NCBI RefSeq assembly: GCF_001854805.1
Contig: NZ_MBLO01000234.1
Span: forward strand, 1-64,000
DNA: 64,000 bases
Reading direction: 5' to 3'
DNA from: Pseudofrankia coriaricola
GTDB lineage: Bacteria > Actinomycetota > Actinomycetes > Frankiales > Frankiaceae
The notes beneath the pieces are model-generated. The model made no database searches. It saw only the letters and a list, made by a program, of their open reading frames with translations, and was not told the origin of the DNA. How positions within the stretch are numbered: position 1 is the first letter of the stretch; every line of letters begins with the position of its first letter. Positions 1 through 64,000 of this stretch are shown piece after piece. Made by a program: the position numbers and the translations under genes.

Positions 1-608
1 AAGGTGATCAGAGTCGCGATGGTGCTCGCCACCAGCGCCGTGCCGACCGCCAGGGAGACCATCCGCCCAGGAACGGTCCGCGACCGTTCCGGCCGCGTTG
101 GCCGTGCCGCGTCCCGGCCCGTCACGGCGGCGGCCAGGCGGTCGCTTCGCGCGGGGATTCGTCTCGAATCCCTGGGCCTGCCCGCGCTCGTACCCACCTC
201 CGTGGCCGCGACCATGTTCAGAGCCGCGTCCACATGCGCTGCCAGGTCCGCATCCGCATCGGAGCCGGAGTCCTCGAGACGGGGATCCAGGTCGGTTTCG
301 GGGCCGTCGTCGTCGGCGACCGAGAGCCGGTCGGATCGGGCGGGCCGTGGGCGGACCCGCCGCCAGGCCGAGAGCCACGCCTCCCGTCGGCGCGGGTCGT
401 AGGCCTCCACGATCAGGGTGAGGGTCTTGGCGGTCAACCGTCTGCGCCCGTTGCGCAGGTCGTTGACCGTCGTCTTGGACAGCCCGGTCCGTCGCTCCAC
501 GGCACGGTCGTAGGAGTCGCCCAGCAGGCCGAGCATGGCGACACGCAGTTCGTCCTCGGTCGAGACCGACGCTGGGTCGGGCACCGGCTCCATCCCCGGC
601 TCCGTCAT
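1..608 (-). CDS. HTH-domain membrane-anchored protein, C-terminus cut by window edge
   Basis: The reading frame starts at the ATG at 606-608, with an AAGGAG ribosome site nine bases upstream, and stays open to the left edge (about 202 codons visible). Residues 21-75 look like a helix-turn-helix segment (TGLSKTTVNDLRNG, then RRLTAKTLTLIVEAYDP), so the protein probably binds DNA. A charged low-complexity linker follows, and a hydrophobic stretch (MVSLAVGTALVASTIATLI) near residues 178-197 suggests one membrane span. This layout resembles actinomycete proteins with a cytoplasmic HTH and an extracytoplasmic part that lies beyond the edge. Family and target are unknown. It is divergent from the gene at 1055. 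Confidence 0.7.
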   Translation of the reverse strand, partial: MTEPGMEPVPDPASVSTEDELRVAMLGLLGDSYDRAVERRTGLSKTTVNDLRNGRRRLTAKTLTLIVEAYDPRRREAWLSAWRRVRPRPARSDRLSVADDDGPETDLDPRLEDSGSDADADLAAHVDAALNMVAATEVGTSAGRPRDSRRIPARSDRLAAAVTGRDAARPTRPERSRTVPGRMVSLAVGTALVASTIATLIT

Positions 609-1054
609 CAGGTCGCGCTCCTTCGCGTCATGTCCGACAGGCGTGCCCTCGGCGGGCGTGGTCTCGCGCTCGCCGGCCGGTTGCCGTGCGTACACCAGAC
701 CGGCACAGGGAATGCCTGTCGGGGTGATTCTTCCAGCCCGGCCGGCGAAACAGGACGGGACGGGACAGCCAGGACGCCGTGTTGCCCAGAGAGGCGTTGC
801 CGCAGCGTGCCGGGCCGATAACCTCGGGTCGCGGCACGGGGGGCCGGCGGTGGCCGGTCACCGCCCCCGGAGATCTGCCGGGGCCGGTGACCGGCCATGC
901 CTGCCAGACCACTCCCCGCCCCTGCGGCGCCGGACGGCCCCGCCAGGTGGTCGGGCTGGGCCCGGTCGCCCTTGTGCCGAGCTGACGCCGAAGCCGGGCC
1001 ATCATGTCCTCTGCTGGGAGCCGCACCCTCGCGCGGACCCGGCCGGGAGGCTTC
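609..1054. other. Divergent intergenic region with a long hairpin
   Basis: No convincing gene lies here; the open frames are antisense or shadow frames. Both flanking genes must have their promoters in it, but I could not pick -35/-10 boxes. Its main content is the inverted repeat listed at 851-897. Confidence 0.5.
851..897. repeat. 20-bp inverted repeat (stable hairpin)
   Basis: Arms at 851-870 and 878-897 pair over 20 bp with one mismatch around the 7-nt loop AGATCTG. The arms begin TGGCCGGTCACCG and end CGGTGACCGGCCA. It sits between two divergent genes, so it does not terminate either one. A related but shorter motif (GGCCTGTCACCGGCCATGG) occurs near 3316-3334. It may be an operator or a dispersed extragenic palindrome. 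Confidence 0.6.
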
Positions 1055-1762
1055 GTGAACCAGAGCACCGGTGTCGACGACACCTTCGTGCGCACTCGCA
1101 CCGCCCTGCACGCCGTCGCCGAACACGTGCTGGCCGCCGCGCGCCACCGCGCCACCGGCCGTATCGGCCTGGCCGTCACTCCGGGCGGGTTCGGTACACC
1201 GCCGTTCGGCGACGAACGCAGGACCATCGCCGTCGACGGCACGGACCTGGTGGTCAGCGTGGGTCCGGGCGACGGGGCGTCCGGCGTGGAGGTGACGCGG
1301 GCTCCGCTGCGTACGTTGGCGGCCGCCGCGACGCTCGCCGGGCTACCCGCGCCCGGCGGCCCCGCCGAGGTCTACCACCTGAACACGTCCTGCGACCCGG
1401 ATGCGCCGCTGGCTGTCGACGTGGACGCGGCCCGCCTGCTTGCCGACTGGTACGCACTCGGTGACGCGGCGCTGCGCCGGTGGCGGGCCGAGATCCCCGG
1501 CGACGAGCCGAGCGGTGTCACGCTGTGGCCCGAGCACGCCGACGTCGCCATCCGCGCCGCTGACATCAACTACGGCGCCTCACCGGGCGACGAATACATC
1601 GCGCAGCCCTACCTCTACGTCGGCCCGCCGGCGCCACCGCCGACCTCTCCGGACGGGTTCTGGAACGCATCCTTCGGGGCCTACCTCACCTGGGACAAGG
1701 TCCACTCGGTCGCCGACGCCGTCGACTTCTTTCGCCAGGGCCGCCGGCTCGCCCGCGGCTGA
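1055..1762 (+). CDS. Conserved hypothetical protein, 235 aa
   Basis: The GTG at 1055 is preferred because GGGAGG lies four bases upstream; an in-frame ATG at 1004 would add 17 Arg-rich residues and has no ribosome site. The protein looks soluble, with no signal peptide or membrane span. It has a hydrophobic alpha/beta N-terminal half and an acidic, aromatic C-terminal half (GDEYIAQPYLYVGPP, SFGAYLTWDKV). I do not recognise a catalytic motif. Third-position G/C bias across the frame supports coding. It stands alone between the divergent HTH gene and tRNA-Arg. Confidence 0.8.
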   Translation: MNQSTGVDDTFVRTRTALHAVAEHVLAAARHRATGRIGLAVTPGGFGTPPFGDERRTIAVDGTDLVVSVGPGDGASGVEVTRAPLRTLAAAATLAGLPAPGGPAEVYHLNTSCDPDAPLAVDVDAARLLADWYALGDAALRRWRAEIPGDEPSGVTLWPEHADVAIRAADINYGASPGDEYIAQPYLYVGPPAPPPTSPDGFWNASFGAYLTWDKVHSVADAVDFFRQGRRLARG

Positions 1763-1813
1763 CGGTCTACCTTGATCAGGGGATGTCCAGAGGCGCCGCA
1801 AGGCAAGGGTCTG

Positions 1814-1886
1814 CGCGCCCGGCAGGGATCGAACCTGCGACCCAGTGCTTAGAAGGCACTCGCTCTATCCGCTGAGCTACGGGCGC
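1814..1886 (-). tRNA. tRNA-Arg (anticodon TCT)
   Basis: On the minus strand the sequence folds as a complete cloverleaf: acceptor GCGCCCG/CGGGCGC, D-arm GCTC...GAGC, a five-pair anticodon stem AGTGC/GCACT around loop CTTCTAA, and T-arm GCAGG-TTCGATC-CCTGC. The anticodon TCT reads AGA. The CCA end is not encoded. The 3' boundary is good to within a base. Confidence 0.95.
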
Positions 1887-2270
1887 TCTGCTTCCATTGT
1901 GCGGCCTGGTGTTGGCCGCGCGGTGGGACGAGACGGCCCGCGTCGTCGACAGCGCGGCGTGTCCGGCCGCTGAGGCGCGGCCGATGACGGCTGTCGGGAA
2001 GGACGAAGGCGGTCAGAGCGTCAGCTCCGATCTCCCTCGCGCGGGCCACGCCGATAATGCCCGTGCCGGGAGCCTTTCGCCACAGGCTAAAGGTCCCGAC
2101 GCGCCGTTGGTGGGGCGATATCGGTCACCACATCACGCTTCACCGTGTCCGGGACCTCGGGTTGGAACGCCTCTCCGACCCCGTCAGGGCACTCGGTCTC
2201 GTTCTTGGCGGGCAGCCAAGGCATGACCCACCGGACCCGCCGGCTTCCGGCGAGGACTCGGGACACGACT
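1887..2270. other. Intergenic region between tRNA-Arg and the aldo/keto reductase
   Basis: It must hold the tRNA promoter at its left end (minus strand). Apart from one possible 45-codon frame (2087-2224) I see no gene, repeat or structured RNA. Confidence 0.4.
2087..2224 (-). CDS. Possible 45-aa small protein
   Basis: A minus-strand frame begins MPWLPAKNETECPDGVGEAF and ends APPTARRDL. Third positions are about three-quarters G/C, close to its neighbours, and the composition is acidic and not repetitive. Against it, the ribosome site is weak (GGTGGG) and I recognise no family. The 2271-2310 hairpin would separate it from the upstream aldo/keto reductase, so it would need its own promoter. 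Confidence 0.25.
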   Translation of the reverse strand: MPWLPAKNETECPDGVGEAFQPEVPDTVKRDVVTDIAPPTARRDL

Positions 2271-2310
2271 CGGTGGGATCCTCCGGCCTGACGCACGGAG
2301 GATCCCACCG
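2271..2310 (-). terminator. Perfect 15-bp hairpin terminator after the aldo/keto reductase
   Basis: Arms CGGTGGGATCCTCCG (2271-2285) and CGGAGGATCCCACCG (2296-2310) pair perfectly around a 10-nt loop. The hairpin starts 15 bases after the aldo/keto reductase stop. It has no T-run, which is common for actinomycete terminators. Confidence 0.75.
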
Positions 2311-2324
2311 TGACGGAGTCCCTG

Positions 2325-3206
2325 TCAGCGGCCGGCGGCCTCCAGCGCCGCGAACTCGTCGTCGGTGAGGGTGAGGCCGGCCGCGGCGATGTTCTCCTCG
2401 AGGTGGTCGACGGACTTGGTGCCAGGAATCGGGAGCATCACCGGCGAGCGGCGCAGCAGCCAGGCGAGGGCGAGCTGGGCGGGCGTCGCGTTGTGGGCCG
2501 CCGCCGCGGCGTCCAGCGGGCCGCCCGGCCGGGCGAGCCTGCCGGTGCCCACCGGGAACCACGGAATGAAGCCAAGCCCTTCCCGCTCCGCGTAGTCGAG
2601 GACGTCCTCGGAGGCGCGGTCGGCCAGGTTGTAGCGGTTCTGCACGCTCACGATGTCGACGATCGTGCGGGCGTGCGCGAGCTGGTCGACGCTCACCTCG
2701 GACAGGCCGATATGGCGGATCTTCCCTTCCTGCTGCATCGCCTTCAGCTCGCCGAGGGAGTCCTCGGCGGGGGTGTCCGGGTCGATGCGGTGCAGCTGGA
2801 GCAGGTCGATGCGCTCCAGCTTCAGCCGGCGCAGCGACATTTCCACCTCCTGGCGCAGGTACGCCGGGTGGCCGACCGGGACCCACACGGACGGACCGGT
2901 CCTGACGAAGCCGGCCTTGGTGGCGATCACCAGGTCGTCCGGGTACGGATAGAGCGCCTCGGCGATCAGCTCCTCGCTCACGTACGGCCCGTACGAGTCC
3001 GCGGTGTCAATGAAGTTCACACCCAGCTCGACGGCGTGCCGCAGTACCCGGATGGCACCCTCCGGGTCGGCCGGCGGGCCCCATACACCGGGCCCGGTGA
3101 TCTGCATGGCGCCGTAGCCGAGCCGGCGCACCGGCAGGTCGCCTCCGATCGTGAAGGTCCCGCTGGCGCTGGCCGTCGGCTGTGCCGTGCCCGTCGCACT
3201 CGACAT
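2325..3206 (-). CDS. Aldo/keto reductase family oxidoreductase
   Basis: This 293-aa cytosolic protein is a single (beta/alpha)8 aldo/keto reductase that should reduce carbonyls with NADPH. Visible signatures are the N-terminal [17 protein letters not shown], the catalytic Asp and Tyr in [18 protein letters not shown], the lysine in LVIATKAGF, the histidine in LLQLHRID, and the cofactor-binding [19 protein letters not shown] near the C-terminus. The ATG at 3206 is chosen because AGGAG lies seven bases upstream; the longer frame adds a low-complexity Ala/Gly/Pro tail with no family similarity. The substrate cannot be told from sequence. The gene stands alone and ends in a strong hairpin. Confidence 0.92.
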
Positions 3207-3738
3207 GTTCGTCTCCTCGTCGTCCCTGTAGGTCGTGCTCGCGGCCCGCGCCCCGTGGCCTCCCACGGCCCCTGCCAGGCACCTGGTTACGCCGGCCGCC
3301 GCGGAACCACCGCGATGGCCTGTCACCGGCCATGGCGGCGCGGGACCGGGGAGCGCGGGCTCAGCTGCCGGCGGCTGGGCCGCACCGCCCGGGCTCGCCG
3401 CCGGCCTCCCGCCGGCTCGCGCCACCCGCCGGCGTCGGCCAGTTCACGCCTGACCGGTGCCCGCTGCCCGTCCTGGTCTTTGTTCCGGGCCGTCCGTCGC
3501 TGGCAACCGCGCCCCAGCGGGCAGTGTTCCCAGCACCACGAGATCATTCACAGGCCCCTGGCCAGCCTGTGGACGGGGCGCCCTCATCCACAGGCAGCGC
3601 CTGCGCGCTTCTCACCTCGGCGGTCGGCGGCGATCCTGATGGTGCCGCCGGCGACCCGCCGGCCCGCGCTCCCGACCTCCGTCAGCGCACGTCAGCCGCT
3701 CCCACCAGCCCAGCGGCCCCATGCCCCGGAAGGCCAGC
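3207..3738. other. Divergent intergenic region upstream of ssb with DnaA-box-like repeats
   Basis: No gene is supported in this 532-bp gap. It holds three related 7-8 bp words: TTCACAGG (about 3547-3554), CCTGTGGA (3566-3573) and TCCACAGG (3587-3594). The last two form an inverted repeat with a 13-nt spacer. TCATCCACA at 3584-3592 differs from the classic DnaA box TTATCCACA at one position. Given the neighbouring ssb, DnaA control is conceivable, but the match is short. Promoter boxes were not identified. Confidence 0.35.
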
Positions 3739-4380
3739 ATGCTCGACGCCACCATCAGCCTCGTCGGCAACGTCATCGAGAACCCCAACCTGAAGGTGAC
3801 TCCCAACGGCACCTACCTCTGTTCCTTCCGCATCGCCTCGACGGCGCGTCGCTATGACCGCAAGGAGAACCGCTGGGTCGACGGATCGTCGCTGTTCATC
3901 GAGGTCACCTGTTGGCGCAGGCTGGCTGAGAACGTCGCCGCCAGCCTGAACAAGGGCGACCGTGCGCTGATCATCGGCCGGCTCCGGCTGCGCGAGTTCG
4001 ACAACGCGCAGGGCGAGCGGCGCCGACGCTACGAGATCGAGGCGGACGCCATCGGCCCCGAGCTTGCCTGGCGCCCCGCCCGCGTCATGCGCGCGAGCCG
4101 CGGCGGCGCCGGCGAGCGCCCTGCCGGCCAGACCGGTGTCCCTCCCGGCACCGCCGTCGAGACCGGTCCGGTCGCCAACGGCGAGTACGGCGACGATGCG
4201 CAGGCCGGGCCGGCCTCGCCGCTCGACGAGACCACGCCCTGGGCAGACGGTGACCTCGACGGAGATTCCTTCACCCACGCCGGCGCGGCACCGGCCGACG
4301 AGCTCCCCGGCGGGGTCCTCGGCGAGGTCCGGCCCGACTGGTCTGACACCGCTGACTCTGACACCGCCGACGTGCGCTGA
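3739..4380 (+). CDS. ssb: Single-stranded DNA-binding protein (SSB paralogue)
   Basis: Residues 1-110 form an OB-fold SSB domain (ISLVGNVIENPNLKV, LCSFRIASTARRYDRKENRW, FIEVTCWRRLAENVAASLNKGDRALIIGRL). It binds and protects ssDNA during replication or repair. The ATG at 3739 is preferred over 3721 because GGAAGG lies five bases ahead. At 213 aa it has a long acidic, Gly/Pro-rich tail but ends ...DTADVR, without the DDDIPF-type tip that canonical SSB uses to recruit partners. No rpsF/rpsR neighbours are present, unlike the housekeeping ssb operon. It is therefore probably an accessory SSB, as seen in many actinomycetes. Confidence 0.9.
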   Translation: MLDATISLVGNVIENPNLKVTPNGTYLCSFRIASTARRYDRKENRWVDGSSLFIEVTCWRRLAENVAASLNKGDRALIIGRLRLREFDNAQGERRRRYEIEADAIGPELAWRPARVMRASRGGAGERPAGQTGVPPGTAVETGPVANGEYGDDAQAGPASPLDETTPWADGDLDGDSFTHAGAAPADELPGGVLGEVRPDWSDTADSDTADVR

Positions 4381-4651
4381 GCCTGAGCAGGCCGCTCTGA
4401 CGCCACCGGCCGCGTCCGCCTTCTACCCGGTGTCCCGCCAACGGGGCATCGTGCGCCGGCCGCCGATGGACACGGCGCCTCGATACACGACCCGCGGGGC
4501 AAGGCACCGCGAGGTGTGGCCCGACTGTGGCATGGGCTGTGGTGGCGAAAAACGCCTGCGTGACCCCATAGTTCATGCCCCGAGCCCATGGCCGGACGGC
4601 GGCGCCACGTCGGCGGTCGTGGGGCGCGCCCCGGGGGAGTGGATGTGACCG

Positions 4652-6952
4652 ATGGTGCCGTACCTCGATCTAGAGCGGTCCCCCTCGACGGATACGCTCA
4701 CCCCGGTGACCAGCGTGCGCGACGACCGGGAACGGCCAGCCGCCGCGGCCGCCGTTCCCGGCCAGGCAGCGGCACCTCGAACGACCGTCCCCCCGGCCGG
4801 GGACGCCGACGGCGGCCCCGACGCCCCCCCACCCCAGCCCGGCGCTCTCCTGCCCGCGCCCGAGGGCCGCGAGCCGGCGCCCCAGCCCCCGACGCGGGCC
4901 ACGGCCAGCCCAGGCCGGCGCGCGCTGGCCGCCGTCGCCGGGCGCCTCGCCGCCGTCAGTCCGGCAGGGCGCTACGTGGCGGTGCTCGCCTTCGTCGCGG
5001 CCGCGCTCGCGCTGGTGGTCAAGTACCTGCTGTTCCCCTACCTGTCGATCAACAACGACGAGGCGCTGTACCGGCTACAGGCGCAGACCCTGGCCGCCGG
5101 CAGGCTGTTCCCGGTCGCCGGTGACCCAGCCACCTCCTACGCGCCCTGGCTCGCGGTGCCCAGCCACGGGCACTACGTGCTGAAGTACACCCCGTTCGTG
5201 CCGGCGCTGTTCGCGTTGAGCCTGCTCGTCACCGGCGGCTTCGGCCTGGGGCTCGCGGCCGTCGCCGCCGCCGCCGTCGCCGTCACCTACCGCCTCGGGC
5301 TCGCGCTGTTCGGCGACCGGCGGGTCGCCGCCGTGGCGGCGACGCTGTTCACCGCGTCCCCGCTGGTGGTGCTGCTCGACGGCATGCTGCTGGCCTACCT
5401 CCCGGTGCTGGTGATGGTCGAGCTGGCGGTGCTCGGCCTGCTGCGAGGCCTGCGCGCGGGCGGGGCCACGCCTGTCGACGGGGGCGGCCCAGGCGGCCTG
5501 TCGGGCGGCCGGGGCGGCTGGCGGGACGGGAGCCGGTGGGCGCTGGTCGGTGCCGGCGTCGCGGCGGGGACCGCGGTGGCGGTGCGGCCGTTCGACGTGC
5601 TGACACTGCTGGCGCCGCTGGCGGGCTGGGCGGTGGTGACGGCGCGTGGCCGGCGGGCCTGGCTGATCGGATGGGTGTGTGCGGGCCTGGCGGCGCCGGC
5701 CGGGCTGCTGCTCGCGTTCAACGCCGCCGCGACCGGCTCGGCGCTGCGGCTACCGTTCAGCTACCTGGAGTCCGAGGACAAGATGGGCTTCGGGGTACGC
5801 CGGCTCTACCCGACGGACCGGGCCCACCATTTCGGCTTCCTCGACGGGCTTGCCTCGGTTGGCGACCACCTGTTCCTGCTGGGAGGGTGGGCGTGCGGCG
5901 GGGTCGTCCTGCTGGCGTGCGCGATCGGCGCGGTCGCACGCCGCCGGGTCGGCGGCGCCGGGCTCGCGCTCGGCGCCGGTGTGCTGGTGTTCCTCGGCGG
6001 CTATGTCGCGTTCTGGGGCGCGTGGAACGCTGCCTACCTGTGGGGCGGTATCCGCTACATCGGGCCGTTCTACATGCTTCCGGTGCTGGCCGTGCTCGTC
6101 CAGCTCGGGGCCCGCGGCCTGGTGGACCTGGCTGCCTGGCGGCCCCGGCTCGCCCAGGCCGCGGTGGCCGTCGCCGCGGGGCTCACCTGCCTGGTGCTGG
6201 CCACGGCGATTCCGGCCAACCTGACACTCACCCGCCACGACCGCGACCTCGACGCGGCGATCGACGGGCTGCCCGGCGACCCGTTGGTGTTCCTGTCGGT
6301 CGACCCGCTGTACCTGATGCACCCGACGTCGCTCGCCGCGAACCCGCCCGAGCTCGACGGCCGGGTGCTGTGGGCCGTCACCCGCGGCGGCACCGCGGAC
6401 CTCGCGGTCCTCGCCCAGCACCCGGCCCGGCCCGCCTACCTGCTGCGGATCCCACCCGCCTACAACCGGACGCCCGGCTCCCCGTCCGGGACCCGCCTGG
6501 AGCGGCTGGCCACGCGCACCGGCGATGCCGTCACGCTGGACGTGACCGTCGACCCGGCGTACGAGCCGGCAAAGGCGGCACGCCTCGTCCTCACCACCAA
6601 CGCCGGGGACGTCTCCTACCCGATCGACCCGTCCCGCCCGGTCACCGCCCGGCTCGTCGTGGACGCCGACGGCGCGACGCTGCGCGGCCTGACCCCGGCG
6701 ACCGGCCTCGCCGGCGACCCGAAGGTCACCCGCGAGGCTCCGGCCCGGCAGCTCAAGCCAGGCAACCGGACCCTGGCGCTCGCGCTCTACGTAACCCCGG
6801 CGGACACCGGCAAGGAACAGTTCGTCGACCGCCAGCTGGCCCCGACCGTCGCCGCCGCCGACGGAGACGTCACCGTCGTCGCGTCCACCGGCCAGGTCAC
6901 CGCCGCCCCCGGCCGCGAGCCGCCTCAGCTCCACCTGACCGCGCCCCACTGA
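4652..6952 (+). CDS. Polytopic membrane protein, GT-C/PMT-type glycosyltransferase-like
   Basis: The 766-aa protein begins with a disordered Pro/Ala-rich cytoplasmic tail (about 100 residues). About ten to twelve membrane spans follow, then a C-terminal soluble region from about residue 520. The first loop after the first span carries INNDEALYRLQ, the acidic motif typical of GT-C enzymes that use lipid-linked sugar donors, and SHGHYVLKYTP lies in the same loop. This suggests transfer of a sugar to a cell-envelope acceptor on the outer face. The C-terminal region (DGDVTVVASTGQVTAAPG) looks beta-rich and extracytoplasmic. Donor and acceptor are unknown. GGGGGAG upstream of ATG 4652 supports the start. 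Confidence 0.75.
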   Translation: MVPYLDLERSPSTDTLTPVTSVRDDRERPAAAAAVPGQAAAPRTTVPPAGDADGGPDAPPPQPGALLPAPEGREPAPQPPTRATASPGRRALAAVAGRLAAVSPAGRYVAVLAFVAAALALVVKYLLFPYLSINNDEALYRLQAQTLAAGRLFPVAGDPATSYAPWLAVPSHGHYVLKYTPFVPALFALSLLVTGGFGLGLAAVAAAAVAVTYRLGLALFGDRRVAAVAATLFTASPLVVLLDGMLLAYLPVLVMVELAVLGLLRGLRAGGATPVDGGGPGGLSGGRGGWRDGSRWALVGAGVAAGTAVAVRPFDVLTLLAPLAGWAVVTARGRRAWLIGWVCAGLAAPAGLLLAFNAAATGSALRLPFSYLESEDKMGFGVRRLYPTDRAHHFGFLDGLASVGDHLFLLGGWACGGVVLLACAIGAVARRRVGGAGLALGAGVLVFLGGYVAFWGAWNAAYLWGGIRYIGPFYMLPVLAVLVQLGARGLVDLAAWRPRLAQAAVAVAAGLTCLVLATAIPANLTLTRHDRDLDAAIDGLPGDPLVFLSVDPLYLMHPTSLAANPPELDGRVLWAVTRGGTADLAVLAQHPARPAYLLRIPPAYNRTPGSPSGTRLERLATRTGDAVTLDVTVDPAYEPAKAARLVLTTNAGDVSYPIDPSRPVTARLVVDADGATLRGLTPATGLAGDPKVTREAPARQLKPGNRTLALALYVTPADTGKEQFVDRQLAPTVAAADGDVTVVASTGQVTAAPGREPPQLHLTAPH

Positions 6953-7142
6953 CCGACCACACCGGTTGTCCCCGCTTACCTGCCCGGCCTCGCGGCCGGT
7001 GACAATATGGTCGTCCACGGAGCTTTCGGCGCCTAGCATGGGCACGCACGGTGCATCGACGGCTTGTTCTCGTGACTGCTCGCCCACCGCCGTCCCCTGT
7101 CGTGGCCTCGTCGTTGTCGCCCCTCATCGTCACGGAGTGCGG

Positions 7143-7583
7143 ATGGCCCTCGCCCGGTCCGAGATCGACGCCCGGCTGCTCGTCCTGTACGAGAACCGGG
7201 TCCTGCTGGCGAGCCATCGTGGGCAGGCGTGGTACTTCCTGCCCGGCGGGCGGGTGCGGCCCGGCGAGACCGTCGAGGACGCGCTGCGCCGCGAGATCGA
7301 CAGCCAGGCCGGCCTGGACGTGGGCGCGTTCGACTTCGTCGGCTGCATCGAGCAGGCCTACACCGAGGACAGCGTCGCCATCCACGCGCTGACCACGGTG
7401 TTCACCGCGCCGCTACCGTGGGCTGCCCAGATCATCAGCAACGACCCGGGCGTACACCTGGCCTCCATCGCGATCGAAGACCTTGCCGACCTGGAACTAC
7501 GGCCGGCCCCTCTCAAGGACATGATCCAGCGTTGGGCCGCGGGACGTCCGCCTCTCTGGCGCACCACCCTGCCCACCGTCTGA
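7143..7583 (+). CDS. Nudix-family protein with altered catalytic box
   Basis: A 146-aa single-domain Nudix fold. The start at ATG 7143 fits CACGGAG just upstream and removes an uncharacteristic leader present in the longer frame. The Nudix box reads GGRVRPGETVEDALRREID, then SQAGL. The glycine, first glutamate and RE pair match the family pattern, but the two glutamates of REUxEE that bind catalytic Mg2+ are Ser and Gln. Hydrolysis should be impaired, so it may bind a nucleotide or have shifted chemistry. It lies 31 bases ahead of a Nudix-like/TerB fusion and is probably co-transcribed with it. Confidence 0.85.
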   Translation: MALARSEIDARLLVLYENRVLLASHRGQAWYFLPGGRVRPGETVEDALRREIDSQAGLDVGAFDFVGCIEQAYTEDSVAIHALTTVFTAPLPWAAQIISNDPGVHLASIAIEDLADLELRPAPLKDMIQRWAAGRPPLWRTTLPTV

Positions 7584-7614
7584 CCGGCGCCTGCCACGAC
7601 CGAAGGGATCTGGA

Positions 7615-8643
7615 ATGGCCGTGCTTCCCGCCATCCGGCTCGACGCGCGGATGGTCGCGCGGACAGCCGGCCGGGTGCTGCTGACCAGGGAACCGGGGCA
7701 GCTCTGGCACGCGCTGCCGGGCGGCCCGGTGGACCCCGACGAGGGCACCCAACGCTCGCTCACGCAGCACCTCGGCGAGCTCGCCGGCCCCCTCACCAGC
7801 GCGCGGGCGCGCGATGGCGTCGGAATCGCCGTGACCGGAGCCTCGCCGGGACCATCGGCGGCCAGGTTCCGGGCCTCGGCACCGACCTGGCGATTCGTCG
7901 GAGCCGTCGAGCACACCGGGGACGCGGGCGACGCCCGCGACGCGGATCCGGCCGACGAGTCCTGGGCGCATGGGACACCCGGAACGGAGCATGTCCTCAC
8001 CCTGCTCTTCGCGGCCGACTGGCCGGAAGGCGTGGCGGTGCCCTCGTCGTGGCGAGGCCGCGAGGTCAGCGCCGTCCGGCCCGACGACCTGGTGGTGACA
8101 CGGCTCGCCCCGCTGCCGGTCGCCTGGGCCACGCGTCGCTGGCTCGCCCAGGGCTATCCGGTGTGGCGGTCGCTCGCGCCCGGCGCGGCCCGCGCCGCCT
8201 GGTACGGCTCCCAGCCGCCGGTGGCGACGCTGCGCGGCCAGCTCGCCGCCCGCCGCGACCAGCTGAGGGGCCGGCGGTTCCGGGACGCGGCGGTGGCGAT
8301 ATGCGCCCTGGTGGCCGCCGCCGACGGCCGGATCGACCCGGCCGAGCGCGACGGCCTGCGGGCCTTCCTCGCGACCGACCCGGTCATGGCGAACTTTCCG
8401 GCGGACGAGCTGGAGCAGGCCTTCGACGCGCATGTGGCGGCGCTGGCGGCCGACGCCGACACGGGCAGACGCGCGATCCTCGCCGACGTCGGCAGGGTCC
8501 GCGGGCGTCCTGCCGAAGCCACGGCGGTGCTGCGGCTCGGCGAGGTGATCGGCCGCATCGACGGCGCCTTCCCCCCGGTCGAGCAGGCCGTGCTCGCCGA
8601 AGCCGCCCAGGCGCTCGGCCTCGATCCCGCCCCGACCGTCTGA
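7615..8643 (+). CDS. Degenerate Nudix-like domain fused to TerB domain
   Basis: This is a 342-aa two-part protein. Residues 1-185 resemble the Nudix protein just upstream, with ARTAGRVLLTREPGQLWHAL then GGPVDPDEG, but the RE and EE residues of the box are lost. Residues 222-335 form an all-helical TerB domain (FRDAAVAICALVAAADGRID, LRLGEVIGRIDGAF), the metal-responsive module of tellurite/stress (Ter) systems; its acidic AADGRIDPAE turns are potential metal ligands. AAGGGA upstream of ATG 7615 supports the start. Ter genes 3 kb downstream suggest a shared stress role. A sensory rather than enzymatic function for the N-terminal part is inference. Confidence 0.8.
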   Translation: MAVLPAIRLDARMVARTAGRVLLTREPGQLWHALPGGPVDPDEGTQRSLTQHLGELAGPLTSARARDGVGIAVTGASPGPSAARFRASAPTWRFVGAVEHTGDAGDARDADPADESWAHGTPGTEHVLTLLFAADWPEGVAVPSSWRGREVSAVRPDDLVVTRLAPLPVAWATRRWLAQGYPVWRSLAPGAARAAWYGSQPPVATLRGQLAARRDQLRGRRFRDAAVAICALVAAADGRIDPAERDGLRAFLATDPVMANFPADELEQAFDAHVAALAADADTGRRAILADVGRVRGRPAEATAVLRLGEVIGRIDGAFPPVEQAVLAEAAQALGLDPAPTV

Positions 8644-8668
8644 TCGCACCCGGCTCGGCGGCGGCCGG

Positions 8669-9736
8669 TCAGGGCACCTGGGCCGCCTCGGCCGTGAGAG
8701 CGGCCGGAGCGATCCTGGCTCCGGGGAGGGCCTGGATGGCGGCGATGGTCTCCCGCGTCTGGTCGGGAGTGAAGGACGCCGGCGGGGAAAGGGTGATCCG
8801 GGTGGCGAGGCCGCCGAACCGCTCGGCGACGCGCGCGGGCAGCTCGGCGGGCGCGGCGACGATGCCGAACGCGTCGACCATGTCGTCGTCGATGAGGGTG
8901 GCCATCTCCGCCCAGCGGTTCTGCTTCGACAGCGCCGTCAGCTCGGCGCCGAGGTCACCCCAGCCGTGCAGCTCGAGCACGCCGCGGTACGCCGGGGTCG
9001 AGCCGTAGAACGCTATCTGCGAGCGCATCCGGGCGACGCCCGCGGCGACCTCCGCGTCGGTGCCGGTCGCGACGAAGCCGCCGACCACGATGTCGAAGCC
9101 GTCGAAGGTCGCCCCGGCGCGGCGGCGGCCCTCGGCGAGCGCGGGGATCGTGTGCTCCCGGATCCAGCGCGGGGTCGTGAACCAGTGGCAGAAGAAGCCG
9201 TCCGCGACCTCGCCAGCCACCCGGGTCATCACGTCGCCGACGCCGGCGAGCAGGACCCGCGGCGGGCCGAACGCGTGCGGCGTGGGCACGAACGCCGGCG
9301 GCATCAACGTGTGCGCGTAGTACTCGCCCTCGAACGCGAGCGGTGTGCCGTCCGCCCAGCTCGACCAGACCGCCCGCATGGCCAGCACGAACTCCCGCAT
9401 CTGGGCGGCGGGGCGGCCCCACGGCATCGAGAACCGGCGGGTTATGTGCGCCTTGACCTGCGAGCCGAGGCCCAGGGAGAACCGGCCCCCGGAGAACCGC
9501 TGCAGGTCGTTCGCCGTGTAGGCAAGCGACATGGGGGACCGGGACAACGCGACGGCGATCGACGTGCCCACCGTGACGCGGCCGGTCGCCTGGGCCGCGA
9601 GCGCGAGCGGCAGGAACGGGTCCTGGCTGACCTCGCCCGTCCAGACGCCGTCGTAGCCCGCCGCCTCGGCGTCGCCCGCCTGCCCCGCCGCGACCTCCAG
9701 CGCCCCGAGCGTGCCGTCGACCTTCAACCCCGCCAC
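8669..9736 (-). CDS. LLM-class F420-dependent oxidoreductase
   Basis: The 355-aa protein is a luciferase-like (beta/alpha)8 barrel. Typical segments are AAGYDGVWTGEVSQDPFLPL, ATGRVTVGTSIAVA, FSGGRFSLGLGSQVKAHITR and PPRVLLAGVGDVMTRVAGEV. In actinobacteria this subgroup uses coenzyme F420 for hydride transfer; the substrate is unknown. The GTG at 9736 is the longest plausible start, but GTGAGGG abuts it, so a start a few codons later is possible. It converges on the Nudix/TerB gene with 25 bases between the stop codons and appears monocistronic. Confidence 0.87.
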   Translation of the reverse strand: MAGLKVDGTLGALEVAAGQAGDAEAAGYDGVWTGEVSQDPFLPLALAAQATGRVTVGTSIAVALSRSPMSLAYTANDLQRFSGGRFSLGLGSQVKAHITRRFSMPWGRPAAQMREFVLAMRAVWSSWADGTPLAFEGEYYAHTLMPPAFVPTPHAFGPPRVLLAGVGDVMTRVAGEVADGFFCHWFTTPRWIREHTIPALAEGRRRAGATFDGFDIVVGGFVATGTDAEVAAGVARMRSQIAFYGSTPAYRGVLELHGWGDLGAELTALSKQNRWAEMATLIDDDMVDAFGIVAAPAELPARVAERFGGLATRITLSPPASFTPDQTRETIAAIQALPGARIAPAALTAEAAQVP

Positions 9737-10257
9737 CCCTCACAGACCCGGCTGAGACCCCACGTCCGCCGGGCGGGGCGAGGGGAGAGCCGATACCCGG
9801 CGGCCGTGGCGAGCGCCGCGCCCCAGGTGGGGCGGTGCCGCCGACGTCGCGTCTCCCCATGCCGCCCCAAGAATGCCGTTCCGGCGGGATGGGGACACGA
9901 TTCCACGTCAGGTGGACGTGGCGCCACCAGCGGACCGACGGCGAGGAAGGCCGCCGCCCGCCGCTCGGCGCTCGGCGCCGCGGGTCGCGGGTCGCGGCCG
10001 GCCAGACGTCGGTCGGTCCGGCTGCCACCCACCACGGGTGCCGGCGGCGGGACCGGATCGGCACCGCCGAACTCACCCGGTGAAGGGGGATTGGCAACGT
10101 GTTTGTCGATGGGTAGTCACTCTCCGTGTTCCGGAGTGGAGTCGGTAGGGCAGGACCCCTGGCGCAGGCGGACTCGGTCTACCGAGCCATCTGATCGGAC
10201 GTGAACTCCGGGCCGCGACGCCGAAAGGCGCTGCGACCGTCGCGAAGGGGGATCGCC
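9737..10257. other. Divergent intergenic region, no gene seen
   Basis: Frames crossing this 521-bp stretch are short, low-complexity or shadow frames. I see no tRNA, riboswitch or strong repeat. Promoters for the flanking divergent genes should lie here. A weak 5-bp dyad (CACTC...GAGTG) occurs near 10119-10139. Confidence 0.4.
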
Positions 10258-10839
10258 ATGCGAAGGATCAGTCGGGCCGTCGTTGCCGCTGCCGTCTCGG
10301 CCAGCGTCGTCGGTGCCACGGCCGTCGGTGCGTCGGCGACCGGGTCGGCAGGCCCGCGGCCCGTACCGTCGATGAGCGGACCGCCAAGCCCGCAGCCCGC
10401 ACCGTCGACGCAGCGCTGGTTCCCGCCCTGCCGGTCGTCCCAGCTGCGCCCGGCCATCGTGGGAGGAGAGGGCGCCGCGGGCAGCACGTACGTGACGCTC
10501 TCCTACACGAACATCGGACGGCATCGCTGCGTGGTGAAGGGCTATCCGCATGTGGTGTTCGTCAACGCGCGCGGATCGCGGATCGGCGCGCCGGCGGCGT
10601 GGATGGCGGGCACCGTCAAGCCGGTGACGCTCGCCCCCGGTGGTAAGGCGAAGTTCGTCGTTCGCGAGGTCCACGCCGGAATTCCGGCCGGCTGCGACAC
10701 GGCGAAGACCTACACGCCCGCGGCCGGCCTGAGGATCTCTCCGCCCACCGGCGGCTGGCCGCGGTTCGTGAAGCTGGCCGACAACGCCTGCATCAACCCG
10801 AAGGTGCAGCAGCTCTACGTCGGACCGATCACCAGCTGA
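10258..10839 (+). CDS. Secreted DUF4232 protein
   Basis: The ATG at 10258 has GAAGGGG nine bases upstream and opens a classic Sec signal peptide (MRRISRAVVAAAVSASVVGA, then ASA cleavage). The longer frame adds 19 charged residues and is unlikely. The mature part has the DUF4232 layout: a first Cys (FPPCRSSQLRP), YVTLSYTNIGRHRCVVKGYP, VTLAPGGKAKFVVRE, and paired late cysteines (GCDTAK, NACINP). The four cysteines probably form two disulfides. DUF4232 is a beta-sandwich family of secreted actinobacterial proteins of unknown function. A 21-bp hairpin follows the gene. Confidence 0.85.
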   Translation: MRRISRAVVAAAVSASVVGATAVGASATGSAGPRPVPSMSGPPSPQPAPSTQRWFPPCRSSQLRPAIVGGEGAAGSTYVTLSYTNIGRHRCVVKGYPHVVFVNARGSRIGAPAAWMAGTVKPVTLAPGGKAKFVVREVHAGIPAGCDTAKTYTPAAGLRISPPTGGWPRFVKLADNACINPKVQQLYVGPITS

Positions 10840-10885
10840 CGGCGTGACCTGACGACGTGACCTGACGGCCACCTGACCTGACGGC

Positions 10886-10942
10886 CACGGCACTGGGCCC
10901 GGGCGGACACCGCGTAGGCGGCCACCCGGGCCCAGTGCCGTG
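10886..10942 (+). terminator. Strong hairpin terminator after the DUF4232 gene
   Basis: Two 21-nt arms (10886-10906 and 10922-10942) pair with a single mismatch around a 15-nt loop; the core is GGCACTGGGCCCGGG. It begins 47 bases after the DUF4232 stop. The interval holds short repeats of the word GACCTGACG. There is no T-run. Confidence 0.75.
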
Positions 10943-10949
10943 CCGGCCA

Positions 10950-11183
10950 GGGCGACCGACGGGCCAGGTGCGACCGACGGGCCAGATGCCGCGTGCGGGT
11001 TCTCGTCGACCACGCGTCGGCGGCCAGCGGGCCGGCGCGTGGCCTGGCGGCGCCGTCCGGGACCGGCCCTCGCGACGACCTTCCCCCGCCCACCGGGCTC
11101 GACGATCCTGAGGAACGTCCAGCCGGCGAGGTCGTCGCACGGACCGTCCCCTTGGCGGGCACGTCCTTCATCAGCTTCCACAC
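10950..11183 (-). pseudogene. Possible frameshifted gene remnant
   Basis: On the minus strand one frame reads VWKLMKDVPAKGTVR from GTG 11183, and a second continues DDLAGWTFLRIVEPGGRGKV after about 11140. Both halves show strong G/C third-position bias only on their own side of the switch, which suggests a coding sequence broken by an indel. The 3' part dissolves into low-complexity sequence before the DUF4232 terminator. I recognise no family. A chance pattern in G+C-rich DNA cannot be excluded. Confidence 0.25.
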
Positions 11184-11581
11184 GTCAACAGAAATACCCG
11201 TGCCAACCTGTGCGATCGTTCTCCGGTAAACGCTGCCTGCATCGGCGGAGAACCTCGGGGGACGTTACTTCGCCTGCCGGGCCGATGGTGCCGGGTCGTC
11301 GGGCGGCGAGGAACCGCAGGTGGCGACCACCCTGCGTCAGGCCGCGCCGACGTCATGCGTCCAGACGCGTCCGGGTGCCCCCGCGCTGGTAACCGTCCCG
11401 CGGGATGTCTTCCGGGCCCCGGGAGCGGGGCAATCCGTCCAATCCGTCCGTACTGTCCTTTAGCCGACCATCGCGCGGCGGCCGATCTGTTAGATAAGTC
11501 GGCGTAGCCTCAAGGAGGCTGGATACCCCGGGATCTCGGCCTGGGTCGGGCGATCGGGTTTGCGGTGCGGAGAGGACCGAC
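11184..11581. other. Upstream region of the TelA-like gene
   Basis: No gene is supported. It contains a tandem AATCCGTCC pair (11432-11449) and a small hairpin AGCCTC-AAG-GAGGCT (11506-11520) about 60 bases before the TelA-like start. Either could be regulatory. GAGAGGA just ahead of ATG 11582 is the ribosome site. Confidence 0.4.
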
Positions 11582-12814
<1,233 letters not shown>

Positions 12815-12933
12815 TCAGGTCCTGGCCGGTCGGCGCCGGTGGGCGCGGACCCGGGGCGCGGGCCCGGCGCCGGTACGCGGTTGGCGCGGGCCGTTCGTTG
12901 CCCTGGTAGCGAGTGGTAGCGACAGGAGGAGCG

Positions 12934-13464
12934 TTGTTCCGCCGACGCCGTGCAGACGACGCTGCCGGAGAGGCCGACCCGGAGGCCAGGCGGGCCGACG
13001 GCGCGGATGGCCCGCGGCAGGACGAGGCCGGGAACACCGGCCAGGTGGGGCAGCTGTGGCGGGAGCTCGCCACGATCGTCGGGCAGGCGAACGCGGACGG
13101 TGGGCGGCTGCCGCCGGGGGTGGTTCCGATCGTGCGCGACCTCGACGACGCGCTTCGGCCGTTGCTGGAGTACCTGCGGGTCCGGCCGCCGAACGGCGAG
13201 GAGCTGCGGAGCCTCACAGCGATCATCTCCGAGTACCTGCCCCAGGCGCTCAAGGACTACCTGGCGCTGCCGCCGCGGTACGCCGAACGCCCCGGCGTCA
13301 CTGGCACGTCCCCGGCCGACGACCTGATCCGCCAGCTGGTCCTGCTCGACGAGGGCGTGAGCGAGCTGCAGGATCTCGTCTACAGCGGCGACGCCGCGAA
13401 GCTCGCGATCCAGGCTCGCTTCCTGGACACCAAGTTTCGCCGATCCGACCTCGACCTGGAGTGA
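12934..13464 (+). CDS. Hypothetical protein in the Ter block, 176 aa
   Basis: The TTG at 12934 is preferred because AGGAGG lies four bases upstream; the longer frame would start at a GTG inside that region. The first 40 residues are charged and disordered (MFRRRRADDAAGE). The rest is predicted helical (LWRELATIVGQANADGGRLP, LTAIISEYLPQALKDYLALP, DDLIRQLVLLDEGVSELQDL). No membrane span or known motif is visible. Its place between the TelA-like and TerD genes suggests a partner of TelA, but that is inference. Confidence 0.75.
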   Translation: MFRRRRADDAAGEADPEARRADGADGPRQDEAGNTGQVGQLWRELATIVGQANADGGRLPPGVVPIVRDLDDALRPLLEYLRVRPPNGEELRSLTAIISEYLPQALKDYLALPPRYAERPGVTGTSPADDLIRQLVLLDEGVSELQDLVYSGDAAKLAIQARFLDTKFRRSDLDLE

Positions 13465-13591
13465 CCCGACCTGGAGTGACACGACCTGGACCGACTGACA
13501 CGATCGGGCCCACGCGAACCAGCCGTTCGGAACCGGCTTGACCTGGGCCAAGCGGCCCACCTGACCTGACCGGGACGTTGACGACCACCTC

Positions 13592-13672
13592 ATGACCATC
13601 ACCGCCATCACCGCCATCACCGCCACCACCGCCGCCGTGGCCACCGCCAGTGGCCCGACCCGCGCCGCATGA
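13592..13672 (+). CDS. Possible 26-codon leader ORF coupled to the TerD gene
   Basis: The ATG at 13592 opens MTITAITAITATTAAVATAS and ends at a TGA that overlaps the TerD-gene ATG (ATGA, 13669-13672). The coding part is a 9-bp tandem repeat (ATCACCGCC). The overlap is the usual geometry for translational coupling, but the ribosome site is weak and the repeat alone could create an open frame. Confidence 0.3.
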   Translation: MTITAITAITATTAAVATASGPTRAA

Positions 13673-15705
13673 GCGTCACCCTGCCCAAGGGCGGCAACGT
13701 GCTGCTGTCCGCCGTGGCACCTGGCATCGAGCGACTCCGCGTCGCGCTCGGTTGGGACGTCCCGCCAGCCGGTCCCGCCGCCGGTGCCGCTGGCTTCGCG
13801 GCCACGCCTGAGCTGGACGGCGTTGTGAGCGTTGTGAGCGGCCGTGGGGGGGCTGGCGAGTCCGCGACGTCCACCGAGGTGCTTCTTGCTCACCAGGTGC
13901 CGAACCCGACCGAAGGGCCAGCCACGCCGCACGCTCCGCCGCGCACCGGGGCCCGCGACGTCGAGACGATCGTCGTCACGTTGGCCGCCGTTCCGGCCGA
14001 GGTGGGCCGGCTGCAGATCGGCGCGGTGATCGTCGACGCGCCCAGCCGCGCGCAGGCCTTCGGGTCGGTACGCGGCGCGTACATCCGCGTGCTCAACGAC
14101 GCGGACGGCGTCGAGCTCGCCCGCTACGACGCGCGGGCGGAGACCGGGCAGGAGACCGCCCTCGTCTTCGGTGAGCTCTACCGCCACCCGGCGGGCTGGA
14201 AGTTCCGAGCCGTCGGCCAGGGCTACGCCCAGGGCCTCGCCGGGTTCACCGACGGGGACGGGCACGACCCGGTGCCCGCCCGCCCCGCCGACGTCGTCGG
14301 TTTCCTCACTCGCACGTCGCCCACCCGGTCGCGGCGCAAGGTCGTCGACCATCTGCACCCGCCGCGCGCCGCGGCGGGGGTGGCACGCCCGGGGGCATCA
14401 CCGCCGCCCGCGGGTGGCCAGCCCGCGGCGCCCTCCCGGCCGGCACAGCGGAGTCCGGCGCCGTCCCGGCCGCCGGTCACACCACGATCGCCCGCGGCTC
14501 CCACCCGCCCGTCGCCGCCGGGCCCGACCACGCCGCCAAGGCCACCTGCCACACCGCCAAGGCCACCCGCCACACCGCCAAGGCCACCCGCCGCGCCGTC
14601 TCGGCCGGTGCCTCCCGCGCCGATGCCGCCGGCGCCACCCGCGCCACCCGCGCCGGCGAGACCCGCGGCGCGTTCGCCACTCGACCTGAGCGGTGACTCC
14701 CACGAGCCGCCGGCACGCGTAGCGGCGCCGCCGCCCACCGCGGCGGCCTCGCCGACGCCAGGGAAGCCGACCGGGGCGCGCTCTCCCCTGGACCTGGACG
14801 ACCACGACGGCGCGCCCGCCGCTCCCGCCGCCCCGCGGGCGGGGCGCTCGCCGCTCGACCTCGATGCCGACGAGCCGCCCGGCGCCGCGCCGCGCCGCCT
14901 GGCGCCGCCGCCCGCCGCGCCACCCGGCGCGGTGGCTCCCAGCACCGCGTCTCCCAGCACCGCGTCTCCCGGCACTGCGTCTCCCAGCACCGTGTCTGCG
15001 TCCGCGCCGGCTCGGCCCGCGGACGGGGCGGCCGGTGACGCTGGTCGCCGGCCGGCCGGCCCGGCGCTCTTCGGCGAACGGTCGTCGCGGTACCGGCAGC
15101 GTCTGGAGCACGTCACCGAGCTGGACGACGACCATCCGGCCACCGCCTGGACCGCCGAAAAGCGCGGCTCCGGCTCGATGACGATCACGCTGACCTGGGC
15201 TCCGTTGACCACCAGGACCGGGCTGCCGCGGCCGAGCGACCTGTACCTCGGCTGCCTCTGGCAGGCGCTCGACGGGTCGGCCGGAGTCCTGCAGACGCTC
15301 GGCGGCGCGACGAGCGCCCCCGGCCGCGGCGCGGGCCGGCAGGTCCTGGCGCTTGCTCCCCGCGACGAGCACGAAGGGCAGAAGATCTTCGTCGACCTGC
15401 GGGCGCTGGAGACGTTCAAGCGCTTCTTCGTCTTCGCCTACGGCCTGCGCAGCGCCCCGCAGTGGAATCTGCTGCGCGGGGAGCTCACGGTCGGCGCGCG
15501 CACAGGCGAGCACCTCGACATCCCTCTCGGAGACGCCCCGCCGACCGCGCGGACCTGCGTCATCGCTTCGTTCCACGTGGCGCAGGACGACCTAGTAATC
15601 CGCCGCGAGAACGCGTTCTTCGACGGCACCCAGGCCGAGGCCGCCGCCCACTACGGCTGGGCGCTTCCCTGGAACCCCGACGGCATGACCATCCGCGACC
15701 GCTAG
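13669..15705 (+). CDS. TerD-domain protein with two TerD-like domains and Pro-rich linker
   Basis: The 678-aa protein starts MSVTLPKGGNVLLSAVAPG, the hallmark TerD N-terminus. Residues 1-205 form a first TerD domain with a Pro/Ala/Gly insertion at about 45-95. A disordered Pro-rich linker (about 230-480) carries three RSPLDL repeats near residues 334, 370 and 393, probable peptide-docking motifs. The C-terminal part (about 490-678: MTITLTWAPL, SDLYLGCLWQALDG, IFVDLRALETFKRFFVFAYG) is a second, divergent TerD-like domain. TerD domains bind Ca2+ through acidic loops and act in tellurite and membrane-stress responses. It lies downstream of the TelA-like gene, and its stop shares CTAG with a convergent frame. 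Confidence 0.85.
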   Translation: MSVTLPKGGNVLLSAVAPGIERLRVALGWDVPPAGPAAGAAGFAATPELDGVVSVVSGRGGAGESATSTEVLLAHQVPNPTEGPATPHAPPRTGARDVETIVVTLAAVPAEVGRLQIGAVIVDAPSRAQAFGSVRGAYIRVLNDADGVELARYDARAETGQETALVFGELYRHPAGWKFRAVGQGYAQGLAGFTDGDGHDPVPARPADVVGFLTRTSPTRSRRKVVDHLHPPRAAAGVARPGASPPPAGGQPAAPSRPAQRSPAPSRPPVTPRSPAAPTRPSPPGPTTPPRPPATPPRPPATPPRPPAAPSRPVPPAPMPPAPPAPPAPARPAARSPLDLSGDSHEPPARVAAPPPTAAASPTPGKPTGARSPLDLDDHDGAPAAPAAPRAGRSPLDLDADEPPGAAPRRLAPPPAAPPGAVAPSTASPSTASPGTASPSTVSASAPARPADGAAGDAGRRPAGPALFGERSSRYRQRLEHVTELDDDHPATAWTAEKRGSGSMTITLTWAPLTTRTGLPRPSDLYLGCLWQALDGSAGVLQTLGGATSAPGRGAGRQVLALAPRDEHEGQKIFVDLRALETFKRFFVFAYGLRSAPQWNLLRGELTVGARTGEHLDIPLGDAPPTARTCVIASFHVAQDDLVIRRENAFFDGTQAEAAAHYGWALPWNPDGMTIRDR

Positions 15706-15946
15706 GACGTGTATGGCGCAGTGTCGGCGAGGACGCCGGACAGCGCGACGGGCACGGACGCGCCGGGCAGCAGGCTGTAGAGCTCGGCAACGGTCGGCCG
15801 GGCCTTCGGTCCTTGCGCATGGCCGCGTCGAACTCGTCGAGCAGCGCGACGTTCTGCGCGTTCGCCCGGTCGGGGATCTGGCAGACGGTCTGGCTCGAAG
15901 ACACGCCGCCGTGCCATGTCTCCCGGCTCACCTCACCCGGCTCCAC
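15702..15946 (-). pseudogene. Small conserved-looking gene broken by a -1 frameshift
   Basis: On the minus strand, from GTG 15946 or 15931, one frame reads SRETWHGGVSSSQTVCQIPD and on to ALLDEFDAAMRK. Coding then continues in the -1 frame as GPKARPTVAELYSLLPGASV to a stop at 15702. The switch lies at AAGGACCG, around 15810-15825. Codon bias is good on each side only in its own frame. The joined product would be about 77 residues and looks like a complete small protein; I do not recognise the family. The break may be a real mutation, a sequencing error or programmed slippage; no classical slippery heptamer is present. Confidence 0.5.
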
Positions 15947-16057
15947 ATCCGTTACCAGGCGGACGCATGACCGACGGTCTGTAGATGCGCAACGTTAACC
16001 TTCGGCTCGGAATGTGAGGACGTCCAGCCGGTACGAGCAAGGAACGGGGGTCGCGCC

Positions 16058-16174
16058 ATGGCCAGTCTGCTGGGTGCCGTCCTGGTCGAGGTGGCCGGTG
16101 CGGTCGTCGTCATGCTGGTGGCGGCGCTACTGCGCCGCTGGATCGGCGTGCCCACCGGAAACCCCGCGGTCTGA
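16058..16174 (+). CDS. Small single-span membrane protein, 38 aa
   Basis: The ATG at 16058 is preceded by GGAACGGGGG. The peptide (MASLLGAVLVEVAGAVVVML...) is one hydrophobic helix of about 24 residues followed by a basic RRW turn and a short tail ending GNPAV, a typical small bitopic membrane protein. It converges on the membrane protein at 16212-16628. Function unknown. Confidence 0.45.
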   Translation: MASLLGAVLVEVAGAVVVMLVAALLRRWIGVPTGNPAV

Positions 16175-16211
16175 CGCGGTCGTCCGACGACCGGCAGCTG
16201 CGGCACCGGTG

Positions 16212-16628
16212 TCAGCTGCCGGAGGAAGGCCGCTGGTGCCCGTCGTGGTGAGCTGACCCCGTTTGCGGGATGGCGGTCGCCTGGCCGCGGGTGTGCTGGC
16301 CCACGAAGGTACCCGCGGCGATCGCCAGGGCCACCGGCCATTCGACGACGTCCACCACGGCAAGTGTCCCGAGGCCCAGGTAGTAGGCGGTCTTGGCGGG
16401 TGAAGGGAAGCTCACCGGGCCCATCCGCCAGCCCTCACCGGTGGGCGGAGCGGGCACTTCGAACCGGGCGGAGAGGAACGGCAGTCGGACCGTGGCCGTC
16501 CGGGTTCGCGACCGGTCCGCGTCCTCCTTGGCTGCCACCGGCTGCGACCGGTCGGCCTGGGCCGGGGAACGCACCTCGGTCTGCCGCTGCCTGGTGGTTG
16601 TCGTGCTTGAGCGCGCTGTCGGCGGCAT
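16212..16628 (-). CDS. Conserved hypothetical membrane-associated protein, 138 aa
   Basis: The ATG at 16628 is chosen because GGAGGGATCCACG precedes it; the longer frame adds 28 unlikely residues. The first 55 residues are disordered and Thr/Arg/Gln-rich. The remainder (VRLPFLSARFEVPAPPTGEG, YYLGLGTLAVVDVVEWPVAL, AIAAGTFVGQHTRG) contains one or two membrane-embedded helices. The layout matches small actinobacterial membrane proteins without assigned function. A TACAAT hexamer on the minus strand about 50 bases upstream is a candidate -10 box. The 3' end faces the 38-aa gene. Confidence 0.7.
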   Translation of the reverse strand: MPPTARSSTTTTRQRQTEVRSPAQADRSQPVAAKEDADRSRTRTATVRLPFLSARFEVPAPPTGEGWRMGPVSFPSPAKTAYYLGLGTLAVVDVVEWPVALAIAAGTFVGQHTRGQATAIPQTGSAHHDGHQRPSSGS

Positions 16629-17133
16629 CGTGGATCCCTCCTCGGACACGAGAAGCCTGCAGTTGACTACCAATTGTAATCGTCCCGTGACGTCCCGGCG
16701 CCCCAGGTTCATGATCGATCCGCGGACGGCCGAACCGCGGTCGCTGTCGGTGGCTCGTCGGGATTGGTATGGGACTGTCGGGCGGCCGACCGCGTTGCCG
16801 CTCTCCTGACCGGATGTGCGTCAGGCCGCGCCGACCGCTCCGGTCCCGGTCGGCCGCGGTTGTCGGCGGCTGGGCCTCACGACGTGAGGAGCTGCGCCGC
16901 CTCATGTAGATCGCGATGGGCGGCGGATCCTCGATCACGATGGCGAGTGGCCCTGAGTCGAACGCGGGGTCCGCGTTTAGCCGGGTCAGGACCCGCGGCG
17001 GGATCATGGCGACCGTACTCACCGGATAGTGAGCACAGAGGCACGCTACGTCAAGGTGGGTTACTGTGCGCTGTCGCGGTCAATGACCTGTCGCGATATC
17101 CACGCCTGCGGTAGACGCGGAGGAGATCGGCCG
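16629..17133. other. Regulatory region upstream of the P-type ATPase, with a palindrome
   Basis: No gene is firmly supported. A minus-strand frame from GTG 17022 starts VSTVAMIPPRVLTRLNADPA and looks coding for about 45 residues before becoming basic low complexity; it may be a remnant. CCTCACG-A-CGTGAGG at 16875-16889 is a 7-bp inverted repeat and a candidate operator for the ATPase gene 245 bases downstream. Confidence 0.35.
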
Positions 17134-20100
17134 ATGCGCCTGACGGGAGTCCACGCGGTCTGTCGGATCCCCGCCGCGCTCGTCGGGACGCTCGTCGCGC
17201 CCATGGCGGCCGGTCTGGACCTACTTCCCCTGCCCGGTGTCGGTCCCGCCCGCTCGGATCGTCGCCCGCGTTCCGCCGGGACACGGCAGGCAGCCGCGGC
17301 TCGGTCGACCACGCGGCCGCCGACCACGGCGGCGCCAACCGCGCCGCGGTCGACCACAGCGCGGTCGACCACAGCGCGGTCGACCACAGCGCGGTCGACC
17401 AAGGCGCGGCCGGCGACGGCACCGCCGACCGCGGCGCCCCTGCCTGGACCGGACCGCTGGCCGCCCGCCGCTTTCGCGGCGCCGATCCGACGGGCGGGCG
17501 TGGCGCTGGCCGCCGACGGGGTCGCGCTCACCCTCGCCTCCGCGGGGCGGCTCGCCCGCCTGGTCCCGGTGCCGATCGAGGTCGCCTCGCTGGTCACGCT
17601 CGTCGACACCCAACCACGGCTGCGCCGTCAGCTGGAACGCGCGCTCGGCGCCGGCAGGGCGGACCTTGTGCTGGCGCTGGCCAACGCCGGTGCGCTCGCG
17701 CTGGCGCAGGGCAACACCGGGATCGCGGTGGACGCCCTCCACCGGTCGGCCGGGCTGGCCGAGGCGCTGACCCGTCGGGCGGCCTTCGAGGCCGCTCGGG
17801 ACGACCTGGCCGGCCGCCCTCGGCGCGACTGGGAGAACGAGCGAGTGGTCGCCGAGTTCCTCGCCTCCAGCCGCCCGCGGCCGTTGCCGCCCGGGCCGGT
17901 CGAGCGGCACGCCGATCGGTCCCTGGCGGCGGGGCTCGGCGGGTTCGTGGGTCTGACCGCGTTGACCGGTGCGCCGCGGCGCGCCGCCGGGGTGGCCGTC
18001 GCCGCGCTGCCCCGGCCGGCGCGACTCGGCCGGGAGGGCTTCGCCGCCCAGCTCACCCGTGTCCTGGCCCGTCGCGGCGCGCATGTGCTGGATCTCGCGG
18101 CGCTGCGGCTGCTCGACAGGATCGACACGATCGTCCTCGACGCCGACGTGCTGCGTGGCGACCAGTACCTGCTCGCCGACGTGGTGCCGTTGACCGGCGC
18201 CGACCCGGGCGAGGTCGCGGTTCGGGCGAACGCCCTGTTCCGCGCGCGGGACTGCGCCGCCCTGGTCACCGTGGACGGCTGGACCCTCGGTCCGGTGGAA
18301 CGCCTCGCACTTCGGGGCCGGACGGGCGCCCGGGAACGGCGCGAGCTCGCTCGTTCCAGCACCGGCCCCGTTCTCGGTCTCGCCCGCGGCAGCCGGCTGA
18401 TGGCCGTCGTGTCTGTCGCGCCCGAGCCCGCCCAGGGGGCCGAGCTCCTGCTCGCGGCCTGCCGGCGGGCCGGCTGCGCCCTGTTCCTGGCCGGTGAGCC
18501 CGCGGCCGCGGGCGACCTCGGTCCGTCGACCGCGGATGTCGGTGTCAACCCGGCCCCCGGCTTCACTCCTGTCCCCGGGGGGAACGGACTGGCCGCGACC
18601 GTCCGGCAGTTGCAGGCGGAGGACCGCGGCGGCGTGCTGGTGGTGTCCGCGCGGCGGGCCGCGATGGGCGCGGCGGACGTCGGCGTCGGCGTGGACGGTC
18701 CTGACGGCTCACCCGCGTGGGGGGCGCACATCCTGGTCGGCCATGAGCTGGCCACCGCCGCCCTGGTCGTCGAGGCGGTCCCCGAGGCGGTCCGGGCCAG
18801 CCGGGACGCCGTCCGGCTGGCGGAGATCGGCTCGGCCGCCGGCGCGCTCACGGCGCTCGGCGGCGCGGGCGCGCGGACGGCCGCGCGTGGCCTGGTCATG
18901 GTCAACGGGGCGGCCGTCGCGGCCCTCTGCGACGGGATCTGGCGGGCCGGCGAGCTGGGCCGCAGGCCACCGCCGCCGGCCGTCCCACGCACCCCCTGGC
19001 ATGTGCTGCCCGCGGAGACCTGCCTGGAGCGGCTCGGCAGCGCCCCGAGCGGGTTGACCGGCGAGCAGGCCGTCCAGCGGCGCGGCGAGGCGCCCCCGGG
19101 CCGGATGGCCGCGCCCGGCTTCGTCCGGGCGGTGGCGGTCGAGCTCGCGAACCCGCTCACGCCGATTCTGCTCGGAGGCGCGGCGCTGTCCGTGGCCGCT
19201 GGCTCGGTGGTGGACGCCGCTCTGATCCTGAGCGTGTCGCTCGGGTCGGCGGTCCTCGGCGCCGCGCAGCGGGGCCGTGTCGACCGGTCGCTCGCCCGGC
19301 TGTTCGCTGCCTCGGCGGTCCCGGCCCGGGTGCGCCGGGACGGCGAGGAGCTGAAGCTGACCGCCGACGACCTGGTACCCGGTGACGTGATCACGCTCGC
19401 GGCCGGGGACGTCGTCCCGGCCGACTGCCGGCTGCTGTCGGCCGAGTCGCTCGAGGTCGACGAGTCCTCGCTGACCGGCGAGTCGCTGCCGGTCGCGAAG
19501 TCGCCGGAACCCGTCGCCGCCGCCTACCTGGCGGAGCGGACATCGATGATCTACGAGGGGACGACCGTGGCCGGCGGGCGGGGCGTCGGGCTGGTGGTGG
19601 CCACCGGGACGGCGACCGAGGCGGGCCGCACGATGGCGGCTACCGTCGGTCCCACCCGGCTGGTAGGGGTCCAGGCCCGACTCGCGGACATCACCAGTCT
19701 CACCCTTCCTGTCACCCTGGGTGCCTCAGGCGCACTGCTGTTGTCCGGAGTGCTGCACAACCGGCCCCTTGCGGACACCCTCAGCGCCGGCGTGGCGCTC
19801 GCCGTCGCCGCTGTGCCCGAGGGACTGCCCTTCCTCGCCACCGCGGCCCAGCTCGCCGCCGCCCGGCGACTGTCCGCGAAGGGCGCGCTGGTACGCAACC
19901 CCCGCACGATCGAGACGCTCGGCCGCGTCGACGTGCTCTGCTTCGACAAGACCGGCACGCTCACCGAGGGCCGCATCCGCCTGCGCGCCGTCTCCGACGG
20001 CCTGCGCACCGCCGCCGCCGACGAGCTCGACGGGCCGCACCGGTACGTGCTCGCCGCCGGGCTGCGCGCCACGCCGCGCCGGCGGGGGCGCAAGTTGCCG

Positions 20101-21570
20101 CACCCGACCGATCGTGCGGTGCACAAGGGCGCCGCCGCGGCGGGGGTGACCCGTGAGCACGGCGTCGCGTCGTGGTCGCTGGTCGCCAGGCTCCCGTTCG
20201 AACCTGGCCGGGCGTACCACGCGACGGTGGGCGGGACGGGCGCACCGGCCGGGGCGGACGGACAGGAGGCACCCGGCGCAGTGCTGGTGAACGTCAAGGG
20301 AGCGCCCGAGGTCGTGCTGCCCAGGTGCGTACGCCGCCGGGCCCCCGAGGGGGTGCTCGCCCTCGACGAGCGCGACCTGGCGCGGCTCACCAAGGAGTAC
20401 GGCGGGCTGGCCGGGCAGGGTTTTCGCATCCTGGCGGTCGCCGAGCGGGAGCTGGACCCGGTGTCGGCTCCGGGGCCGGGGGAGCTGACCGACGACCACG
20501 TCGCCGACCTGACCTTCCTGGGCTTTCTCGCGTTGGCCGACCCGCTGCGGTCCACCGCCGGGGCGTCGCTCGACCAGCTGCGGGCGGCCGGCGTCCAGAT
20601 ACTCATGATCACCGGTGATCATCCCGCCACCGCCGGGGCCGTCGCCACCGAGCTGGGCCTGCTCGGTGGCGACGAGATCCTGGTGACCGGCGCGGAGCTG
20701 GACGAGTTCGACGACGGGGAGCTCGACGCGCTGCTGCCCCGGGTGACCGTCGTCGCGCGCGGCACCCCCGCGCACAAGACGCGGGTGGTGGAGGCGTACC
20801 AGCGACTGGGAAAGACGGTCGCGATGACGGGGGACGGGGCCAACGACGCGCCCGCGATCCGACTCGCCGACGTGGGGATCGCGCTGGGAAAGCGGGGCAC
20901 CCCGGCGGCCCGCGCGGCCGCCGACGTCGTCGTGACCGACGACCGCATCGAGACGATCATCGAGGTGCTCATCGAAGGCAGGTCGATGTGGGGGTCTGTC
21001 CGCAAGGCGATGGGCATCCTGGTGGGCGGGAACCTCGGCGAGATCGCCTTCACACTGCTCGGTTCGGTCGCGACGGGACGTTCTCCGCTGTCGGCGCGTC
21101 AGCTGTTGCTGGTGAACCTGCTCACCGATCTCGCGCCGGCGTTGGCCGTCGCGCTGCGCGAACCGGACCGGGCGGAAGCTGGCGGACTCCTGCGGGAAGG
21201 TCCCGAACGTTCCCTCGGCGCCGCGCTGAACCGGGAGATCGCGGTCCGGGCGACCGCCACGGCCGGCGCGGCTGGCGCCGGGTGGCTCGCCGCGCGGCTG
21301 ACCGGCCGGCGCCGGCACGCGGACACGGTCGGCCTTGTCGCCCTCGTCGGCTCGCAGCTCAGCCAGACCCTGTTGGTCGGCCGTCTCCGCGGGGGGCTGC
21401 TGCTGACGACGGCCGCCTCCGTGGTCGTCCTGGCCGTGGTTGTCCAGACGCCGGGGATCAGCCAGTTCTTCGGCTGTACGCCGCTTGGGCCGGTCGGCTG
21501 GACCATAGCCGCCGCCGCCACGCTGGTCGCGACGGTGCTCGCATTCCGGGCGCAGCCGAGCGGCGCCTGA
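17134..21570 (+). CDS. Large CtpI-like P-type cation ATPase
   Basis: The ATG at 17134 has GGAGG ten bases upstream. The 1478-aa protein has a long N-terminal extension (1-630) with a Ser/Thr/Arg repeat (STTAR) and an Ala-rich region that partly mimics a second ATPase-like domain. A standard P-type core follows: TGES (781-784), VPEGLP in the membrane ion site, phosphorylation motif DKTGTLTEG (Asp 938), KGAPE nucleotide-binding motif and GDGANDAP (about 1233). The membrane PEGLP replaces the CPC of heavy-metal pumps and suggests Ca2+/Mg2+-type transport, as proposed for mycobacterial CtpI/CtpE. The ion is not determined. Four 15-bp repeats near 17345-17405 encode the STTAR units. Confidence 0.9.
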   Translation: MRLTGVHAVCRIPAALVGTLVAPMAAGLDLLPLPGVGPARSDRRPRSAGTRQAAAARSTTRPPTTAAPTAPRSTTARSTTARSTTARSTKARPATAPPTAAPLPGPDRWPPAAFAAPIRRAGVALAADGVALTLASAGRLARLVPVPIEVASLVTLVDTQPRLRRQLERALGAGRADLVLALANAGALALAQGNTGIAVDALHRSAGLAEALTRRAAFEAARDDLAGRPRRDWENERVVAEFLASSRPRPLPPGPVERHADRSLAAGLGGFVGLTALTGAPRRAAGVAVAALPRPARLGREGFAAQLTRVLARRGAHVLDLAALRLLDRIDTIVLDADVLRGDQYLLADVVPLTGADPGEVAVRANALFRARDCAALVTVDGWTLGPVERLALRGRTGARERRELARSSTGPVLGLARGSRLMAVVSVAPEPAQGAELLLAACRRAGCALFLAGEPAAAGDLGPSTADVGVNPAPGFTPVPGGNGLAATVRQLQAEDRGGVLVVSARRAAMGAADVGVGVDGPDGSPAWGAHILVGHELATAALVVEAVPEAVRASRDAVRLAEIGSAAGALTALGGAGARTAARGLVMVNGAAVAALCDGIWRAGELGRRPPPPAVPRTPWHVLPAETCLERLGSAPSGLTGEQAVQRRGEAPPGRMAAPGFVRAVAVELANPLTPILLGGAALSVAAGSVVDAALILSVSLGSAVLGAAQRGRVDRSLARLFAASAVPARVRRDGEELKLTADDLVPGDVITLAAGDVVPADCRLLSAESLEVDESSLTGESLPVAKSPEPVAAAYLAERTSMIYEGTTVAGGRGVGLVVATGTATEAGRTMAATVGPTRLVGVQARLADITSLTLPVTLGASGALLLSGVLHNRPLADTLSAGVALAVAAVPEGLPFLATAAQLAAARRLSAKGALVRNPRTIETLGRVDVLCFDKTGTLTEGRIRLRAVSDGLRTAAADELDGPHRYVLAAGLRATPRRRGRKLPHPTDRAVHKGAAAAGVTREHGVASWSLVARLPFEPGRAYHATVGGTGAPAGADGQEAPGAVLVNVKGAPEVVLPRCVRRRAPEGVLALDERDLARLTKEYGGLAGQGFRILAVAERELDPVSAPGPGELTDDHVADLTFLGFLALADPLRSTAGASLDQLRAAGVQILMITGDHPATAGAVATELGLLGGDEILVTGAELDEFDDGELDALLPRVTVVARGTPAHKTRVVEAYQRLGKTVAMTGDGANDAPAIRLADVGIALGKRGTPAARAAADVVVTDDRIETIIEVLIEGRSMWGSVRKAMGILVGGNLGEIAFTLLGSVATGRSPLSARQLLLVNLLTDLAPALAVALREPDRAEAGGLLREGPERSLGAALNREIAVRATATAGAAGAGWLAARLTGRRRHADTVGLVALVGSQLSQTLLVGRLRGGLLLTTAASVVVLAVVVQTPGISQFFGCTPLGPVGWTIAAAATLVATVLAFRAQPSGA

Positions 21571-21591
21571 TACGCCTGCCGAGGCGTTCGA

Positions 21592-21635
21592 TATCGCGAC
21601 GGTCAACATCGCACTATCGCGACGGTCAACATCGC
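21592..21635. repeat. 21-bp direct repeat upstream of the small-peptide genes
   Basis: Two perfect copies of a 21-bp word, TATCGCGACGGTCAACATCG plus C, start at 21592 and 21615 (period 23 bp, about two helical turns). They lie just after the ATPase stop and 220 bases before the first peptide gene. Each holds GGTCAAC, a loose match to the GTTCACC unit of Streptomyces PHO boxes, notable because pstSCAB lies downstream. This is a candidate activator or repressor site. Confidence 0.55.
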
Positions 21636-21858
21636 GTTGCGGTCCGTCATGGACCGTCCTAGGGTTCAGATGTACCTACCGGATGCGGCGGGCGATGAAG
21701 GTCCCGCTCGGTACTGAACTGACTCAGCTGGCCTCAGCCGTGAAGCCTGCACCGCCGGCCGAATGTTCGCGTGTCACAACCCTTCGTAAGCCACCGACTG
21801 GTATCCCGAGGATACGTCATCGCGGGTGGCGTCCGGGAGACGGAAACGGGAACGAGCC

Positions 21859-22137
21859 ATGGGGGATGGTGTGGGAATTGACCTGGTGGGAACGGCTCGC
21901 CCAGGAATAGATATCGCCGGGCTGGCGGCGGAGCAGGCCGAGCTGCTGCCCGAACGCATGACGCTGGCGGCGATCGAGTACAACCGGCAGGAGTTCGACC
22001 CGCAGAACTACGCGGTCAACTCGCCGGGTAGTAACAACGCCGCTCTCGACAACCACGCGGAGTCGCAGACGGTCAATGGCAATGGTTCGCTCATCCAGTC
22101 GATCGTCAACAGCCAGAGCTTCATCGACAAGTGGTAA
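21859..22137 (+). CDS. Small peptide A, RiPP-precursor-like (92 aa)
   Basis: The ATG at 21859 follows GGGAACGAG. Residues 28-75 carry a block shared with the next small gene: ELLPERMTLAAIEYNRQEFD, then PQNY..NSPGSNNAALDNHAESQ.VNG. The C-terminus (SLIQSIVNSQSFIDKW) is unrelated to its paralogue. There is no signal peptide or membrane span, and the peptide is Asn/Gln/Ser-rich. A conserved leader-like part plus a variable tail, next to a PqqD-like/M50 protease, is the arrangement of a ribosomally made, processed peptide. The role is inferred; no known RiPP class is recognised. Confidence 0.65.
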   Translation: MGDGVGIDLVGTARPGIDIAGLAAEQAELLPERMTLAAIEYNRQEFDPQNYAVNSPGSNNAALDNHAESQTVNGNGSLIQSIVNSQSFIDKW

Positions 22138-22441
22138 CCATCGGGCGGGCGGAACCGCGGCGGGCGCAGGCTTCCTCCGTCTGTCGCTCCGCCCGCTCGA
22201 GCCGCTTTTCCAGCCGTCGTCGGCCGCGTTTCCCGACATTCTTCGAGGGATCCCCGAGTCGTGGACCGGGCGGGCTGAATTCGTCCGCCGGCCGGCCGGA
22301 TCTTTCGTTCCAGGGCTGCGCATCGAATGGGACCGACGTTTTTTCTGGCCGCGGCGACGCCCCCGCGGAAATACTCTGAGCCGCCTCCCAGTACGGCTAG
22401 CATCCACGCTGAAAGAGGTCGTGGAAGCACCGAACTGGGAG
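22138..22441. other. Spacer between the two peptide genes
   Basis: This 304-bp stretch is open in one frame into peptide B, but codon bias is poor and there is no internal ribosome site. It contains a T-rich run (gttttttct near 22335), unusual in this genome and possibly part of a promoter. No hairpin terminator was found. Confidence 0.35.
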
Positions 22442-22801
22442 ATGGAAAATGAGCGACGCCAGCGCGAAGTGACGGGACGAGCGACCGGAACTGTCCAGGA
22501 AATGGTGGAGCTCCTTCCTGATCGGACCACCCTGGCAGCGGTCGAGATCGGCCGGAAGGAGTTCGACCCCACTAACTTCCCGGTCGGCTCTCCGTGGTCG
22601 AGCAACGGGGCGATCGACGCCCATGCAGAATCACAGGTCAATGGCGGCTTCATGCCGATCGTGCTCACGCTGGCACCGAGTATCAACATCATAGTCCAGA
22701 AGTCAGACCTCGACTTTCTCGACTTTCTCGGCTTTGGGCACCACGCCGACGATGGGTCGACGGCCGACCCAAAGGTCGGCGATGGGCTCGACAAGGGCTA
22801 G
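22442..22801 (+). CDS. Small peptide B, paralogue of peptide A (119 aa)
   Basis: The ATG at 22442 places the shared block at the same distance from the N-terminus as in peptide A; GTG 22421 is an alternative with GAAAGAGG close by. The block reads VELLPDRTTLAAVEIGRKEF, DPTN...GSPWSSNGAIDAHAES, then QVNGG, roughly 60% identical to peptide A over 48 positions. The tail is longer and hydrophobic (FMPIVLTLAPSINIIVQKSD, LDFLDFLGFGHH) and ends in an acidic Asp/Gly-rich segment. Duplication followed by tail divergence suggests a common leader with distinct cores. The M50 gene starts 241 bases downstream. Confidence 0.65.
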   Translation: MENERRQREVTGRATGTVQEMVELLPDRTTLAAVEIGRKEFDPTNFPVGSPWSSNGAIDAHAESQVNGGFMPIVLTLAPSINIIVQKSDLDFLDFLGFGHHADDGSTADPKVGDGLDKG

Positions 22802-23042
22802 GGCCGCCGCGGGCCGGCGTCGAGCCCGCCGCGGCATGGATGTGCCGGGTGGATGCGCCAGTCCCATGTGGATCGGCGCGATGATCCAGGATCTTGGCGG
22901 CCTGACGCCGAGGCGGCATGCCAGCCAGGTGCGGCGCACGCGGTACGCCTGCCCTCGGCGGGGCGGCCGGCTCTGCGGGGCGGCTGGCCAGGTGGATCGA
23001 TGAGGCCCCCGAGAGGAGGCGCCGAAAGGGAGGGGACGTTCG

Positions 23043-24692
23043 ATGACGGAGCCCGCGTGGCCAGTGCGGACGCAGGCCCCTCAGGCCCCCGCCCCTAGTC
23101 CCATCCAGTTGCCGGACGATACCGGGGCGCCCGGCCGCGTCGCGTTGGCCCGCGTTGAGCCACGTGGTGCTGGGCCGGGCGCCGTCGAGCCGAGTGGCGT
23201 CGAGCTGCCCGTCCGCCCCAGCCGGGCTGACGGCTTGGCGTTGCTCGGCGAGTTCGCCGGGTCGGGTTTGGCGCGTCCTGTCTTTTTGGCGCGTCGTGCT
23301 GATGGTCAGGTCGCGGCACTCACCGAGCTGCTTGCGGGGATCGTCGAGGCCGCGGACGGTACCCGCGATGTCGCCGCGATCGCTGACTACGTCGGGCGGC
23401 GCTGCGGCCGCGTGGTGAGCGGCGCCGACGTCGTATATCTGTTGACTCATCAGCTCATGCCGCTCGGCCTGATCGCTGCCCCGACTGGTGTGACGCCGGC
23501 GCCGCGGGCGGGGTCGCTGTTCACGCTCGCTGGTCGGCGTACTCTGCTGCCCGCGTCGGTCGTGCACCGGGTCAGCGGGGTGTTCGCGGTGTTCTTCCGG
23601 CCAGTGGTCGTGGCTGTGTTGCTGGCTGTGTTGCTGGCCGCCGATGTCTGGTTGTTTGGTCGGCACAGCGTGCGGGACAGCGCCGCGATGGTGCTGGCCA
23701 CTCCGTCGATGATCCTGGTGCTGGTGGGCGTCACGCTCGTCGGTGCGCTGGTTCATGAGTGTGGTCATGCGGCGGCCTGCCGTTACGGCGGCGCGCGGCC
23801 GGGGGTGATCGGTGTCGGTATGTATCTCGTCTGGCCGGCCTTCTTCACTGATGTCACTGACTCCTATCGGTTGAGCCGTTGGGGGCGGCTGCGCACCGAC
23901 CTGGGGGGGATCTACTTCAATGGGCTGTTCGCGCTGCTGGTGATCGGGACCTTTGCTTTCACCCGGGCCGAGGTGTTGGTGACGGCGGTGGTCCTCGTCC
24001 ACGTGGACGCGTTGCGGCAGCTCGCGCCGTTCGTCCGGTTTGACGGCTACTACATTGTCAGTGATCTCGTTGGGGTGCCGGACCTGTTCAGTCGCATGGG
24101 TCCGGCTGTGCGGTCGGCCGGGCGTGCGGCGGCGCTGGTGTTCCCGTCTCGGCGGCGGGCTCGGGTGGACGCGGGATCGGCGCTGGATCCGCGGCTGGCC
24201 GGGTTGACCCGGCGGGCCCGGCTCATGGTGACCGCGTGGGCGCTGTGCGCCGCGCCGATGCTTGCCGTGAACATCGTCATGTTGGTGGTCTACGCGCCTT
24301 TCGTGCTGCCCCGGACGGCCGTGGCGGTGCGCGACCAGTTCGGCCGGGCGAGTCGGGCCCTGGCTGGCGGGGAACTGGTCACGGCGCTCGCTGGGGCCGT
24401 CGGCATGGTGCTGGTCGCGTTGCCGGCGGCCGGGATGATCTATGTGCTTGTCCGGCTCGGCCGGTGGGCGGTGCGGGTGGCGCGGGCGCTTCGGACGAGG
24501 CGGCGGCGCCCTGGGGGCGGGCAGCCGGGCCGCGGCGTCGCGCCCGCCGTGGCCCGCGGCGCGTGCTGTGCCGCGCCGTCCTCGTCGGGACCGCTCCCGC
24601 CGGGACCGCTCTCGCCGGAGGTGTCCTCGCCAGGGCGGTCGGCGGCGGATGGTTCGGCGCCCTCCCGTGACAGGGCGGGGGAGCCACGATGA
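23043..24692 (+). CDS. PqqD-like domain fused to M50-type membrane zinc metalloprotease
   Basis: The ATG at 23043 has GGGAGGGG seven bases upstream. Residues 1-60 are disordered. Residues 80-145 (LTELLAGIVEAADGTRDVAA, IADYVGRR...LMPLGLI) resemble the winged-helix PqqD/RiPP-recognition fold that captures leader peptides. Residues 180-470 hold about six membrane spans with the zinc motif HECGH (238-242) and the partner motif FDGYY (333-337), as in M50/S2P-type peptide metalloproteases. It would cut or export a peptide at the membrane. Two small paralogous peptide genes lie upstream, and its TGA overlaps the pstS ATG (ATGA), so protease and transporter are translationally coupled. The C-terminal 80 residues are Pro/Ser-rich. 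Confidence 0.85.
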   Translation: MTEPAWPVRTQAPQAPAPSPIQLPDDTGAPGRVALARVEPRGAGPGAVEPSGVELPVRPSRADGLALLGEFAGSGLARPVFLARRADGQVAALTELLAGIVEAADGTRDVAAIADYVGRRCGRVVSGADVVYLLTHQLMPLGLIAAPTGVTPAPRAGSLFTLAGRRTLLPASVVHRVSGVFAVFFRPVVVAVLLAVLLAADVWLFGRHSVRDSAAMVLATPSMILVLVGVTLVGALVHECGHAAACRYGGARPGVIGVGMYLVWPAFFTDVTDSYRLSRWGRLRTDLGGIYFNGLFALLVIGTFAFTRAEVLVTAVVLVHVDALRQLAPFVRFDGYYIVSDLVGVPDLFSRMGPAVRSAGRAAALVFPSRRRARVDAGSALDPRLAGLTRRARLMVTAWALCAAPMLAVNIVMLVVYAPFVLPRTAVAVRDQFGRASRALAGGELVTALAGAVGMVLVALPAAGMIYVLVRLGRWAVRVARALRTRRRRPGGGQPGRGVAPAVARGACCAAPSSSGPLPPGPLSPEVSSPGRSAADGSAPSRDRAGEPR

Positions 24693-25696
24693 TCCTGCTC
24701 CCGGGTCGGCCGGCGGGGCGGTCCCGCGCGAGTAGCCAGTCCCGCCTGAGCACGGCTGTCGTCGCGGTCGTCGTCACCGCCGTGTCGACCGGCGGCGGGT
24801 GCGGTGGGTCGGGTCAGACCGCCAAGAGCATCGGCATCGACGGCTCCAGCACGGTCGCGCCGCTGACCGAGGCGGCGGCCGACCTCTTCCGCGAGCACAA
24901 CCCGGGCATCCAGATCACGGTTGGGACCTCTGGCACCGGAGGAGGGTTCGAGAAGTTCTGCCGGGGCGAGACCGACATCTCCGACGCGTCCAGGTCGATC
25001 ACGCAGGCGGAGCGGGAGGCCTGCACGCGCGCCGGCATCGACTACGTCGACTTCCAGGTGGCGAACGACGCGGTCACGGTCATCGTGAACAAGGAGAACG
25101 CCTGGGCGACGTGCCTCACGGCCGCGCAGCTGCGGCGGATCTGGGACGTGCGCTCGCCGATCGAGAACTGGAACCAGGTCGACCCGAAGTTTCCGGACGA
25201 ACCGCTGCTGCTCTTCGGCCCGGGCACCGACTCCGGCACGTTCGACTACTTCACGAGCGCGATCAACGGCAAGGGTGGCAGGAGCCGCACGGACTACCAG
25301 GCATCCGAGGACGACAACGTGATCATCGCCGGGGTGGAGGGCAGCCGGGGCGGGCTCGGGTACATCGGGTACGGCTACTTCGAGGAGAACACCGATCGGC
25401 TGAGAGCTCTCGCGGTCGACGACGGAGACGGATGCGTGGCGCCGAGCGTCGGGTCCGTGCAGGACGGCAGCTACCGGCCACTGGCGCGGCCCCTGTTCAT
25501 CTACGTCAAAAGGACGTCGCTCGCGCGGCCGGCGCTCGTCGACTTCGTGGACTACTACGTCGAGAACTCGACCGCGATCGCGCGACAGGCGCTGTTCATC
25601 CCGCTGACGTCGGCGCAGGTCGCCGTCAACCAGAAGGCCCTCGCCGACGTGGTCGCGTCGGGCCGGCCGTCCACACCGGCACCGGGGCGGTCCTGA
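24689..25696 (+). CDS. pstS: Phosphate ABC transporter substrate-binding lipoprotein PstS
   Basis: The 335-aa protein has a basic N-terminus, a hydrophobic helix (LSTAVVAVVVTAVSTGGG) and a Cys (GGGCGG) that may be lipid-modified. The mature domain shows PstS motifs: IDGSSTVAPLTEAAADLF, VGTSGTGGGFEKFCRGETDI, SDASRSI, GPGTDSGTFDYFT and GYIGYGYFEEN, which cradle phosphate. It starts inside the M50 gene stop (ATGA overlap), an unusual position for pstS. PstC, PstA and PstB follow with 1-bp or overlapping junctions, so the operon runs protease-pstSCAB. No phoU is present. A ligand other than phosphate is possible in this setting. Confidence 0.9.
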   Translation: MILLPGRPAGRSRASSQSRLSTAVVAVVVTAVSTGGGCGGSGQTAKSIGIDGSSTVAPLTEAAADLFREHNPGIQITVGTSGTGGGFEKFCRGETDISDASRSITQAEREACTRAGIDYVDFQVANDAVTVIVNKENAWATCLTAAQLRRIWDVRSPIENWNQVDPKFPDEPLLLFGPGTDSGTFDYFTSAINGKGGRSRTDYQASEDDNVIIAGVEGSRGGLGYIGYGYFEENTDRLRALAVDDGDGCVAPSVGSVQDGSYRPLARPLFIYVKRTSLARPALVDFVDYYVENSTAIARQALFIPLTSAQVAVNQKALADVVASGRPSTPAPGRS

Positions 25697-25697
25697 C

Positions 25698-26645
25698 ATG
25701 GCCGCGGACCCGCACGACTTCGACGTCTCCATGGCGACCGGGATCGGCTGGTCCTCCCGGCGGCTGCGGGAGGGACTGGTCCGGCGGGTGCTGATGGCGG
25801 CGGCGCTGCTGTCGGTGGCCACCACCATCGGGATCGTGGTGGCGCTGGCCGTGCCCACGGTGCAGTTCTTCACCCGGGTCAGCCCGGTCGAGTTCCTGAC
25901 CGGCACGGAGTGGACACCGCTGTTCGCGAGCCCTCATTTCGGGGTGCTGCCGCTGGTCACCGCCACCGCGGTCACCACGTTCTGGGCGCTGCTCGTGGCG
26001 CTTCCGTTGGGCCTGGGCTGCGCCGCCTACCTGTCCGAGTACGCCGGCCGGCGGACCCGGAAGATCTTCAAGCCGCTGTTGGAGATCCTTGCCGGGGTTC
26101 CGACGGTCGTGTACGGATTCTTCGCGTTGACATTCCTCACCCCGTTGCTGCGCGACATCTGGATCCTGCCCGGCAAGGGCCCGCAGATCTACAACGCGCT
26201 CTCGGCCGGGCTCGTGATGGGAATCATGATCATTCCGACCGTCGCGTCGTTGTCCGAGGACGCGATGAGCGCGGTGCCCGACGACCTGCGCGCGGGAGCG
26301 CGGGCGCTGGGCAGCACCGCGCGGCAGGTCACCACGCGGGTCACGATCCCGGCCGCGCTGTCCGGCATCATCGCGGCGACCATGCTGGCGGTGTCGCGGG
26401 CGGTCGGCGAGACCATGATCGTCGCCGTGGCGGCGGGCGGTACGGCCAACCTCAGTCTCGACCCGACCGAGCCGATGCAGACCATGACCGCGTTCATCGC
26501 GGCGGCCGCGCTGGGCGACCAGCCGACCGGCAGTATCGGCTACCAGACGCTCTTCGCGGTCGGATCACTGCTTTTCGTCATCACCTTGATCATGAACATC
26601 GTGAGTATCCGGCTGGTGCGCCGGTACCGGGAGGTGTACGAATGA
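25698..26645 (+). CDS. pstC: Phosphate ABC transporter permease PstC
   Basis: This 315-aa permease has six membrane spans and an MetI-like fold. The cytoplasmic coupling segment is ARALGSTARQVTTRVTIPAA, and VSRAVGETMIVAVAAGGTAN is the typical PstC signature. A periplasmic loop (SPVEFLTGTEWTPLFASPHF) separates the first two spans, as in other PstC proteins. It pairs with PstA in the membrane to form the channel for the PstS ligand. The start lies one base after the pstS stop, and its TGA overlaps the pstA ATG. Confidence 0.93.
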   Translation: MAADPHDFDVSMATGIGWSSRRLREGLVRRVLMAAALLSVATTIGIVVALAVPTVQFFTRVSPVEFLTGTEWTPLFASPHFGVLPLVTATAVTTFWALLVALPLGLGCAAYLSEYAGRRTRKIFKPLLEILAGVPTVVYGFFALTFLTPLLRDIWILPGKGPQIYNALSAGLVMGIMIIPTVASLSEDAMSAVPDDLRAGARALGSTARQVTTRVTIPAALSGIIAATMLAVSRAVGETMIVAVAAGGTANLSLDPTEPMQTMTAFIAAAALGDQPTGSIGYQTLFAVGSLLFVITLIMNIVSIRLVRRYREVYE

Positions 26646-27538
26646 CCGCGGAAGTCGAACCCCCTGGGCGGTCGGTCGAATACCAGATCGAGACCGTCCG
26701 CGGATCGATCCGCGATGCGACGTTCCGGCTGGCCATGTTCTTCAGCATCGGTGTCGCCATCGCCGCACTGGGCACCCTGCTCGTGCAGGTCTTCGTCGAC
26801 GCCCTGCCCCGGCTCAACCTGGACCTGCTGACCCAGTTCCCGGCCAGCCTGCCGGCGCTGGCCGGCGCGCGGTCCGCGATCATCGGATCGATCTGGGTGA
26901 TCGGGGCCACCGCGCTGTTCACGATCCCGCTCGGCGTGGCTGCGGCCATCTACATGGAGGTGTTCGCCGACCCGCGGCGCTGGTACAACCGGATGATCGA
27001 GGTCAACATCCAGAACCTCGCGGCGGTGCCGTCGATCGTCTACGGCATCCTCGGGCTGGGCCTGCTCGCGCGGGCGGCGCATCTCGGGCAGACCGTGCTC
27101 ACCGCCGCCCTGACGCTCACCCTGCTGGTCCTGCCCGTCGTCATCATCGTGTCGAGGGAGGCGATGCGGGCCATCCCCAGCTCCATCCGGGACGCCTCCC
27201 TCGCGCTCGGCGCGACCGAGCAGCAGACGGTGTGGCGCCATACGTTGCCGTTGGCTGTCCCGGGGATCGCCACCGGGATCATCCTCGCGTTGTCCCGGGC
27301 GATCGGTGAGGCGGCGCCGCTGCTGCTTCTCGGCGGCCTGGCCTACGTCACGTTCACCCCGACCGGCCTGGACAGCAGGTTCACCGTTCTGCCGATCCAG
27401 ATCTTCAACTGGGTCTCCCGCCCGCAGGAGGAGTTCAGGACCCTGGCCGCGGCGGCGATCGTGGTGCTGCTCGCGCTGCTGCTGGTGATGAACAGCATCG
27501 CCATCCTGATCCGGAACCACTACCGGCGGACCTGGTGA
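26642..27538 (+). CDS. pstA: Phosphate ABC transporter permease PstA
   Basis: The 298-aa permease begins at ATG 26642, which overlaps the pstC stop (ATGA). It has six spans and the coupling segment [40 protein letters not shown] is the PstA form of the conserved loop. [20 protein letters not shown] matches the PstA signature near span three. It forms the channel with PstC. Its final codons overlap the pstB GTG (GTGA), continuing the tight coupling of this operon. Confidence 0.93.
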
Positions 27539-28512
27539 ACGCGCCGCCTCGAACCCGACCTCATCCCCCCATGCGCTTGCTGAGGACGTCGACCGTGTCC
27601 GATGCAGATGAACCGATGGCGGATCCCTCGCACGAGCTCGCCGACCAGGACCGGCCGGCCGCGGCGGAGGCGCCCCCCCTGGCGGGGAGAATCCCGCGAG
27701 CGACTGGCCGCACGGTGCCGGACGCGCCGGAGGAGATCGTCATCAATGTCGCCGACGTGGCCATCTACTACGGCAGTTTCTGCGCGGTCGGTGGCCTGAC
27801 CGTACAGTTCGGCCGGCGGGAGATCACGGCGCTGATCGGGCCGTCCGGCTGTGGCAAGAGCACGGCGCTGCGTGCCTTCAACCGGATGAACGATCTCATC
27901 CCGGGAGCCCGTCTCACCGGCTCGGTCAGCTACCGCGGTCAGGATCTCTACGGGCCGCGGGTCGACCCGATCACTGTTCGCCGCCGGATCGGGATGGTGT
28001 TCCAGAAGCCGAACCCGTTCCCGAAATCGATCTACGACAACGTCGCCTACGGCCCGCGGGTGACCGGCATGAAGGTGCCGAACATGGACGACGTGGTCGA
28101 GGAGGCGCTCACCAGCGCCGCACTCTGGGACGAGGTGAAGGACAAACTCCGCCAGCACGCGTTCGGCCTGTCCGGGGGGCAGCAGCAGCGGCTCTGCATC
28201 GCCCGGACCATCGCGGTGCGGCCCGACGTCGTCCTCATGGACGAGCCGTGCTCAGCCCTCGACCCGATCTCCACCGCCAAGATCGAGTACATGATGACTG
28301 AGCTGGCCGACGAGTACACCATCATCATCGTCACGCACAACATGCAGCAGGCGGCCCGGATCTCCGACCGAACCGCGTTCTTCACCACCGAGGTCGACGA
28401 CGCGACCGGCCGGCGCTCGGGTCTGATGGTGGAGTTTGACCGGACGGCGAAGATCTTCAGCACGCCATCCGATCAGCGGACGGAGGACTATATCTCCGGC
28501 AAGTTCGGCTGA
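27535..28512 (+). CDS. pstB: Phosphate ABC transporter ATP-binding protein PstB
   Basis: PstB powers uptake by hydrolysing ATP on the inner face of the membrane. Motifs are Walker [11 protein letters not shown]-loop [20 protein letters not shown], signature [16 protein letters not shown], Walker [14 protein letters not shown] and the switch histidine in [11 protein letters not shown]. At 325 aa from GTG 27535 (overlapping the pstA stop) it carries a 65-residue N-terminal extension. GTG 27595, with GAGGA upstream, would give a form nearer the usual 260-300 aa. The C-terminus (EDYISGKFG) is typical of PstB. Confidence 0.93.
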
Positions 28513-28523
28513 GTCTCCGCGGG

Positions 28524-29195
28524 TCAGCTCTTGGCGGGAAAGAAAGGGTTGTCCCAGGTGTCGAGGGCGGTGACCTTGTTCAGGGGCTTGCGGCGGACCG
28601 GGCCGTGGTGGCCCTCCGGCCAGCCGACGGCGACCAGGGAGGCGATCCGCCACCCGTCCGGGATGCCGACGTAGGAACGCAGCTTGTCCTCGCCGAAGGT
28701 GAACCAGGTGCTGGGAACGGTGCCGAGCCCGTGGGCGCGGGCGGCGAGCAGGAAGTTCTGCATCGCGGGAAAGATCGAGCCCGCCTCCAGGAACTCGTCG
28801 ACGAAGCCCGTCAGCCGGTGGCAGAACAGCACGTAGGCCGGCACGTTCTCGAAGTCGTCGACGAGGTGCAGCATCGTGCGGGTCAGCCGGGCCTGATGGG
28901 AGTTGTCGTCGTCCGCGGGGCGCGGCTCGTAGCCGTAGATGCTGGTGCAGACCCAGTCCCAGCCGGCGCGGAACGCCGGGCCCAGGATCGCTCGGGCCTC
29001 CGGCGAGCGCAGGACGATGAAACGCCAGCCCTGCGCGTTGGAACCGCTCGGCGCCCAGGTGGCCGCCTGCAGACATCGGGCCAGCACCTCGTCCGGCACC
29101 GGGTCCGGCCGGAAGCGCCGCAGCGAGCGCGCCGTCCGCATCGCCTCGAACAGATCTATCTGAGGCGTGTCGGACCCCTGCTCCACCTCGACCAT
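28524..29195 (-). CDS. Nitroreductase-family FMN oxidoreductase
   Basis: The ATG at 29195 has GGAGGAGG eight bases upstream; the longer frame is discarded. The 223-aa protein has nitroreductase-fold motifs: the FMN-phosphate-binding TARSLRRFRPDPVPDEVLAR, then AATWAPSGSNAQGWRFIV, the mid-segment FPAMQNFLLAARAHGLGTV and the C-terminal VAVGWPEGHHGPVRRKPL. Members are FMN-dependent dimers that reduce nitro groups, quinones or enones using NAD(P)H. The substrate is unknown. It converges on pstB with 11 bases between stops, and no obvious hairpin separates them. Confidence 0.9.
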   Translation of the reverse strand: MVEVEQGSDTPQIDLFEAMRTARSLRRFRPDPVPDEVLARCLQAATWAPSGSNAQGWRFIVLRSPEARAILGPAFRAGWDWVCTSIYGYEPRPADDDNSHQARLTRTMLHLVDDFENVPAYVLFCHRLTGFVDEFLEAGSIFPAMQNFLLAARAHGLGTVPSTWFTFGEDKLRSYVGIPDGWRIASLVAVGWPEGHHGPVRRKPLNKVTALDTWDNPFFPAKS

Positions 29196-29495
29196 GGCGA
29201 CCTCCTCCCGGCCCACCCAACCTCCCGTAACTTCGACGTCGGGGTCAAATAACGCGCCGATCATCCCCGTTTGCCCCGTATCCGGCAGCCGCCGGCATCT
29301 CGCTGCCGAGCCGCGCCACTGAAGTCCCCTGAAGCCCCGCCCCGCCCCGCCCGTCGGTCGCCTGATCGCGGTTTCTGCCCTTGGGCGGTCGTGAACGGGA
29401 CTGGATGACATCCACCGGAGGGCACGGGCGGCGATCAAGCGGCCGTCGGCTGCCACGTGGTCGCGCGATCTGCGTGGGGTGCGGTCAGGCGGCGA
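29196..29495. other. Intergenic region between P1 peptidase and nitroreductase
   Basis: About 300 bases on the upstream side of the nitroreductase. No gene, clear hairpin or repeat is seen. It should hold the nitroreductase promoter. Confidence 0.35.
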
Positions 29496-30716
<1,221 letters not shown>

Positions 30717-31261
30717 AGACCCGATCCTGCCCGGCTACATGCGGCCGATGCGCGCGCGGGTGGCGGGCGCAACCCGGCGGCCGTGACCCGTGACCCGGCG
30801 GCCGAGACCCGAGACCCGTGGCCTGTGAGCCGCGAACCGCGACGAGCGGCCGGCGATCCGGCCGCCGGCCTCGTTCGGCCCGGGCCTCGCCGCCGCGCTG
30901 CCGCGGGCCACGCTGCGTGTGCACGAGCACCTGGGGCACTTCGGCCCCTTCCAGGCACCCGCCGCGGTCGGCGCCGACATCCTGAGGCATCTCGCCGATC
31001 CGGCTTCCCCACGGGCCGCCGCCGCGTCCGGCGACCGCCCGTTGGCTCCACAGCCTCGCGGGTAGGGCCGGCAGGGCCGAGGAGCCGGCCGACGGGCTTC
31101 GACGGGCTTCTCTGCCGGCCCGGCAAGGGATCGTCAGGGCCTTCTCACCGCAATGGCGCGACCCCGCGTGGTCGGAGGCCTCGCGTGGTCGGAGGCTCGG
31201 CCGCCGGCGCGGACTGACAGCCCGGCGGCGGGAGACAGCCACGGCGAGGGAAGATGCGGGC
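30717..31261. other. Intergenic region carrying a hydrolase remnant
   Basis: Between the divergent P1 peptidase and NudC-like genes. It contains short GTGACCC/GAGACCC repeats at about 30780-30825 and the alpha/beta-hydrolase remnant listed separately. The last 190 bases hold the NudC-like promoter region; no boxes were identified. Confidence 0.4.
30829..31065 (+). pseudogene. C-terminal remnant of an alpha/beta-hydrolase
   Basis: A start-less open frame encodes ASFGPGLAAALPRATLRVHE and HLGHFGPFQAPAAVGADILR, then a disordered tail to a TAG at 31063-31065. LGHFGP with a preceding beta-strand is the catalytic-histidine end of alpha/beta-hydrolases such as epoxide hydrolases. No nucleophile-elbow half is present upstream, where repeats begin. 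Codon bias fits real coding sequence, so this looks like the end of a decayed gene. Confidence 0.45.
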
Positions 31262-32284
31262 GTGAGTGGATTTGGGCTGGTCAGGCCGCCCGCGCTGGCA
31301 AGCGCCACTGTCCTGCGGGAGGAACTGTTCCGGCTGGACATAGGGCGCCAACAGGAGAGCTGGGCGACGGCGCGGGTTGTCATCCTCGACGACGAGGGAC
31401 GCTCGACGATCGCGCTACCGGCCCGGCCACGCGCCCAGCGGCCCGAGGAGATCGGTGGTGCGCCCGAAGCGTCACCGCCCGCCGATGCCGATGCCGTGGC
31501 GCGGCTGGTGACCCGTTCCGGGGTGAGCGTCGCGGCGTCCCCGTCGACCGACGCCGTGCTGCTCGGCGAGGCTGACGGGACCGTCTACTGGGCGTTGCGC
31601 GCCGACCGCGCCGACCGCGCCGAGGAGGTGGCGAAAGCGCGCTGGCTGAACCTCGCCACCGTCGGCGGCGAGCTGCCCGGACTCGACGCCGCTCTGTTCA
31701 CGACCGCGGTCTCGCTGCTGACCTGGCACGACCGCGCCCGGTACTGTGCCCGCGACGGCTCGCCGACCCGGCCGACGAAGGCCGGCTGGGCGCGGGTGTG
31801 TGCCGCCAAGGAACACGAGGAGTTTCCCCGTATGGACCCGGCGATCATCTGCCTGGTTCATGACGGCGCCGACCAGGTCCTGCTCGGCCGGCAGAGGACG
31901 TGGCCGGCGGGGCGGTTCTCGGTGCTCGCGGGCTTCGTCGAGGCCGGGGAGTCCCTCGAGGCGTGCGTGGTACGGGAGATCAACGAGGAGGTCGGCATCG
32001 ACGTCACAGACGTCAGCTACCTGGGAAGCCAGGCCTGGCCGTTCCCGCGCTCCCTCATGCTCGCCTTCCACGCCGCCGCGGACCCGTCCCAGCCGATCAG
32101 GCTGGACGACAACGAGATCGCCGAAGCGATGTGGGTGCATCGCCGCGACCTCGACGAGGCGCTGGAACGGGGCGACTGGCGCGGCGGCGGCGACGGCCAG
32201 CTGCTCCTGCCCGGCCACTCGTCGATCGCCCGCATCATGATCGAGTCCTGGGTCGCCGACCGAGACTCGATCCGTGGCATCTGA
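31262..32284 (+). CDS. nudC: NudC-like NAD(+)/NADH pyrophosphatase
   Basis: This 340-aa Nudix hydrolase should cut NAD(H), and in bacteria NAD-capped RNA, to NMN(H) and AMP. The GTG at 31262 has GAGGGAAG upstream. The Nudix box is intact (GFVEAGESLEACVVREINEE, then VGI), followed by the family-defining SQAWPFPRSLM (usually SQPWPFP). The zinc ribbon is eroded: the first pair reads CARD instead of CxxC, and the second site keeps only the Cys in RVC before AAKEHEEFPRMDP. An N-terminal domain (1-160) is present as in NudC. Loss of zinc ligands may affect dimer stability but not the active site. Confidence 0.88.
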   Translation: MSGFGLVRPPALASATVLREELFRLDIGRQQESWATARVVILDDEGRSTIALPARPRAQRPEEIGGAPEASPPADADAVARLVTRSGVSVAASPSTDAVLLGEADGTVYWALRADRADRAEEVAKARWLNLATVGGELPGLDAALFTTAVSLLTWHDRARYCARDGSPTRPTKAGWARVCAAKEHEEFPRMDPAIICLVHDGADQVLLGRQRTWPAGRFSVLAGFVEAGESLEACVVREINEEVGIDVTDVSYLGSQAWPFPRSLMLAFHAAADPSQPIRLDDNEIAEAMWVHRRDLDEALERGDWRGGGDGQLLLPGHSSIARIMIESWVADRDSIRGI

Positions 32285-32581
32285 GCACGTCCATAGGCAG
32301 GCCTATCCGACACAGTTCACCCGACGGGGTACGGACTGTGTTACCTGAGAAGCCTATGGAGTGGCTGAGGCACCACAGATCGGGATTGAGCTGGCGTCTG
32401 GCGGAGATGGCACCTGTCCGTGGGCGTGGCGGGGTGAGGCTTTCATCCTCACCGGCGGCGGTGGCTCGGTCAGCGGCCCGCACAGCCGTGCGCGGTCAAT
32501 CGCGGAGAGTAGGCGCCGCGGAGTTGGGTGTTGATCGGCGGCCGTGGGAAGAGTACCCAGGTCCGGGACGGGTCGGTGGTG
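32285..32581. other. Convergent intergenic region with two small dyads
   Basis: ATAGGC-AG-GCCTAT (32293-32306) and ACACAGT/ACTGTGT (32310-32316 and 32335-32341) follow the nudC stop by 9-57 bases and may form a weak terminator. The rest is featureless. Confidence 0.35.
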
Positions 32582-33160
32582 CTAGGCAATGACGCCGAAG
32601 GCGGCCAGGAGGCGGCGCAGGGTGGCCGTGGGCAGGCCGATGACGTTGTCGAGGTCGCCTTCGACGCCTGCCACCAGGCGCCCGCCCAGGCCCTGGATCG
32701 CGTAGGCGCCGGCCTTGCCGAACGGTTCGCCCGAGGCGGCATACTCGCGGATCTCGTCCTCGCCGAGCGGGCGCATCGTTACGGTGGTCGTCGCCGCGCC
32801 TTCCCGGTGCTCGCCCGTGGCCGCGTCTACCACGGCGAGCCCCGTCACGACCCGGTGCGTCCGGCCGTCGAGCCGGCTGATCATCTCGACCGCCTCGTCC
32901 TGGTCGGCGGGCTTGCCGAAGATTCGCCCGTCCAGCTCGACGACCGTGTCACCGCCGATGACCAGCGCGTCGCCCACGCATCCCGCCACCGCCCGTGCCT
33001 TGCGCCGGGCCAGCTGAAGCGCGAAGTCCTCCGGGCCGGCAAAGGTCTCGACGTTCTCGTCGACGTTGCTGGTCACGACCTCGAAGGCCACGCCCATGCC
33101 GGCGAGCAGCTCGCGTCGCCGCGGCGACCCGGAGGCAAGCACGATCCGCCTGAGGGACAT
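32582..33160 (-). CDS. maf: Maf-family nucleotide pyrophosphatase
   Basis: The 192-aa protein shows the Maf pattern: N-terminal LASGSPRRRELLAGMGVAFE, the catalytic/metal site VIGGDTVVELDGRIFGKP, and C-terminal GEPFGKAGAYAIQGLGGRLV with GDLDNVIGLP. Maf proteins hydrolyse dTTP, UTP or modified NTPs to monophosphates, limiting incorporation of altered nucleotides and influencing septation. AAGGAG four bases before ATG 33160 gives a secure start. In actinomycetes maf often neighbours acyl-CoA carboxylase genes; here it stands alone between nudC and the glutamine synthetase operon. Confidence 0.93.
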   Translation of the reverse strand: MSLRRIVLASGSPRRRELLAGMGVAFEVVTSNVDENVETFAGPEDFALQLARRKARAVAGCVGDALVIGGDTVVELDGRIFGKPADQDEAVEMISRLDGRTHRVVTGLAVVDAATGEHREGAATTTVTMRPLGEDEIREYAASGEPFGKAGAYAIQGLGGRLVAGVEGDLDNVIGLPTATLRRLLAAFGVIA

Positions 33161-33483
33161 CTGGCTCCTTCACGGCTGAGGCGGCCGCGCGACTGACGCC
33201 GCGCGTTGCTGACGACCGGGGCTGGTGTGGCGCCGCCCGGCTCGACGTGGCCCGGCCCGGCCCGGCTTGCGCGGTGCGACTGGCGGCGGCGGTGCGGCTC
33301 TGACCGGCTCCATCGTCGAGCATGCCGGTGCGGTCATGTGTATGTCACGAATCGTCACGCTCGCGTAACCTGTCTTGTTTCCTACCCCGATACCTTGTTT
33401 CCCGTTAGGGTGCGAGTCGGCGGCAGGGGAGCGAGCGTCGACGCGCCGTCGCCCGGACCCCTTCCGAGCCAGTGGAGCCTGAC
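33161..33483. other. Promoter region of the glutamine synthetase/Glx operon
   Basis: This 323-bp gap between divergent maf and glnT holds the GlnR-like half sites listed at 33344-33402. No gene is seen. Confidence 0.45.
33344..33402. promoter_or_regulatory. Candidate GlnR operator cluster
   Basis: Five GlnR-type half sites cluster 80-140 bases before the glutamine synthetase gene: GTCAC (33344), GTCAC (33354), GTAAC (33365), and GTTTC (33377 and 33397, i.e. GAAAC on the other strand). GTCAC-n6-GTAAC has the spacing of the actinomycete box gTnAC-n6-GaAAC. The two GTTTC lie in a repeated word CTTGTTTCC, 20 bp apart. Nitrogen control by GlnR would fit the downstream operon; this is read by eye. 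Confidence 0.45.
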
Positions 33484-34869
33484 GTGACGATCGACGAAAG
33501 TGCCCCCCGCACCGACCCCGTCCCAGCCGTGGCGGCGGGGCTGGATCTCGCCGCCCGGGCCCGCCAGGACGGAGTGAGGTTCATCCTCGCGATGTTCGTC
33601 GACCTCGTCGGCAAGCCGTGCGCGAAGCTCGTGCCGATCGAGGCTGTCGACGAACTGCTGGCCGACGGCGTCGGGTTCGCCGGCTACGCGGTGGGCGCGA
33701 TAGGCCAGGTGCCGTCGGACCCCGACCTGATCGCCATCCCCGACCCGGCGAGCTACACCCCGTTGCCCTGGGTCAAGGAGGGCCTCGCGCTGGTGCACTG
33801 CGACCCGCACGTCGAAGGCGTGCCCTGGCACTTCGCGCCGCGGGTGATCCTCAAGGCTCAGCTCGCGGCGGCGACGAGCCGGCGCCTGGAGCTGTTCGCC
33901 GGCGCCGAGATCGAGTACTTCCTGGTCACCCGTGGCCCGGACGGTGCGCTCGGGCTCGCGGACCCGCGGGACGTCGCGCCCCGCCCCTGCTATGACGCCC
34001 GCGGCCTGACCCGGATGTACGACCACCTCACCGAGGTGTCGACGGCGATGAACGCGCTCGGCTGGGCGAACTACGCCAACGACCACGAGGACGCGAACGG
34101 CCAGTTCGAGCAGAACTTCGCCTACGCCGACGCGCTGACCACCGCCGACCGGGTGATCACCGCCCGCTACCTGATCTCCGTGCTGGCCGAGCGCCGCGGC
34201 ATGACCGCGACCTACATGCCCAAGCCGTTCGCCGACCGGACCGGCTCCGGCCTGCACCTGCACCTGTCGCTGTGGCATGACCGCACGCCGCTGTTCCCCG
34301 CCGGGGACGCAGCCGCGCCGTTCGGGCTGTCCGACGTCGCGCGCCGTTTCCTCGCCGGCATCCTCGAGCACGCGCCCGCCCTGCAGGCGGTGCTCGCGCC
34401 GACCGTCAACTCCTACAAGCGCACCGGCGCGACGTCGACCCGTTCGGGCGCGACCTGGTCGCCCAGCCGCGCGACCTACGGCGGCAACGACCGCACTCAC
34501 TACGTGCGCATCCCCGACCGCAACCGGATCGAGCTGCGCGGCGGGGACGGCTCGGCCAACCCGTACCTGGCGATGACGGCGGCGCTCGCCGCCGGCCTCG
34601 ACGGCATCGAGCGCGCGCTCGACCCGGGCGGCCCCGGCCCGGGTCCCAGTTCCGGCGCCGTCGCGGGCGAGCCGGCGAGGTCCGAGCTGCCGCCGACGCT
34701 GCTGCACGCGGTGGAGGCGCTGGGCGCTGACCCGGTCGTCGCCGCCGGTCTGGACGCCGCCGGGCCGGGGGTGGCCGACTACTTCGCCGCGCTCAAGCGC
34801 GACGAGTTCTTCGAATGGCACGCGGGCGTCGGCCCCTGGGAGCACGACAGCTACCTCACAGCCTTCTGA
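33484..34869 (+). CDS. glnT: Type III glutamine synthetase (GlnT/GmaS-like)
   Basis: The 461-aa enzyme should join glutamate with ammonia, or methylamine in GmaS relatives, using ATP. GTG 33484 is favoured by GGAG six bases upstream; a GTG at 33472 would add four residues. Active-site segments are ELFAGAEIEYFLVTRG (metal glutamates), GQFEQNFAYADALTTADRVI, GSGLHLHLSLW, the glutamate/ATP loop NSYKRTGATSTRSGATWSPS and RIELRGGDGSANPYLAMTA. No adenylylation-loop signature is visible. It heads an operon with GlxB, GlxC and GlxD, the glutamate-synthase-like trio. That set matches glnT-glxBCD of rhizobia or gmaS-mgsABC of the N-methylglutamate pathway; which applies cannot be decided here. Confidence 0.88.
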   Translation: MTIDESAPRTDPVPAVAAGLDLAARARQDGVRFILAMFVDLVGKPCAKLVPIEAVDELLADGVGFAGYAVGAIGQVPSDPDLIAIPDPASYTPLPWVKEGLALVHCDPHVEGVPWHFAPRVILKAQLAAATSRRLELFAGAEIEYFLVTRGPDGALGLADPRDVAPRPCYDARGLTRMYDHLTEVSTAMNALGWANYANDHEDANGQFEQNFAYADALTTADRVITARYLISVLAERRGMTATYMPKPFADRTGSGLHLHLSLWHDRTPLFPAGDAAAPFGLSDVARRFLAGILEHAPALQAVLAPTVNSYKRTGATSTRSGATWSPSRATYGGNDRTHYVRIPDRNRIELRGGDGSANPYLAMTAALAAGLDGIERALDPGGPGPGPSSGAVAGEPARSELPPTLLHAVEALGADPVVAAGLDAAGPGVADYFAALKRDEFFEWHAGVGPWEHDSYLTAF

Positions 34870-34938
34870 CCTTTACAACCTTCTGACCCTTCGCCGTATC
34901 CCCTTGCTCGCCGCATTTCCCGAAAGGAGATCAGGCCC

Positions 34939-35931
34939 GTGTGCGGGATAGTCGGGCTCCACCTGCGCGACCCCGAGCTGTATCCCCAGCTCGGGCGCCT
35001 GTTGGAGACCATGTTGTGCCAGGTCGCCGAGCGCGGACCTGACTCGGCCGGCGTCGCCGTCTACGGCGACCAGCGCCGCTGCCCGGAGGGCCACGCCGCC
35101 GTGTCCGTGCTGCTGCCGGCGACCGGCGCCACGCCCGCGACCGGCGCCACGCCCGCAGTCGGTGCGGTGCCGGCGACCGGCGCCGTGTCGGCGACCGGCG
35201 CCGCGTTGGACGCGGCCAGGGCTGAGCTCTCGGCCGCCGTGCGGGCGGCGTTGTCGGGCGGGCCCGACCCGCTGGTGACCGCCGCGGGCGCCACCACCGT
35301 GATCGCGGCGCCGGTCGCCGTCGACACGTTGGTCGACGCGGTCCGCCGGTCGGCGCCCGGCGCACTGGTCGTCGGCTCCGGCCTGGACCTGACCGTATAC
35401 AAGGACGTCGGAAACCCCCGGGACCTGGCCGTCACCTACGACCTGGCGAACGCGTGGGGCTGGCAGGGCCTCGCGCACACCCGGATGGCGACAGAGTCGG
35501 CTGTCGTCCCGGCGGGCTGCCACCCGTTCTCGGTCGGCCCCGACCAGTGCCTCGTCCACAACGGCTCGTTCGCCAACCACGCGACGATCCGCCGGGAGCT
35601 CGAGGCCGAGGGCGTCCGGTTCGACTCGGAGAACGACTCCGAGGTCGGCGCCCGGTTCGTCGCCGCGAGGCTCGCCGAGGGCGTCGACCTGGACAAGGCG
35701 CTGCGACTGCTGTGCGAGCGGTTCGACGGCTTCTACACGTTGCTCGTCACCAGTAACGACGGGTTCGCCGTCGTGCGCGACGCCATCGCGTGCAAGCCGG
35801 CGATCATCGCCGAGACCGACGCCTGGGTCGCGATGGCCTCGGAGTTCAGGGCCCTCGCGGACCTGCCCGGCATCGACACCGCCCGGATCTACGAGCCCGA
35901 GCCGGAGAGGGTCTACGCATGGCACCGCTGA
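34939..35931 (+). CDS. glxB: Class II glutamine amidotransferase (GlxB/MgsA-like)
   Basis: GTG 34939 is the only sensible start: it places the catalytic Cys at residue 2 (MCGIVGLHLRDPELYPQLGR) and AAAGGAG lies ten bases upstream. The 330-aa Ntn-type domain also shows GLAHTRMATES and CLVHNGSFANH, the glutamine-binding and oxyanion segments. It releases ammonia from glutamine for the synthase partner GlxD. An Ala/Thr/Gly/Pro repeat insertion (ATGATPATGATPAVGAVPAT, residues about 57-90, from imperfect 12-15 bp repeats) lies in an early loop where homologues are shorter. It is followed closely by GlxC. Confidence 0.88.
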   Translation: MCGIVGLHLRDPELYPQLGRLLETMLCQVAERGPDSAGVAVYGDQRRCPEGHAAVSVLLPATGATPATGATPAVGAVPATGAVSATGAALDAARAELSAAVRAALSGGPDPLVTAAGATTVIAAPVAVDTLVDAVRRSAPGALVVGSGLDLTVYKDVGNPRDLAVTYDLANAWGWQGLAHTRMATESAVVPAGCHPFSVGPDQCLVHNGSFANHATIRRELEAEGVRFDSENDSEVGARFVAARLAEGVDLDKALRLLCERFDGFYTLLVTSNDGFAVVRDAIACKPAIIAETDAWVAMASEFRALADLPGIDTARIYEPEPERVYAWHR

Positions 35932-35960
35932 GCGGAGGAGCACGCGCGCGGAGGTCTCCT

Positions 35961-36815
35961 GTGAGGTACGAGCAGGAGGCCGGAGCGCGCGGGCGAGGGA
36001 GCGAAGCAGAGATACCGAGCGACCGGGCCACCGTCGAGGCGCCCCAGCCCTTCCGGATCGGCGAGTCCGATCCGGCGGGAACCCCGGCCGGTGCCGCTGG
36101 CGCTGGCGCTTCCACGGCCGGGACGGCGAGCACCGTCACTTTCGACCTCGGGGCCACGACGGTGCGCGCGCTCAACAGCGAGCTGCACGCCCCGTCGGCT
36201 ACGTCCTACGAGGTGCTGCGCCCGCAGGGCGCGCACGCGATCGCCGCCGGTGTGCACGCGCCGCTGACGATCGACATCCGCGGCCACGCCGGCTACTACT
36301 GCGCCGGGATGAATGACGGTGCCACGATCACCGTCCATGGCAACGTCGGTACCGGCGTCGCGGAGAACATGATGTCCGGGCTGGTCCGGGTGCGCGGCGA
36401 CGCGTCGCAGTCGGTCGGCGCGACCGGTCACGGCGGCCTGCTGGTGATCGAGGGCTCGGCGTCGATGCGCTGCGGCATCTCGATGAAGGGCATCGACATC
36501 GTCGTCGGCGGCGACATCGGCCCGATGAGCGCGTTCATGGCCCAGGCTGGCCGGCTGGTCGTCTGCGGTGACGCCGGCGATGGCCTCGGCGACTCGATCT
36601 ACGAGGCGCGGATCTACGTCCGCGGCGCGGTCGGCGGCCTGGGCGCCGACTGCGTCGAGAAGGAGCAGCGCCCCGAGCATCTCGCCGAGCTCGCCGAGCT
36701 GCTCACCGCCGCCGGCATCGAGCCCGTCGGCGAGTACGCGCCCGGACGGTTCCGCCGCTACGGCTCGGCCCGCCGCCTCTACCACTTCGCCGCGCACAAC
36801 TCGACCGCCTACTGA
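35961..36815 (+). CDS. glxC: Glutamate synthase alpha-C-terminal-like GXGXG protein (GlxC/MgsB-like)
   Basis: GTG 35961 is chosen because GGAGG lies six bases upstream; ATG 35919, overlapping glxB, is the alternative. After about 55 disordered residues, the protein (284 aa) is a right-handed beta-helix with the GXGXG repeats of the glutamate synthase C-terminal domain: HAGYYCAGMNDGATITVHGN, GTGVAENMMSGLVRVRGDAS, ATGHGGLLVIEGSASMRCGI, DGLGDSIYEARIYVRGAVGG. This domain is structural and braces the amidotransferase and FMN subunits. It is the middle subunit of the three-gene complex. Confidence 0.87.
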   Translation: MRYEQEAGARGRGSEAEIPSDRATVEAPQPFRIGESDPAGTPAGAAGAGASTAGTASTVTFDLGATTVRALNSELHAPSATSYEVLRPQGAHAIAAGVHAPLTIDIRGHAGYYCAGMNDGATITVHGNVGTGVAENMMSGLVRVRGDASQSVGATGHGGLLVIEGSASMRCGISMKGIDIVVGGDIGPMSAFMAQAGRLVVCGDAGDGLGDSIYEARIYVRGAVGGLGADCVEKEQRPEHLAELAELLTAAGIEPVGEYAPGRFRRYGSARRLYHFAAHNSTAY

Positions 36816-36865
36816 CGCCGCGCCAGGCCGACCAGGCCGACCAGGCCGACCAAGAGGAGGGTTCC

Positions 36866-38206
36866 ATGACCGGGTATCCGCCGGACCCAGCGTCGCTCGG
36901 CCTTCGGGAGTCCCACACCTTCGACCGGGCGACGATCGCCGGCATCCAGCGTGCCGCAATGACCGGCGTCTACGACATCCGCGGCGGGGGCGCCAAGCGC
37001 CGGCTGCCGCACTTCGACGACCTGCTCTTTCTGGGGGCGTCGATGTCGCGTTACCCGCTGGAGGGTTACCGCGAGCGGTGTGACACCGATGTCGTGCTCG
37101 GTGACCGCAACGCAAAGTACCCGCTGCGCCTGGCGATCCCGGTGACGATCGCCGGGATGAGCTTCGGGGCGCTGTCCGCGCAGGCGAAGGAGGCCCTTGG
37201 CCGCGGGGCCAGCGAGGTCGGCACCTCCACCACCACCGGCGACGGCGGGATGACGCCCGAGGAGCGCGGCCAGTCCAAGCACCTCGTCTACCAGTACCTG
37301 CCGAGCCGCTACGGCATGAACCCGACCGACCTGCGCAAGGCCGACGCGATCGAGGTCGTGCTCGGTCAGGGGGCCAAGCCCGGCGGCGGCGGCATGCTGC
37401 TCGGGCAGAAGATCTCGGACCGGGTCGCCCAGATGCGTACGCTCCCGGCCGGGATCGACCAGCGTTCCGCCTGCCGGCACCCTGACTGGACCGGCCCCGA
37501 CGACCTCGCGATCAAGATCCTGGAACTGCGTGAGATCACCGACTGGGAGAAGCCGATCTACGTCAAGATCGGCGCGTCCCGGACGTACTACGACGTGAAG
37601 CTCGCGGTCGCGTCCGGCGCGGACGTCGTCGTCGTCGACGGCATGCAGGGCGGCACCGCGGCCACCCAGGACGTGTTCATCGAGCACGTCGGCATCCCCA
37701 CGCTCGCCGCGATCCCGCAGGCGGTGCAGGCGCTGCGGGAGCTCGGCCTGCACCGCAAGGTGCAGCTCGTCGTCTCCGGCGGCATCCGTACCGGCGCGGA
37801 CGTCGCCAAGGCGATGGCACTCGGCGCGGACGCGGTGGCGATCGGTACCGCGGCGCTCATCGCGCTGGGCGACAACGACCCGCGTTACGCCGACGAGTAC
37901 GCGGCGCTCGGCTCCGCCGCCGGCTTCTACGACGACTTCCAGGACGGCCGCGACCCGGCCGGCATCACCACGCAGGACCCGGAGCTGGCCGTCCGGCTCG
38001 ACCCGGCCGAGGGCGGCCGCCGGCTCGCCAACTACCTGCGGGTGCTGACGATGGAGGCGCAGACGATCGCGCGCGCCTGCGGCAAGTCGCACGTGCGCAA
38101 CCTGGAGCCCGAGGACCTGGTGGCGCTGACCATCGAGTCCGCCGCGATGGCACGCGTCCCGCTTGCCGGCACGACGTGGATCCCCGGGCAGGGAGGCCTG
38201 CTGTGA
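36866..38206 (+). CDS. glxD: FMN-binding glutamate synthase-family protein (GlxD/MgsC-like)
   Basis: The 446-aa protein is the FMN/2-oxoglutarate-binding barrel of glutamate synthase. Typical segments are IPVTIAGMSFGALSAQAKEA, GTSTTTGDGGMTPEE, the phosphate loop KPGGGGMLLGQKISDRVAQM, VDGMQGGTAATQDVF and VVSGGIRTGADVAKAMALGA. With GlxB-derived ammonia it would form glutamate, or N-methylglutamate if the operon is mgs-type. GAGGAGG just before ATG 36866 fixes the start; three copies of a 9-bp word (CCAGGCCGA) precede it. Its TGA overlaps the GTG of the downstream regulator. Confidence 0.88.
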   Translation: MTGYPPDPASLGLRESHTFDRATIAGIQRAAMTGVYDIRGGGAKRRLPHFDDLLFLGASMSRYPLEGYRERCDTDVVLGDRNAKYPLRLAIPVTIAGMSFGALSAQAKEALGRGASEVGTSTTTGDGGMTPEERGQSKHLVYQYLPSRYGMNPTDLRKADAIEVVLGQGAKPGGGGMLLGQKISDRVAQMRTLPAGIDQRSACRHPDWTGPDDLAIKILELREITDWEKPIYVKIGASRTYYDVKLAVASGADVVVVDGMQGGTAATQDVFIEHVGIPTLAAIPQAVQALRELGLHRKVQLVVSGGIRTGADVAKAMALGADAVAIGTAALIALGDNDPRYADEYAALGSAAGFYDDFQDGRDPAGITTQDPELAVRLDPAEGGRRLANYLRVLTMEAQTIARACGKSHVRNLEPEDLVALTIESAAMARVPLAGTTWIPGQGGLL

Positions 38207-38940
38207 GCCGGAGCTCGCGGATCGGCCCCGCGATCCGCCCCGGGCCCCGGGAGCGATCCCGGGGCGCCGAGCGCCGCGACGGCGAGGATCTCGGCGCGGC
38301 CCGCACCCCGGACACCGGTGCGGCCGCGCGCGAGGTCGCCGCCCCCTCGCCCCAGGAGGGGCGGCTCGAGCGGGTCATCGCGGCCCAGGTACGGCGGATG
38401 CGGCAGGCTGCCGGACTCACCCTCGCCGAGCTGGCCGCGCGCAGCGGCATCTCGAAACCGATGCTGTCGAAGATCGAGAACGCGAACACCAGCTGTAGTC
38501 TGACGACGCTCGCCCGGCTCGCCGACGCCCTCGACGTGCCGGTCACCTCGCTGTTCCGCGGCGCGGACGACCAGCGGGAGGCCGTCTTCACCCCGGCGGG
38601 CGCCGGCGCCCGCATCGTGGCCCGCGGCACCCGGGTCGGCCACGACTACACCCTGCTCGGCGGCCTGCGCGGGCCCCACAAGCGGATGGAGGCGCACCTG
38701 GTGACGTTGACCGAGCGCAGCGAGACCTTCCCGCTCTTCCAGCATCCCGGTACCGAGCTGATCTACATGCTCGAGGGGGAGATGGTGTACGACCACGGTG
38801 AGGCCAGCTACACCATGCGCCCGGGCGACGCTCTCCAGCTCGACGGCGAGGGCATCCACGGCCCACGGGACCTGGCCACCCTCCCGATCCGTTTTCTCTC
38901 GGTCGTCGCCTACAGCGCGGGAGCCGGCGACCAGACCTAG
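38203..38940 (+). CDS. XRE-family regulator with C-terminal cupin domain
   Basis: GTG 38203 overlaps the glxD stop (GTGA), so this 245-aa regulator is translated with the operon. After a basic, disordered 50-residue tail, residues 62-120 form an XRE helix-turn-helix (MRQAAGLTLAELAARSGISK, PMLSKIENANTSCSLTTLAR). Residues 170-240 form a cupin sensor (FQHPGTELIYMLEGEMVYDH, MRPGDALQLDGEGIHGP). Members bind a small metabolite in the cupin and control the genes they sit beside. Feedback on the glnT-glx operon is the likely role, by position only. Confidence 0.9.
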   Translation: MSRSSRIGPAIRPGPRERSRGAERRDGEDLGAARTPDTGAAAREVAAPSPQEGRLERVIAAQVRRMRQAAGLTLAELAARSGISKPMLSKIENANTSCSLTTLARLADALDVPVTSLFRGADDQREAVFTPAGAGARIVARGTRVGHDYTLLGGLRGPHKRMEAHLVTLTERSETFPLFQHPGTELIYMLEGEMVYDHGEASYTMRPGDALQLDGEGIHGPRDLATLPIRFLSVVAYSAGAGDQT

Positions 38941-38968
38941 GGGCGGCGAGGCGGAACGGTGACGGAGG

Positions 38969-39033
38969 CCTGGGGACGAGGCCTGGGGACGAGGCCTGGG
39001 GACGAGGCCTGGGGACGAGGCCTAGGGACGAGG
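38969..39033. repeat. Five tandem copies of a 13-bp repeat
   Basis: CCTGGGGACGAGG repeats five times in direct succession (38969, 38982, 38995, 39008, 39021); the last copy has A for G (CCTAGGG). The array lies between convergent genes and reaches into the 3' end of the cyclase gene. The variant copy supplies that gene's stop (TAG on the minus strand). It is probably a variable-number tandem repeat. Confidence 0.9.
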
Positions 39034-39783
39034 CGCCCGGGCCCCTTGCCGCGTGGTCCGCGCGACGGCCCGGATCGGGGCGCCGTCCGAGCCGGCGAGC
39101 GCCAGCGGGAACAGGAACATCTCGATCGCGTGGCCGGCGTCGCGCGCCGCCAGCAGGCGCCGCGCCCCGGTGAGGTTCTCCGCGATGACGGCGCCCGCAC
39201 GGCACAGGATCTGGTGGGCCGGCAGGGTGAACTCCTCGTCCGGCCCGGTCGTGCGGTCGACGCTCGCGGCGTCGACCGCCACCGTCCGCGCGCCGGCCTC
39301 GACGAGGGCCCGCGCCGCGTCGGCGCCGAGATACGGGTGACGCAGGTACTGGTCCGTTCCCCAGTGCGCCGACCAGCCGGTGACGATCACCACGACGGCG
39401 CCGTCGGGCAGCGCCGCGGGCATGGCCTCCGGGCCGATCTCGGCGCCTGGTCCGTAGCGGCGCGCGTCGAGGAGGACCGCTGGCCCGGCGAACCGCGCGA
39501 GCGGGATCTCGTCGAGCCGGGGAAGCGCGTCGTCGACGTGGTACGGCGCGTCGACGTGGGTTCCCGTCTGCGACCCCAGGTGCACCCGCCGCACGTTGAC
39601 GCCCGAGTCGGCGACCGTCAGCGCCGCCGAGACCGCCACTTCGGGATCCCCCGGGTAGACCGGCATCCCCGACGTGATCGGCACCGTCAGGTCGATCAGC
39701 TCCACACCCGTGGCATCCGGCACACGGCTCAGCTTCGCAGCACCCAGGCGCGCGCCGGCGACGGGCAGACGCCGCGCGGGCAC
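39022..39783 (-). CDS. Cyclase-family (kynurenine formamidase-like) metal hydrolase
   Basis: The 253-aa protein belongs to the cyclase/KynB-like superfamily: ELIDLTVPITSGMPVYPGDP is the usual opening, and the metal site reads GSQTGTHVDAPYHV. The family pattern is HxGTHxDxPxH; here the first His is Gln, as in some natural subfamilies, while the other ligands remain. These enzymes hydrolyse amides or lactone-like substrates; the actual substrate is unknown. GTG 39783 is the longest start and GTG 39723 is also possible. The stop codon lies in a 13-bp tandem repeat. Confidence 0.82.
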   Translation of the reverse strand: MPARRLPVAGARLGAAKLSRVPDATGVELIDLTVPITSGMPVYPGDPEVAVSAALTVADSGVNVRRVHLGSQTGTHVDAPYHVDDALPRLDEIPLARFAGPAVLLDARRYGPGAEIGPEAMPAALPDGAVVVIVTGWSAHWGTDQYLRHPYLGADAARALVEAGARTVAVDAASVDRTTGPDEEFTLPAHQILCRAGAVIAENLTGARRLLAARDAGHAIEMFLFPLALAGSDGAPIRAVARTTRQGARAPRP

Positions 39784-39819
39784 ACTCCACCCCCGGCGTC
39801 CACCTCCGGCGCCGGCCCA

Positions 39820-40503
39820 TCAGGGGAAAGCTACGCGATAGGTCACGTACAGCATGGTCAGGCCGATGACGAGGTCCAGGACGCGCCAGGTCCTGGGGCT
39901 GGCCAGCGCGCTGGACGCGAGGCGCGCGCCGTAGCCGAGGCCGGTGAACCACAGGCAGCTCGCGAGGCCGGCGCCGGCGGCGAAGCACCATCGCCCGGTC
40001 GTCCCCTCGTTGCCGCCGACGGTGCCGAGGACGAGCACGGTGTCCAGGTAGACATGCGGGTTCAGCCAGGTGAAGGCGGCCGTTCGCGCGGCGACCACGG
40101 CCCGCGCCGATCCGGCTGATCCGTTCGCCTGAGCCTGGGCGTCGCCTGGGTCTGCGCCTGCGTCGGTGCCCCGGTCGGCGGGGGAGCCGCCGTCGACGCG
40201 CAGTGACGACGGTGCGCGCCAGACGCGGCGCAGCGACCCGGCGGCGAACCAGAGTAGGAAGGCGACGCCCAGCCAGCGGACGGCCGCCAGTACCGGCCCG
40301 GCTCGGGTCAGCAGGCCGCCGACCCCGCCGACGCCGGCGACGATCAGCGCCAGGTCCGAACCCGCGCAGATCACGACGACTGTGCCGACCCACTGCCGGG
40401 CGAGCCCCTGGCGCAGGACCAACGCGTTCTGCGCACCGATGGCGACGATCAATGAGAACCCGGTGAGCAGACCGGCGACGGCGGAGGCGAGCACGGCCGT
40501 CAC
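39820..40503 (-). CDS. LysE-family amino acid exporter (LysE/ArgO-like)
   Basis: The 227-aa membrane protein has six predicted spans and opens with the LysE signature (LTGFSLIVAIGAQNALVLRQGL). FTWLNPHVYLDTVLVLGTVG is the second conserved loop. Members export basic amino acids (Lys, Arg) when they accumulate. A hydrophilic Ala/Asp/Gly insertion lies in the central cytoplasmic loop (about residues 100-135). It is divergent from a LysG/ArgP-type regulator 61 bases away, the classical lysE-lysG arrangement. Confidence 0.9.
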   Translation of the reverse strand: MTAVLASAVAGLLTGFSLIVAIGAQNALVLRQGLARQWVGTVVVICAGSDLALIVAGVGGVGGLLTRAGPVLAAVRWLGVAFLLWFAAGSLRRVWRAPSSLRVDGGSPADRGTDAGADPGDAQAQANGSAGSARAVVAARTAAFTWLNPHVYLDTVLVLGTVGGNEGTTGRWCFAAGAGLASCLWFTGLGYGARLASSALASPRTWRVLDLVIGLTMLYVTYRVAFP

Positions 40504-40520
40504 GCTAGGTCGTCCATCTC

Positions 40521-40546
40521 CTGAAGACCAACGAAAGATTCTTCAG
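40521..40546. promoter_or_regulatory. Candidate LysG/ArgP operator
   Basis: CTGAAG (40521-40526) and CTTCAG (40541-40546) form an inverted repeat with 14-nt spacing in the 61-bp gap between the exporter and regulator genes. The gap is A+T-rich for this genome. LysR-type activators bind such dyads. Confidence 0.5.
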
Positions 40547-40564
40547 ATTCATTAGCATCGCTTC

Positions 40565-41485
40565 ATGTCCCTGGAGCTGCCGCCGGCGCAGCTGGCGACC
40601 CTCGTCGCGATCGTCGAACTCGGCAGCTTCGACGCCGCCGCCCGCCACCTGCACCTGTCGCCGAGCGCGGTCAGCCAGCGGATCCGCGCGCTCGAGTCAG
40701 CCGCCGGCCAGGTCCTCGTCCGCCGCTCGGCACCGTGCCGGCCCACCACCGCTGGCGAGGCGCTGCTGCGTTTCGCGCGCCAGACCAGGCTGCTGCAGGC
40801 AGAGGCGCTTGAAGCGCTGGTCGGCCGCTCGTCGGCCAGGGCCGAGGTGTCGGTGGCGGTCAACGCGGACTCGCTCGCCACCTGGTTCGCGGACGTCGTC
40901 GCCACGGCCGCCCGCTGGGACGACGTCGTGCTGCGGCTGCACGTCGAGGACCAGGCGTTCTCCGCCGACCTGCTCCGCGGCGGCGAGGCCCTGGCCGCCG
41001 TGACCAGCGACCCGGTCGCCGTCCAGGGCTGCTGGGCGGAGCCGCTCGGAACGCTGCGCTACCACCCGGCGGCCACCCCCGGACTCGCCGGCCGCTGGCG
41101 GCTCGCCGCCGCTGGCCACCACGCTGGTTACCAGTGGGATCGGATGCCGCTCGTCGTCTTCAACGAGAAGGACGACCTCCAGCACCAGCTCCTGCGCGAG
41201 CTGGGCGTCACCGGCGCCCCGGCGGCGCACCGGGTGCCCACGACGGCGGACTTCCACACGGCGGTCCGCCTCGGCCTCGGCTGGGGCATGCTGCCCGAGG
41301 CACAGCTGGCGGAAGACCTCGCCGCCGGCCGGCTGGTCGTCCTGACCGAGGCCCACCTCGACATCGCTCTGCACTGGCAGCGCTGGCGCCTCGACTCGCC
41401 GCTGCTCGACCGGCTGAGCACGGCGGTCCGGGCCGCCGCGGCCCGCCACCTGCGCCGCGACGGGCCGGGCCCGGCCCGGTCCTAG
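40565..41485 (+). CDS. LysR-type regulator of the LysG/ArgP group
   Basis: The 306-aa protein has an N-terminal winged helix (LATLVAIVELGSFDAAARHL, HLSPSAVSQRIRALE) and a periplasmic-binding-like effector domain (residues 90-295) with FNEKDDLQHQLLRELG and GLGWGMLPEAQ, segments typical of ArgP/LysG. It should activate the divergent LysE-type exporter when bound to Lys, Arg or His. The start at ATG 40565 gives the usual length. No separate operon partner is seen downstream. Confidence 0.92.
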   Translation: MSLELPPAQLATLVAIVELGSFDAAARHLHLSPSAVSQRIRALESAAGQVLVRRSAPCRPTTAGEALLRFARQTRLLQAEALEALVGRSSARAEVSVAVNADSLATWFADVVATAARWDDVVLRLHVEDQAFSADLLRGGEALAAVTSDPVAVQGCWAEPLGTLRYHPAATPGLAGRWRLAAAGHHAGYQWDRMPLVVFNEKDDLQHQLLRELGVTGAPAAHRVPTTADFHTAVRLGLGWGMLPEAQLAEDLAAGRLVVLTEAHLDIALHWQRWRLDSPLLDRLSTAVRAAAARHLRRDGPGPARS

Positions 41486-41609
41486 ACTGCGCGCGAGGAT
41501 TCCCCGTCCGGATCGGCCGTTCCTCACCGGCGGACGGGGCGCGCCGTGGGTCAACGTCGACCGGCGTCGGCGACCGATTCCGCGTGCCTTCCGAGGGGGA
41601 GCGAGAACC

Positions 41610-42614
41610 ATGAGCACACCCGAGTACGCGCTGACCGAGCTGGCCAGGGAGAGCCGGCTCGGCGGGGCTGGGACCGAGGCGACCGACCGGGAGATCCGGC
41701 GGATCTCGCTGCGGGACTTCGACGCCCGGCGGGACGAGGTCACGGCCGAGTTGTGGTCGGCGGCGGCCGACATCGGGTTCTTCCAACTCGTCGACCACGG
41801 GATCGATCCTGAGGAGATCGACGCGGCGTTCGCCGCGACGGAGGCGTTCTTCGCGCTGCCGGACGAGGCGAAGGGCCGGTTCCCGCTCAGGAAGGGGCAG
41901 AACGCCGGCTGGGAGAAGATGAGTCAGGTCCGGCCGTCCACCCGCACGGCGGACCAGAAGGAGTCGTTCCAGGTCACCCGGCCGCGCATGGACGGGCTGT
42001 GGCCCAGCGACGACGACCTCGCCGGATTCCAGGCGACGATGCTCGGGTTCGAACGCCGGTGCTGGGAGCTGGCGATGCGGGTGCTCGGCTGCTTCGCCGA
42101 CCGTCTCGGCCTCCCGCGCGACTTCTTCACGGCCGCCCACGACCCGGCCCGCGCGACCTACCAGAGCACGCTGCGGCTGCTGCACTACTTCCCGGTGCCG
42201 CCGGAGGTGCGTGCCACGCCCGGGATCTGGCGCGCCGGCGCGCACACCGACTTCGACTGCCTCACCCTGCTGTTCCAGCGGGAGGGCCAGGGCGGCCTGC
42301 AGGTCCTGCCCGGCAAGGAGGCCGCCGACGAGCGGTGGACGTCGGTGCCGGCCACCGCGGACGCCATCACGTGCAACATCGGCGACATGCTGATGCGGTG
42401 GAGCGACGACGCGCTGCCGTCGACGTTCCACCGCGTCCGGCTGCCCGGGGCGGGCGAGTACGACGGCTCCCGCTACAGCCTGGCGTTCTTCGCGCAGGCC
42501 AACACCGACGCCGTGATCAGCAGTCCCTCGGGCCGCCACCCGGACATCACCGCCGGCGACTACCTCCTCCAGCGCATCCAGGCCAACTTCGCGGCGGGCG
42601 CCGCGGCGCGCTGA
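41610..42614 (+). CDS. 2-oxoglutarate/Fe(II) oxygenase of the isopenicillin N synthase family
   Basis: The 334-aa enzyme has an N-terminal DIOX domain (ELWSAAADIGFFQLVDHGID) and the catalytic core: iron ligands His212 and Asp214 (GAHTDFDCLTLLF), His274 (STFHRVRLP), and the 2-oxoglutarate-binding RxS at Arg288/Ser290 (GSRYSLAFF). It would hydroxylate or desaturate a small molecule using O2 and 2-oxoglutarate. The substrate is unknown, and no biosynthetic cluster is obvious nearby. GAGGGGGAG upstream of ATG 41610 supports the start. Confidence 0.92.
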   Translation: MSTPEYALTELARESRLGGAGTEATDREIRRISLRDFDARRDEVTAELWSAAADIGFFQLVDHGIDPEEIDAAFAATEAFFALPDEAKGRFPLRKGQNAGWEKMSQVRPSTRTADQKESFQVTRPRMDGLWPSDDDLAGFQATMLGFERRCWELAMRVLGCFADRLGLPRDFFTAAHDPARATYQSTLRLLHYFPVPPEVRATPGIWRAGAHTDFDCLTLLFQREGQGGLQVLPGKEAADERWTSVPATADAITCNIGDMLMRWSDDALPSTFHRVRLPGAGEYDGSRYSLAFFAQANTDAVISSPSGRHPDITAGDYLLQRIQANFAAGAAAR

Positions 42615-42627
42615 GCGTCCCGCCTCG

Positions 42628-43365
42628 TCAGGTGGGGCGCAGCGCTGTCAGGAGGTCCTGGTCGCCGAAGGCGGTCAGGCCGGGGGCGTCGAAGGGGATC
42701 CGGCCCCAGAGGGCCAGCAGGACCTGGCTGGCCGGGCCGCGGAGGCCGGCGTCGCCCTTGTGGTGACCCTCGGTGACGTCGACAGTGTCGCCGGTCAGGC
42801 TGATCATCCACTCGCCTGGCGTGTCCGTGAGATGGATGTGGGCTGTTCCGTCGCCGGGCGCGGACAGGCCGGCGGCGCGGATGGCCGGCAGCAGGATGCG
42901 CAGAGCCTCGTCGACGCCGTCGGCGGCGAACACCGGATCGAACTCGCGGGTCTCGCCGACCGCGCCGGCCGCGTCCCAGGCGTGGATCTGCGTCTCGTGG
43001 GACAACCGGCGCCGCCAGAAGGCGGCGACCTGCGGCTCGAGGGTGAAGTTCCACGCCGGAGCCGCCGGGTCGAGATCCCGGAACGCGGCGAGCGTGCCGG
43101 CGACTCCACGGCGGAAGTACTCGACGAGTGCGTCGTTCTCGGCCGGCGGCCGCTCGACGCGGGGCGGCGGGTCGACGACGCCGCGGGGAAGGTGCGTCAC
43201 TGTCGAGTCCAGCAGGCGGCCGACGTGGCTCAGCAGCCGGCGGTTGTCCCAGCCGGGGCAGGAGGGCACGGGCGCGTCGAGGTCCTTGGCCGCGGCGGCG
43301 AGGAGCGCCTCGGCCTCCGTCTGGAACAGCGCTGGGTAGTCCACGTCCGGATTCTGCCGCTTCAT
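42628..43365 (-). CDS. Maleylpyruvate isomerase-type (mycothiol-dependent/DinB-like) protein
   Basis: The ATG at 43365 is preferred; the long upstream frame is Arg-rich noise. The 245-aa protein has the TIGR03083-like N-terminal four-helix bundle: PGWDNRRLLSHVGRLLDSTV (metal His) and FWRRRLSHETQIHAWDAAGA (Glu and His of the second metal helix). A C-terminal MDMPI domain with GEWMISLTGDTVDVTEG and ALWGRIPFDAPGLTAFGD follows. In mycothiol-using actinobacteria these are metal-dependent thiol transferases or isomerases; the reaction here is unknown. It converges on the oxygenase gene with 13 bases between the stops. Confidence 0.88.
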   Translation of the reverse strand: MKRQNPDVDYPALFQTEAEALLAAAAKDLDAPVPSCPGWDNRRLLSHVGRLLDSTVTHLPRGVVDPPPRVERPPAENDALVEYFRRGVAGTLAAFRDLDPAAPAWNFTLEPQVAAFWRRRLSHETQIHAWDAAGAVGETREFDPVFAADGVDEALRILLPAIRAAGLSAPGDGTAHIHLTDTPGEWMISLTGDTVDVTEGHHKGDAGLRGPASQVLLALWGRIPFDAPGLTAFGDQDLLTALRPT

Positions 43366-43630
43366 CACCCGAAACGCATCCAGCCGGCTGCCTCGGAGCC
43401 GCACAGGACGGGCCAACCAGTCCGCGGCGACGCGATCCAGACACTCCCTGCCGGGAGGGGTCGCACGAGGCGGGGGGTTGTCCGCGCCGAGGGTTGGGGC
43501 CCGGGTGCGGCGGGGAGGCAGCACGACGCGACTGTCACGCAAAGTGATTGATCTGTCGCCCGTGCTGGCGGCTCGTCGCTGATCGCCGCGCCAACCGGCG
43601 CCGCGCCAACCCGACCGGAGGCCGAGGCCC

Positions 43631-45586
43631 GTGAACCAGCCCTGGCGGTACCAGGACCAAGGCCTGCGTCGGGACGAGCATCGAAGCCATCGCCGAGGTC
43701 GCCGGCACGCGGGCGCCGGGGGGAGGCAGGCCGCGGCGGCCGCCGGCTCGCGGCGGGCGCGCCTCACCAGCGCGCTGGCACTGGTGTCGCTGTCCGTGGC
43801 CGGCCTCGTCGCCCCGGCGTCGGCCGCCGGCGCGGTGGTGGCTTTGCCGCGGCCGGCCGGGACGGACCGGCTGTCGGCGTGGACGGCGTGCGGCAAGGGG
43901 CTGGAGTGCGCGACGCTGCCCGTGCCGCTGGACTACGCGCACCCCGGCAAGGGGACTATCGACCTCGCGGTGATCCGCCGCCTGGCGGCGGACCCGGCGC
44001 GGCGGCTGGGATCCCTCGTCTACCTGGAGGGCGGGCCTGGCGTCTCCGGCGTCGACTCCATCCGGACGTACCCGGAGCTGTTCGACAAGGCCGTGCGCGA
44101 CCGGTTCGACATCGTCGGGTTCGACCAGCGGGGTGTCGGCGCGAGCGTGCCCGTCCGGTGCCTCACCGACCAGCAGAAGGCCAGCGAGCTGTCCGACAGC
44201 GCTGTCGTTCCGCACCGGGCCGCCGGTGCGGGCGCGGGTGCCGGTGCGGGTGCCGGTGCGGGCGCGGGCGCGGGTGCGGGCTCGGGTGCCGGTGAGGGGG
44301 CCGGCCGGCTGCCGGACGGCTCCTCCTCGGGTTCTTCGAGTTCTTCCACGGTCGGTCCCTACCGGGCCGGTGGCGGTGCCGGTGCGGGGGCCGGCCGGCT
44401 GTCGGACGGCTCCTCCTCGGGTTCGTCGAGTTCCTCCGCGGCCGTTCCCTCGGGCGCCACCAGCTCGGCTCACGGCCCGTCCTCGTCGCCCGCCACGGAA
44501 ACGCCTGCCGGGGAGGCGACCGCCCGGGAGAACGAGGTGCTGGCCGGCTTCGAGGGCACCGCCGCGTCGGACCGCCTGGTCGCGCGGGGATGCGAGCGCT
44601 GGAGCGCGGCGCTGCTGCCGTACCTGTCGACCGAGTTCGCGGCCCGCGACCTCGACGTGCTGCGCGCCGCGCTCGGTGACGATCGGCTGACCGCCTACGG
44701 CGCCTCGTATGGCACGGAGCTGGGCGCCACCTACGCCGAGCTGTTCCCGACCCGGATCCGCGCCATGGTCCTCGACGCGGTGGTCGACCCGAGGCTGTCC
44801 ATGAACGATCCGTTCGCGGAGACCCGGCTGCAGGCCCTGGGTTTCGAAGCGGCCTTCGACGCATTCCTGGCCAGCTGCGCGAGCGACCCGAACTGCGGCT
44901 TCGGCCACGGCGACCCCGCGGGCGCCTACGACCGGCTGATCGGCCGGCTCGCGGAGCACCCGATCAAGGTGCGGGGCAAGGACGCCGACAAGACTCGGTC
45001 GGTCGACGACTCCACCGCGATCACGGCCGTGATCCAGCTGCTCTACAGCGAGGAGCAGTGGCCGATCCTCGCGGCCGCCCTGCAGCTGGCCGACGACTAC
45101 AACGACGGCTCGGTGCTGCAGGCGCTCGCCGACCAGGGCTCCGGCCGGCGCCAGGACGGCACGTACGACAACTCCTTCGACGCGAACACCGCCATCAACT
45201 GTGCCGACCAGACCTACCCGACCGACCTCGCCGTCTTCCGACGGTTCGTGCGCGATCTCTCCCGGGATGCCCCGCGCTTCGGAGCATCCATCGCGCTGGG
45301 CGGCATGACGTGTGCCTTCTGGCCGGTCCGGTCCGCTGACCGCTACACCGGGCCGTTCCGCGCCGAGGGCTCGCCGCCGATCCTGCTGGTCGGCACCACT
45401 GGCGACCCGGCGACGCCCTACGCCGAGGCACGCTCCCTTGCCGGGCAGCTGTCGAACGCCGTCCTGCTGACCTGGGACTCCTACACCCACGGCGCCTACG
45501 AAGGCCCCAGCACCTGCGTCCACAACGCCGTCAACCGCTACCTGATCGACCTGGTCACGCCCAAGCCCGGCACCGTCTGCTCCTGA
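43631..45586 (+). CDS. Secreted alpha/beta-hydrolase, tripeptidyl-peptidase-like, with Gly/Ala-Ser repeat insertion
   Basis: GTG 43631 has GGAGG nine bases upstream. A long basic N-region and hydrophobic core (LTSALALVSLSVAGLVAPAS) end in a signal-peptidase site, so the enzyme is exported. The hydrolase has oxyanion GGPGVSG, FDQRGVGAS, nucleophile Ser359 (GASYGTELG), Asp592 (GTTGDPATPY) and His620 (SYTHGAYEG), the pattern of Streptomyces SlpD/Tap mycelial peptidases that trim N-terminal tripeptides. Between about residues 195 and 300 it carries an insertion of (GA)n and a duplicated GRLPDGSSSGSSSSS unit. The insertion splits the cap region, does not occur in typical homologues, and may be length-variable. 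Cys-rich C-terminal half. Confidence 0.88.
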   Translation: MNQPWRYQDQGLRRDEHRSHRRGRRHAGAGGRQAAAAAGSRRARLTSALALVSLSVAGLVAPASAAGAVVALPRPAGTDRLSAWTACGKGLECATLPVPLDYAHPGKGTIDLAVIRRLAADPARRLGSLVYLEGGPGVSGVDSIRTYPELFDKAVRDRFDIVGFDQRGVGASVPVRCLTDQQKASELSDSAVVPHRAAGAGAGAGAGAGAGAGAGAGSGAGEGAGRLPDGSSSGSSSSSTVGPYRAGGGAGAGAGRLSDGSSSGSSSSSAAVPSGATSSAHGPSSSPATETPAGEATARENEVLAGFEGTAASDRLVARGCERWSAALLPYLSTEFAARDLDVLRAALGDDRLTAYGASYGTELGATYAELFPTRIRAMVLDAVVDPRLSMNDPFAETRLQALGFEAAFDAFLASCASDPNCGFGHGDPAGAYDRLIGRLAEHPIKVRGKDADKTRSVDDSTAITAVIQLLYSEEQWPILAAALQLADDYNDGSVLQALADQGSGRRQDGTYDNSFDANTAINCADQTYPTDLAVFRRFVRDLSRDAPRFGASIALGGMTCAFWPVRSADRYTGPFRAEGSPPILLVGTTGDPATPYAEARSLAGQLSNAVLLTWDSYTHGAYEGPSTCVHNAVNRYLIDLVTPKPGTVCS

Positions 45587-45604
45587 CGGCGCCGTACCCG
45601 GGTG

Positions 45605-46567
45605 CTAGCTCCCGAGGCTCGCGGTGTGGTGACAGATCACCGGGTCGGTGATGCCGTGCGGGCAGGCGAGGCCGTCGATGTCCCAGCCGGCGCGGCGCGC
45701 GCCGGCCTGGTAGGCGCTCTCGTAGAAGTCGAGCGCCGCGGCCTTCCGGTCCGGGCTGTCCTCGAGGGCGGCCAGCGGCAGGATGGCCAGGTGGCTGCCG
45801 CGCCGCGGCTGCCAGGTGGCCAGGCCCTCGGGGCGTAGCGGGTCCTCGGCGAGGCCCGGCGGCTCCGGCGCGGTGTAGGAGTAGAACGCCGGCTCGGGTA
45901 GCTGGTCGTCGCCGAACCAGAAGCCGAAGCTGATCACCTCGCGGGAGTATGCCTCCCTGGTCACCGGGTCGATGTCGGGGCCCTCGTCGATGTGGCGGTC
46001 GCCGAAGCGGGTGTGGGCGATGTCGAACGTGTGCCAGAAGTGGTGCACCGGGCTGACCTTGCCGGAGAAGCCCTCGGCGAACTCCTCCAGCAGCAGGTTG
46101 ACCTGGCTGAGCGTCTGCCAGTACCGCATCACCTTCGCCGGGTCGTAGGCGGCGTGCTCGGTGTCGTCCTCGAACGGGCGGCGGGAGTCGGCGAGGTCGA
46201 ACGGGTGGGGGTGCTCGATGTGCACCTTCACGCCGATCGCCCCGAGCGTGTCCATCGTCCGGCTGTAGAACGACGCAACCGAGCGCCCGGCCAGCGGGAA
46301 CGAGATCGACTCTCCGTCCAGAGCGTGGACGAGCAGTTCGTGGCCGACGAAGTCGAAGTCGATCGTGAAGATCAGGTTGCCGTCCACCTGGCCCATCGGC
46401 CGGGTCGTCACGCCGCGGCCAGTCAAGTGGAACGGGACGTTCCACCAGTGGTTGCGGCGCGGGCTCGCGGCAAGGCGGATCTTGCCGACCACCTGCAGGT
46501 AGCGGTGCAGGGTCTCCTTGGTGTCGATCCATGACGAGAGCGAGAGCGGCGCGAGCGTCTCCACCAT
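45605..46567 (-). CDS. DUF5996 family protein
   Basis: The ATG at 46567 is chosen (GGGGGAGGAA upstream; the longer frame adds 53 residues of low similarity). The 320-aa soluble protein has the DUF5996 pattern: LSLSSWIDTKETLHRYLQVV, NHWWNVPFHLTGRGVTTRPM, FDFVGHELLVHALDGESISF, HHFWHTFDIAHTRF and ISFGFWFGDDQLPEPAFYSY. The many conserved His/Trp/Asp hint at a ligand- or metal-binding pocket, but no activity is established for the family. It converges on the secreted peptidase gene with 18 bases between stops. Confidence 0.88.
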   Translation of the reverse strand: MVETLAPLSLSSWIDTKETLHRYLQVVGKIRLAASPRRNHWWNVPFHLTGRGVTTRPMGQVDGNLIFTIDFDFVGHELLVHALDGESISFPLAGRSVASFYSRTMDTLGAIGVKVHIEHPHPFDLADSRRPFEDDTEHAAYDPAKVMRYWQTLSQVNLLLEEFAEGFSGKVSPVHHFWHTFDIAHTRFGDRHIDEGPDIDPVTREAYSREVISFGFWFGDDQLPEPAFYSYTAPEPPGLAEDPLRPEGLATWQPRRGSHLAILPLAALEDSPDRKAAALDFYESAYQAGARRAGWDIDGLACPHGITDPVICHHTASLGS

Positions 46568-46952
46568 GTCTACGTTCCTCCCCCATGCCTGACCGATGGG
46601 GACAGTGTCGACACGGTCGGTGCCCGCCGCATCTTGGATCAGGACGGTCCGGCGGGATCCGGGCGGGCCGCCGACGTCCCGGCTGGCGAGCTCGTGAGCA
46701 CGCGGGCGTGTGAGATCCGTCGGCATCGCTTGTCACACATCCCGCCGGACGGATAGCCAGGTAGATGGTGCGTTGATGTCGTCTTGGTCGCGTCGCCGGG
46801 CTCGTCTGCGCGGCCGGACTGCGCTCCCGAGCCGGCGAGCACGCGTCCGGCAACCTCGCCGCCACCGCCTGCCAGGTCGTGGCGGACGATGCCGCCGTCT
46901 CGCGGCGCGGGCCGGGTGTGGATCGCTCGCTGGAGGTGACCGGCTAGACTTC
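46568..46952. other. Divergent region before the ZTP riboswitch
   Basis: Between the DUF5996 start and the glyA leader. It should contain both promoters; no boxes, gene or repeat could be named with confidence. Confidence 0.35.
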
Positions 46953-47040
46953 GGGCCGAGTCGTGACTGGCGTGCTGGGGTGGAATCAACCACCGGGGAG
47001 CGACCAATCGGCACGGCACCGTGCGCCTGGGTGCCGCCGA
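46953..47040 (+). ncRNA. ZTP (pfl) riboswitch
   Basis: The 5' leader of glyA matches the pfl motif. It has the conserved opening GTCGTGACTGGCG, the variable stem TGGAATCAACCAC with GGGGAGCGAC closing the first domain, a variable-length connecting stem, and the 3' pseudoknot strand GCGCCTGGGTGCC. ZTP riboswitches sense the purine intermediate ZTP/ZMP, which accumulates when 10-formyl-folate is low, and turn on one-carbon genes such as glyA, folD and purH. Coordinates are approximate at both ends. A terminator-like hairpin follows immediately. Confidence 0.9.
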
Positions 47041-47041
47041 A

Positions 47042-47067
47042 GGTGACACCGGGTAGCTGGTGTCACC
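47042..47067 (+). promoter_or_regulatory. Expression-platform hairpin of the ZTP riboswitch
   Basis: GGTGACACC (47042-47050) and GGTGTCACC (47059-47067) pair perfectly with an 8-nt loop, starting just after the pseudoknot strand. This is the position of the switching terminator in ZTP riboswitches. No T-run follows, so Rho-assisted or RNA-folding control is also possible. The glyA ATG is 113 bases further on. Confidence 0.7.
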
Positions 47068-47179
47068 GGCGGACAACGCCTGCCCGCACGCGGATCGTCC
47101 GTCGGCGGCTCACACGGACGACCTAACGGCGACGTGTGGACGCGGACGGGCCGGGCAGCCACATCCTGGAGGTCTCCCC

Positions 47180-48454
47180 ATGCACGAGCCACCCATCAAC
47201 CACCTGGCCAGCGCCGACCCGGAGATCGCGAGCCTGGTCGAGTCCGAGGCTCAGCGGCAGTACGAGAAGATTCGCCTCATTGCGTCGGAGAACTACGTCT
47301 CCACCGCCGTTCTCGAGGCGGCGGGCACCATCCTGACGAACAAGTACTCCGAGGGCTACGTCGGCAAGCGGTACTACGAGGGCCAGCAGTTCATCGACCC
47401 GATCGAGACGCTGGCCATCGAGCGCGCCAAGTCGCTGTTCGGCGTCGAGCATGCCAACGTCCAGCCCTACTCGGGCTCGCCGGCCAACCTCGCCGTCTAC
47501 CTGGCCTTCCTGCAGCCGGGCGACACCGTGATGGGCATGGCGCTGCCGATGGGCGGCCACCTCACCCATGGCTGGTCGGTCTCCGCCACCGGCAAGTGGT
47601 TCCGCTCGGTGCGCTACACCGTCCGCCAGGACACCGGCCGCGTCGACATGGACGAGGTCCGCCAGCTCGCGCTCGCCGAGCGCCCGAAGGTCATCTTCTG
47701 CGGCGGGACCGCGATCCCGCGCACGATCGACTTCCCGGCGTTCGCCGAGATCGCCCGCGAGGTCGGCGCGGTCCTGGCCGCCGACATCGCGCACATCGCC
47801 GGCCTGATCGCCGGCGGCGCGCACCCGTCGCCGGTCGGCCACGCCCCGGTCATCTCGACCACGACCCACAAGACGCTGCGCGGCCCGCGTGGCGCGATGC
47901 TGATGACCGACGCGGCCCACGCCTCGGCGATCGACAAGGCCGTCTTCCCCGGCCTGCAGGGCGGCCCGCACAACCACACCACCGCGGCGATCGCCGTCGC
48001 GCTGCGCGAGGCGGCCACCGCGGACTTCAAGACCTATGCCCACCAGATCGTCGCGAACGCGGCGGCGCTCGCCGAGGCGCTCACCGAGCGCGGCTTCGAC
48101 CTCGTCTCCGGCGGAACCGACAACCACCTGATCCTCGTCGACCTCACCAGCAAGGGCATCGGCGGCAAGCCCGCCGCGCAGGCGCTCGACCGGGCCGGCA
48201 TCGAGCTGAACTACAACGCCGTCCCGTACGACACCCGCAAGCCGTTCGACCCGTCCGGCCTGCGCCTGGGCACCGCCGCCGTCACCACCCGCGGCATGGG
48301 CCCCGAGCAGATGCGCCAGATCGCCGCCTGGATCGACCAGGCCGTCAAGGCCGCCGCCGACAACGACGAGGCCGTCCTCGCCCAGATCGCCGGCGAGATC
48401 CGCGACCTCACCGCCGGCTACCCCATGCCCGGTTGGGATGGCGGTCGGCGATAA
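47180..48454 (+). CDS. glyA: Serine hydroxymethyltransferase
   Basis: This PLP enzyme converts serine and tetrahydrofolate to glycine and methylene-THF, the main source of one-carbon units. The 424-aa protein carries LIASENYVSTAVLEAAGTIL, TNKYSEGYVGKRYYEGQQFI, VQPYSGSPANLAVYLA and the PLP-binding Lys231 in STTTHKTLRGPRG. RLGTAAVTTRGMGPEQM near the C-terminus is the substrate-contacting arginine region. The TGGAGGT ribosome site sits eight bases before ATG 47180. Expression should be controlled by the upstream ZTP riboswitch. A hairpin with a T-run follows the gene. Confidence 0.96.
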   Translation: MHEPPINHLASADPEIASLVESEAQRQYEKIRLIASENYVSTAVLEAAGTILTNKYSEGYVGKRYYEGQQFIDPIETLAIERAKSLFGVEHANVQPYSGSPANLAVYLAFLQPGDTVMGMALPMGGHLTHGWSVSATGKWFRSVRYTVRQDTGRVDMDEVRQLALAERPKVIFCGGTAIPRTIDFPAFAEIAREVGAVLAADIAHIAGLIAGGAHPSPVGHAPVISTTTHKTLRGPRGAMLMTDAAHASAIDKAVFPGLQGGPHNHTTAAIAVALREAATADFKTYAHQIVANAAALAEALTERGFDLVSGGTDNHLILVDLTSKGIGGKPAAQALDRAGIELNYNAVPYDTRKPFDPSGLRLGTAAVTTRGMGPEQMRQIAAWIDQAVKAAADNDEAVLAQIAGEIRDLTAGYPMPGWDGGRR

Positions 48455-48619
48455 GGACGCTTGCGCGTCCATCGCCGCCCCGCCTGCCGGGCGCTGAGCG
48501 CCCTCCCAACGTGGTTCCGGGCCAACGTATGTGACGGTGGTCTGGCTTGTACCGGGTCGATGAGGTGGCTGGGTTGGGGCTGCGCTGACGCGCCCTCGCT
48601 GGCGGTGGCCAGGTCGGCT

Positions 48620-48656
48620 GTCCGGCCGCCGGGTGTCTCTCGCCCGGCGGCCGGAC
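48620..48656. terminator. Hairpin terminator between glyA and the reductase gene
   Basis: GTCCGGCCGCCGGG (48620-48633) pairs with CCCGGCGGCCGGAC (48643-48656), 14 bp with a 9-nt loop, followed on the plus strand by GCTTTTCGCG. It lies between the convergent glyA and reductase genes and probably serves both. Confidence 0.85.
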
Positions 48657-48669
48657 GCTTTTCGCGCGC

Positions 48670-50217
48670 TCAATCGCGGATGACGGCCTTTGTACGCATG
48701 AGGAACTCGCCGAGATAGCCGTCGTGAGGGACGTCGGGACGCATCCAGTAGGTCGGGTGGTCGCCGAGGTAGACGTTGCTGATCGACGGGTCGTCGACCA
48801 GCCGGTCCACCAGCCGGGCGTCCTCGGTGATCGCGGTGAGCACCAGGGTGTCGCGCAGCGGTCCGGCACCGTCCTTCGCCGACCACGGTGCCACCCAGAC
48901 GCACGGGAACCCCAGCTCGATGCCGGTCTGCGGCGCGTCGGCGCGGTCCACCTGGAAGACGGCCGGGCGCAGCACGGCGCCGCCGCCGGGCAGCGGGTCG
49001 ACGATCCCGTCGCCTCCGAGGCGCGGGGTGGCGTCACCGGCATGGTCGAGCAGGTACTTCTCCACCGCCCGGGCCGTCTCGACCGGCTGGGTGGGCAGCA
49101 CTGCCCGCTCGTCCTCCGGCGGCAGGCTCGGGATCGCGGCCAGCCGCTCGGTCAGCGCCTCGGCCAGCGGCGTCGGGTCGCCCTCGACGTAGACCGCGGT
49201 CGTGTTCACGCACGCGGTGCCGCCCTCGTCGGCCACTGAGCCGACGATCATGTCCAGGTGTGGCCGCCAGTCCTCCCCGGAGACGAGGATCTTCGACCGG
49301 CCAGGCCCCTGGGGCAGGACCGTGCCGTCATGGGCGTACTTGTGGACCACCTCGTCGCCGCCGTAGGCCATCGACAGGTCCGCCGCCAGCAGGATGTCGT
49401 CGGCGACGGTGTGGTCGGTCGGCAGCAGCACCACCTGGTCGGCGCCGAAGCCGGCGTCGCGCAGCGCGGCGATCAGCCGGTACGGGGTCAGCGGCTCGCG
49501 GCGCGACGGCCGGACGGCGACCCGGTAGCCGAGCGCCAGCGCCTCCGGCCACAACGAGTGCACCCCTGGGTGGTTGCCGGCCGCGTGGACCGCGAACACC
49601 TCGGCGCGCCGGGTCCACACCGCGCGCCCCTCGCGGGTCGCCGGGTCACGCCAGCTCTCGACGGCGGCCATCGGGCGGGCACACCCGGCGTCGTCGCCGG
49701 CGCCGGTGAGGCTGCGCGCGATTCCCTTCACGGCCGAGCGCACCACGGAGATCGGCATCCCGGACATCCGGCTCACCAGGTGCGTGTACTCGTCGGTCGG
49801 GATCCCGGCCGGCGCGCCATGCTCGAACGCCTCGGCGGCCCGGGCCAGCGCCGCGAGCCGCTCCTCGGCCGGCATGGTCTCCGCCTTGCGCAGCGCGGCC
49901 ATCGCGCGGTGCACGAAGAGGCGGGGAACCAGGCTGAGCTCGGCCATCGGCGTACCCGTCACGTCGTTGATCGTCAGCCGCTCCCGCGACCGGAACGGCC
50001 CGTTTGGCCCGAGCGCGTCCAGCTGGAGGCAGTCGGGCTTGACGGCCGTGCCGGGGGTGACACGGGCGGGACCCGCCTGCCCGGTGGCGGCCCTGGCGGG
50101 CCCGGTGGAGGGCCCCTTGCCGGTGCCGGTGCCGGTGCCGGTGCTGGTGCTGGTGGCGGTGGCGGCGCGGCTCGCGGCGGCGGGCGGGGTCGCGCCGGCG
50201 CTGTTCGGCCCGGTCAT
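48670..50217 (-). CDS. Aldehyde dehydrogenase-superfamily acyl reductase (EhpG/LuxC-like)
   Basis: The 515-aa protein follows the adenylating enzyme with a one-base TGATG overlap, so the two are translated together. After a repetitive Thr/Gly-rich N-terminus (TSTGTGTGTGKGPSTGP, from 6-bp repeats near 50118-50165) it shows the ALDH fold: NAD(P)-binding VAVRPSRREPLTPYRLIAAL and the nucleophile Cys336 in DEGGTACVNTTAVYVEG. The C-terminal NVYLGDHPTYWMRPDVPHDG is distinctive. With an AMP-forming ligase it would reduce an activated carboxylic acid to the aldehyde, as proposed for EhpF/EhpG on phenazine dicarboxylate. No phenazine core genes are seen here, so the acid is unknown. Confidence 0.8.
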   Translation of the reverse strand: MTGPNSAGATPPAAASRAATATSTSTGTGTGTGKGPSTGPARAATGQAGPARVTPGTAVKPDCLQLDALGPNGPFRSRERLTINDVTGTPMAELSLVPRLFVHRAMAALRKAETMPAEERLAALARAAEAFEHGAPAGIPTDEYTHLVSRMSGMPISVVRSAVKGIARSLTGAGDDAGCARPMAAVESWRDPATREGRAVWTRRAEVFAVHAAGNHPGVHSLWPEALALGYRVAVRPSRREPLTPYRLIAALRDAGFGADQVVLLPTDHTVADDILLAADLSMAYGGDEVVHKYAHDGTVLPQGPGRSKILVSGEDWRPHLDMIVGSVADEGGTACVNTTAVYVEGDPTPLAEALTERLAAIPSLPPEDERAVLPTQPVETARAVEKYLLDHAGDATPRLGGDGIVDPLPGGGAVLRPAVFQVDRADAPQTGIELGFPCVWVAPWSAKDGAGPLRDTLVLTAITEDARLVDRLVDDPSISNVYLGDHPTYWMRPDVPHDGYLGEFLMRTKAVIRD

Positions 50218-52856
50218 CAGTACACCCCCTCGACGACGGTCTCCCCGCCGAACACCCCGACCGGCCTGACGTCGGCGACCGAGTCGCCCACCTGCGCCGA
50301 CCCTGGCAGGGGCTCGACGCGGGTGGCGAGGTCGCGTTCCAGGTTGTTCGGCAGCAGCGTGGAGCGGCTCACGTGGTTCATCACCACCTGCCCGCTGGCG
50401 CCGTACTCGACCGGCCGGAGGGTCTCCGGGTCGACGACCGAGAACGTGACGTAGGGCGACGGCGGGTCGAACACGCACGGGTCGTCCGCCGTGAGCCCGT
50501 GGCGCTCCACCGCCGCGCCGAGGACCATCGTGCTGCCGTAGCGGCCGTAGAGCGCGGCGCCGGGGAAGATCTCGGTCATGTACAGGGAGCGGGTGTCGGC
50601 GTCCATGTGGGCGCCGCCCCACTCGATCATCCTGACCTTCGCCCGGACGAGCTCCACGAGGTCGTCGTGGCGGGCGAGGCGCTCCAGCAGCGGCGGCGTG
50701 ATGACCATGACGCGGATGTCCTGCGTCCTCAGCACGTGCCGGACCTGGTCGATGAGGTGGTCGGCATACCGGTCGGCCTCGTCGGCGTGGCCCTCGGCGA
50801 TGACGCGCTTCACCCACCGCGGGTCGAGGTCGATCGTGAACCGCAGCCTGCCGGCCCGGCGCACGAACCGCTCGATGAAGGCGCCGAACATGTGCGGTCC
50901 GGTTGGGGTGACCGCGAGCCAGTCGACGCCGGTGGGGGAGCCCCGGGCGGCCAGGTCGGCGAGGCTGTAGCCGGTCAGCCAGTCGAGCCAGTCATCCAGG
51001 AAGACGACCCGCTTGGGCGGCCCGGTCGTCCCACCGCTCTCGTACACCCCGCCGATCCCGGGATCGGCTCCGTAGCCACGGGGGACGAGGTCGTAGGCCG
51101 GCACCTCGCGCAGCAGGTCCACGAGGTTGGGGAACTTCGCCAGGTCCGCGATGGTGTGCACGTCCCGGCGCGGGTCGAAGCCTAGGTCACCCGCCGCCCG
51201 CAGCCAGAACGGCGAGCCGGTGGCCGGGTCGAAGTGCCAGCGCATCGCCGCCTCGACGAACTCGGTTTCCGGGACGGTCTCACCCGGTGGATGGTCGAGC
51301 ACAGGCTCGGGTAGGCGCAGTCCCAGATCGGTGAGTGGAGTCATCTCCGTCGTCCCCTCCGTCGTCCCCGCTTTCCAGCGTCGTCTCGATGTCCTGTCCG
51401 GTTGGTGTCCTGTCTGGTCGTGGTCGGACGTGTTGCCTGGTCGGCTCTGTGCCGACGCTGATCCGCCGGCCGCGGTAAGGCTTGGCTGCTCGCGGCGACG
51501 GTCGCCCGGGGCCGGGCCAGGGGCCGCGAGGCCGACCCGGCGGTGGGTCGAGAAGGCCGGGGTGCTGGGAAGGACCGGGCGTGGGTCGGCCGGCACCTCC
51601 ACGGCCAGCAGGGCGACGTCGTCGCCCAAGGCCGAGCCGGTCCACTCGCGGACCGTGGCGGCGAGGTCCGCGAGGGCGTCCTCGAGGGTGCTCGCGTCGC
51701 CGAGGGCGCGCTCGACGGCGGGCAGCAGCGGGAAGAAGGCGCCGGTGCGCCGTTCCCGCGCCTCGGCGATCCCGTCGGTGTAGAACAGCAGGCGATCACC
51801 CGGCTCCAACGCCATGGTGACCACGCCCGCGTTGTTCTCCATGGCCCTCGCGCCCCCCGCGCCGAGGCCCAGAGGCGGCTGGCGGTCGGACGGTGACAGC
51901 AGCCGGACGCGCCCGCGCCGCCACAGCACCGGGTCGGGATGGCCGGCGTTGGACAGGGTGAGCCAGCGCCCGTCGAGTTCGGCGACGATGCCGGTCACGA
52001 AGTCGTCGAGCCCGCCGACACTGGCCACCTCGGCGTCGAGGTCGGGCAGGACGTCGCCGATGTACCGGCGGCCACGGGCGACCACGCGGAAGCAGCCGAG
52101 GACCCGGCTGGCCAGCCGCACCGCCTCGAGCCCCTTGCCGCGCGCGTCACCGATCAACAGCCTCGTACCCCAGGGGCTGTCGACCAGGTCGTAGAGGTCG
52201 CCGCCGACAGTCGCCTCGGCGGCGGCGCTCTCGTAGCGGACCGCGAGGCGCAGGCCCTCCCGGGACACCGGGGGCACGTCGGTGAGGATCGCCCGTTGCG
52301 CTGCCTCCGCGACGCGCCTGACGTTGGCGAGCGTGGTCTCCCGCCCGGTGTTGTACCGGCTGGCCAGGATCGCCAGCACGCCGCCGATCGCGACCCCGCC
52401 GAGCCGGACGATCTGCGCCGTCCAGCCGCCCGCCGTGGCCGTGTCGAGGTTGTCATACCAGCCAAGCCCGAACGCGGTGATGAGCGCGGCGACCGCGTAC
52501 ACGGCGGTCAGTCCCGGGCCGGCGAGCGTCGCGGCGGCCATGGGGCTGATCACCACCAGCTCACGGATCGTCCACGTCCGGTTGCTGACCTCCAGCAGGA
52601 TCACCGCGAGCAGAGTGAGTGCCGGCAGAACCACCGCCCACCAGGTGCGCCGCGACGAGGTCACCCGGCGCCGGGCCCTGGCCGCGCGCCGCGGCCGGCC
52701 CCGCCTGCCCGGTCGTCCCGCGACCGCGGGGCGCGTCCGGCGCACCGTGGCGGCGGCCAGCGGGTCCGGCGGGTGCACGAGCCGCGAGTGGCCGCCGGCC
52801 CTCGCGCGCGGCTCCCCGTCCGGTCCGCGCGGGGCCGCGCGGGTCCTTGCAGGCAT
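50217..52856 (-). CDS. SpoIIE-type phosphatase read in frame with an EhpF-like adenylating ligase
   Basis: One uninterrupted frame encodes two proteins' worth of sequence (879 aa from ATG 52856; later starts such as GTG 52664 are possible). The first part has three to four membrane spans (about 70-150), then a PP2C/SpoIIE Ser/Thr phosphatase (180-405) with metal motifs ATVGGDLYDLV and LLIGDARGKGLEAV and DDVALLAVEV near its end. A 100-residue disordered linker leads to an ANL-type ligase (505-879): YESGGTTGPPKRVVFLDDWL, the AMP-binding YGRYGSTMVLG and a short C-terminal region, like EhpF. ATG 51344, with GAGGGG upstream, could start the ligase separately (375 aa). A genuine fusion or a lost stop codon are both possible. 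Confidence 0.7.
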   Translation of the reverse strand: MPARTRAAPRGPDGEPRARAGGHSRLVHPPDPLAAATVRRTRPAVAGRPGRRGRPRRAARARRRVTSSRRTWWAVVLPALTLLAVILLEVSNRTWTIRELVVISPMAAATLAGPGLTAVYAVAALITAFGLGWYDNLDTATAGGWTAQIVRLGGVAIGGVLAILASRYNTGRETTLANVRRVAEAAQRAILTDVPPVSREGLRLAVRYESAAAEATVGGDLYDLVDSPWGTRLLIGDARGKGLEAVRLASRVLGCFRVVARGRRYIGDVLPDLDAEVASVGGLDDFVTGIVAELDGRWLTLSNAGHPDPVLWRRGRVRLLSPSDRQPPLGLGAGGARAMENNAGVVTMALEPGDRLLFYTDGIAEARERRTGAFFPLLPAVERALGDASTLEDALADLAATVREWTGSALGDDVALLAVEVPADPRPVLPSTPAFSTHRRVGLAAPGPAPGDRRREQPSLTAAGGSASAQSRPGNTSDHDQTGHQPDRTSRRRWKAGTTEGTTEMTPLTDLGLRLPEPVLDHPPGETVPETEFVEAAMRWHFDPATGSPFWLRAAGDLGFDPRRDVHTIADLAKFPNLVDLLREVPAYDLVPRGYGADPGIGGVYESGGTTGPPKRVVFLDDWLDWLTGYSLADLAARGSPTGVDWLAVTPTGPHMFGAFIERFVRRAGRLRFTIDLDPRWVKRVIAEGHADEADRYADHLIDQVRHVLRTQDIRVMVITPPLLERLARHDDLVELVRAKVRMIEWGGAHMDADTRSLYMTEIFPGAALYGRYGSTMVLGAAVERHGLTADDPCVFDPPSPYVTFSVVDPETLRPVEYGASGQVVMNHVSRSTLLPNNLERDLATRVEPLPGSAQVGDSVADVRPVGVFGGETVVEGVY

Positions 52857-53122
52857 ACGTCGGCCCGTACCCGGTGGTCCGCCCCCACAACCAGCACCCA
52901 CGCCCGGCGCCGCCCGCCGGCGGTGTCGCGGTCGGCCGTGCGCGAACGTCGCACGTCCCGAATGCGCGGGAGAGGACGATGGTCCTGGTAGGAGCCAACT
53001 CGATCGCCAGACGCTGGATGCCGGCTGGGCGAGGCCCGGGCGGGTTTCGCCGGGTTCGCCGGGTGTGCCGCCAGGAGGCCATCCGGCGGGCGGCGGCGGT
53101 CGAGGAGCGCGAGGGGGGTCGC

Positions 53123-55363
53123 ATGCCGGGTAGGCGCCGTTCTGCCAGACGCGGGCCGGAGCGGGACGAGTCCGGCCTGCCGAGCGGCCTCACCGGGCCG
53201 GTCGACATCCCCGATCCGCCACCGGATCCGCCGAAGCCGCGGCGTGAACGGCTGCGGGACGCCGGCCGCGGCGCGCGCGCGACCGTGGTCGGGCTTCCCC
53301 GGGTGCTGCGGCTGTGCTGGCGGGCGAGCGCGCCGGCGACGGTGATGCTCGCGCTACTGACCGTTGTAGTCGGGCTCTTCCCCGCGCTGACCGCGTCGAC
53401 GGCGCGGCTGCTCGTCGACGCGGTGGTCCGGGCGGTGCAGATCCGGGCGACCCATCAGCCGGACCAGTCGGTCCTGGCGCTGCCGTTGCCCGGAAGCCCG
53501 CGGGTGGCGACGCTGACCGGCACCCAGGTTGTCTTCTGGCTCGTCGTGATCCAGTTCGCGGTGTCCATCCTCAGCCAGCTGCTGTCGGCCGCGCGGTCCA
53601 TCGTCCAACGCATCCTGTCCGATCGGCTGTCGCTCACCGTGCAGACGATGGTCGTCGAGAAGGCGAGCCAGCTCGAGCTGAGCTTCTTCGAGCAGTCCGA
53701 GTCGTACGACCTGTTGCAGCGCGCCTCTCAGCAGGGCACCCGGCCGTTCGACACGCTCACCACGTTCTTCGGGCTGCTGCAGACGGTGGTGACGTTCGTC
53801 AGCATGATCGGGCTACTCATCAGCCTGAACCCGCTACTCGGGGTCATCGTGCTGGTGGCGCCGATCCCCGCCTTTGTCGTTGACACCCGCTACGGCCGGT
53901 GGACCTACATGCGTAGCAGGTGGACATCGCCGGTGAACCGGCGGATCTCATACCTGCAGCGGGTGCTGACCACGGACACCGACGCCAAGGAAATCAGGAT
54001 CTTCAACCTGGGCCCCTACCTGGTCGAGCGATTCCGGCTGCTGTCGGTCAACTACAACCAGCGGCTACGTGAACTGGCTATCCGCCGCCAGCTCGCCGAG
54101 CTGGGCTGGAGCCTGCTCGCAGAGCTCGCCCGCTCGGGCAGCTATCTCTACGTCGCGCTCCAGGCCGCCGCCGGGCGGCTCACGCTCGGCGACCTGACTC
54201 TCTACGGCACCGCCGCCTCCAGCGTGCAGGGCAACGTGTCGAGCATGTTGGGCTCGCTCACTCAGATGTACGAGAACAACCTGTACGTCGACGACCTGTA
54301 CCGCCTGCTGGCCACGCCGACCGAGGCGGAGCGCCTGGCCGCCGACCGGGCGGCCCGGCTGGCGGCCGCGTCGCCTGGGGCAGCATCGGCAGCGATCGAG
54401 GCGGCGCCGGTCGACGCCCCGGCCGCGGTGCCGGCGCCGCGGGCCTCACCCGGGCCGGCACAGCTACTGGAACCGGCGCAGCTACTGGAACCGGCGCAGC
54501 TACCGGCACCGGCGCAGCTACCGACGCCGCTGCGCGGGCACGTCGTCTTCGAGCGTGTCTCGTTCCGCTACCCGGGCACGGAGGTCGTGGCGCTCAACGA
54601 CGTCAGCTTCGAGGTCGGCGCCGGGGAGACGATCGCGATCGTCGGCCGCAACGGCGCCGGGAAGTCGACGCTAATCAAACTGCTGTGCCGGCTCTACACA
54701 CCGGACAGCGGCCGGATCCTCGTCGATGGCGTCGACATCGCCGACGTGGACGCGGAAGCGCTGCGTGCCCAGATCGGTGCGGTCTTCCAGGACCATGTCT
54801 CATTCCAGGCCAGCGCCGCGGAGAACATTGGCCTGGGTGAGCTCGCCGCGCTGTCCGACCGGTCGCGCGTCGAACAGGCCGGCCTGGACGGCGGTGCGGA
54901 CGGCTTCATCCGCGCCCTGCCGCACGGATACGACACGTCGCTCGGCCGCTGGTTCGGCAACGGGGTGAACCTCTCCGGCGGTGAATGGCAGAAGGTCGCC
55001 CTTGCCCGCGGCTTCATGCGCGCCGCCCGGATCCTCGTCCTCGACGAGCCGAGCGCCGCCCTCGACGCCCGCGCGGAGCACGACCTGTTCACCCGGCTGC
55101 GCGCCTTGGCGACCGGCCGCACCGCCTTCTACATCTCGCACCGCTTCTCCACGGTGCGGCAGGCGGATCGGATCATCTTCCTGGAGGACGGCGGCATCAC
55201 CGAGTCCGGCACCCACCGCGAGCTGATGGCCCTCGGCGGCCAGTACGCCGAGCTCTTCACCCTCCAGGCCGCCGCCTACATCGACGACCCGGCCCCGAAC
55301 GACCGCCCGGGACAGGACACGTCAGGAACCGCTCCGGCCGGGTTGCCACGATCGCGGCCGTGA
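53123..55363 (+). CDS. ABC exporter (fused membrane and ATPase domains)
   Basis: The ATG at 53123 follows GAGGGGGG. The 746-aa half-transporter has a disordered, charged N-terminus, a six-span exporter domain (about 60-370) and an ATPase domain: Walker A GRNGAGKST, signature LSGGEWQK, Walker B ILVLDEPSAALD and switch ISHRFST. Between the domains is a repeat-rich Pro/Gln linker (EPAQLLEPAQLLEPAQLPAP). It should act as a homodimer or with an unknown partner. The cargo is unknown. It is divergent from the phosphatase-ligase gene, so a link to its product (for example export) is only suggested by proximity. Confidence 0.9.
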   Translation: MPGRRRSARRGPERDESGLPSGLTGPVDIPDPPPDPPKPRRERLRDAGRGARATVVGLPRVLRLCWRASAPATVMLALLTVVVGLFPALTASTARLLVDAVVRAVQIRATHQPDQSVLALPLPGSPRVATLTGTQVVFWLVVIQFAVSILSQLLSAARSIVQRILSDRLSLTVQTMVVEKASQLELSFFEQSESYDLLQRASQQGTRPFDTLTTFFGLLQTVVTFVSMIGLLISLNPLLGVIVLVAPIPAFVVDTRYGRWTYMRSRWTSPVNRRISYLQRVLTTDTDAKEIRIFNLGPYLVERFRLLSVNYNQRLRELAIRRQLAELGWSLLAELARSGSYLYVALQAAAGRLTLGDLTLYGTAASSVQGNVSSMLGSLTQMYENNLYVDDLYRLLATPTEAERLAADRAARLAAASPGAASAAIEAAPVDAPAAVPAPRASPGPAQLLEPAQLLEPAQLPAPAQLPTPLRGHVVFERVSFRYPGTEVVALNDVSFEVGAGETIAIVGRNGAGKSTLIKLLCRLYTPDSGRILVDGVDIADVDAEALRAQIGAVFQDHVSFQASAAENIGLGELAALSDRSRVEQAGLDGGADGFIRALPHGYDTSLGRWFGNGVNLSGGEWQKVALARGFMRAARILVLDEPSAALDARAEHDLFTRLRALATGRTAFYISHRFSTVRQADRIIFLEDGGITESGTHRELMALGGQYAELFTLQAAAYIDDPAPNDRPGQDTSGTAPAGLPRSRP

Positions 55364-55591
55364 GGCCGGTGAGGAAGCTACGAGAAGAAGCCCACACTGT
55401 CGGTCGATGCCTTCTAGGTCGAATAGCTTGGCCATTGCCGGCGTGTGCGAATGAGGGCCAAGGTGGTCTTGGTTGGCGCTAGGCACGGTATCGCGCGGTC
55501 TCGGCGTCCTGCCTGGAACCTTCGAAGCAGAGTAGTCTGGCAGGACCGCCACGATCTCCTCGCCGTGGCCGAGCCGAGAGGAACGTACACG

Positions 55592-57193
55592 ATGGTGACG
55601 GCGGCTCCTCTTGATCGCTCTGGCTCTGAAAGTTTCAGCATCCCCAGCTTGGTCCAGCTGGCGCGTCAGGGCTCCATCAGGGTTCCCGTGTTCCAACGGG
55701 ACTTCAGCTGGGACGCAGGAGACGTGCGCGACCTGTTCGACAGTATCTATCGGGGTTTCCCGGTGGGGACACTACTCTTCTGGCGGCACAAGGCTGCGGC
55801 CGGTCAGGCTTCGCTTGGCCCAATTGAGATCCTGGCCGAAGAAGACGAATACGCATACTGGGTCGTAGACGGCCAGCAGAGAATCATCTCTCTCGCGGGT
55901 TCCTTGGCTCCCGGTCTGGGTGGTGTTGACGAACGTTTCGAGGTGTACTTCGACCTCGAGACGCAGAAATTTGTCAACCTTCGTAAGGGGGTGCACGCAC
56001 CACGTGCAATACCTGTTCGGGATGCGTTGGAGACTAGGAGTCTCCTCACCTGGCTAAGGCGGCACGCCGACGACCTTGCGGCCGATGACTACGATCTGGC
56101 CGACCGGCTCGGCGGCGCCATACGTGACTACCGGATCCCCGCTTACGTGGTGACTGGCGAGGATCAAGAAATCCTGCGAGAACTGTTTGACCGGGTGAAC
56201 TCGTCCGGCAAGCCGATGAGTCGCGCGCAGGTTTTCCACGCCCTTTTTGCCAGCGGTACGGAGCCGGGCAGCCCTGCCAGCGTGGTGGCTGCGCTGCGCA
56301 AGCTGAAGTTCGGCGCTCTCGATGAGAATCGCGTCGTGCAGAGCCTGCTGGGTATTCGAGGCGGCGACGTATCGAGAGATCTTCGTGGTGAGTTCGGGCC
56401 GAGAGAGGACCCGGCGAGTTGGTACGACCGAACCGAGCAGGCGCTCGCCAAAGCCATCGAGTTTCTTCGCGGTGAGGGTGTGGAGCATCTACTACTCGCC
56501 CCGAACACGTTTCCCCTGCCAGTCTTGGCGACGTTCTTCTTCCTGCATCCTGAACCGCAGCCTTGGACACTCCGTCTTTTGGCGCGTTGGCTCTGGCGTG
56601 GCTGGGTTCATGACTTCGGGCGGGAAGGAGGGCAGACCCCGGTGCTGCGCCGCGCCATCAGGTCTGTTAACCCGCACAAGCTGGAAGTGGACCAGGCACC
56701 GGACGAGTACTCGGCGGTGAAGTCGTTGCTCGAATATGCTCCGGATCGGCCGGTCCCCCACCTGCCGCTTCAGAATTTCAACACGCGATATGCCCATAGC
56801 AGATTGGTCCTGTTGGCACTGGCGTCGCTACATCCTCATGGCCCGGAGAGTAGTCCTGTCGACCTCGCTCGGGAATTCGAGGAGCATGGGACCGAAGCGG
56901 TCACCGAGATAGTCCGCAATCGCCGTTCGTACGTTGCGGCTCGCTCGTTCTGGCCAAGAGACGCCATACCCATCGAGGAAGTTTCCGCTCCGTCGGTGCT
57001 TGCCAGCCATGCGATTGACGAGGAAGCCGCCGCCTACTTGTGGGCGGGCCAGATCGAGAAATTCCTTGACCGGCGTGAAGAGCTGATCGGTAAACTTGTC
57101 GGAAGGTTCCTGGACAGCCGAGTTGAGCCGGGTGCTCTTGTGCGTCCGTCGCTCGCTGATTTGATCGCGACCGGAACGGCCGAGGAGGGCTGA
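55592..57193 (+). CDS. DUF262 (GmrS/ParB-like) domain protein
   Basis: ATG 55592 has GAGAGGA nine bases upstream and gives 533 aa. Residues 12-110 carry the DUF262 core: FSIPSLVQLARQGSIRVPVF, QRDFSWDAGDVRDLFDSIYR, GFPVGTLLFW and VVDGQQRIISLAG (Asp93-Arg97), a ParB/Srx-like fold that in GmrSD-type restriction enzymes binds and hydrolyses NTP. No C-terminal HNH (DUF1524) nuclease motif is visible; the second half is helical. The DNA is noticeably poorer in third-position G/C than its neighbours, a sign of transfer. The stop abuts the GTG of a HipA-like kinase with no gap, so the two form a unit. Confidence 0.85.
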   Translation: MVTAAPLDRSGSESFSIPSLVQLARQGSIRVPVFQRDFSWDAGDVRDLFDSIYRGFPVGTLLFWRHKAAAGQASLGPIEILAEEDEYAYWVVDGQQRIISLAGSLAPGLGGVDERFEVYFDLETQKFVNLRKGVHAPRAIPVRDALETRSLLTWLRRHADDLAADDYDLADRLGGAIRDYRIPAYVVTGEDQEILRELFDRVNSSGKPMSRAQVFHALFASGTEPGSPASVVAALRKLKFGALDENRVVQSLLGIRGGDVSRDLRGEFGPREDPASWYDRTEQALAKAIEFLRGEGVEHLLLAPNTFPLPVLATFFFLHPEPQPWTLRLLARWLWRGWVHDFGREGGQTPVLRRAIRSVNPHKLEVDQAPDEYSAVKSLLEYAPDRPVPHLPLQNFNTRYAHSRLVLLALASLHPHGPESSPVDLAREFEEHGTEAVTEIVRNRRSYVAARSFWPRDAIPIEEVSAPSVLASHAIDEEAAAYLWAGQIEKFLDRREELIGKLVGRFLDSRVEPGALVRPSLADLIATGTAEEG

Positions 57194-58432
57194 GTGGACG
57201 TTGACACCACCCTCCTCATTCAGATCCAGACGAGGGGAATCTGGGTCGACGCGGGGTACCTGCACGGCACGCGAGACCAGAAAAACTGGTTCGAATTCTC
57301 TGAGTCCTACTGGACCATGCGTGACCGTCCCGTACTCGGCCAGATATTCGAGGAACGTGGCCGGTTCTGGCAGCCCAGCGCGCGCGTTGCGATTCCGCAC
57401 TGGTTTTCCCACCTCCTGCCCGAGGGTCGGCTGCGACAGGCCGTCGCGGACGCCGCGCACGTCAACAGCCGGCGAGAGTTTGAACTACTCAGGCGGCTTG
57501 GCGCCACGGATCTCCCGGGCGCCGTACGCGCCATACCGGCGATCACGCCGTCGGCAGCATCGTCGCCTGACCTAGCCACTGTGGAGGAACCAGCCGAACA
57601 CGAGGACCCGCTGTTGAAGTTCAGCCTGGCGGGGGTGCAGCTGAAGTTCTCGGTATACGGCGACGACCGTGGGCTGACTGTGCCGGCCCACGGCCAAGCG
57701 GGCAACGTCATTCTCAAGTTCCCGGATGGGCGGCCGGGTTTCACGGGTGTTCCGGAGGCCGAACTGGCCAGTCTCGAACTCGCCCGTGCGGCCGGCATCG
57801 ACGCGCCGAAGGCGTTTCTCATCCGACCTTCGGAGGTACCTGGGCTGGAAGACTGGGCACGGCGAACGCCTGGCGCGGCGCTGGCTGTATCCCGCTTCGA
57901 CCGAGGTCCTGGTGACCTGCGCATCCACATGGAGGAGATCGCGCAAGTCATGGACATCCCAACTGCACGGGAATCGGCGAAGTACCGGCGGGCGAACTTT
58001 GAAACGATTGCGGTACTCGTCGAGGCACTCGCCGGATCTGATGCAGTGGGCAAGGTTATCGACCGGATTGTTCTCAATGTCCTGCTCGGAAATGGCGACG
58101 CACATCTGAAGAACTGGGCGGTGCTTTACCCAGATGGACGGTTGCCAATCTTGAGTCCAGTCTACGACGTAGTCCCGACCGTTCTGTTCATGGAGAACGA
58201 CGATCTCGGGCTCAGGCTGGGGGGCACCAAGAAGTTCGCCGACGTCACGGTTGCGACATTCGAGGGCATTGGAAGCCGGACCCAGTTCGGCGTCCCTGAG
58301 ACGCATCGGCGCGTCCACGACGCGATCGAGAAGGTGCTCAACGCCTGGCCTGTACTCGGAGAGCACCTGGCAGCTGATGCGTACCAGCGCCTCACAGAAC
58401 GGCGGGATGCGCTCTCTCTCCTCCGAGAGTAA
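57194..58432 (+). CDS. HipA-like Ser/Thr kinase
   Basis: GTG 57194 directly follows the DUF262 stop (TGAGTG), implying translational coupling. The 412-aa protein has the HipA layout: N-terminal couple_hipA-like region (WFEFSESYWTMRDRPVLGQI), the loop LLKFSLAGVQLKFSVYGDDR, nucleotide lysine region NVILKFPDG, catalytic Asp302 in GNGDAHLKNWAVLY and metal Asp325 in LSPVYDVVPT. HipA toxins phosphorylate glutamyl-tRNA synthetase and cause dormancy. No HipB-type HTH antitoxin is next to it; DUF262 takes that place. G+C is lower than the genome norm. It may be the effector of a defence or toxin module. Confidence 0.85.
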   Translation: MDVDTTLLIQIQTRGIWVDAGYLHGTRDQKNWFEFSESYWTMRDRPVLGQIFEERGRFWQPSARVAIPHWFSHLLPEGRLRQAVADAAHVNSRREFELLRRLGATDLPGAVRAIPAITPSAASSPDLATVEEPAEHEDPLLKFSLAGVQLKFSVYGDDRGLTVPAHGQAGNVILKFPDGRPGFTGVPEAELASLELARAAGIDAPKAFLIRPSEVPGLEDWARRTPGAALAVSRFDRGPGDLRIHMEEIAQVMDIPTARESAKYRRANFETIAVLVEALAGSDAVGKVIDRIVLNVLLGNGDAHLKNWAVLYPDGRLPILSPVYDVVPTVLFMENDDLGLRLGGTKKFADVTVATFEGIGSRTQFGVPETHRRVHDAIEKVLNAWPVLGEHLAADAYQRLTERRDALSLLRE

Positions 58433-58451
58433 CAGGGCGATTTCAGGCGCT

Positions 58452-58487
58452 GCTGTGGCCGTCACCGGCCCGGGTGACGGCCGCAGC
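58452..58487. terminator. Bidirectional hairpin terminator
   Basis: GCTGTGGCCGTCACC (58452-58466) pairs with GGTGACGGCCGCAGC (58473-58487), with one G-T pair and a 6-nt loop. It lies between the convergent HipA-like and ettA genes, 20 bases after one stop and 15 before the other. Confidence 0.8.
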
Positions 58488-58501
58488 GGAACCGCGGTCT
58501 C

Positions 58502-60184
<1,683 letters not shown>

Positions 60185-60339
60185 GCGTCAACCCTATTGG
60201 TCCGCGCGGCGATCTTGGCGACGCGGTGATCGGAGGCGAGGTCGCGCGTGCCCGTCGGACACCGGTTTCCCTCCATCTGACCGACATGCGTCGCGCCGTC
60301 CGGGGCCGGTACACCTCCGGGAGGCGCTATCGTGGGCCT

Positions 60340-61008
60340 GTGGATCATGTTGAGCCGGTGTTCGAGCCGGGCGAGCTGATCCTGCACCGCATGTTCACCG
60401 ACGACGAGCTGGTCTTCGTCCGTTGCGGCGTGGTGGTCGGCGACGACGAGCGCGGGCTGCGGGTCTGGATCCCGAACGGCGGTCCGGCGGCGGTCCGGAT
60501 GAGCGAGGACGGCCGCGGGATCCGCGACATGCCGTTCGCCGAGTGGATCACGCAGCCGACGGCGTTGACCCGCACGACCTGGTGGGGCCCGGACATCTTC
60601 ATGCTGATCCCGCCCGACCGGGCGCACAGCGTCTGGTGGTTCTGGGACTGGCGCGGCAGCTTCGACGCCTGGTACGTCAACCTCGAGGAGCCGGTGACCC
60701 GCTGGCGCGACGGCGCCGTGGCCGGCGTCGACGGATGTGACCAGGATCTCGACATCTGGGTCTGGCCGGACCGCGGCTGGGAGTGGAAAGACGAGGACGA
60801 GCTCGAGGAGCGCCTCGCCTTCCCGGATCGCTACTGGGTGCGCGACGCCGCCGCCGTCCGTGCCGAGGGCGAACGACTGATCAAGGACGCGGAGGCCGGT
60901 CTCTTCCCGTTCGACGGCACCTGGCACGACTTTCGCCCCGAGCCGGCCTGGCGCGCCCTTCCGTTCGCCCTCACCCCCGGCTGGGACCGTCCCCGAACGC
61001 ACCGGTGA
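60340..61008 (+). CDS. DUF402 (FomD/Ntdp-like) hydrolase
   Basis: GTG 60340 is the likely start (222 aa); an ATG at 60286 would add 18 basic residues. The fold core reads WWFWDWRGSFDAWYVNLEEP, then CDQDLDIWVWPDRGWEWKDE, the aromatic and acidic cluster that binds divalent metal in DUF402 enzymes such as FomD and the nucleoside di/triphosphatase Ntdp. A nucleotide or NMP-conjugate phosphate ester is the expected substrate. In actinobacteria this gene is a common single-copy member near ettA. Its 3' end overlaps the convergent ArsR gene by 38 bases. Confidence 0.85.
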   Translation: MDHVEPVFEPGELILHRMFTDDELVFVRCGVVVGDDERGLRVWIPNGGPAAVRMSEDGRGIRDMPFAEWITQPTALTRTTWWGPDIFMLIPPDRAHSVWWFWDWRGSFDAWYVNLEEPVTRWRDGAVAGVDGCDQDLDIWVWPDRGWEWKDEDELEERLAFPDRYWVRDAAAVRAEGERLIKDAEAGLFPFDGTWHDFRPEPAWRALPFALTPGWDRPRTHR

Positions 61009-61324
61009 CGCCCGCCGGCGCGAGGGCACCGGTAACGATGGCGGTCAGGAGGCCCGGGAAGCGGGCGTCGAGGTCGTCGCGACGCAGCCGGGAGAACTTG
61101 TGGGTGCCTTCGGCGCGGGTGGCGATGACGCCGGCCTCGCGCAGGACCCGCAGGTGATGGCTGCGGGTCGACTTGGCCATCCGGCCGGCGAGCAGCTCAC
61201 CGCAGGCGGCCTCCTGGACCTGGGCGAGGGCGCCGACGATCTCGAGGCGGGAAGGGTCGCCCAGCGAGGCCAGCACGGCGACGAGATCTATGTCCTGGGT
61301 CGCCGGCATCGGCAGCGTGCCCAT
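60971..61324 (-). CDS. ArsR-family winged-helix regulator
   Basis: ATG 61324 follows GGAGGTGGGTC; the longer frame is unlikely. The 117-aa dimeric repressor has the ArsR fold: VAVLASLGDPSRLEIVGALA, GELLAGRMAKSTRSHHLRVL (recognition helix), REAGVIATRAEGTHKFSRLR (wing). The metal-binding ELCVCDL motif is absent; a single Cys lies in ACGELLAG, so the signal is probably not a metal. It is divergent from an MFS exporter, with a perfect 12-bp palindrome in the gap, the classical layout for a repressor of an efflux gene. Confidence 0.9.
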   Translation of the reverse strand: MGTLPMPATQDIDLVAVLASLGDPSRLEIVGALAQVQEAACGELLAGRMAKSTRSHHLRVLREAGVIATRAEGTHKFSRLRRDDLDARFPGLLTAIVTGALAPAGVTGAFGDGPSRG

Positions 61325-61440
61325 GACCCACCTCCCAGCCTCCGGCCCGGGGCGCCGCCCCGGGCCACCAGACAACCACAGTCAGGAACGCCGCGAGGCT
61401 CGCATCATTTCCCGGGAATGCCCTGGGCCGAAGGCGACTT

Positions 61441-61470
61441 CTCGTAGTTCGACGGATCTCGAACTACGAG
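61441..61470. promoter_or_regulatory. Perfect 12-bp palindrome, candidate ArsR operator
   Basis: CTCGTAGTTCGA (61441-61452) and TCGAACTACGAG (61459-61470) are exact inverse complements with a 6-bp spacer. The site ends 13 bases before the MFS start and overlaps its ribosome-site region, so a bound dimer would block the exporter gene. Confidence 0.7.
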
Positions 61471-61483
61471 CCGAGGGAGCCTG

Positions 61484-63199
61484 ATGGCCTCCAACAGGGT
61501 CGACGAGCCCGCGACCGAGACGCCCGCGGGTGCGCCGTCATCGCCGCTGTCCTCGCCCACCACAACCGGCGGCCCCCCGGTCGCCGTTCCCGCGCCCGCC
61601 GGCTCGTCCCGGCCGGCCCCGGCGACCAGGCCGGCCCGGCCCGCCGAGCCGGCGGAGCCGGACCCACGGCGCTGGCGGGTGCTGCCCGCGGTCCTCGTCG
61701 CCACGTTCATGTCGCTGTTCGACATCTTCGTCGTCAACGTGGCGGCCCCCAGCATCGGCGCCGACCTGCGGGCGTCGGACGCCGGCCTCGAACTGATCGT
61801 CGCGGGCTACTCGTTCACCTACGCGGCCGGACTGATCACCGGCGGGCGGCTCGGCGACAGCTCCGGGCGCCGCAGGATGTTCCTGATCGGGATGGCGCTG
61901 TTCACCGTCGCCTCGGCGCTGTGCGGCGTGGCCCCGAGCGAGGCGACGCTGATCGCCGGGCGGCTCGCGCAGGGCCTCGGCGCGGCGGCGATGGTGCCGC
62001 AGGCGCTGGCCATCATCAATGTGATCTTCCCGCCGGCCGAGCGGGCGCGCGCGTTCGCGTACTTCGGCGTCACGGTCGGCCTGGGCGCGGTGTCCGGCCA
62101 GGTCATCGGCGGCCTGCTCGTCGATCTGGACATCTTCGGGCTCGGCTGGCGACCCATCTTCCTGGTGAACGTGCCGATCGGGATCGTCGCCATGGCGGTG
62201 GTCTGGCGGCTGCTGGCCGAGTCGAAGGCCGCAAGGCCCGAGCCACTGGACCTTGTCGGGCTCACGGCGCTCGCGGCCGGCCTCGGGCTGGTGCTCGTGC
62301 CGCTGACGCTGGGCCGGGACGAGGGCTGGCCGGTCTGGACCTGGCTGGCGCTCGCCGCGGGTGTCGTGGTGCTGGCGGCCTTCGGCCGATGGGAGGCCAG
62401 GCTCGCCCGGACGGGTGGCCACCCGATCGTCCCGCCGGCGGTGCTGCGGACCCGCCGGACCATCGCGGGCCTGCTGGTCAGCTTCGGGTTCTTCACCTTC
62501 TTCGGCAGCTTCCTGCTCGCGGCGACGATCTTCCTGCAGGACGGGCAGCACCGCTCGCCCCTGAACGCCGGCCTCGTGTTCGGGCCCCTGGGTGTCGCGT
62601 TCGCGCTGTCGTCCATGGCGGCCCGCGGCCTGGTGGCCCGGTACGGCCCGCGGACGCTCACCGTCGGCGCGGCGATCAGCTTCACCGGCCTCGCCGTGCT
62701 GCTGGCCATGGTCGCGACCGAGGGCGTCGGCGTCCCGACCGGCGAGCTGATGCCGCCGCTGTTGGCCATCGGTGTCGGCAACGGCCTGATCGTCCCGGCG
62801 CTCGTCGCCGCGGTCCTCGCCGGGGCGCCCGCGGACGTCAGCGGGGCGGTCAGCGGGCTGCTCACGACCACCCAGCAGGCGTCGGCGGCCCTCGGCGTCG
62901 CCGGGGTGGGCACCGTGTTCTTCGCGGCGGCGGACCGCGGCGGGCCGGCTGACGGCCTGGTTGCCGCGCTCGTGTTCGATCTCGTCGGGATCGCCATCGC
63001 CGGCGCCGGCACGCTCCTGCTCCCACGCGGCGCCGCCGCGCCCGTGGTCGCCACGGTGGGATCGGTGGGCACCGTCGGCACGGTCGAAGCCGCCGGAGCC
63101 CTGGCCGCGACGACCATCGGGGCGAGCGGCTCACGCGACTGGGCGGTGGACGTGCCCACCCAGCTCAGCGCCGGCACGGACCTGCCGGCCAGGCTGTAG
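61484..63199 (+). CDS. MFS drug exporter, DHA2 (14-span) family
   Basis: The 571-aa protein has a 65-residue Pro/Ala-rich cytoplasmic tail and then fourteen predicted spans. DHA2 hallmarks are the first-span motif LFDIFVVNVAAPSIGADLRA, motif A as GGRLGDSSGRRRMFLIGMAL and the motif-C-like VTVGLGAVSGQVIGGLLVDL. Such antiporters expel drugs or toxic metabolites using the proton gradient. GAGGGAG four bases before ATG 61484 supports the start. It is probably repressed by the divergent ArsR protein via the palindrome at 61441-61470. The substrate is unknown. Confidence 0.92.
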   Translation: MASNRVDEPATETPAGAPSSPLSSPTTTGGPPVAVPAPAGSSRPAPATRPARPAEPAEPDPRRWRVLPAVLVATFMSLFDIFVVNVAAPSIGADLRASDAGLELIVAGYSFTYAAGLITGGRLGDSSGRRRMFLIGMALFTVASALCGVAPSEATLIAGRLAQGLGAAAMVPQALAIINVIFPPAERARAFAYFGVTVGLGAVSGQVIGGLLVDLDIFGLGWRPIFLVNVPIGIVAMAVVWRLLAESKAARPEPLDLVGLTALAAGLGLVLVPLTLGRDEGWPVWTWLALAAGVVVLAAFGRWEARLARTGGHPIVPPAVLRTRRTIAGLLVSFGFFTFFGSFLLAATIFLQDGQHRSPLNAGLVFGPLGVAFALSSMAARGLVARYGPRTLTVGAAISFTGLAVLLAMVATEGVGVPTGELMPPLLAIGVGNGLIVPALVAAVLAGAPADVSGAVSGLLTTTQQASAALGVAGVGTVFFAAADRGGPADGLVAALVFDLVGIAIAGAGTLLLPRGAAAPVVATVGSVGTVGTVEAAGALAATTIGASGSRDWAVDVPTQLSAGTDLPARL

Positions 63200-63230
63200 C
63201 CGCGCTCGCCAGGTTCCAGGCGGCGGGCTT

Positions 63231-63259
63231 GTGGCCGAGGCGCTCCGCGCCTCGGCCAC
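63231..63259. terminator. 13-bp hairpin terminator between exporter and globin genes
   Basis: GTGGCCGAGGCGC (63231-63243) pairs perfectly with GCGCCTCGGCCAC (63247-63259) around a 3-nt loop. It sits between convergent genes, 9 bases from the globin stop, and can serve both strands. Confidence 0.85.
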
Positions 63260-63267
63260 GGCCCGTC

Positions 63268-63789
63268 TCAGGGGCGGTTCTGCATCGAGGCCGCGGCGTA
63301 GACGAGGTAGGACCAGAGCGTCTCGTCCTGGCTCGGGGACAGGCCGAGCGAGTCGACGGCGGCGCGCATGTGAGCGAGCCAGGCGTCCCGTTCGGTCGGT
63401 CCGATCGCGAACGGGACGTGCCGCATCCGCAGGCGAGGGTGGCCGCGCCGCTCGTGGTAGGTCGTCGGGCCGCCCCAGTACTGGATCAGGAAGAGCCGCA
63501 GCCGCTCCTCGGCGGGGCCGAGGTCCTCCTCCGGGTAGAGCGGGCGCAGCACCGGGTCGGCGGCGACACCCTCGTAGAAGTGGGCCACCAGCCGCCGGAA
63601 GGTCTCCTCGCCGCCGACGGACGCGTAGAACGTCTCGTCGGCCCGCGGCGGCGGCCCCACAGGGAGCATGGGCCGGGCCGGATCCGACGGGGGGCGCGCC
63701 GCGCCCGCCGAAGGCGGCGCCGCGTCCGCGGGCGGCCGCGCTGGCGCCGGCTCGGGGGTCGGCTGGGCAGGCGACGGCTGTCGGCTCAC
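63268..63789 (-). CDS. Truncated haemoglobin, group II (GlbO-like)
   Basis: The 173-aa protein has a disordered Pro/Ala tail of about 50 residues, then a 2-on-2 globin: FYASVGGEETFRRLVAHFYE, GVAADPVLRPLYPEEDL, FLIQYWGGPTTYHERRGHPR and LRMRHVPFAIG, the last carrying the proximal haem His (RMRHVPF). WLAHMRAAVDSL provides the Trp typical of group II (TrHbO). These bind O2 or NO and act in redox or nitrosative-stress tolerance; in Frankia truncated globins are common. GTG 63789 (GGAG close upstream) is the chosen start. Confidence 0.93.
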   Translation of the reverse strand: MSRQPSPAQPTPEPAPARPPADAAPPSAGAARPPSDPARPMLPVGPPPRADETFYASVGGEETFRRLVAHFYEGVAADPVLRPLYPEEDLGPAEERLRLFLIQYWGGPTTYHERRGHPRLRMRHVPFAIGPTERDAWLAHMRAAVDSLGLSPSQDETLWSYLVYAAASMQNRP

Positions 63790-63850
63790 CGCTCCATTCT
63801 GCCCGTGGACCGGCGTCCACCGAGGAACGGTCCGACGGGAGGACCGTCCT

Positions 63851-63895
63851 CATGCCGCGGGGCTGTCATCCGGATGCCGTGGGGCTGTCATCCGG
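63851..63895. repeat. Tandem duplication of about 22 bp at the end of the GH13-type gene
   Basis: The words CATGCCGCGGGGCTGTCATC (from 63851) and GATGCCGTGGGGCTGTCATC (from 63873) follow each other, each ending CCGG, and differ only at two positions. The stop codon of the minus-strand gene lies at the junction (TCA at 63866-63868). Confidence 0.8.
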
Positions 63896-64000
63896 GCCGG
63901 CATCACCGGCCACCGCCCGGATGATCCAGGCGGCGGTGTCGGGTGGCATGACCAGGGTCTCGCCGTCGTGCTTGACCCGGTCGCTCGCGAGCAGCAGCTG
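63866..64000 (-). CDS. 3' end of a GH13 alpha-amylase/glucosidase-type gene (cut by window edge)
   Basis: The visible 44 residues read QLLLASDRVKHDGETLVMPP, DTAAWIIRAV, then a hydrophilic tail GDAGPDDSPTASG. LLASDxVxxDGxTLxMPPDTAAW is the C-terminal beta-domain ending of many actinobacterial GH13 glucosidases and amylases. The rest of the gene lies beyond the right edge, so neither the catalytic residues nor the substrate can be judged. The last codons are in a short tandem duplication. Confidence 0.6.
   Translation of the reverse strand, partial: QLLLASDRVKHDGETLVMPPDTAAWIIRAVAGDAGPDDSPTASG

Follow-up and report, generated by a model that had tools for sequence, protein, structure and literature searches.

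Does a bacterial locus that encodes small leader-bearing peptides beside a membrane protease, and no peptide-modifying enzyme, represent a way to mature and release peptides? The question is raised by a stretch of 64,000 nucleotides from Pseudofrankia coriaricola (contig NZ_MBLO01000234.1, positions 1 to 64,000; hereafter the window), in which two small genes, pep1 and pep2, precede a gene for a protein that combines an RRE-like (PqqD-type) domain with an M50 protease. A first-pass annotation, made from the sequence alone, had described two paralogous peptides with a common N-terminal block and unrelated tails, followed by a PqqD-like/M50 protein, and had proposed a processed, RiPP-type system with a shared leader and variable cores, of no described class that it recognised. 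The observation itself is confirmed by our analysis. The interpretation is only partly supported: the shared leader block, the predicted RRE-like domain fused to an M50 protease, a near-perfect co-occurrence and the absence of a fitting described family all hold, whereas variable cores and post-translational modification find no support. The features are collected below.

Features of the locus within the window
Coordinates	Strand	Feature	Details and basis
21859..22137	+	pep1, precursor peptide 1 (92 aa)	Leader with ELLPER; hydrophilic tail ending ...SIVNSQSFIDKW; orthologues in Pseudofrankia and Frankia
22130..22210		Long GC-rich RNA hairpin following the pep1 stop	201-nt fold, z -2.5; 3 of 200 shuffles as stable
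22442..22801	+	pep2, precursor peptide 2 (119 aa from ATG 22442)	Leader with ELLPDR; hydrophobic strand GGFMPIVLTLAPSINIIVQ; acidic end; orthologues in Pseudofrankia and Frankia
22442..22475		Start region of pep2	Start used by paralogues (ATG 22449, MSDASAK) runs into a stop here; intact frame opens at ATG 22442
23043..24692	+	RRE-like domain fused to M50 intramembrane protease (549 aa)	Sub-threshold family matches, conservation and AlphaFold2 model
23217..23477	+	RRE-like (PqqD-type) winged-helix domain, predicted, residues 59-145	AlphaFold2; structural alignment to RRE/PqqD structures; PqqD (3g2b) best PDB sequence hit, E 0.023
23754..23768	+	HECGH, M50 zinc-site motif, residues 238-242	HExGH invariant in an alignment of relatives
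24042..24053	+	DGYY, second M50 motif, residues 334-337	DGY invariant in an alignment of relatives
24689..28512		PstSCAB phosphate transporter set	Starts inside the M50 stop codon (ATGA overlap), at this locus only

The two peptides align over 70 residues at 47% identity (E=3e-21 for the single comparison), and their tails differ as the annotation had stated. The N-terminus of pep2 in the window differs from that of its relatives, owing to its different start. The hairpin after pep1 could set the ratio of pep1 to pep2, while a promoter scan of the region found nothing.

We next asked what the large protein might be. AlphaFold2 models its residues 66-138, alone and in the whole protein, as three strands followed by three helices with high confidence. 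Structural matches obtained with VIA-align cover the whole domain: TbiB1 in complex with lasso leaders (Z 8.6), the RRE region of MibB (8.5), PqqD (7.8), a cyanobactin heterocyclase (7.3) and PbtF (6.3). However, C-terminal domains of PKMT-type methyltransferases score as high, so that the fold is predicted to be RRE-like but leader binding is inferred. Foldseek alone gave no significant match for this domain, and the sequence hit to PqqD is marginal. A predicted winged helix was nonetheless found, and its absence was one of the outcomes that the annotation had named as refuting its view. The rest of the protein is helical. The two motifs expected of an M50 site-2 protease, HExxH and a distal DG motif in membrane helices, are present, HECGH lying inside helix 221-248 of the model, and are nearly invariant in an alignment of 32 relatives. 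The M50 part scores 16.6 bits against Pfam PF02163, below the gathering score of 27.2, and the whole model has no significant Foldseek match to a solved structure.

In Pseudofrankia and Frankia (genus assignments of the relatives are inferences), pep1 and pep2 orthologues precede the M50 gene, whereas Protofrankia has a single peptide with the same leader and an unrelated glycine-rich core. In these three genera the peptides and the protease occur together and are missing together. Among the 35 genomes of the order, 18 have peptides and all 18 have M50; three more have M50 hits, of which one (G023) has a large, different leader peptide and two (G025 and G026) have only weak, distant matches. 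The window genome has a second full copy of the set on another of its contigs. Lone pep1-like genes also exist away from M50, but in three genomes that have a full set elsewhere (loci L043, L046 and L048). Peptides occurring mostly without the protease would have contradicted the annotation, and this was not observed. The tails, in contrast, contradict its variable cores, conserved tails being another of the outcomes that it had named as refuting its view: they differ between pep1 and pep2 but are well conserved within each orthologous set (in Frankia, pep1 ...ESIVNSWxQVNQW and pep2 ...GGILPILISLVPSINIIFQ). Codon changes between the window pep1 and its nearest orthologue fall 18/12/25 on positions 1/2/3 (15 synonymous, 24 not), which is mild evidence for selection on the protein. 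In one relative (locus L040, 5268-6263, minus strand) the acidic tail of pep2 is expanded into many repeats (DRYVGDRYAGD...), while the hydrophobic strand is kept.

Is any other gene part of the system? Neighbours in the window are a P-type ATPase, PstSCAB, a nitroreductase, an S58 peptidase, TerD and TelA. PstSCAB was rejected as a component since it adjoins M50 only in the window; in L040 and another relative (L110) the nitroreductase follows M50 directly. The upstream P-type ATPase was not found at other loci at the threshold used. Few other ORFs are shared between loci of the three genera, and those are sporadic; a tblastn screen of neighbours with composition correction off was too noisy to be used. 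This bears on a first alternative, namely that the peptides belong to a true RiPP system and are modified by an enzyme encoded elsewhere before leader removal. The RRE-like domain, the leader/core layout and the presence of one to four precursors per locus are typical of RiPP clusters, and a ribosomal precursor with leader and core is supported by a leader shared across clades with different tails, leader removal being inferred. However, no modification enzyme is conserved near the loci, either across the three Frankiaceae genera or in the wider set described below, a result that covers the neighbourhoods and not whole genomes; we consider this reading unlikely.

A second alternative is a two-peptide bacteriocin or other antimicrobial, matured by the M50 protease, with the two tails acting jointly on membranes. 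The two co-conserved peptides with different tails, the hydrophobic strand of pep2, the glycine-rich hydrophobic core of Protofrankia and the antimicrobial served by the related epipeptide protease (PMC10885120) speak for it. Against it, the cores are conserved rather than diversified, no immunity or ABC export gene is a conserved neighbour, and Streptomyces cores are nearly identical between the two peptides. Conserved cores and the lack of conserved immunity and export genes make an arms-race bacteriocin less likely, although a paired antimicrobial role is not excluded.

To assess how widely the arrangement recurs, we scanned genome contigs with a profile of the M50 protein and found 249 relatives, in Actinobacteria and Chloroflexi, of which the 80 best were retrieved. 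Of these, 78 have one to four upstream peptides with a related leader: ELLPxR in Frankiaceae and in Streptomyces, Kitasatospora, Actinospica and Streptacidiphilus; the relaxed EELExQxGExLPxR in Chloroflexi, Rubrobacteraceae, Thermoleophilia, Acidimicrobiia and others. Seventy-three were counted by script and five (L129, L154, L165, L170 and L183) were read by eye from a looser listing. The two exceptions are L149, whose contig starts at M50, and L145, a true negative. An apparent lack of peptides in the sister M50 clade proved to be an artefact of the strict ELLPxR pattern, as the relaxed pattern found them. In a tree of the M50 proteins the strict-motif loci form one well-supported clade (SH-aLRT 99), although this was a quick tree with long branches. 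In 394 sampled genomes of the class, the 27 with confident peptide hits all lie within the 57 with M50, not counting two borderline peptide hits (E 0.006 and 0.0099). Profile comparisons support a common origin of the leaders: E 9e-7 for Frankiaceae against Streptomyces, 1e-8 for Streptomyces against the relaxed type and 1e-5 for Frankiaceae against the relaxed type. No peptide type matches a Pfam or NCBIfam model at threshold, and no paper in the literature searched contains the leader or core motifs tried. In some actinobacteria (L190, L191 and L192) the PqqD-M50 protein is fused at its C-terminus to a P-loop MinD/ParA-like ATPase (KGGVGKTT), beside one ELLPxR peptide.

A divergent XRE-like regulator adjoins the peptides in 50 loci of Streptomycetaceae, Actinospica and Streptosporangiaceae (for instance L124, 3950-4456, minus strand). 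Membrane M50 proteases release peptide pheromones in other bacteria, and the released peptides may thus be signals, sensed by a receptor or by this regulator. However, the regulator is absent from every Frankiaceae locus, and the cores are long and repeat-like for signals; a signalling role is not excluded but appears improbable. M50 proteases also often act in regulated intramembrane proteolysis, in which case the peptides would be membrane-bound regulators degraded by the protease rather than products. The hydrophobic stretch of pep2 would agree with this view. Yet pep1 and the Streptomyces-type peptides have no hydrophobic membrane segment by inspection, no sigma factor or anti-sigma domain is seen, and an RRE-like domain and multiple leader copies are not expected, which makes this the least likely of the alternatives.

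Outside Frankiaceae, most loci also carry a third gene. M50 is usually followed or flanked by a gene for a secreted protein with CxxC repeats: 44 of 52 loci in the Streptomyces-type clade, where seven of the eight misses end within 50 bases of M50, and 11 of 17 loci in the rest. This protein matches no Pfam or NCBIfam model at threshold. It is absent from all Frankiaceae loci retrieved, and a profile found it in none of the 35 Frankiales genomes but G023, though this profile was built from non-Streptomyces members and a divergent form could be missed. In G023, a Frankiaceae relative, the locus (L193, on contig C86) has a much longer, repetitive leader peptide and an M50 fused to the CxxC repeat domain. 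The 21-residue repeat of the secreted protein and the core of the peptides share ten positions in identical spacing: N, A/S, A, N, S/C, S/C, A/T, A, A and Q at offsets 0, 2, 4, 6, 9, 12, 14, 16, 18 and 20. All 18 proteins tested reach 9-10 matches, and none of 1000 shuffles each did so. Because the residue classes were chosen after seeing both families, we repeated the test with a model built from peptides alone, in which 7 of 10 proteins had at most 2 of 500 shuffles as high. An hhalign comparison gives E 6e-4 but only 29% probability. We read this as likely, not proven, common ancestry. Frankiaceae cores do not show the repeat, being no better than shuffles.

Taken together, our preferred explanation, to which we assign a probability of roughly 0.7, is a leader-guided peptide maturation module. 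In this view, the ELLPxR block of the precursors is held by the RRE-like domain, the M50 active site cuts the leader off, and the core is released on the outer face without the need for a modification enzyme; in Frankiaceae the two different, conserved cores would probably act as a pair. Precedents are the daptide protease MpaP and the epipeptide protease EpeP, described below. Our analysis shows the homology of the leaders, the co-occurrence, the prediction of an RRE-like fold, the M50 motifs and, outside Frankiaceae, the shared repeat spacing, whereas leader binding, cleavage, the side of release, assembly and the final function are inferred. Against the explanation count the score of the M50 part below Pfam's gathering threshold, the lack of a solved homologue of its model by Foldseek and the lone pep1-like genes away from M50. 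Extracellular assembly is our lead guess for function: the same design runs through Actinobacteria and Chloroflexi, where the core is one copy of the repeat also found in the neighbouring secreted protein, suggesting that the released peptides co-assemble with it at the cell surface. As Frankiaceae lack this partner and their cores are divergent, assembly is weakest for the window itself. More tentatively still, and rather unlikely on present evidence though not excluded, this may be an undescribed, widespread maturation and secretion route in Actinobacteria and Chloroflexi, in which an RRE-guided intramembrane protease recognises leaders, cuts them off and releases single-repeat subunits that assemble outside the cell with the CxxC protein, with no Sec signal, ABC exporter or modifying enzyme on the peptides, Frankiaceae carrying a stripped-down form with two distinct subunits.

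Leader-binding domains are known mainly as guides for peptide-modifying enzymes. Here the only constant partner is a membrane protease, and the peptides are conserved rather than diversified, which points to a physiological role. The family is large and has no protein family model; it offers a compact test of whether an intramembrane protease can act as a release device for unmodified peptides, as well as searchable signatures for finding more.

How does this system, real, conserved and apparently undescribed, compare with known ones? Its logic is known, but it comes without tailoring enzymes, and the nearest relatives are the daptide and epipeptide proteases. The daptide protease MpaP, an RRE-dependent intramembrane leader peptidase (PMC10036551; NCBIfam NF041824), is likewise an RRE-M50 fusion beside several short precursors (MpaA), and its leader motif ELExMEAP appears, by eye, to resemble the ELExExA of Streptomyces relatives. 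However, daptides need a C-terminal Thr and MpaB/C/D/M enzymes: none of the listed window or Frankiaceae peptides ends in Thr (they end in W, Q, G or other residues), no neighbour besides peptides and M50 is conserved in Frankiaceae, and the window protein scores 92.9 bits (81-112 bits for relatives) against a cut-off of 300. The epipeptide protease EpeP/YydH (NCBIfam NF058609, the YydH/LiaK family; PMC10885120) is an M50 protease thought to cleave and export a ribosomal peptide, EpeX. Epipeptides are modified by a radical SAM epimerase, none of which was found among conserved neighbours, and the match of the window protein, at 48.5 bits against a cut-off of 225, excludes the RRE-like part. 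The system is thus neither a daptide nor an epipeptide system, since defining features of both families fail. The pearlin proteases TglG/TmoG (PMC10885120) are membrane M50 proteases acting on a ribosomal scaffold peptide, but they release a single modified C-terminal residue, and nothing here suggests that. Finally, the lasso peptide RRE TbiB1 and PqqD have the same fold as that predicted for the N-terminal domain, yet they are stand-alone domains serving modifying enzymes and are not fused to an M50 protease.
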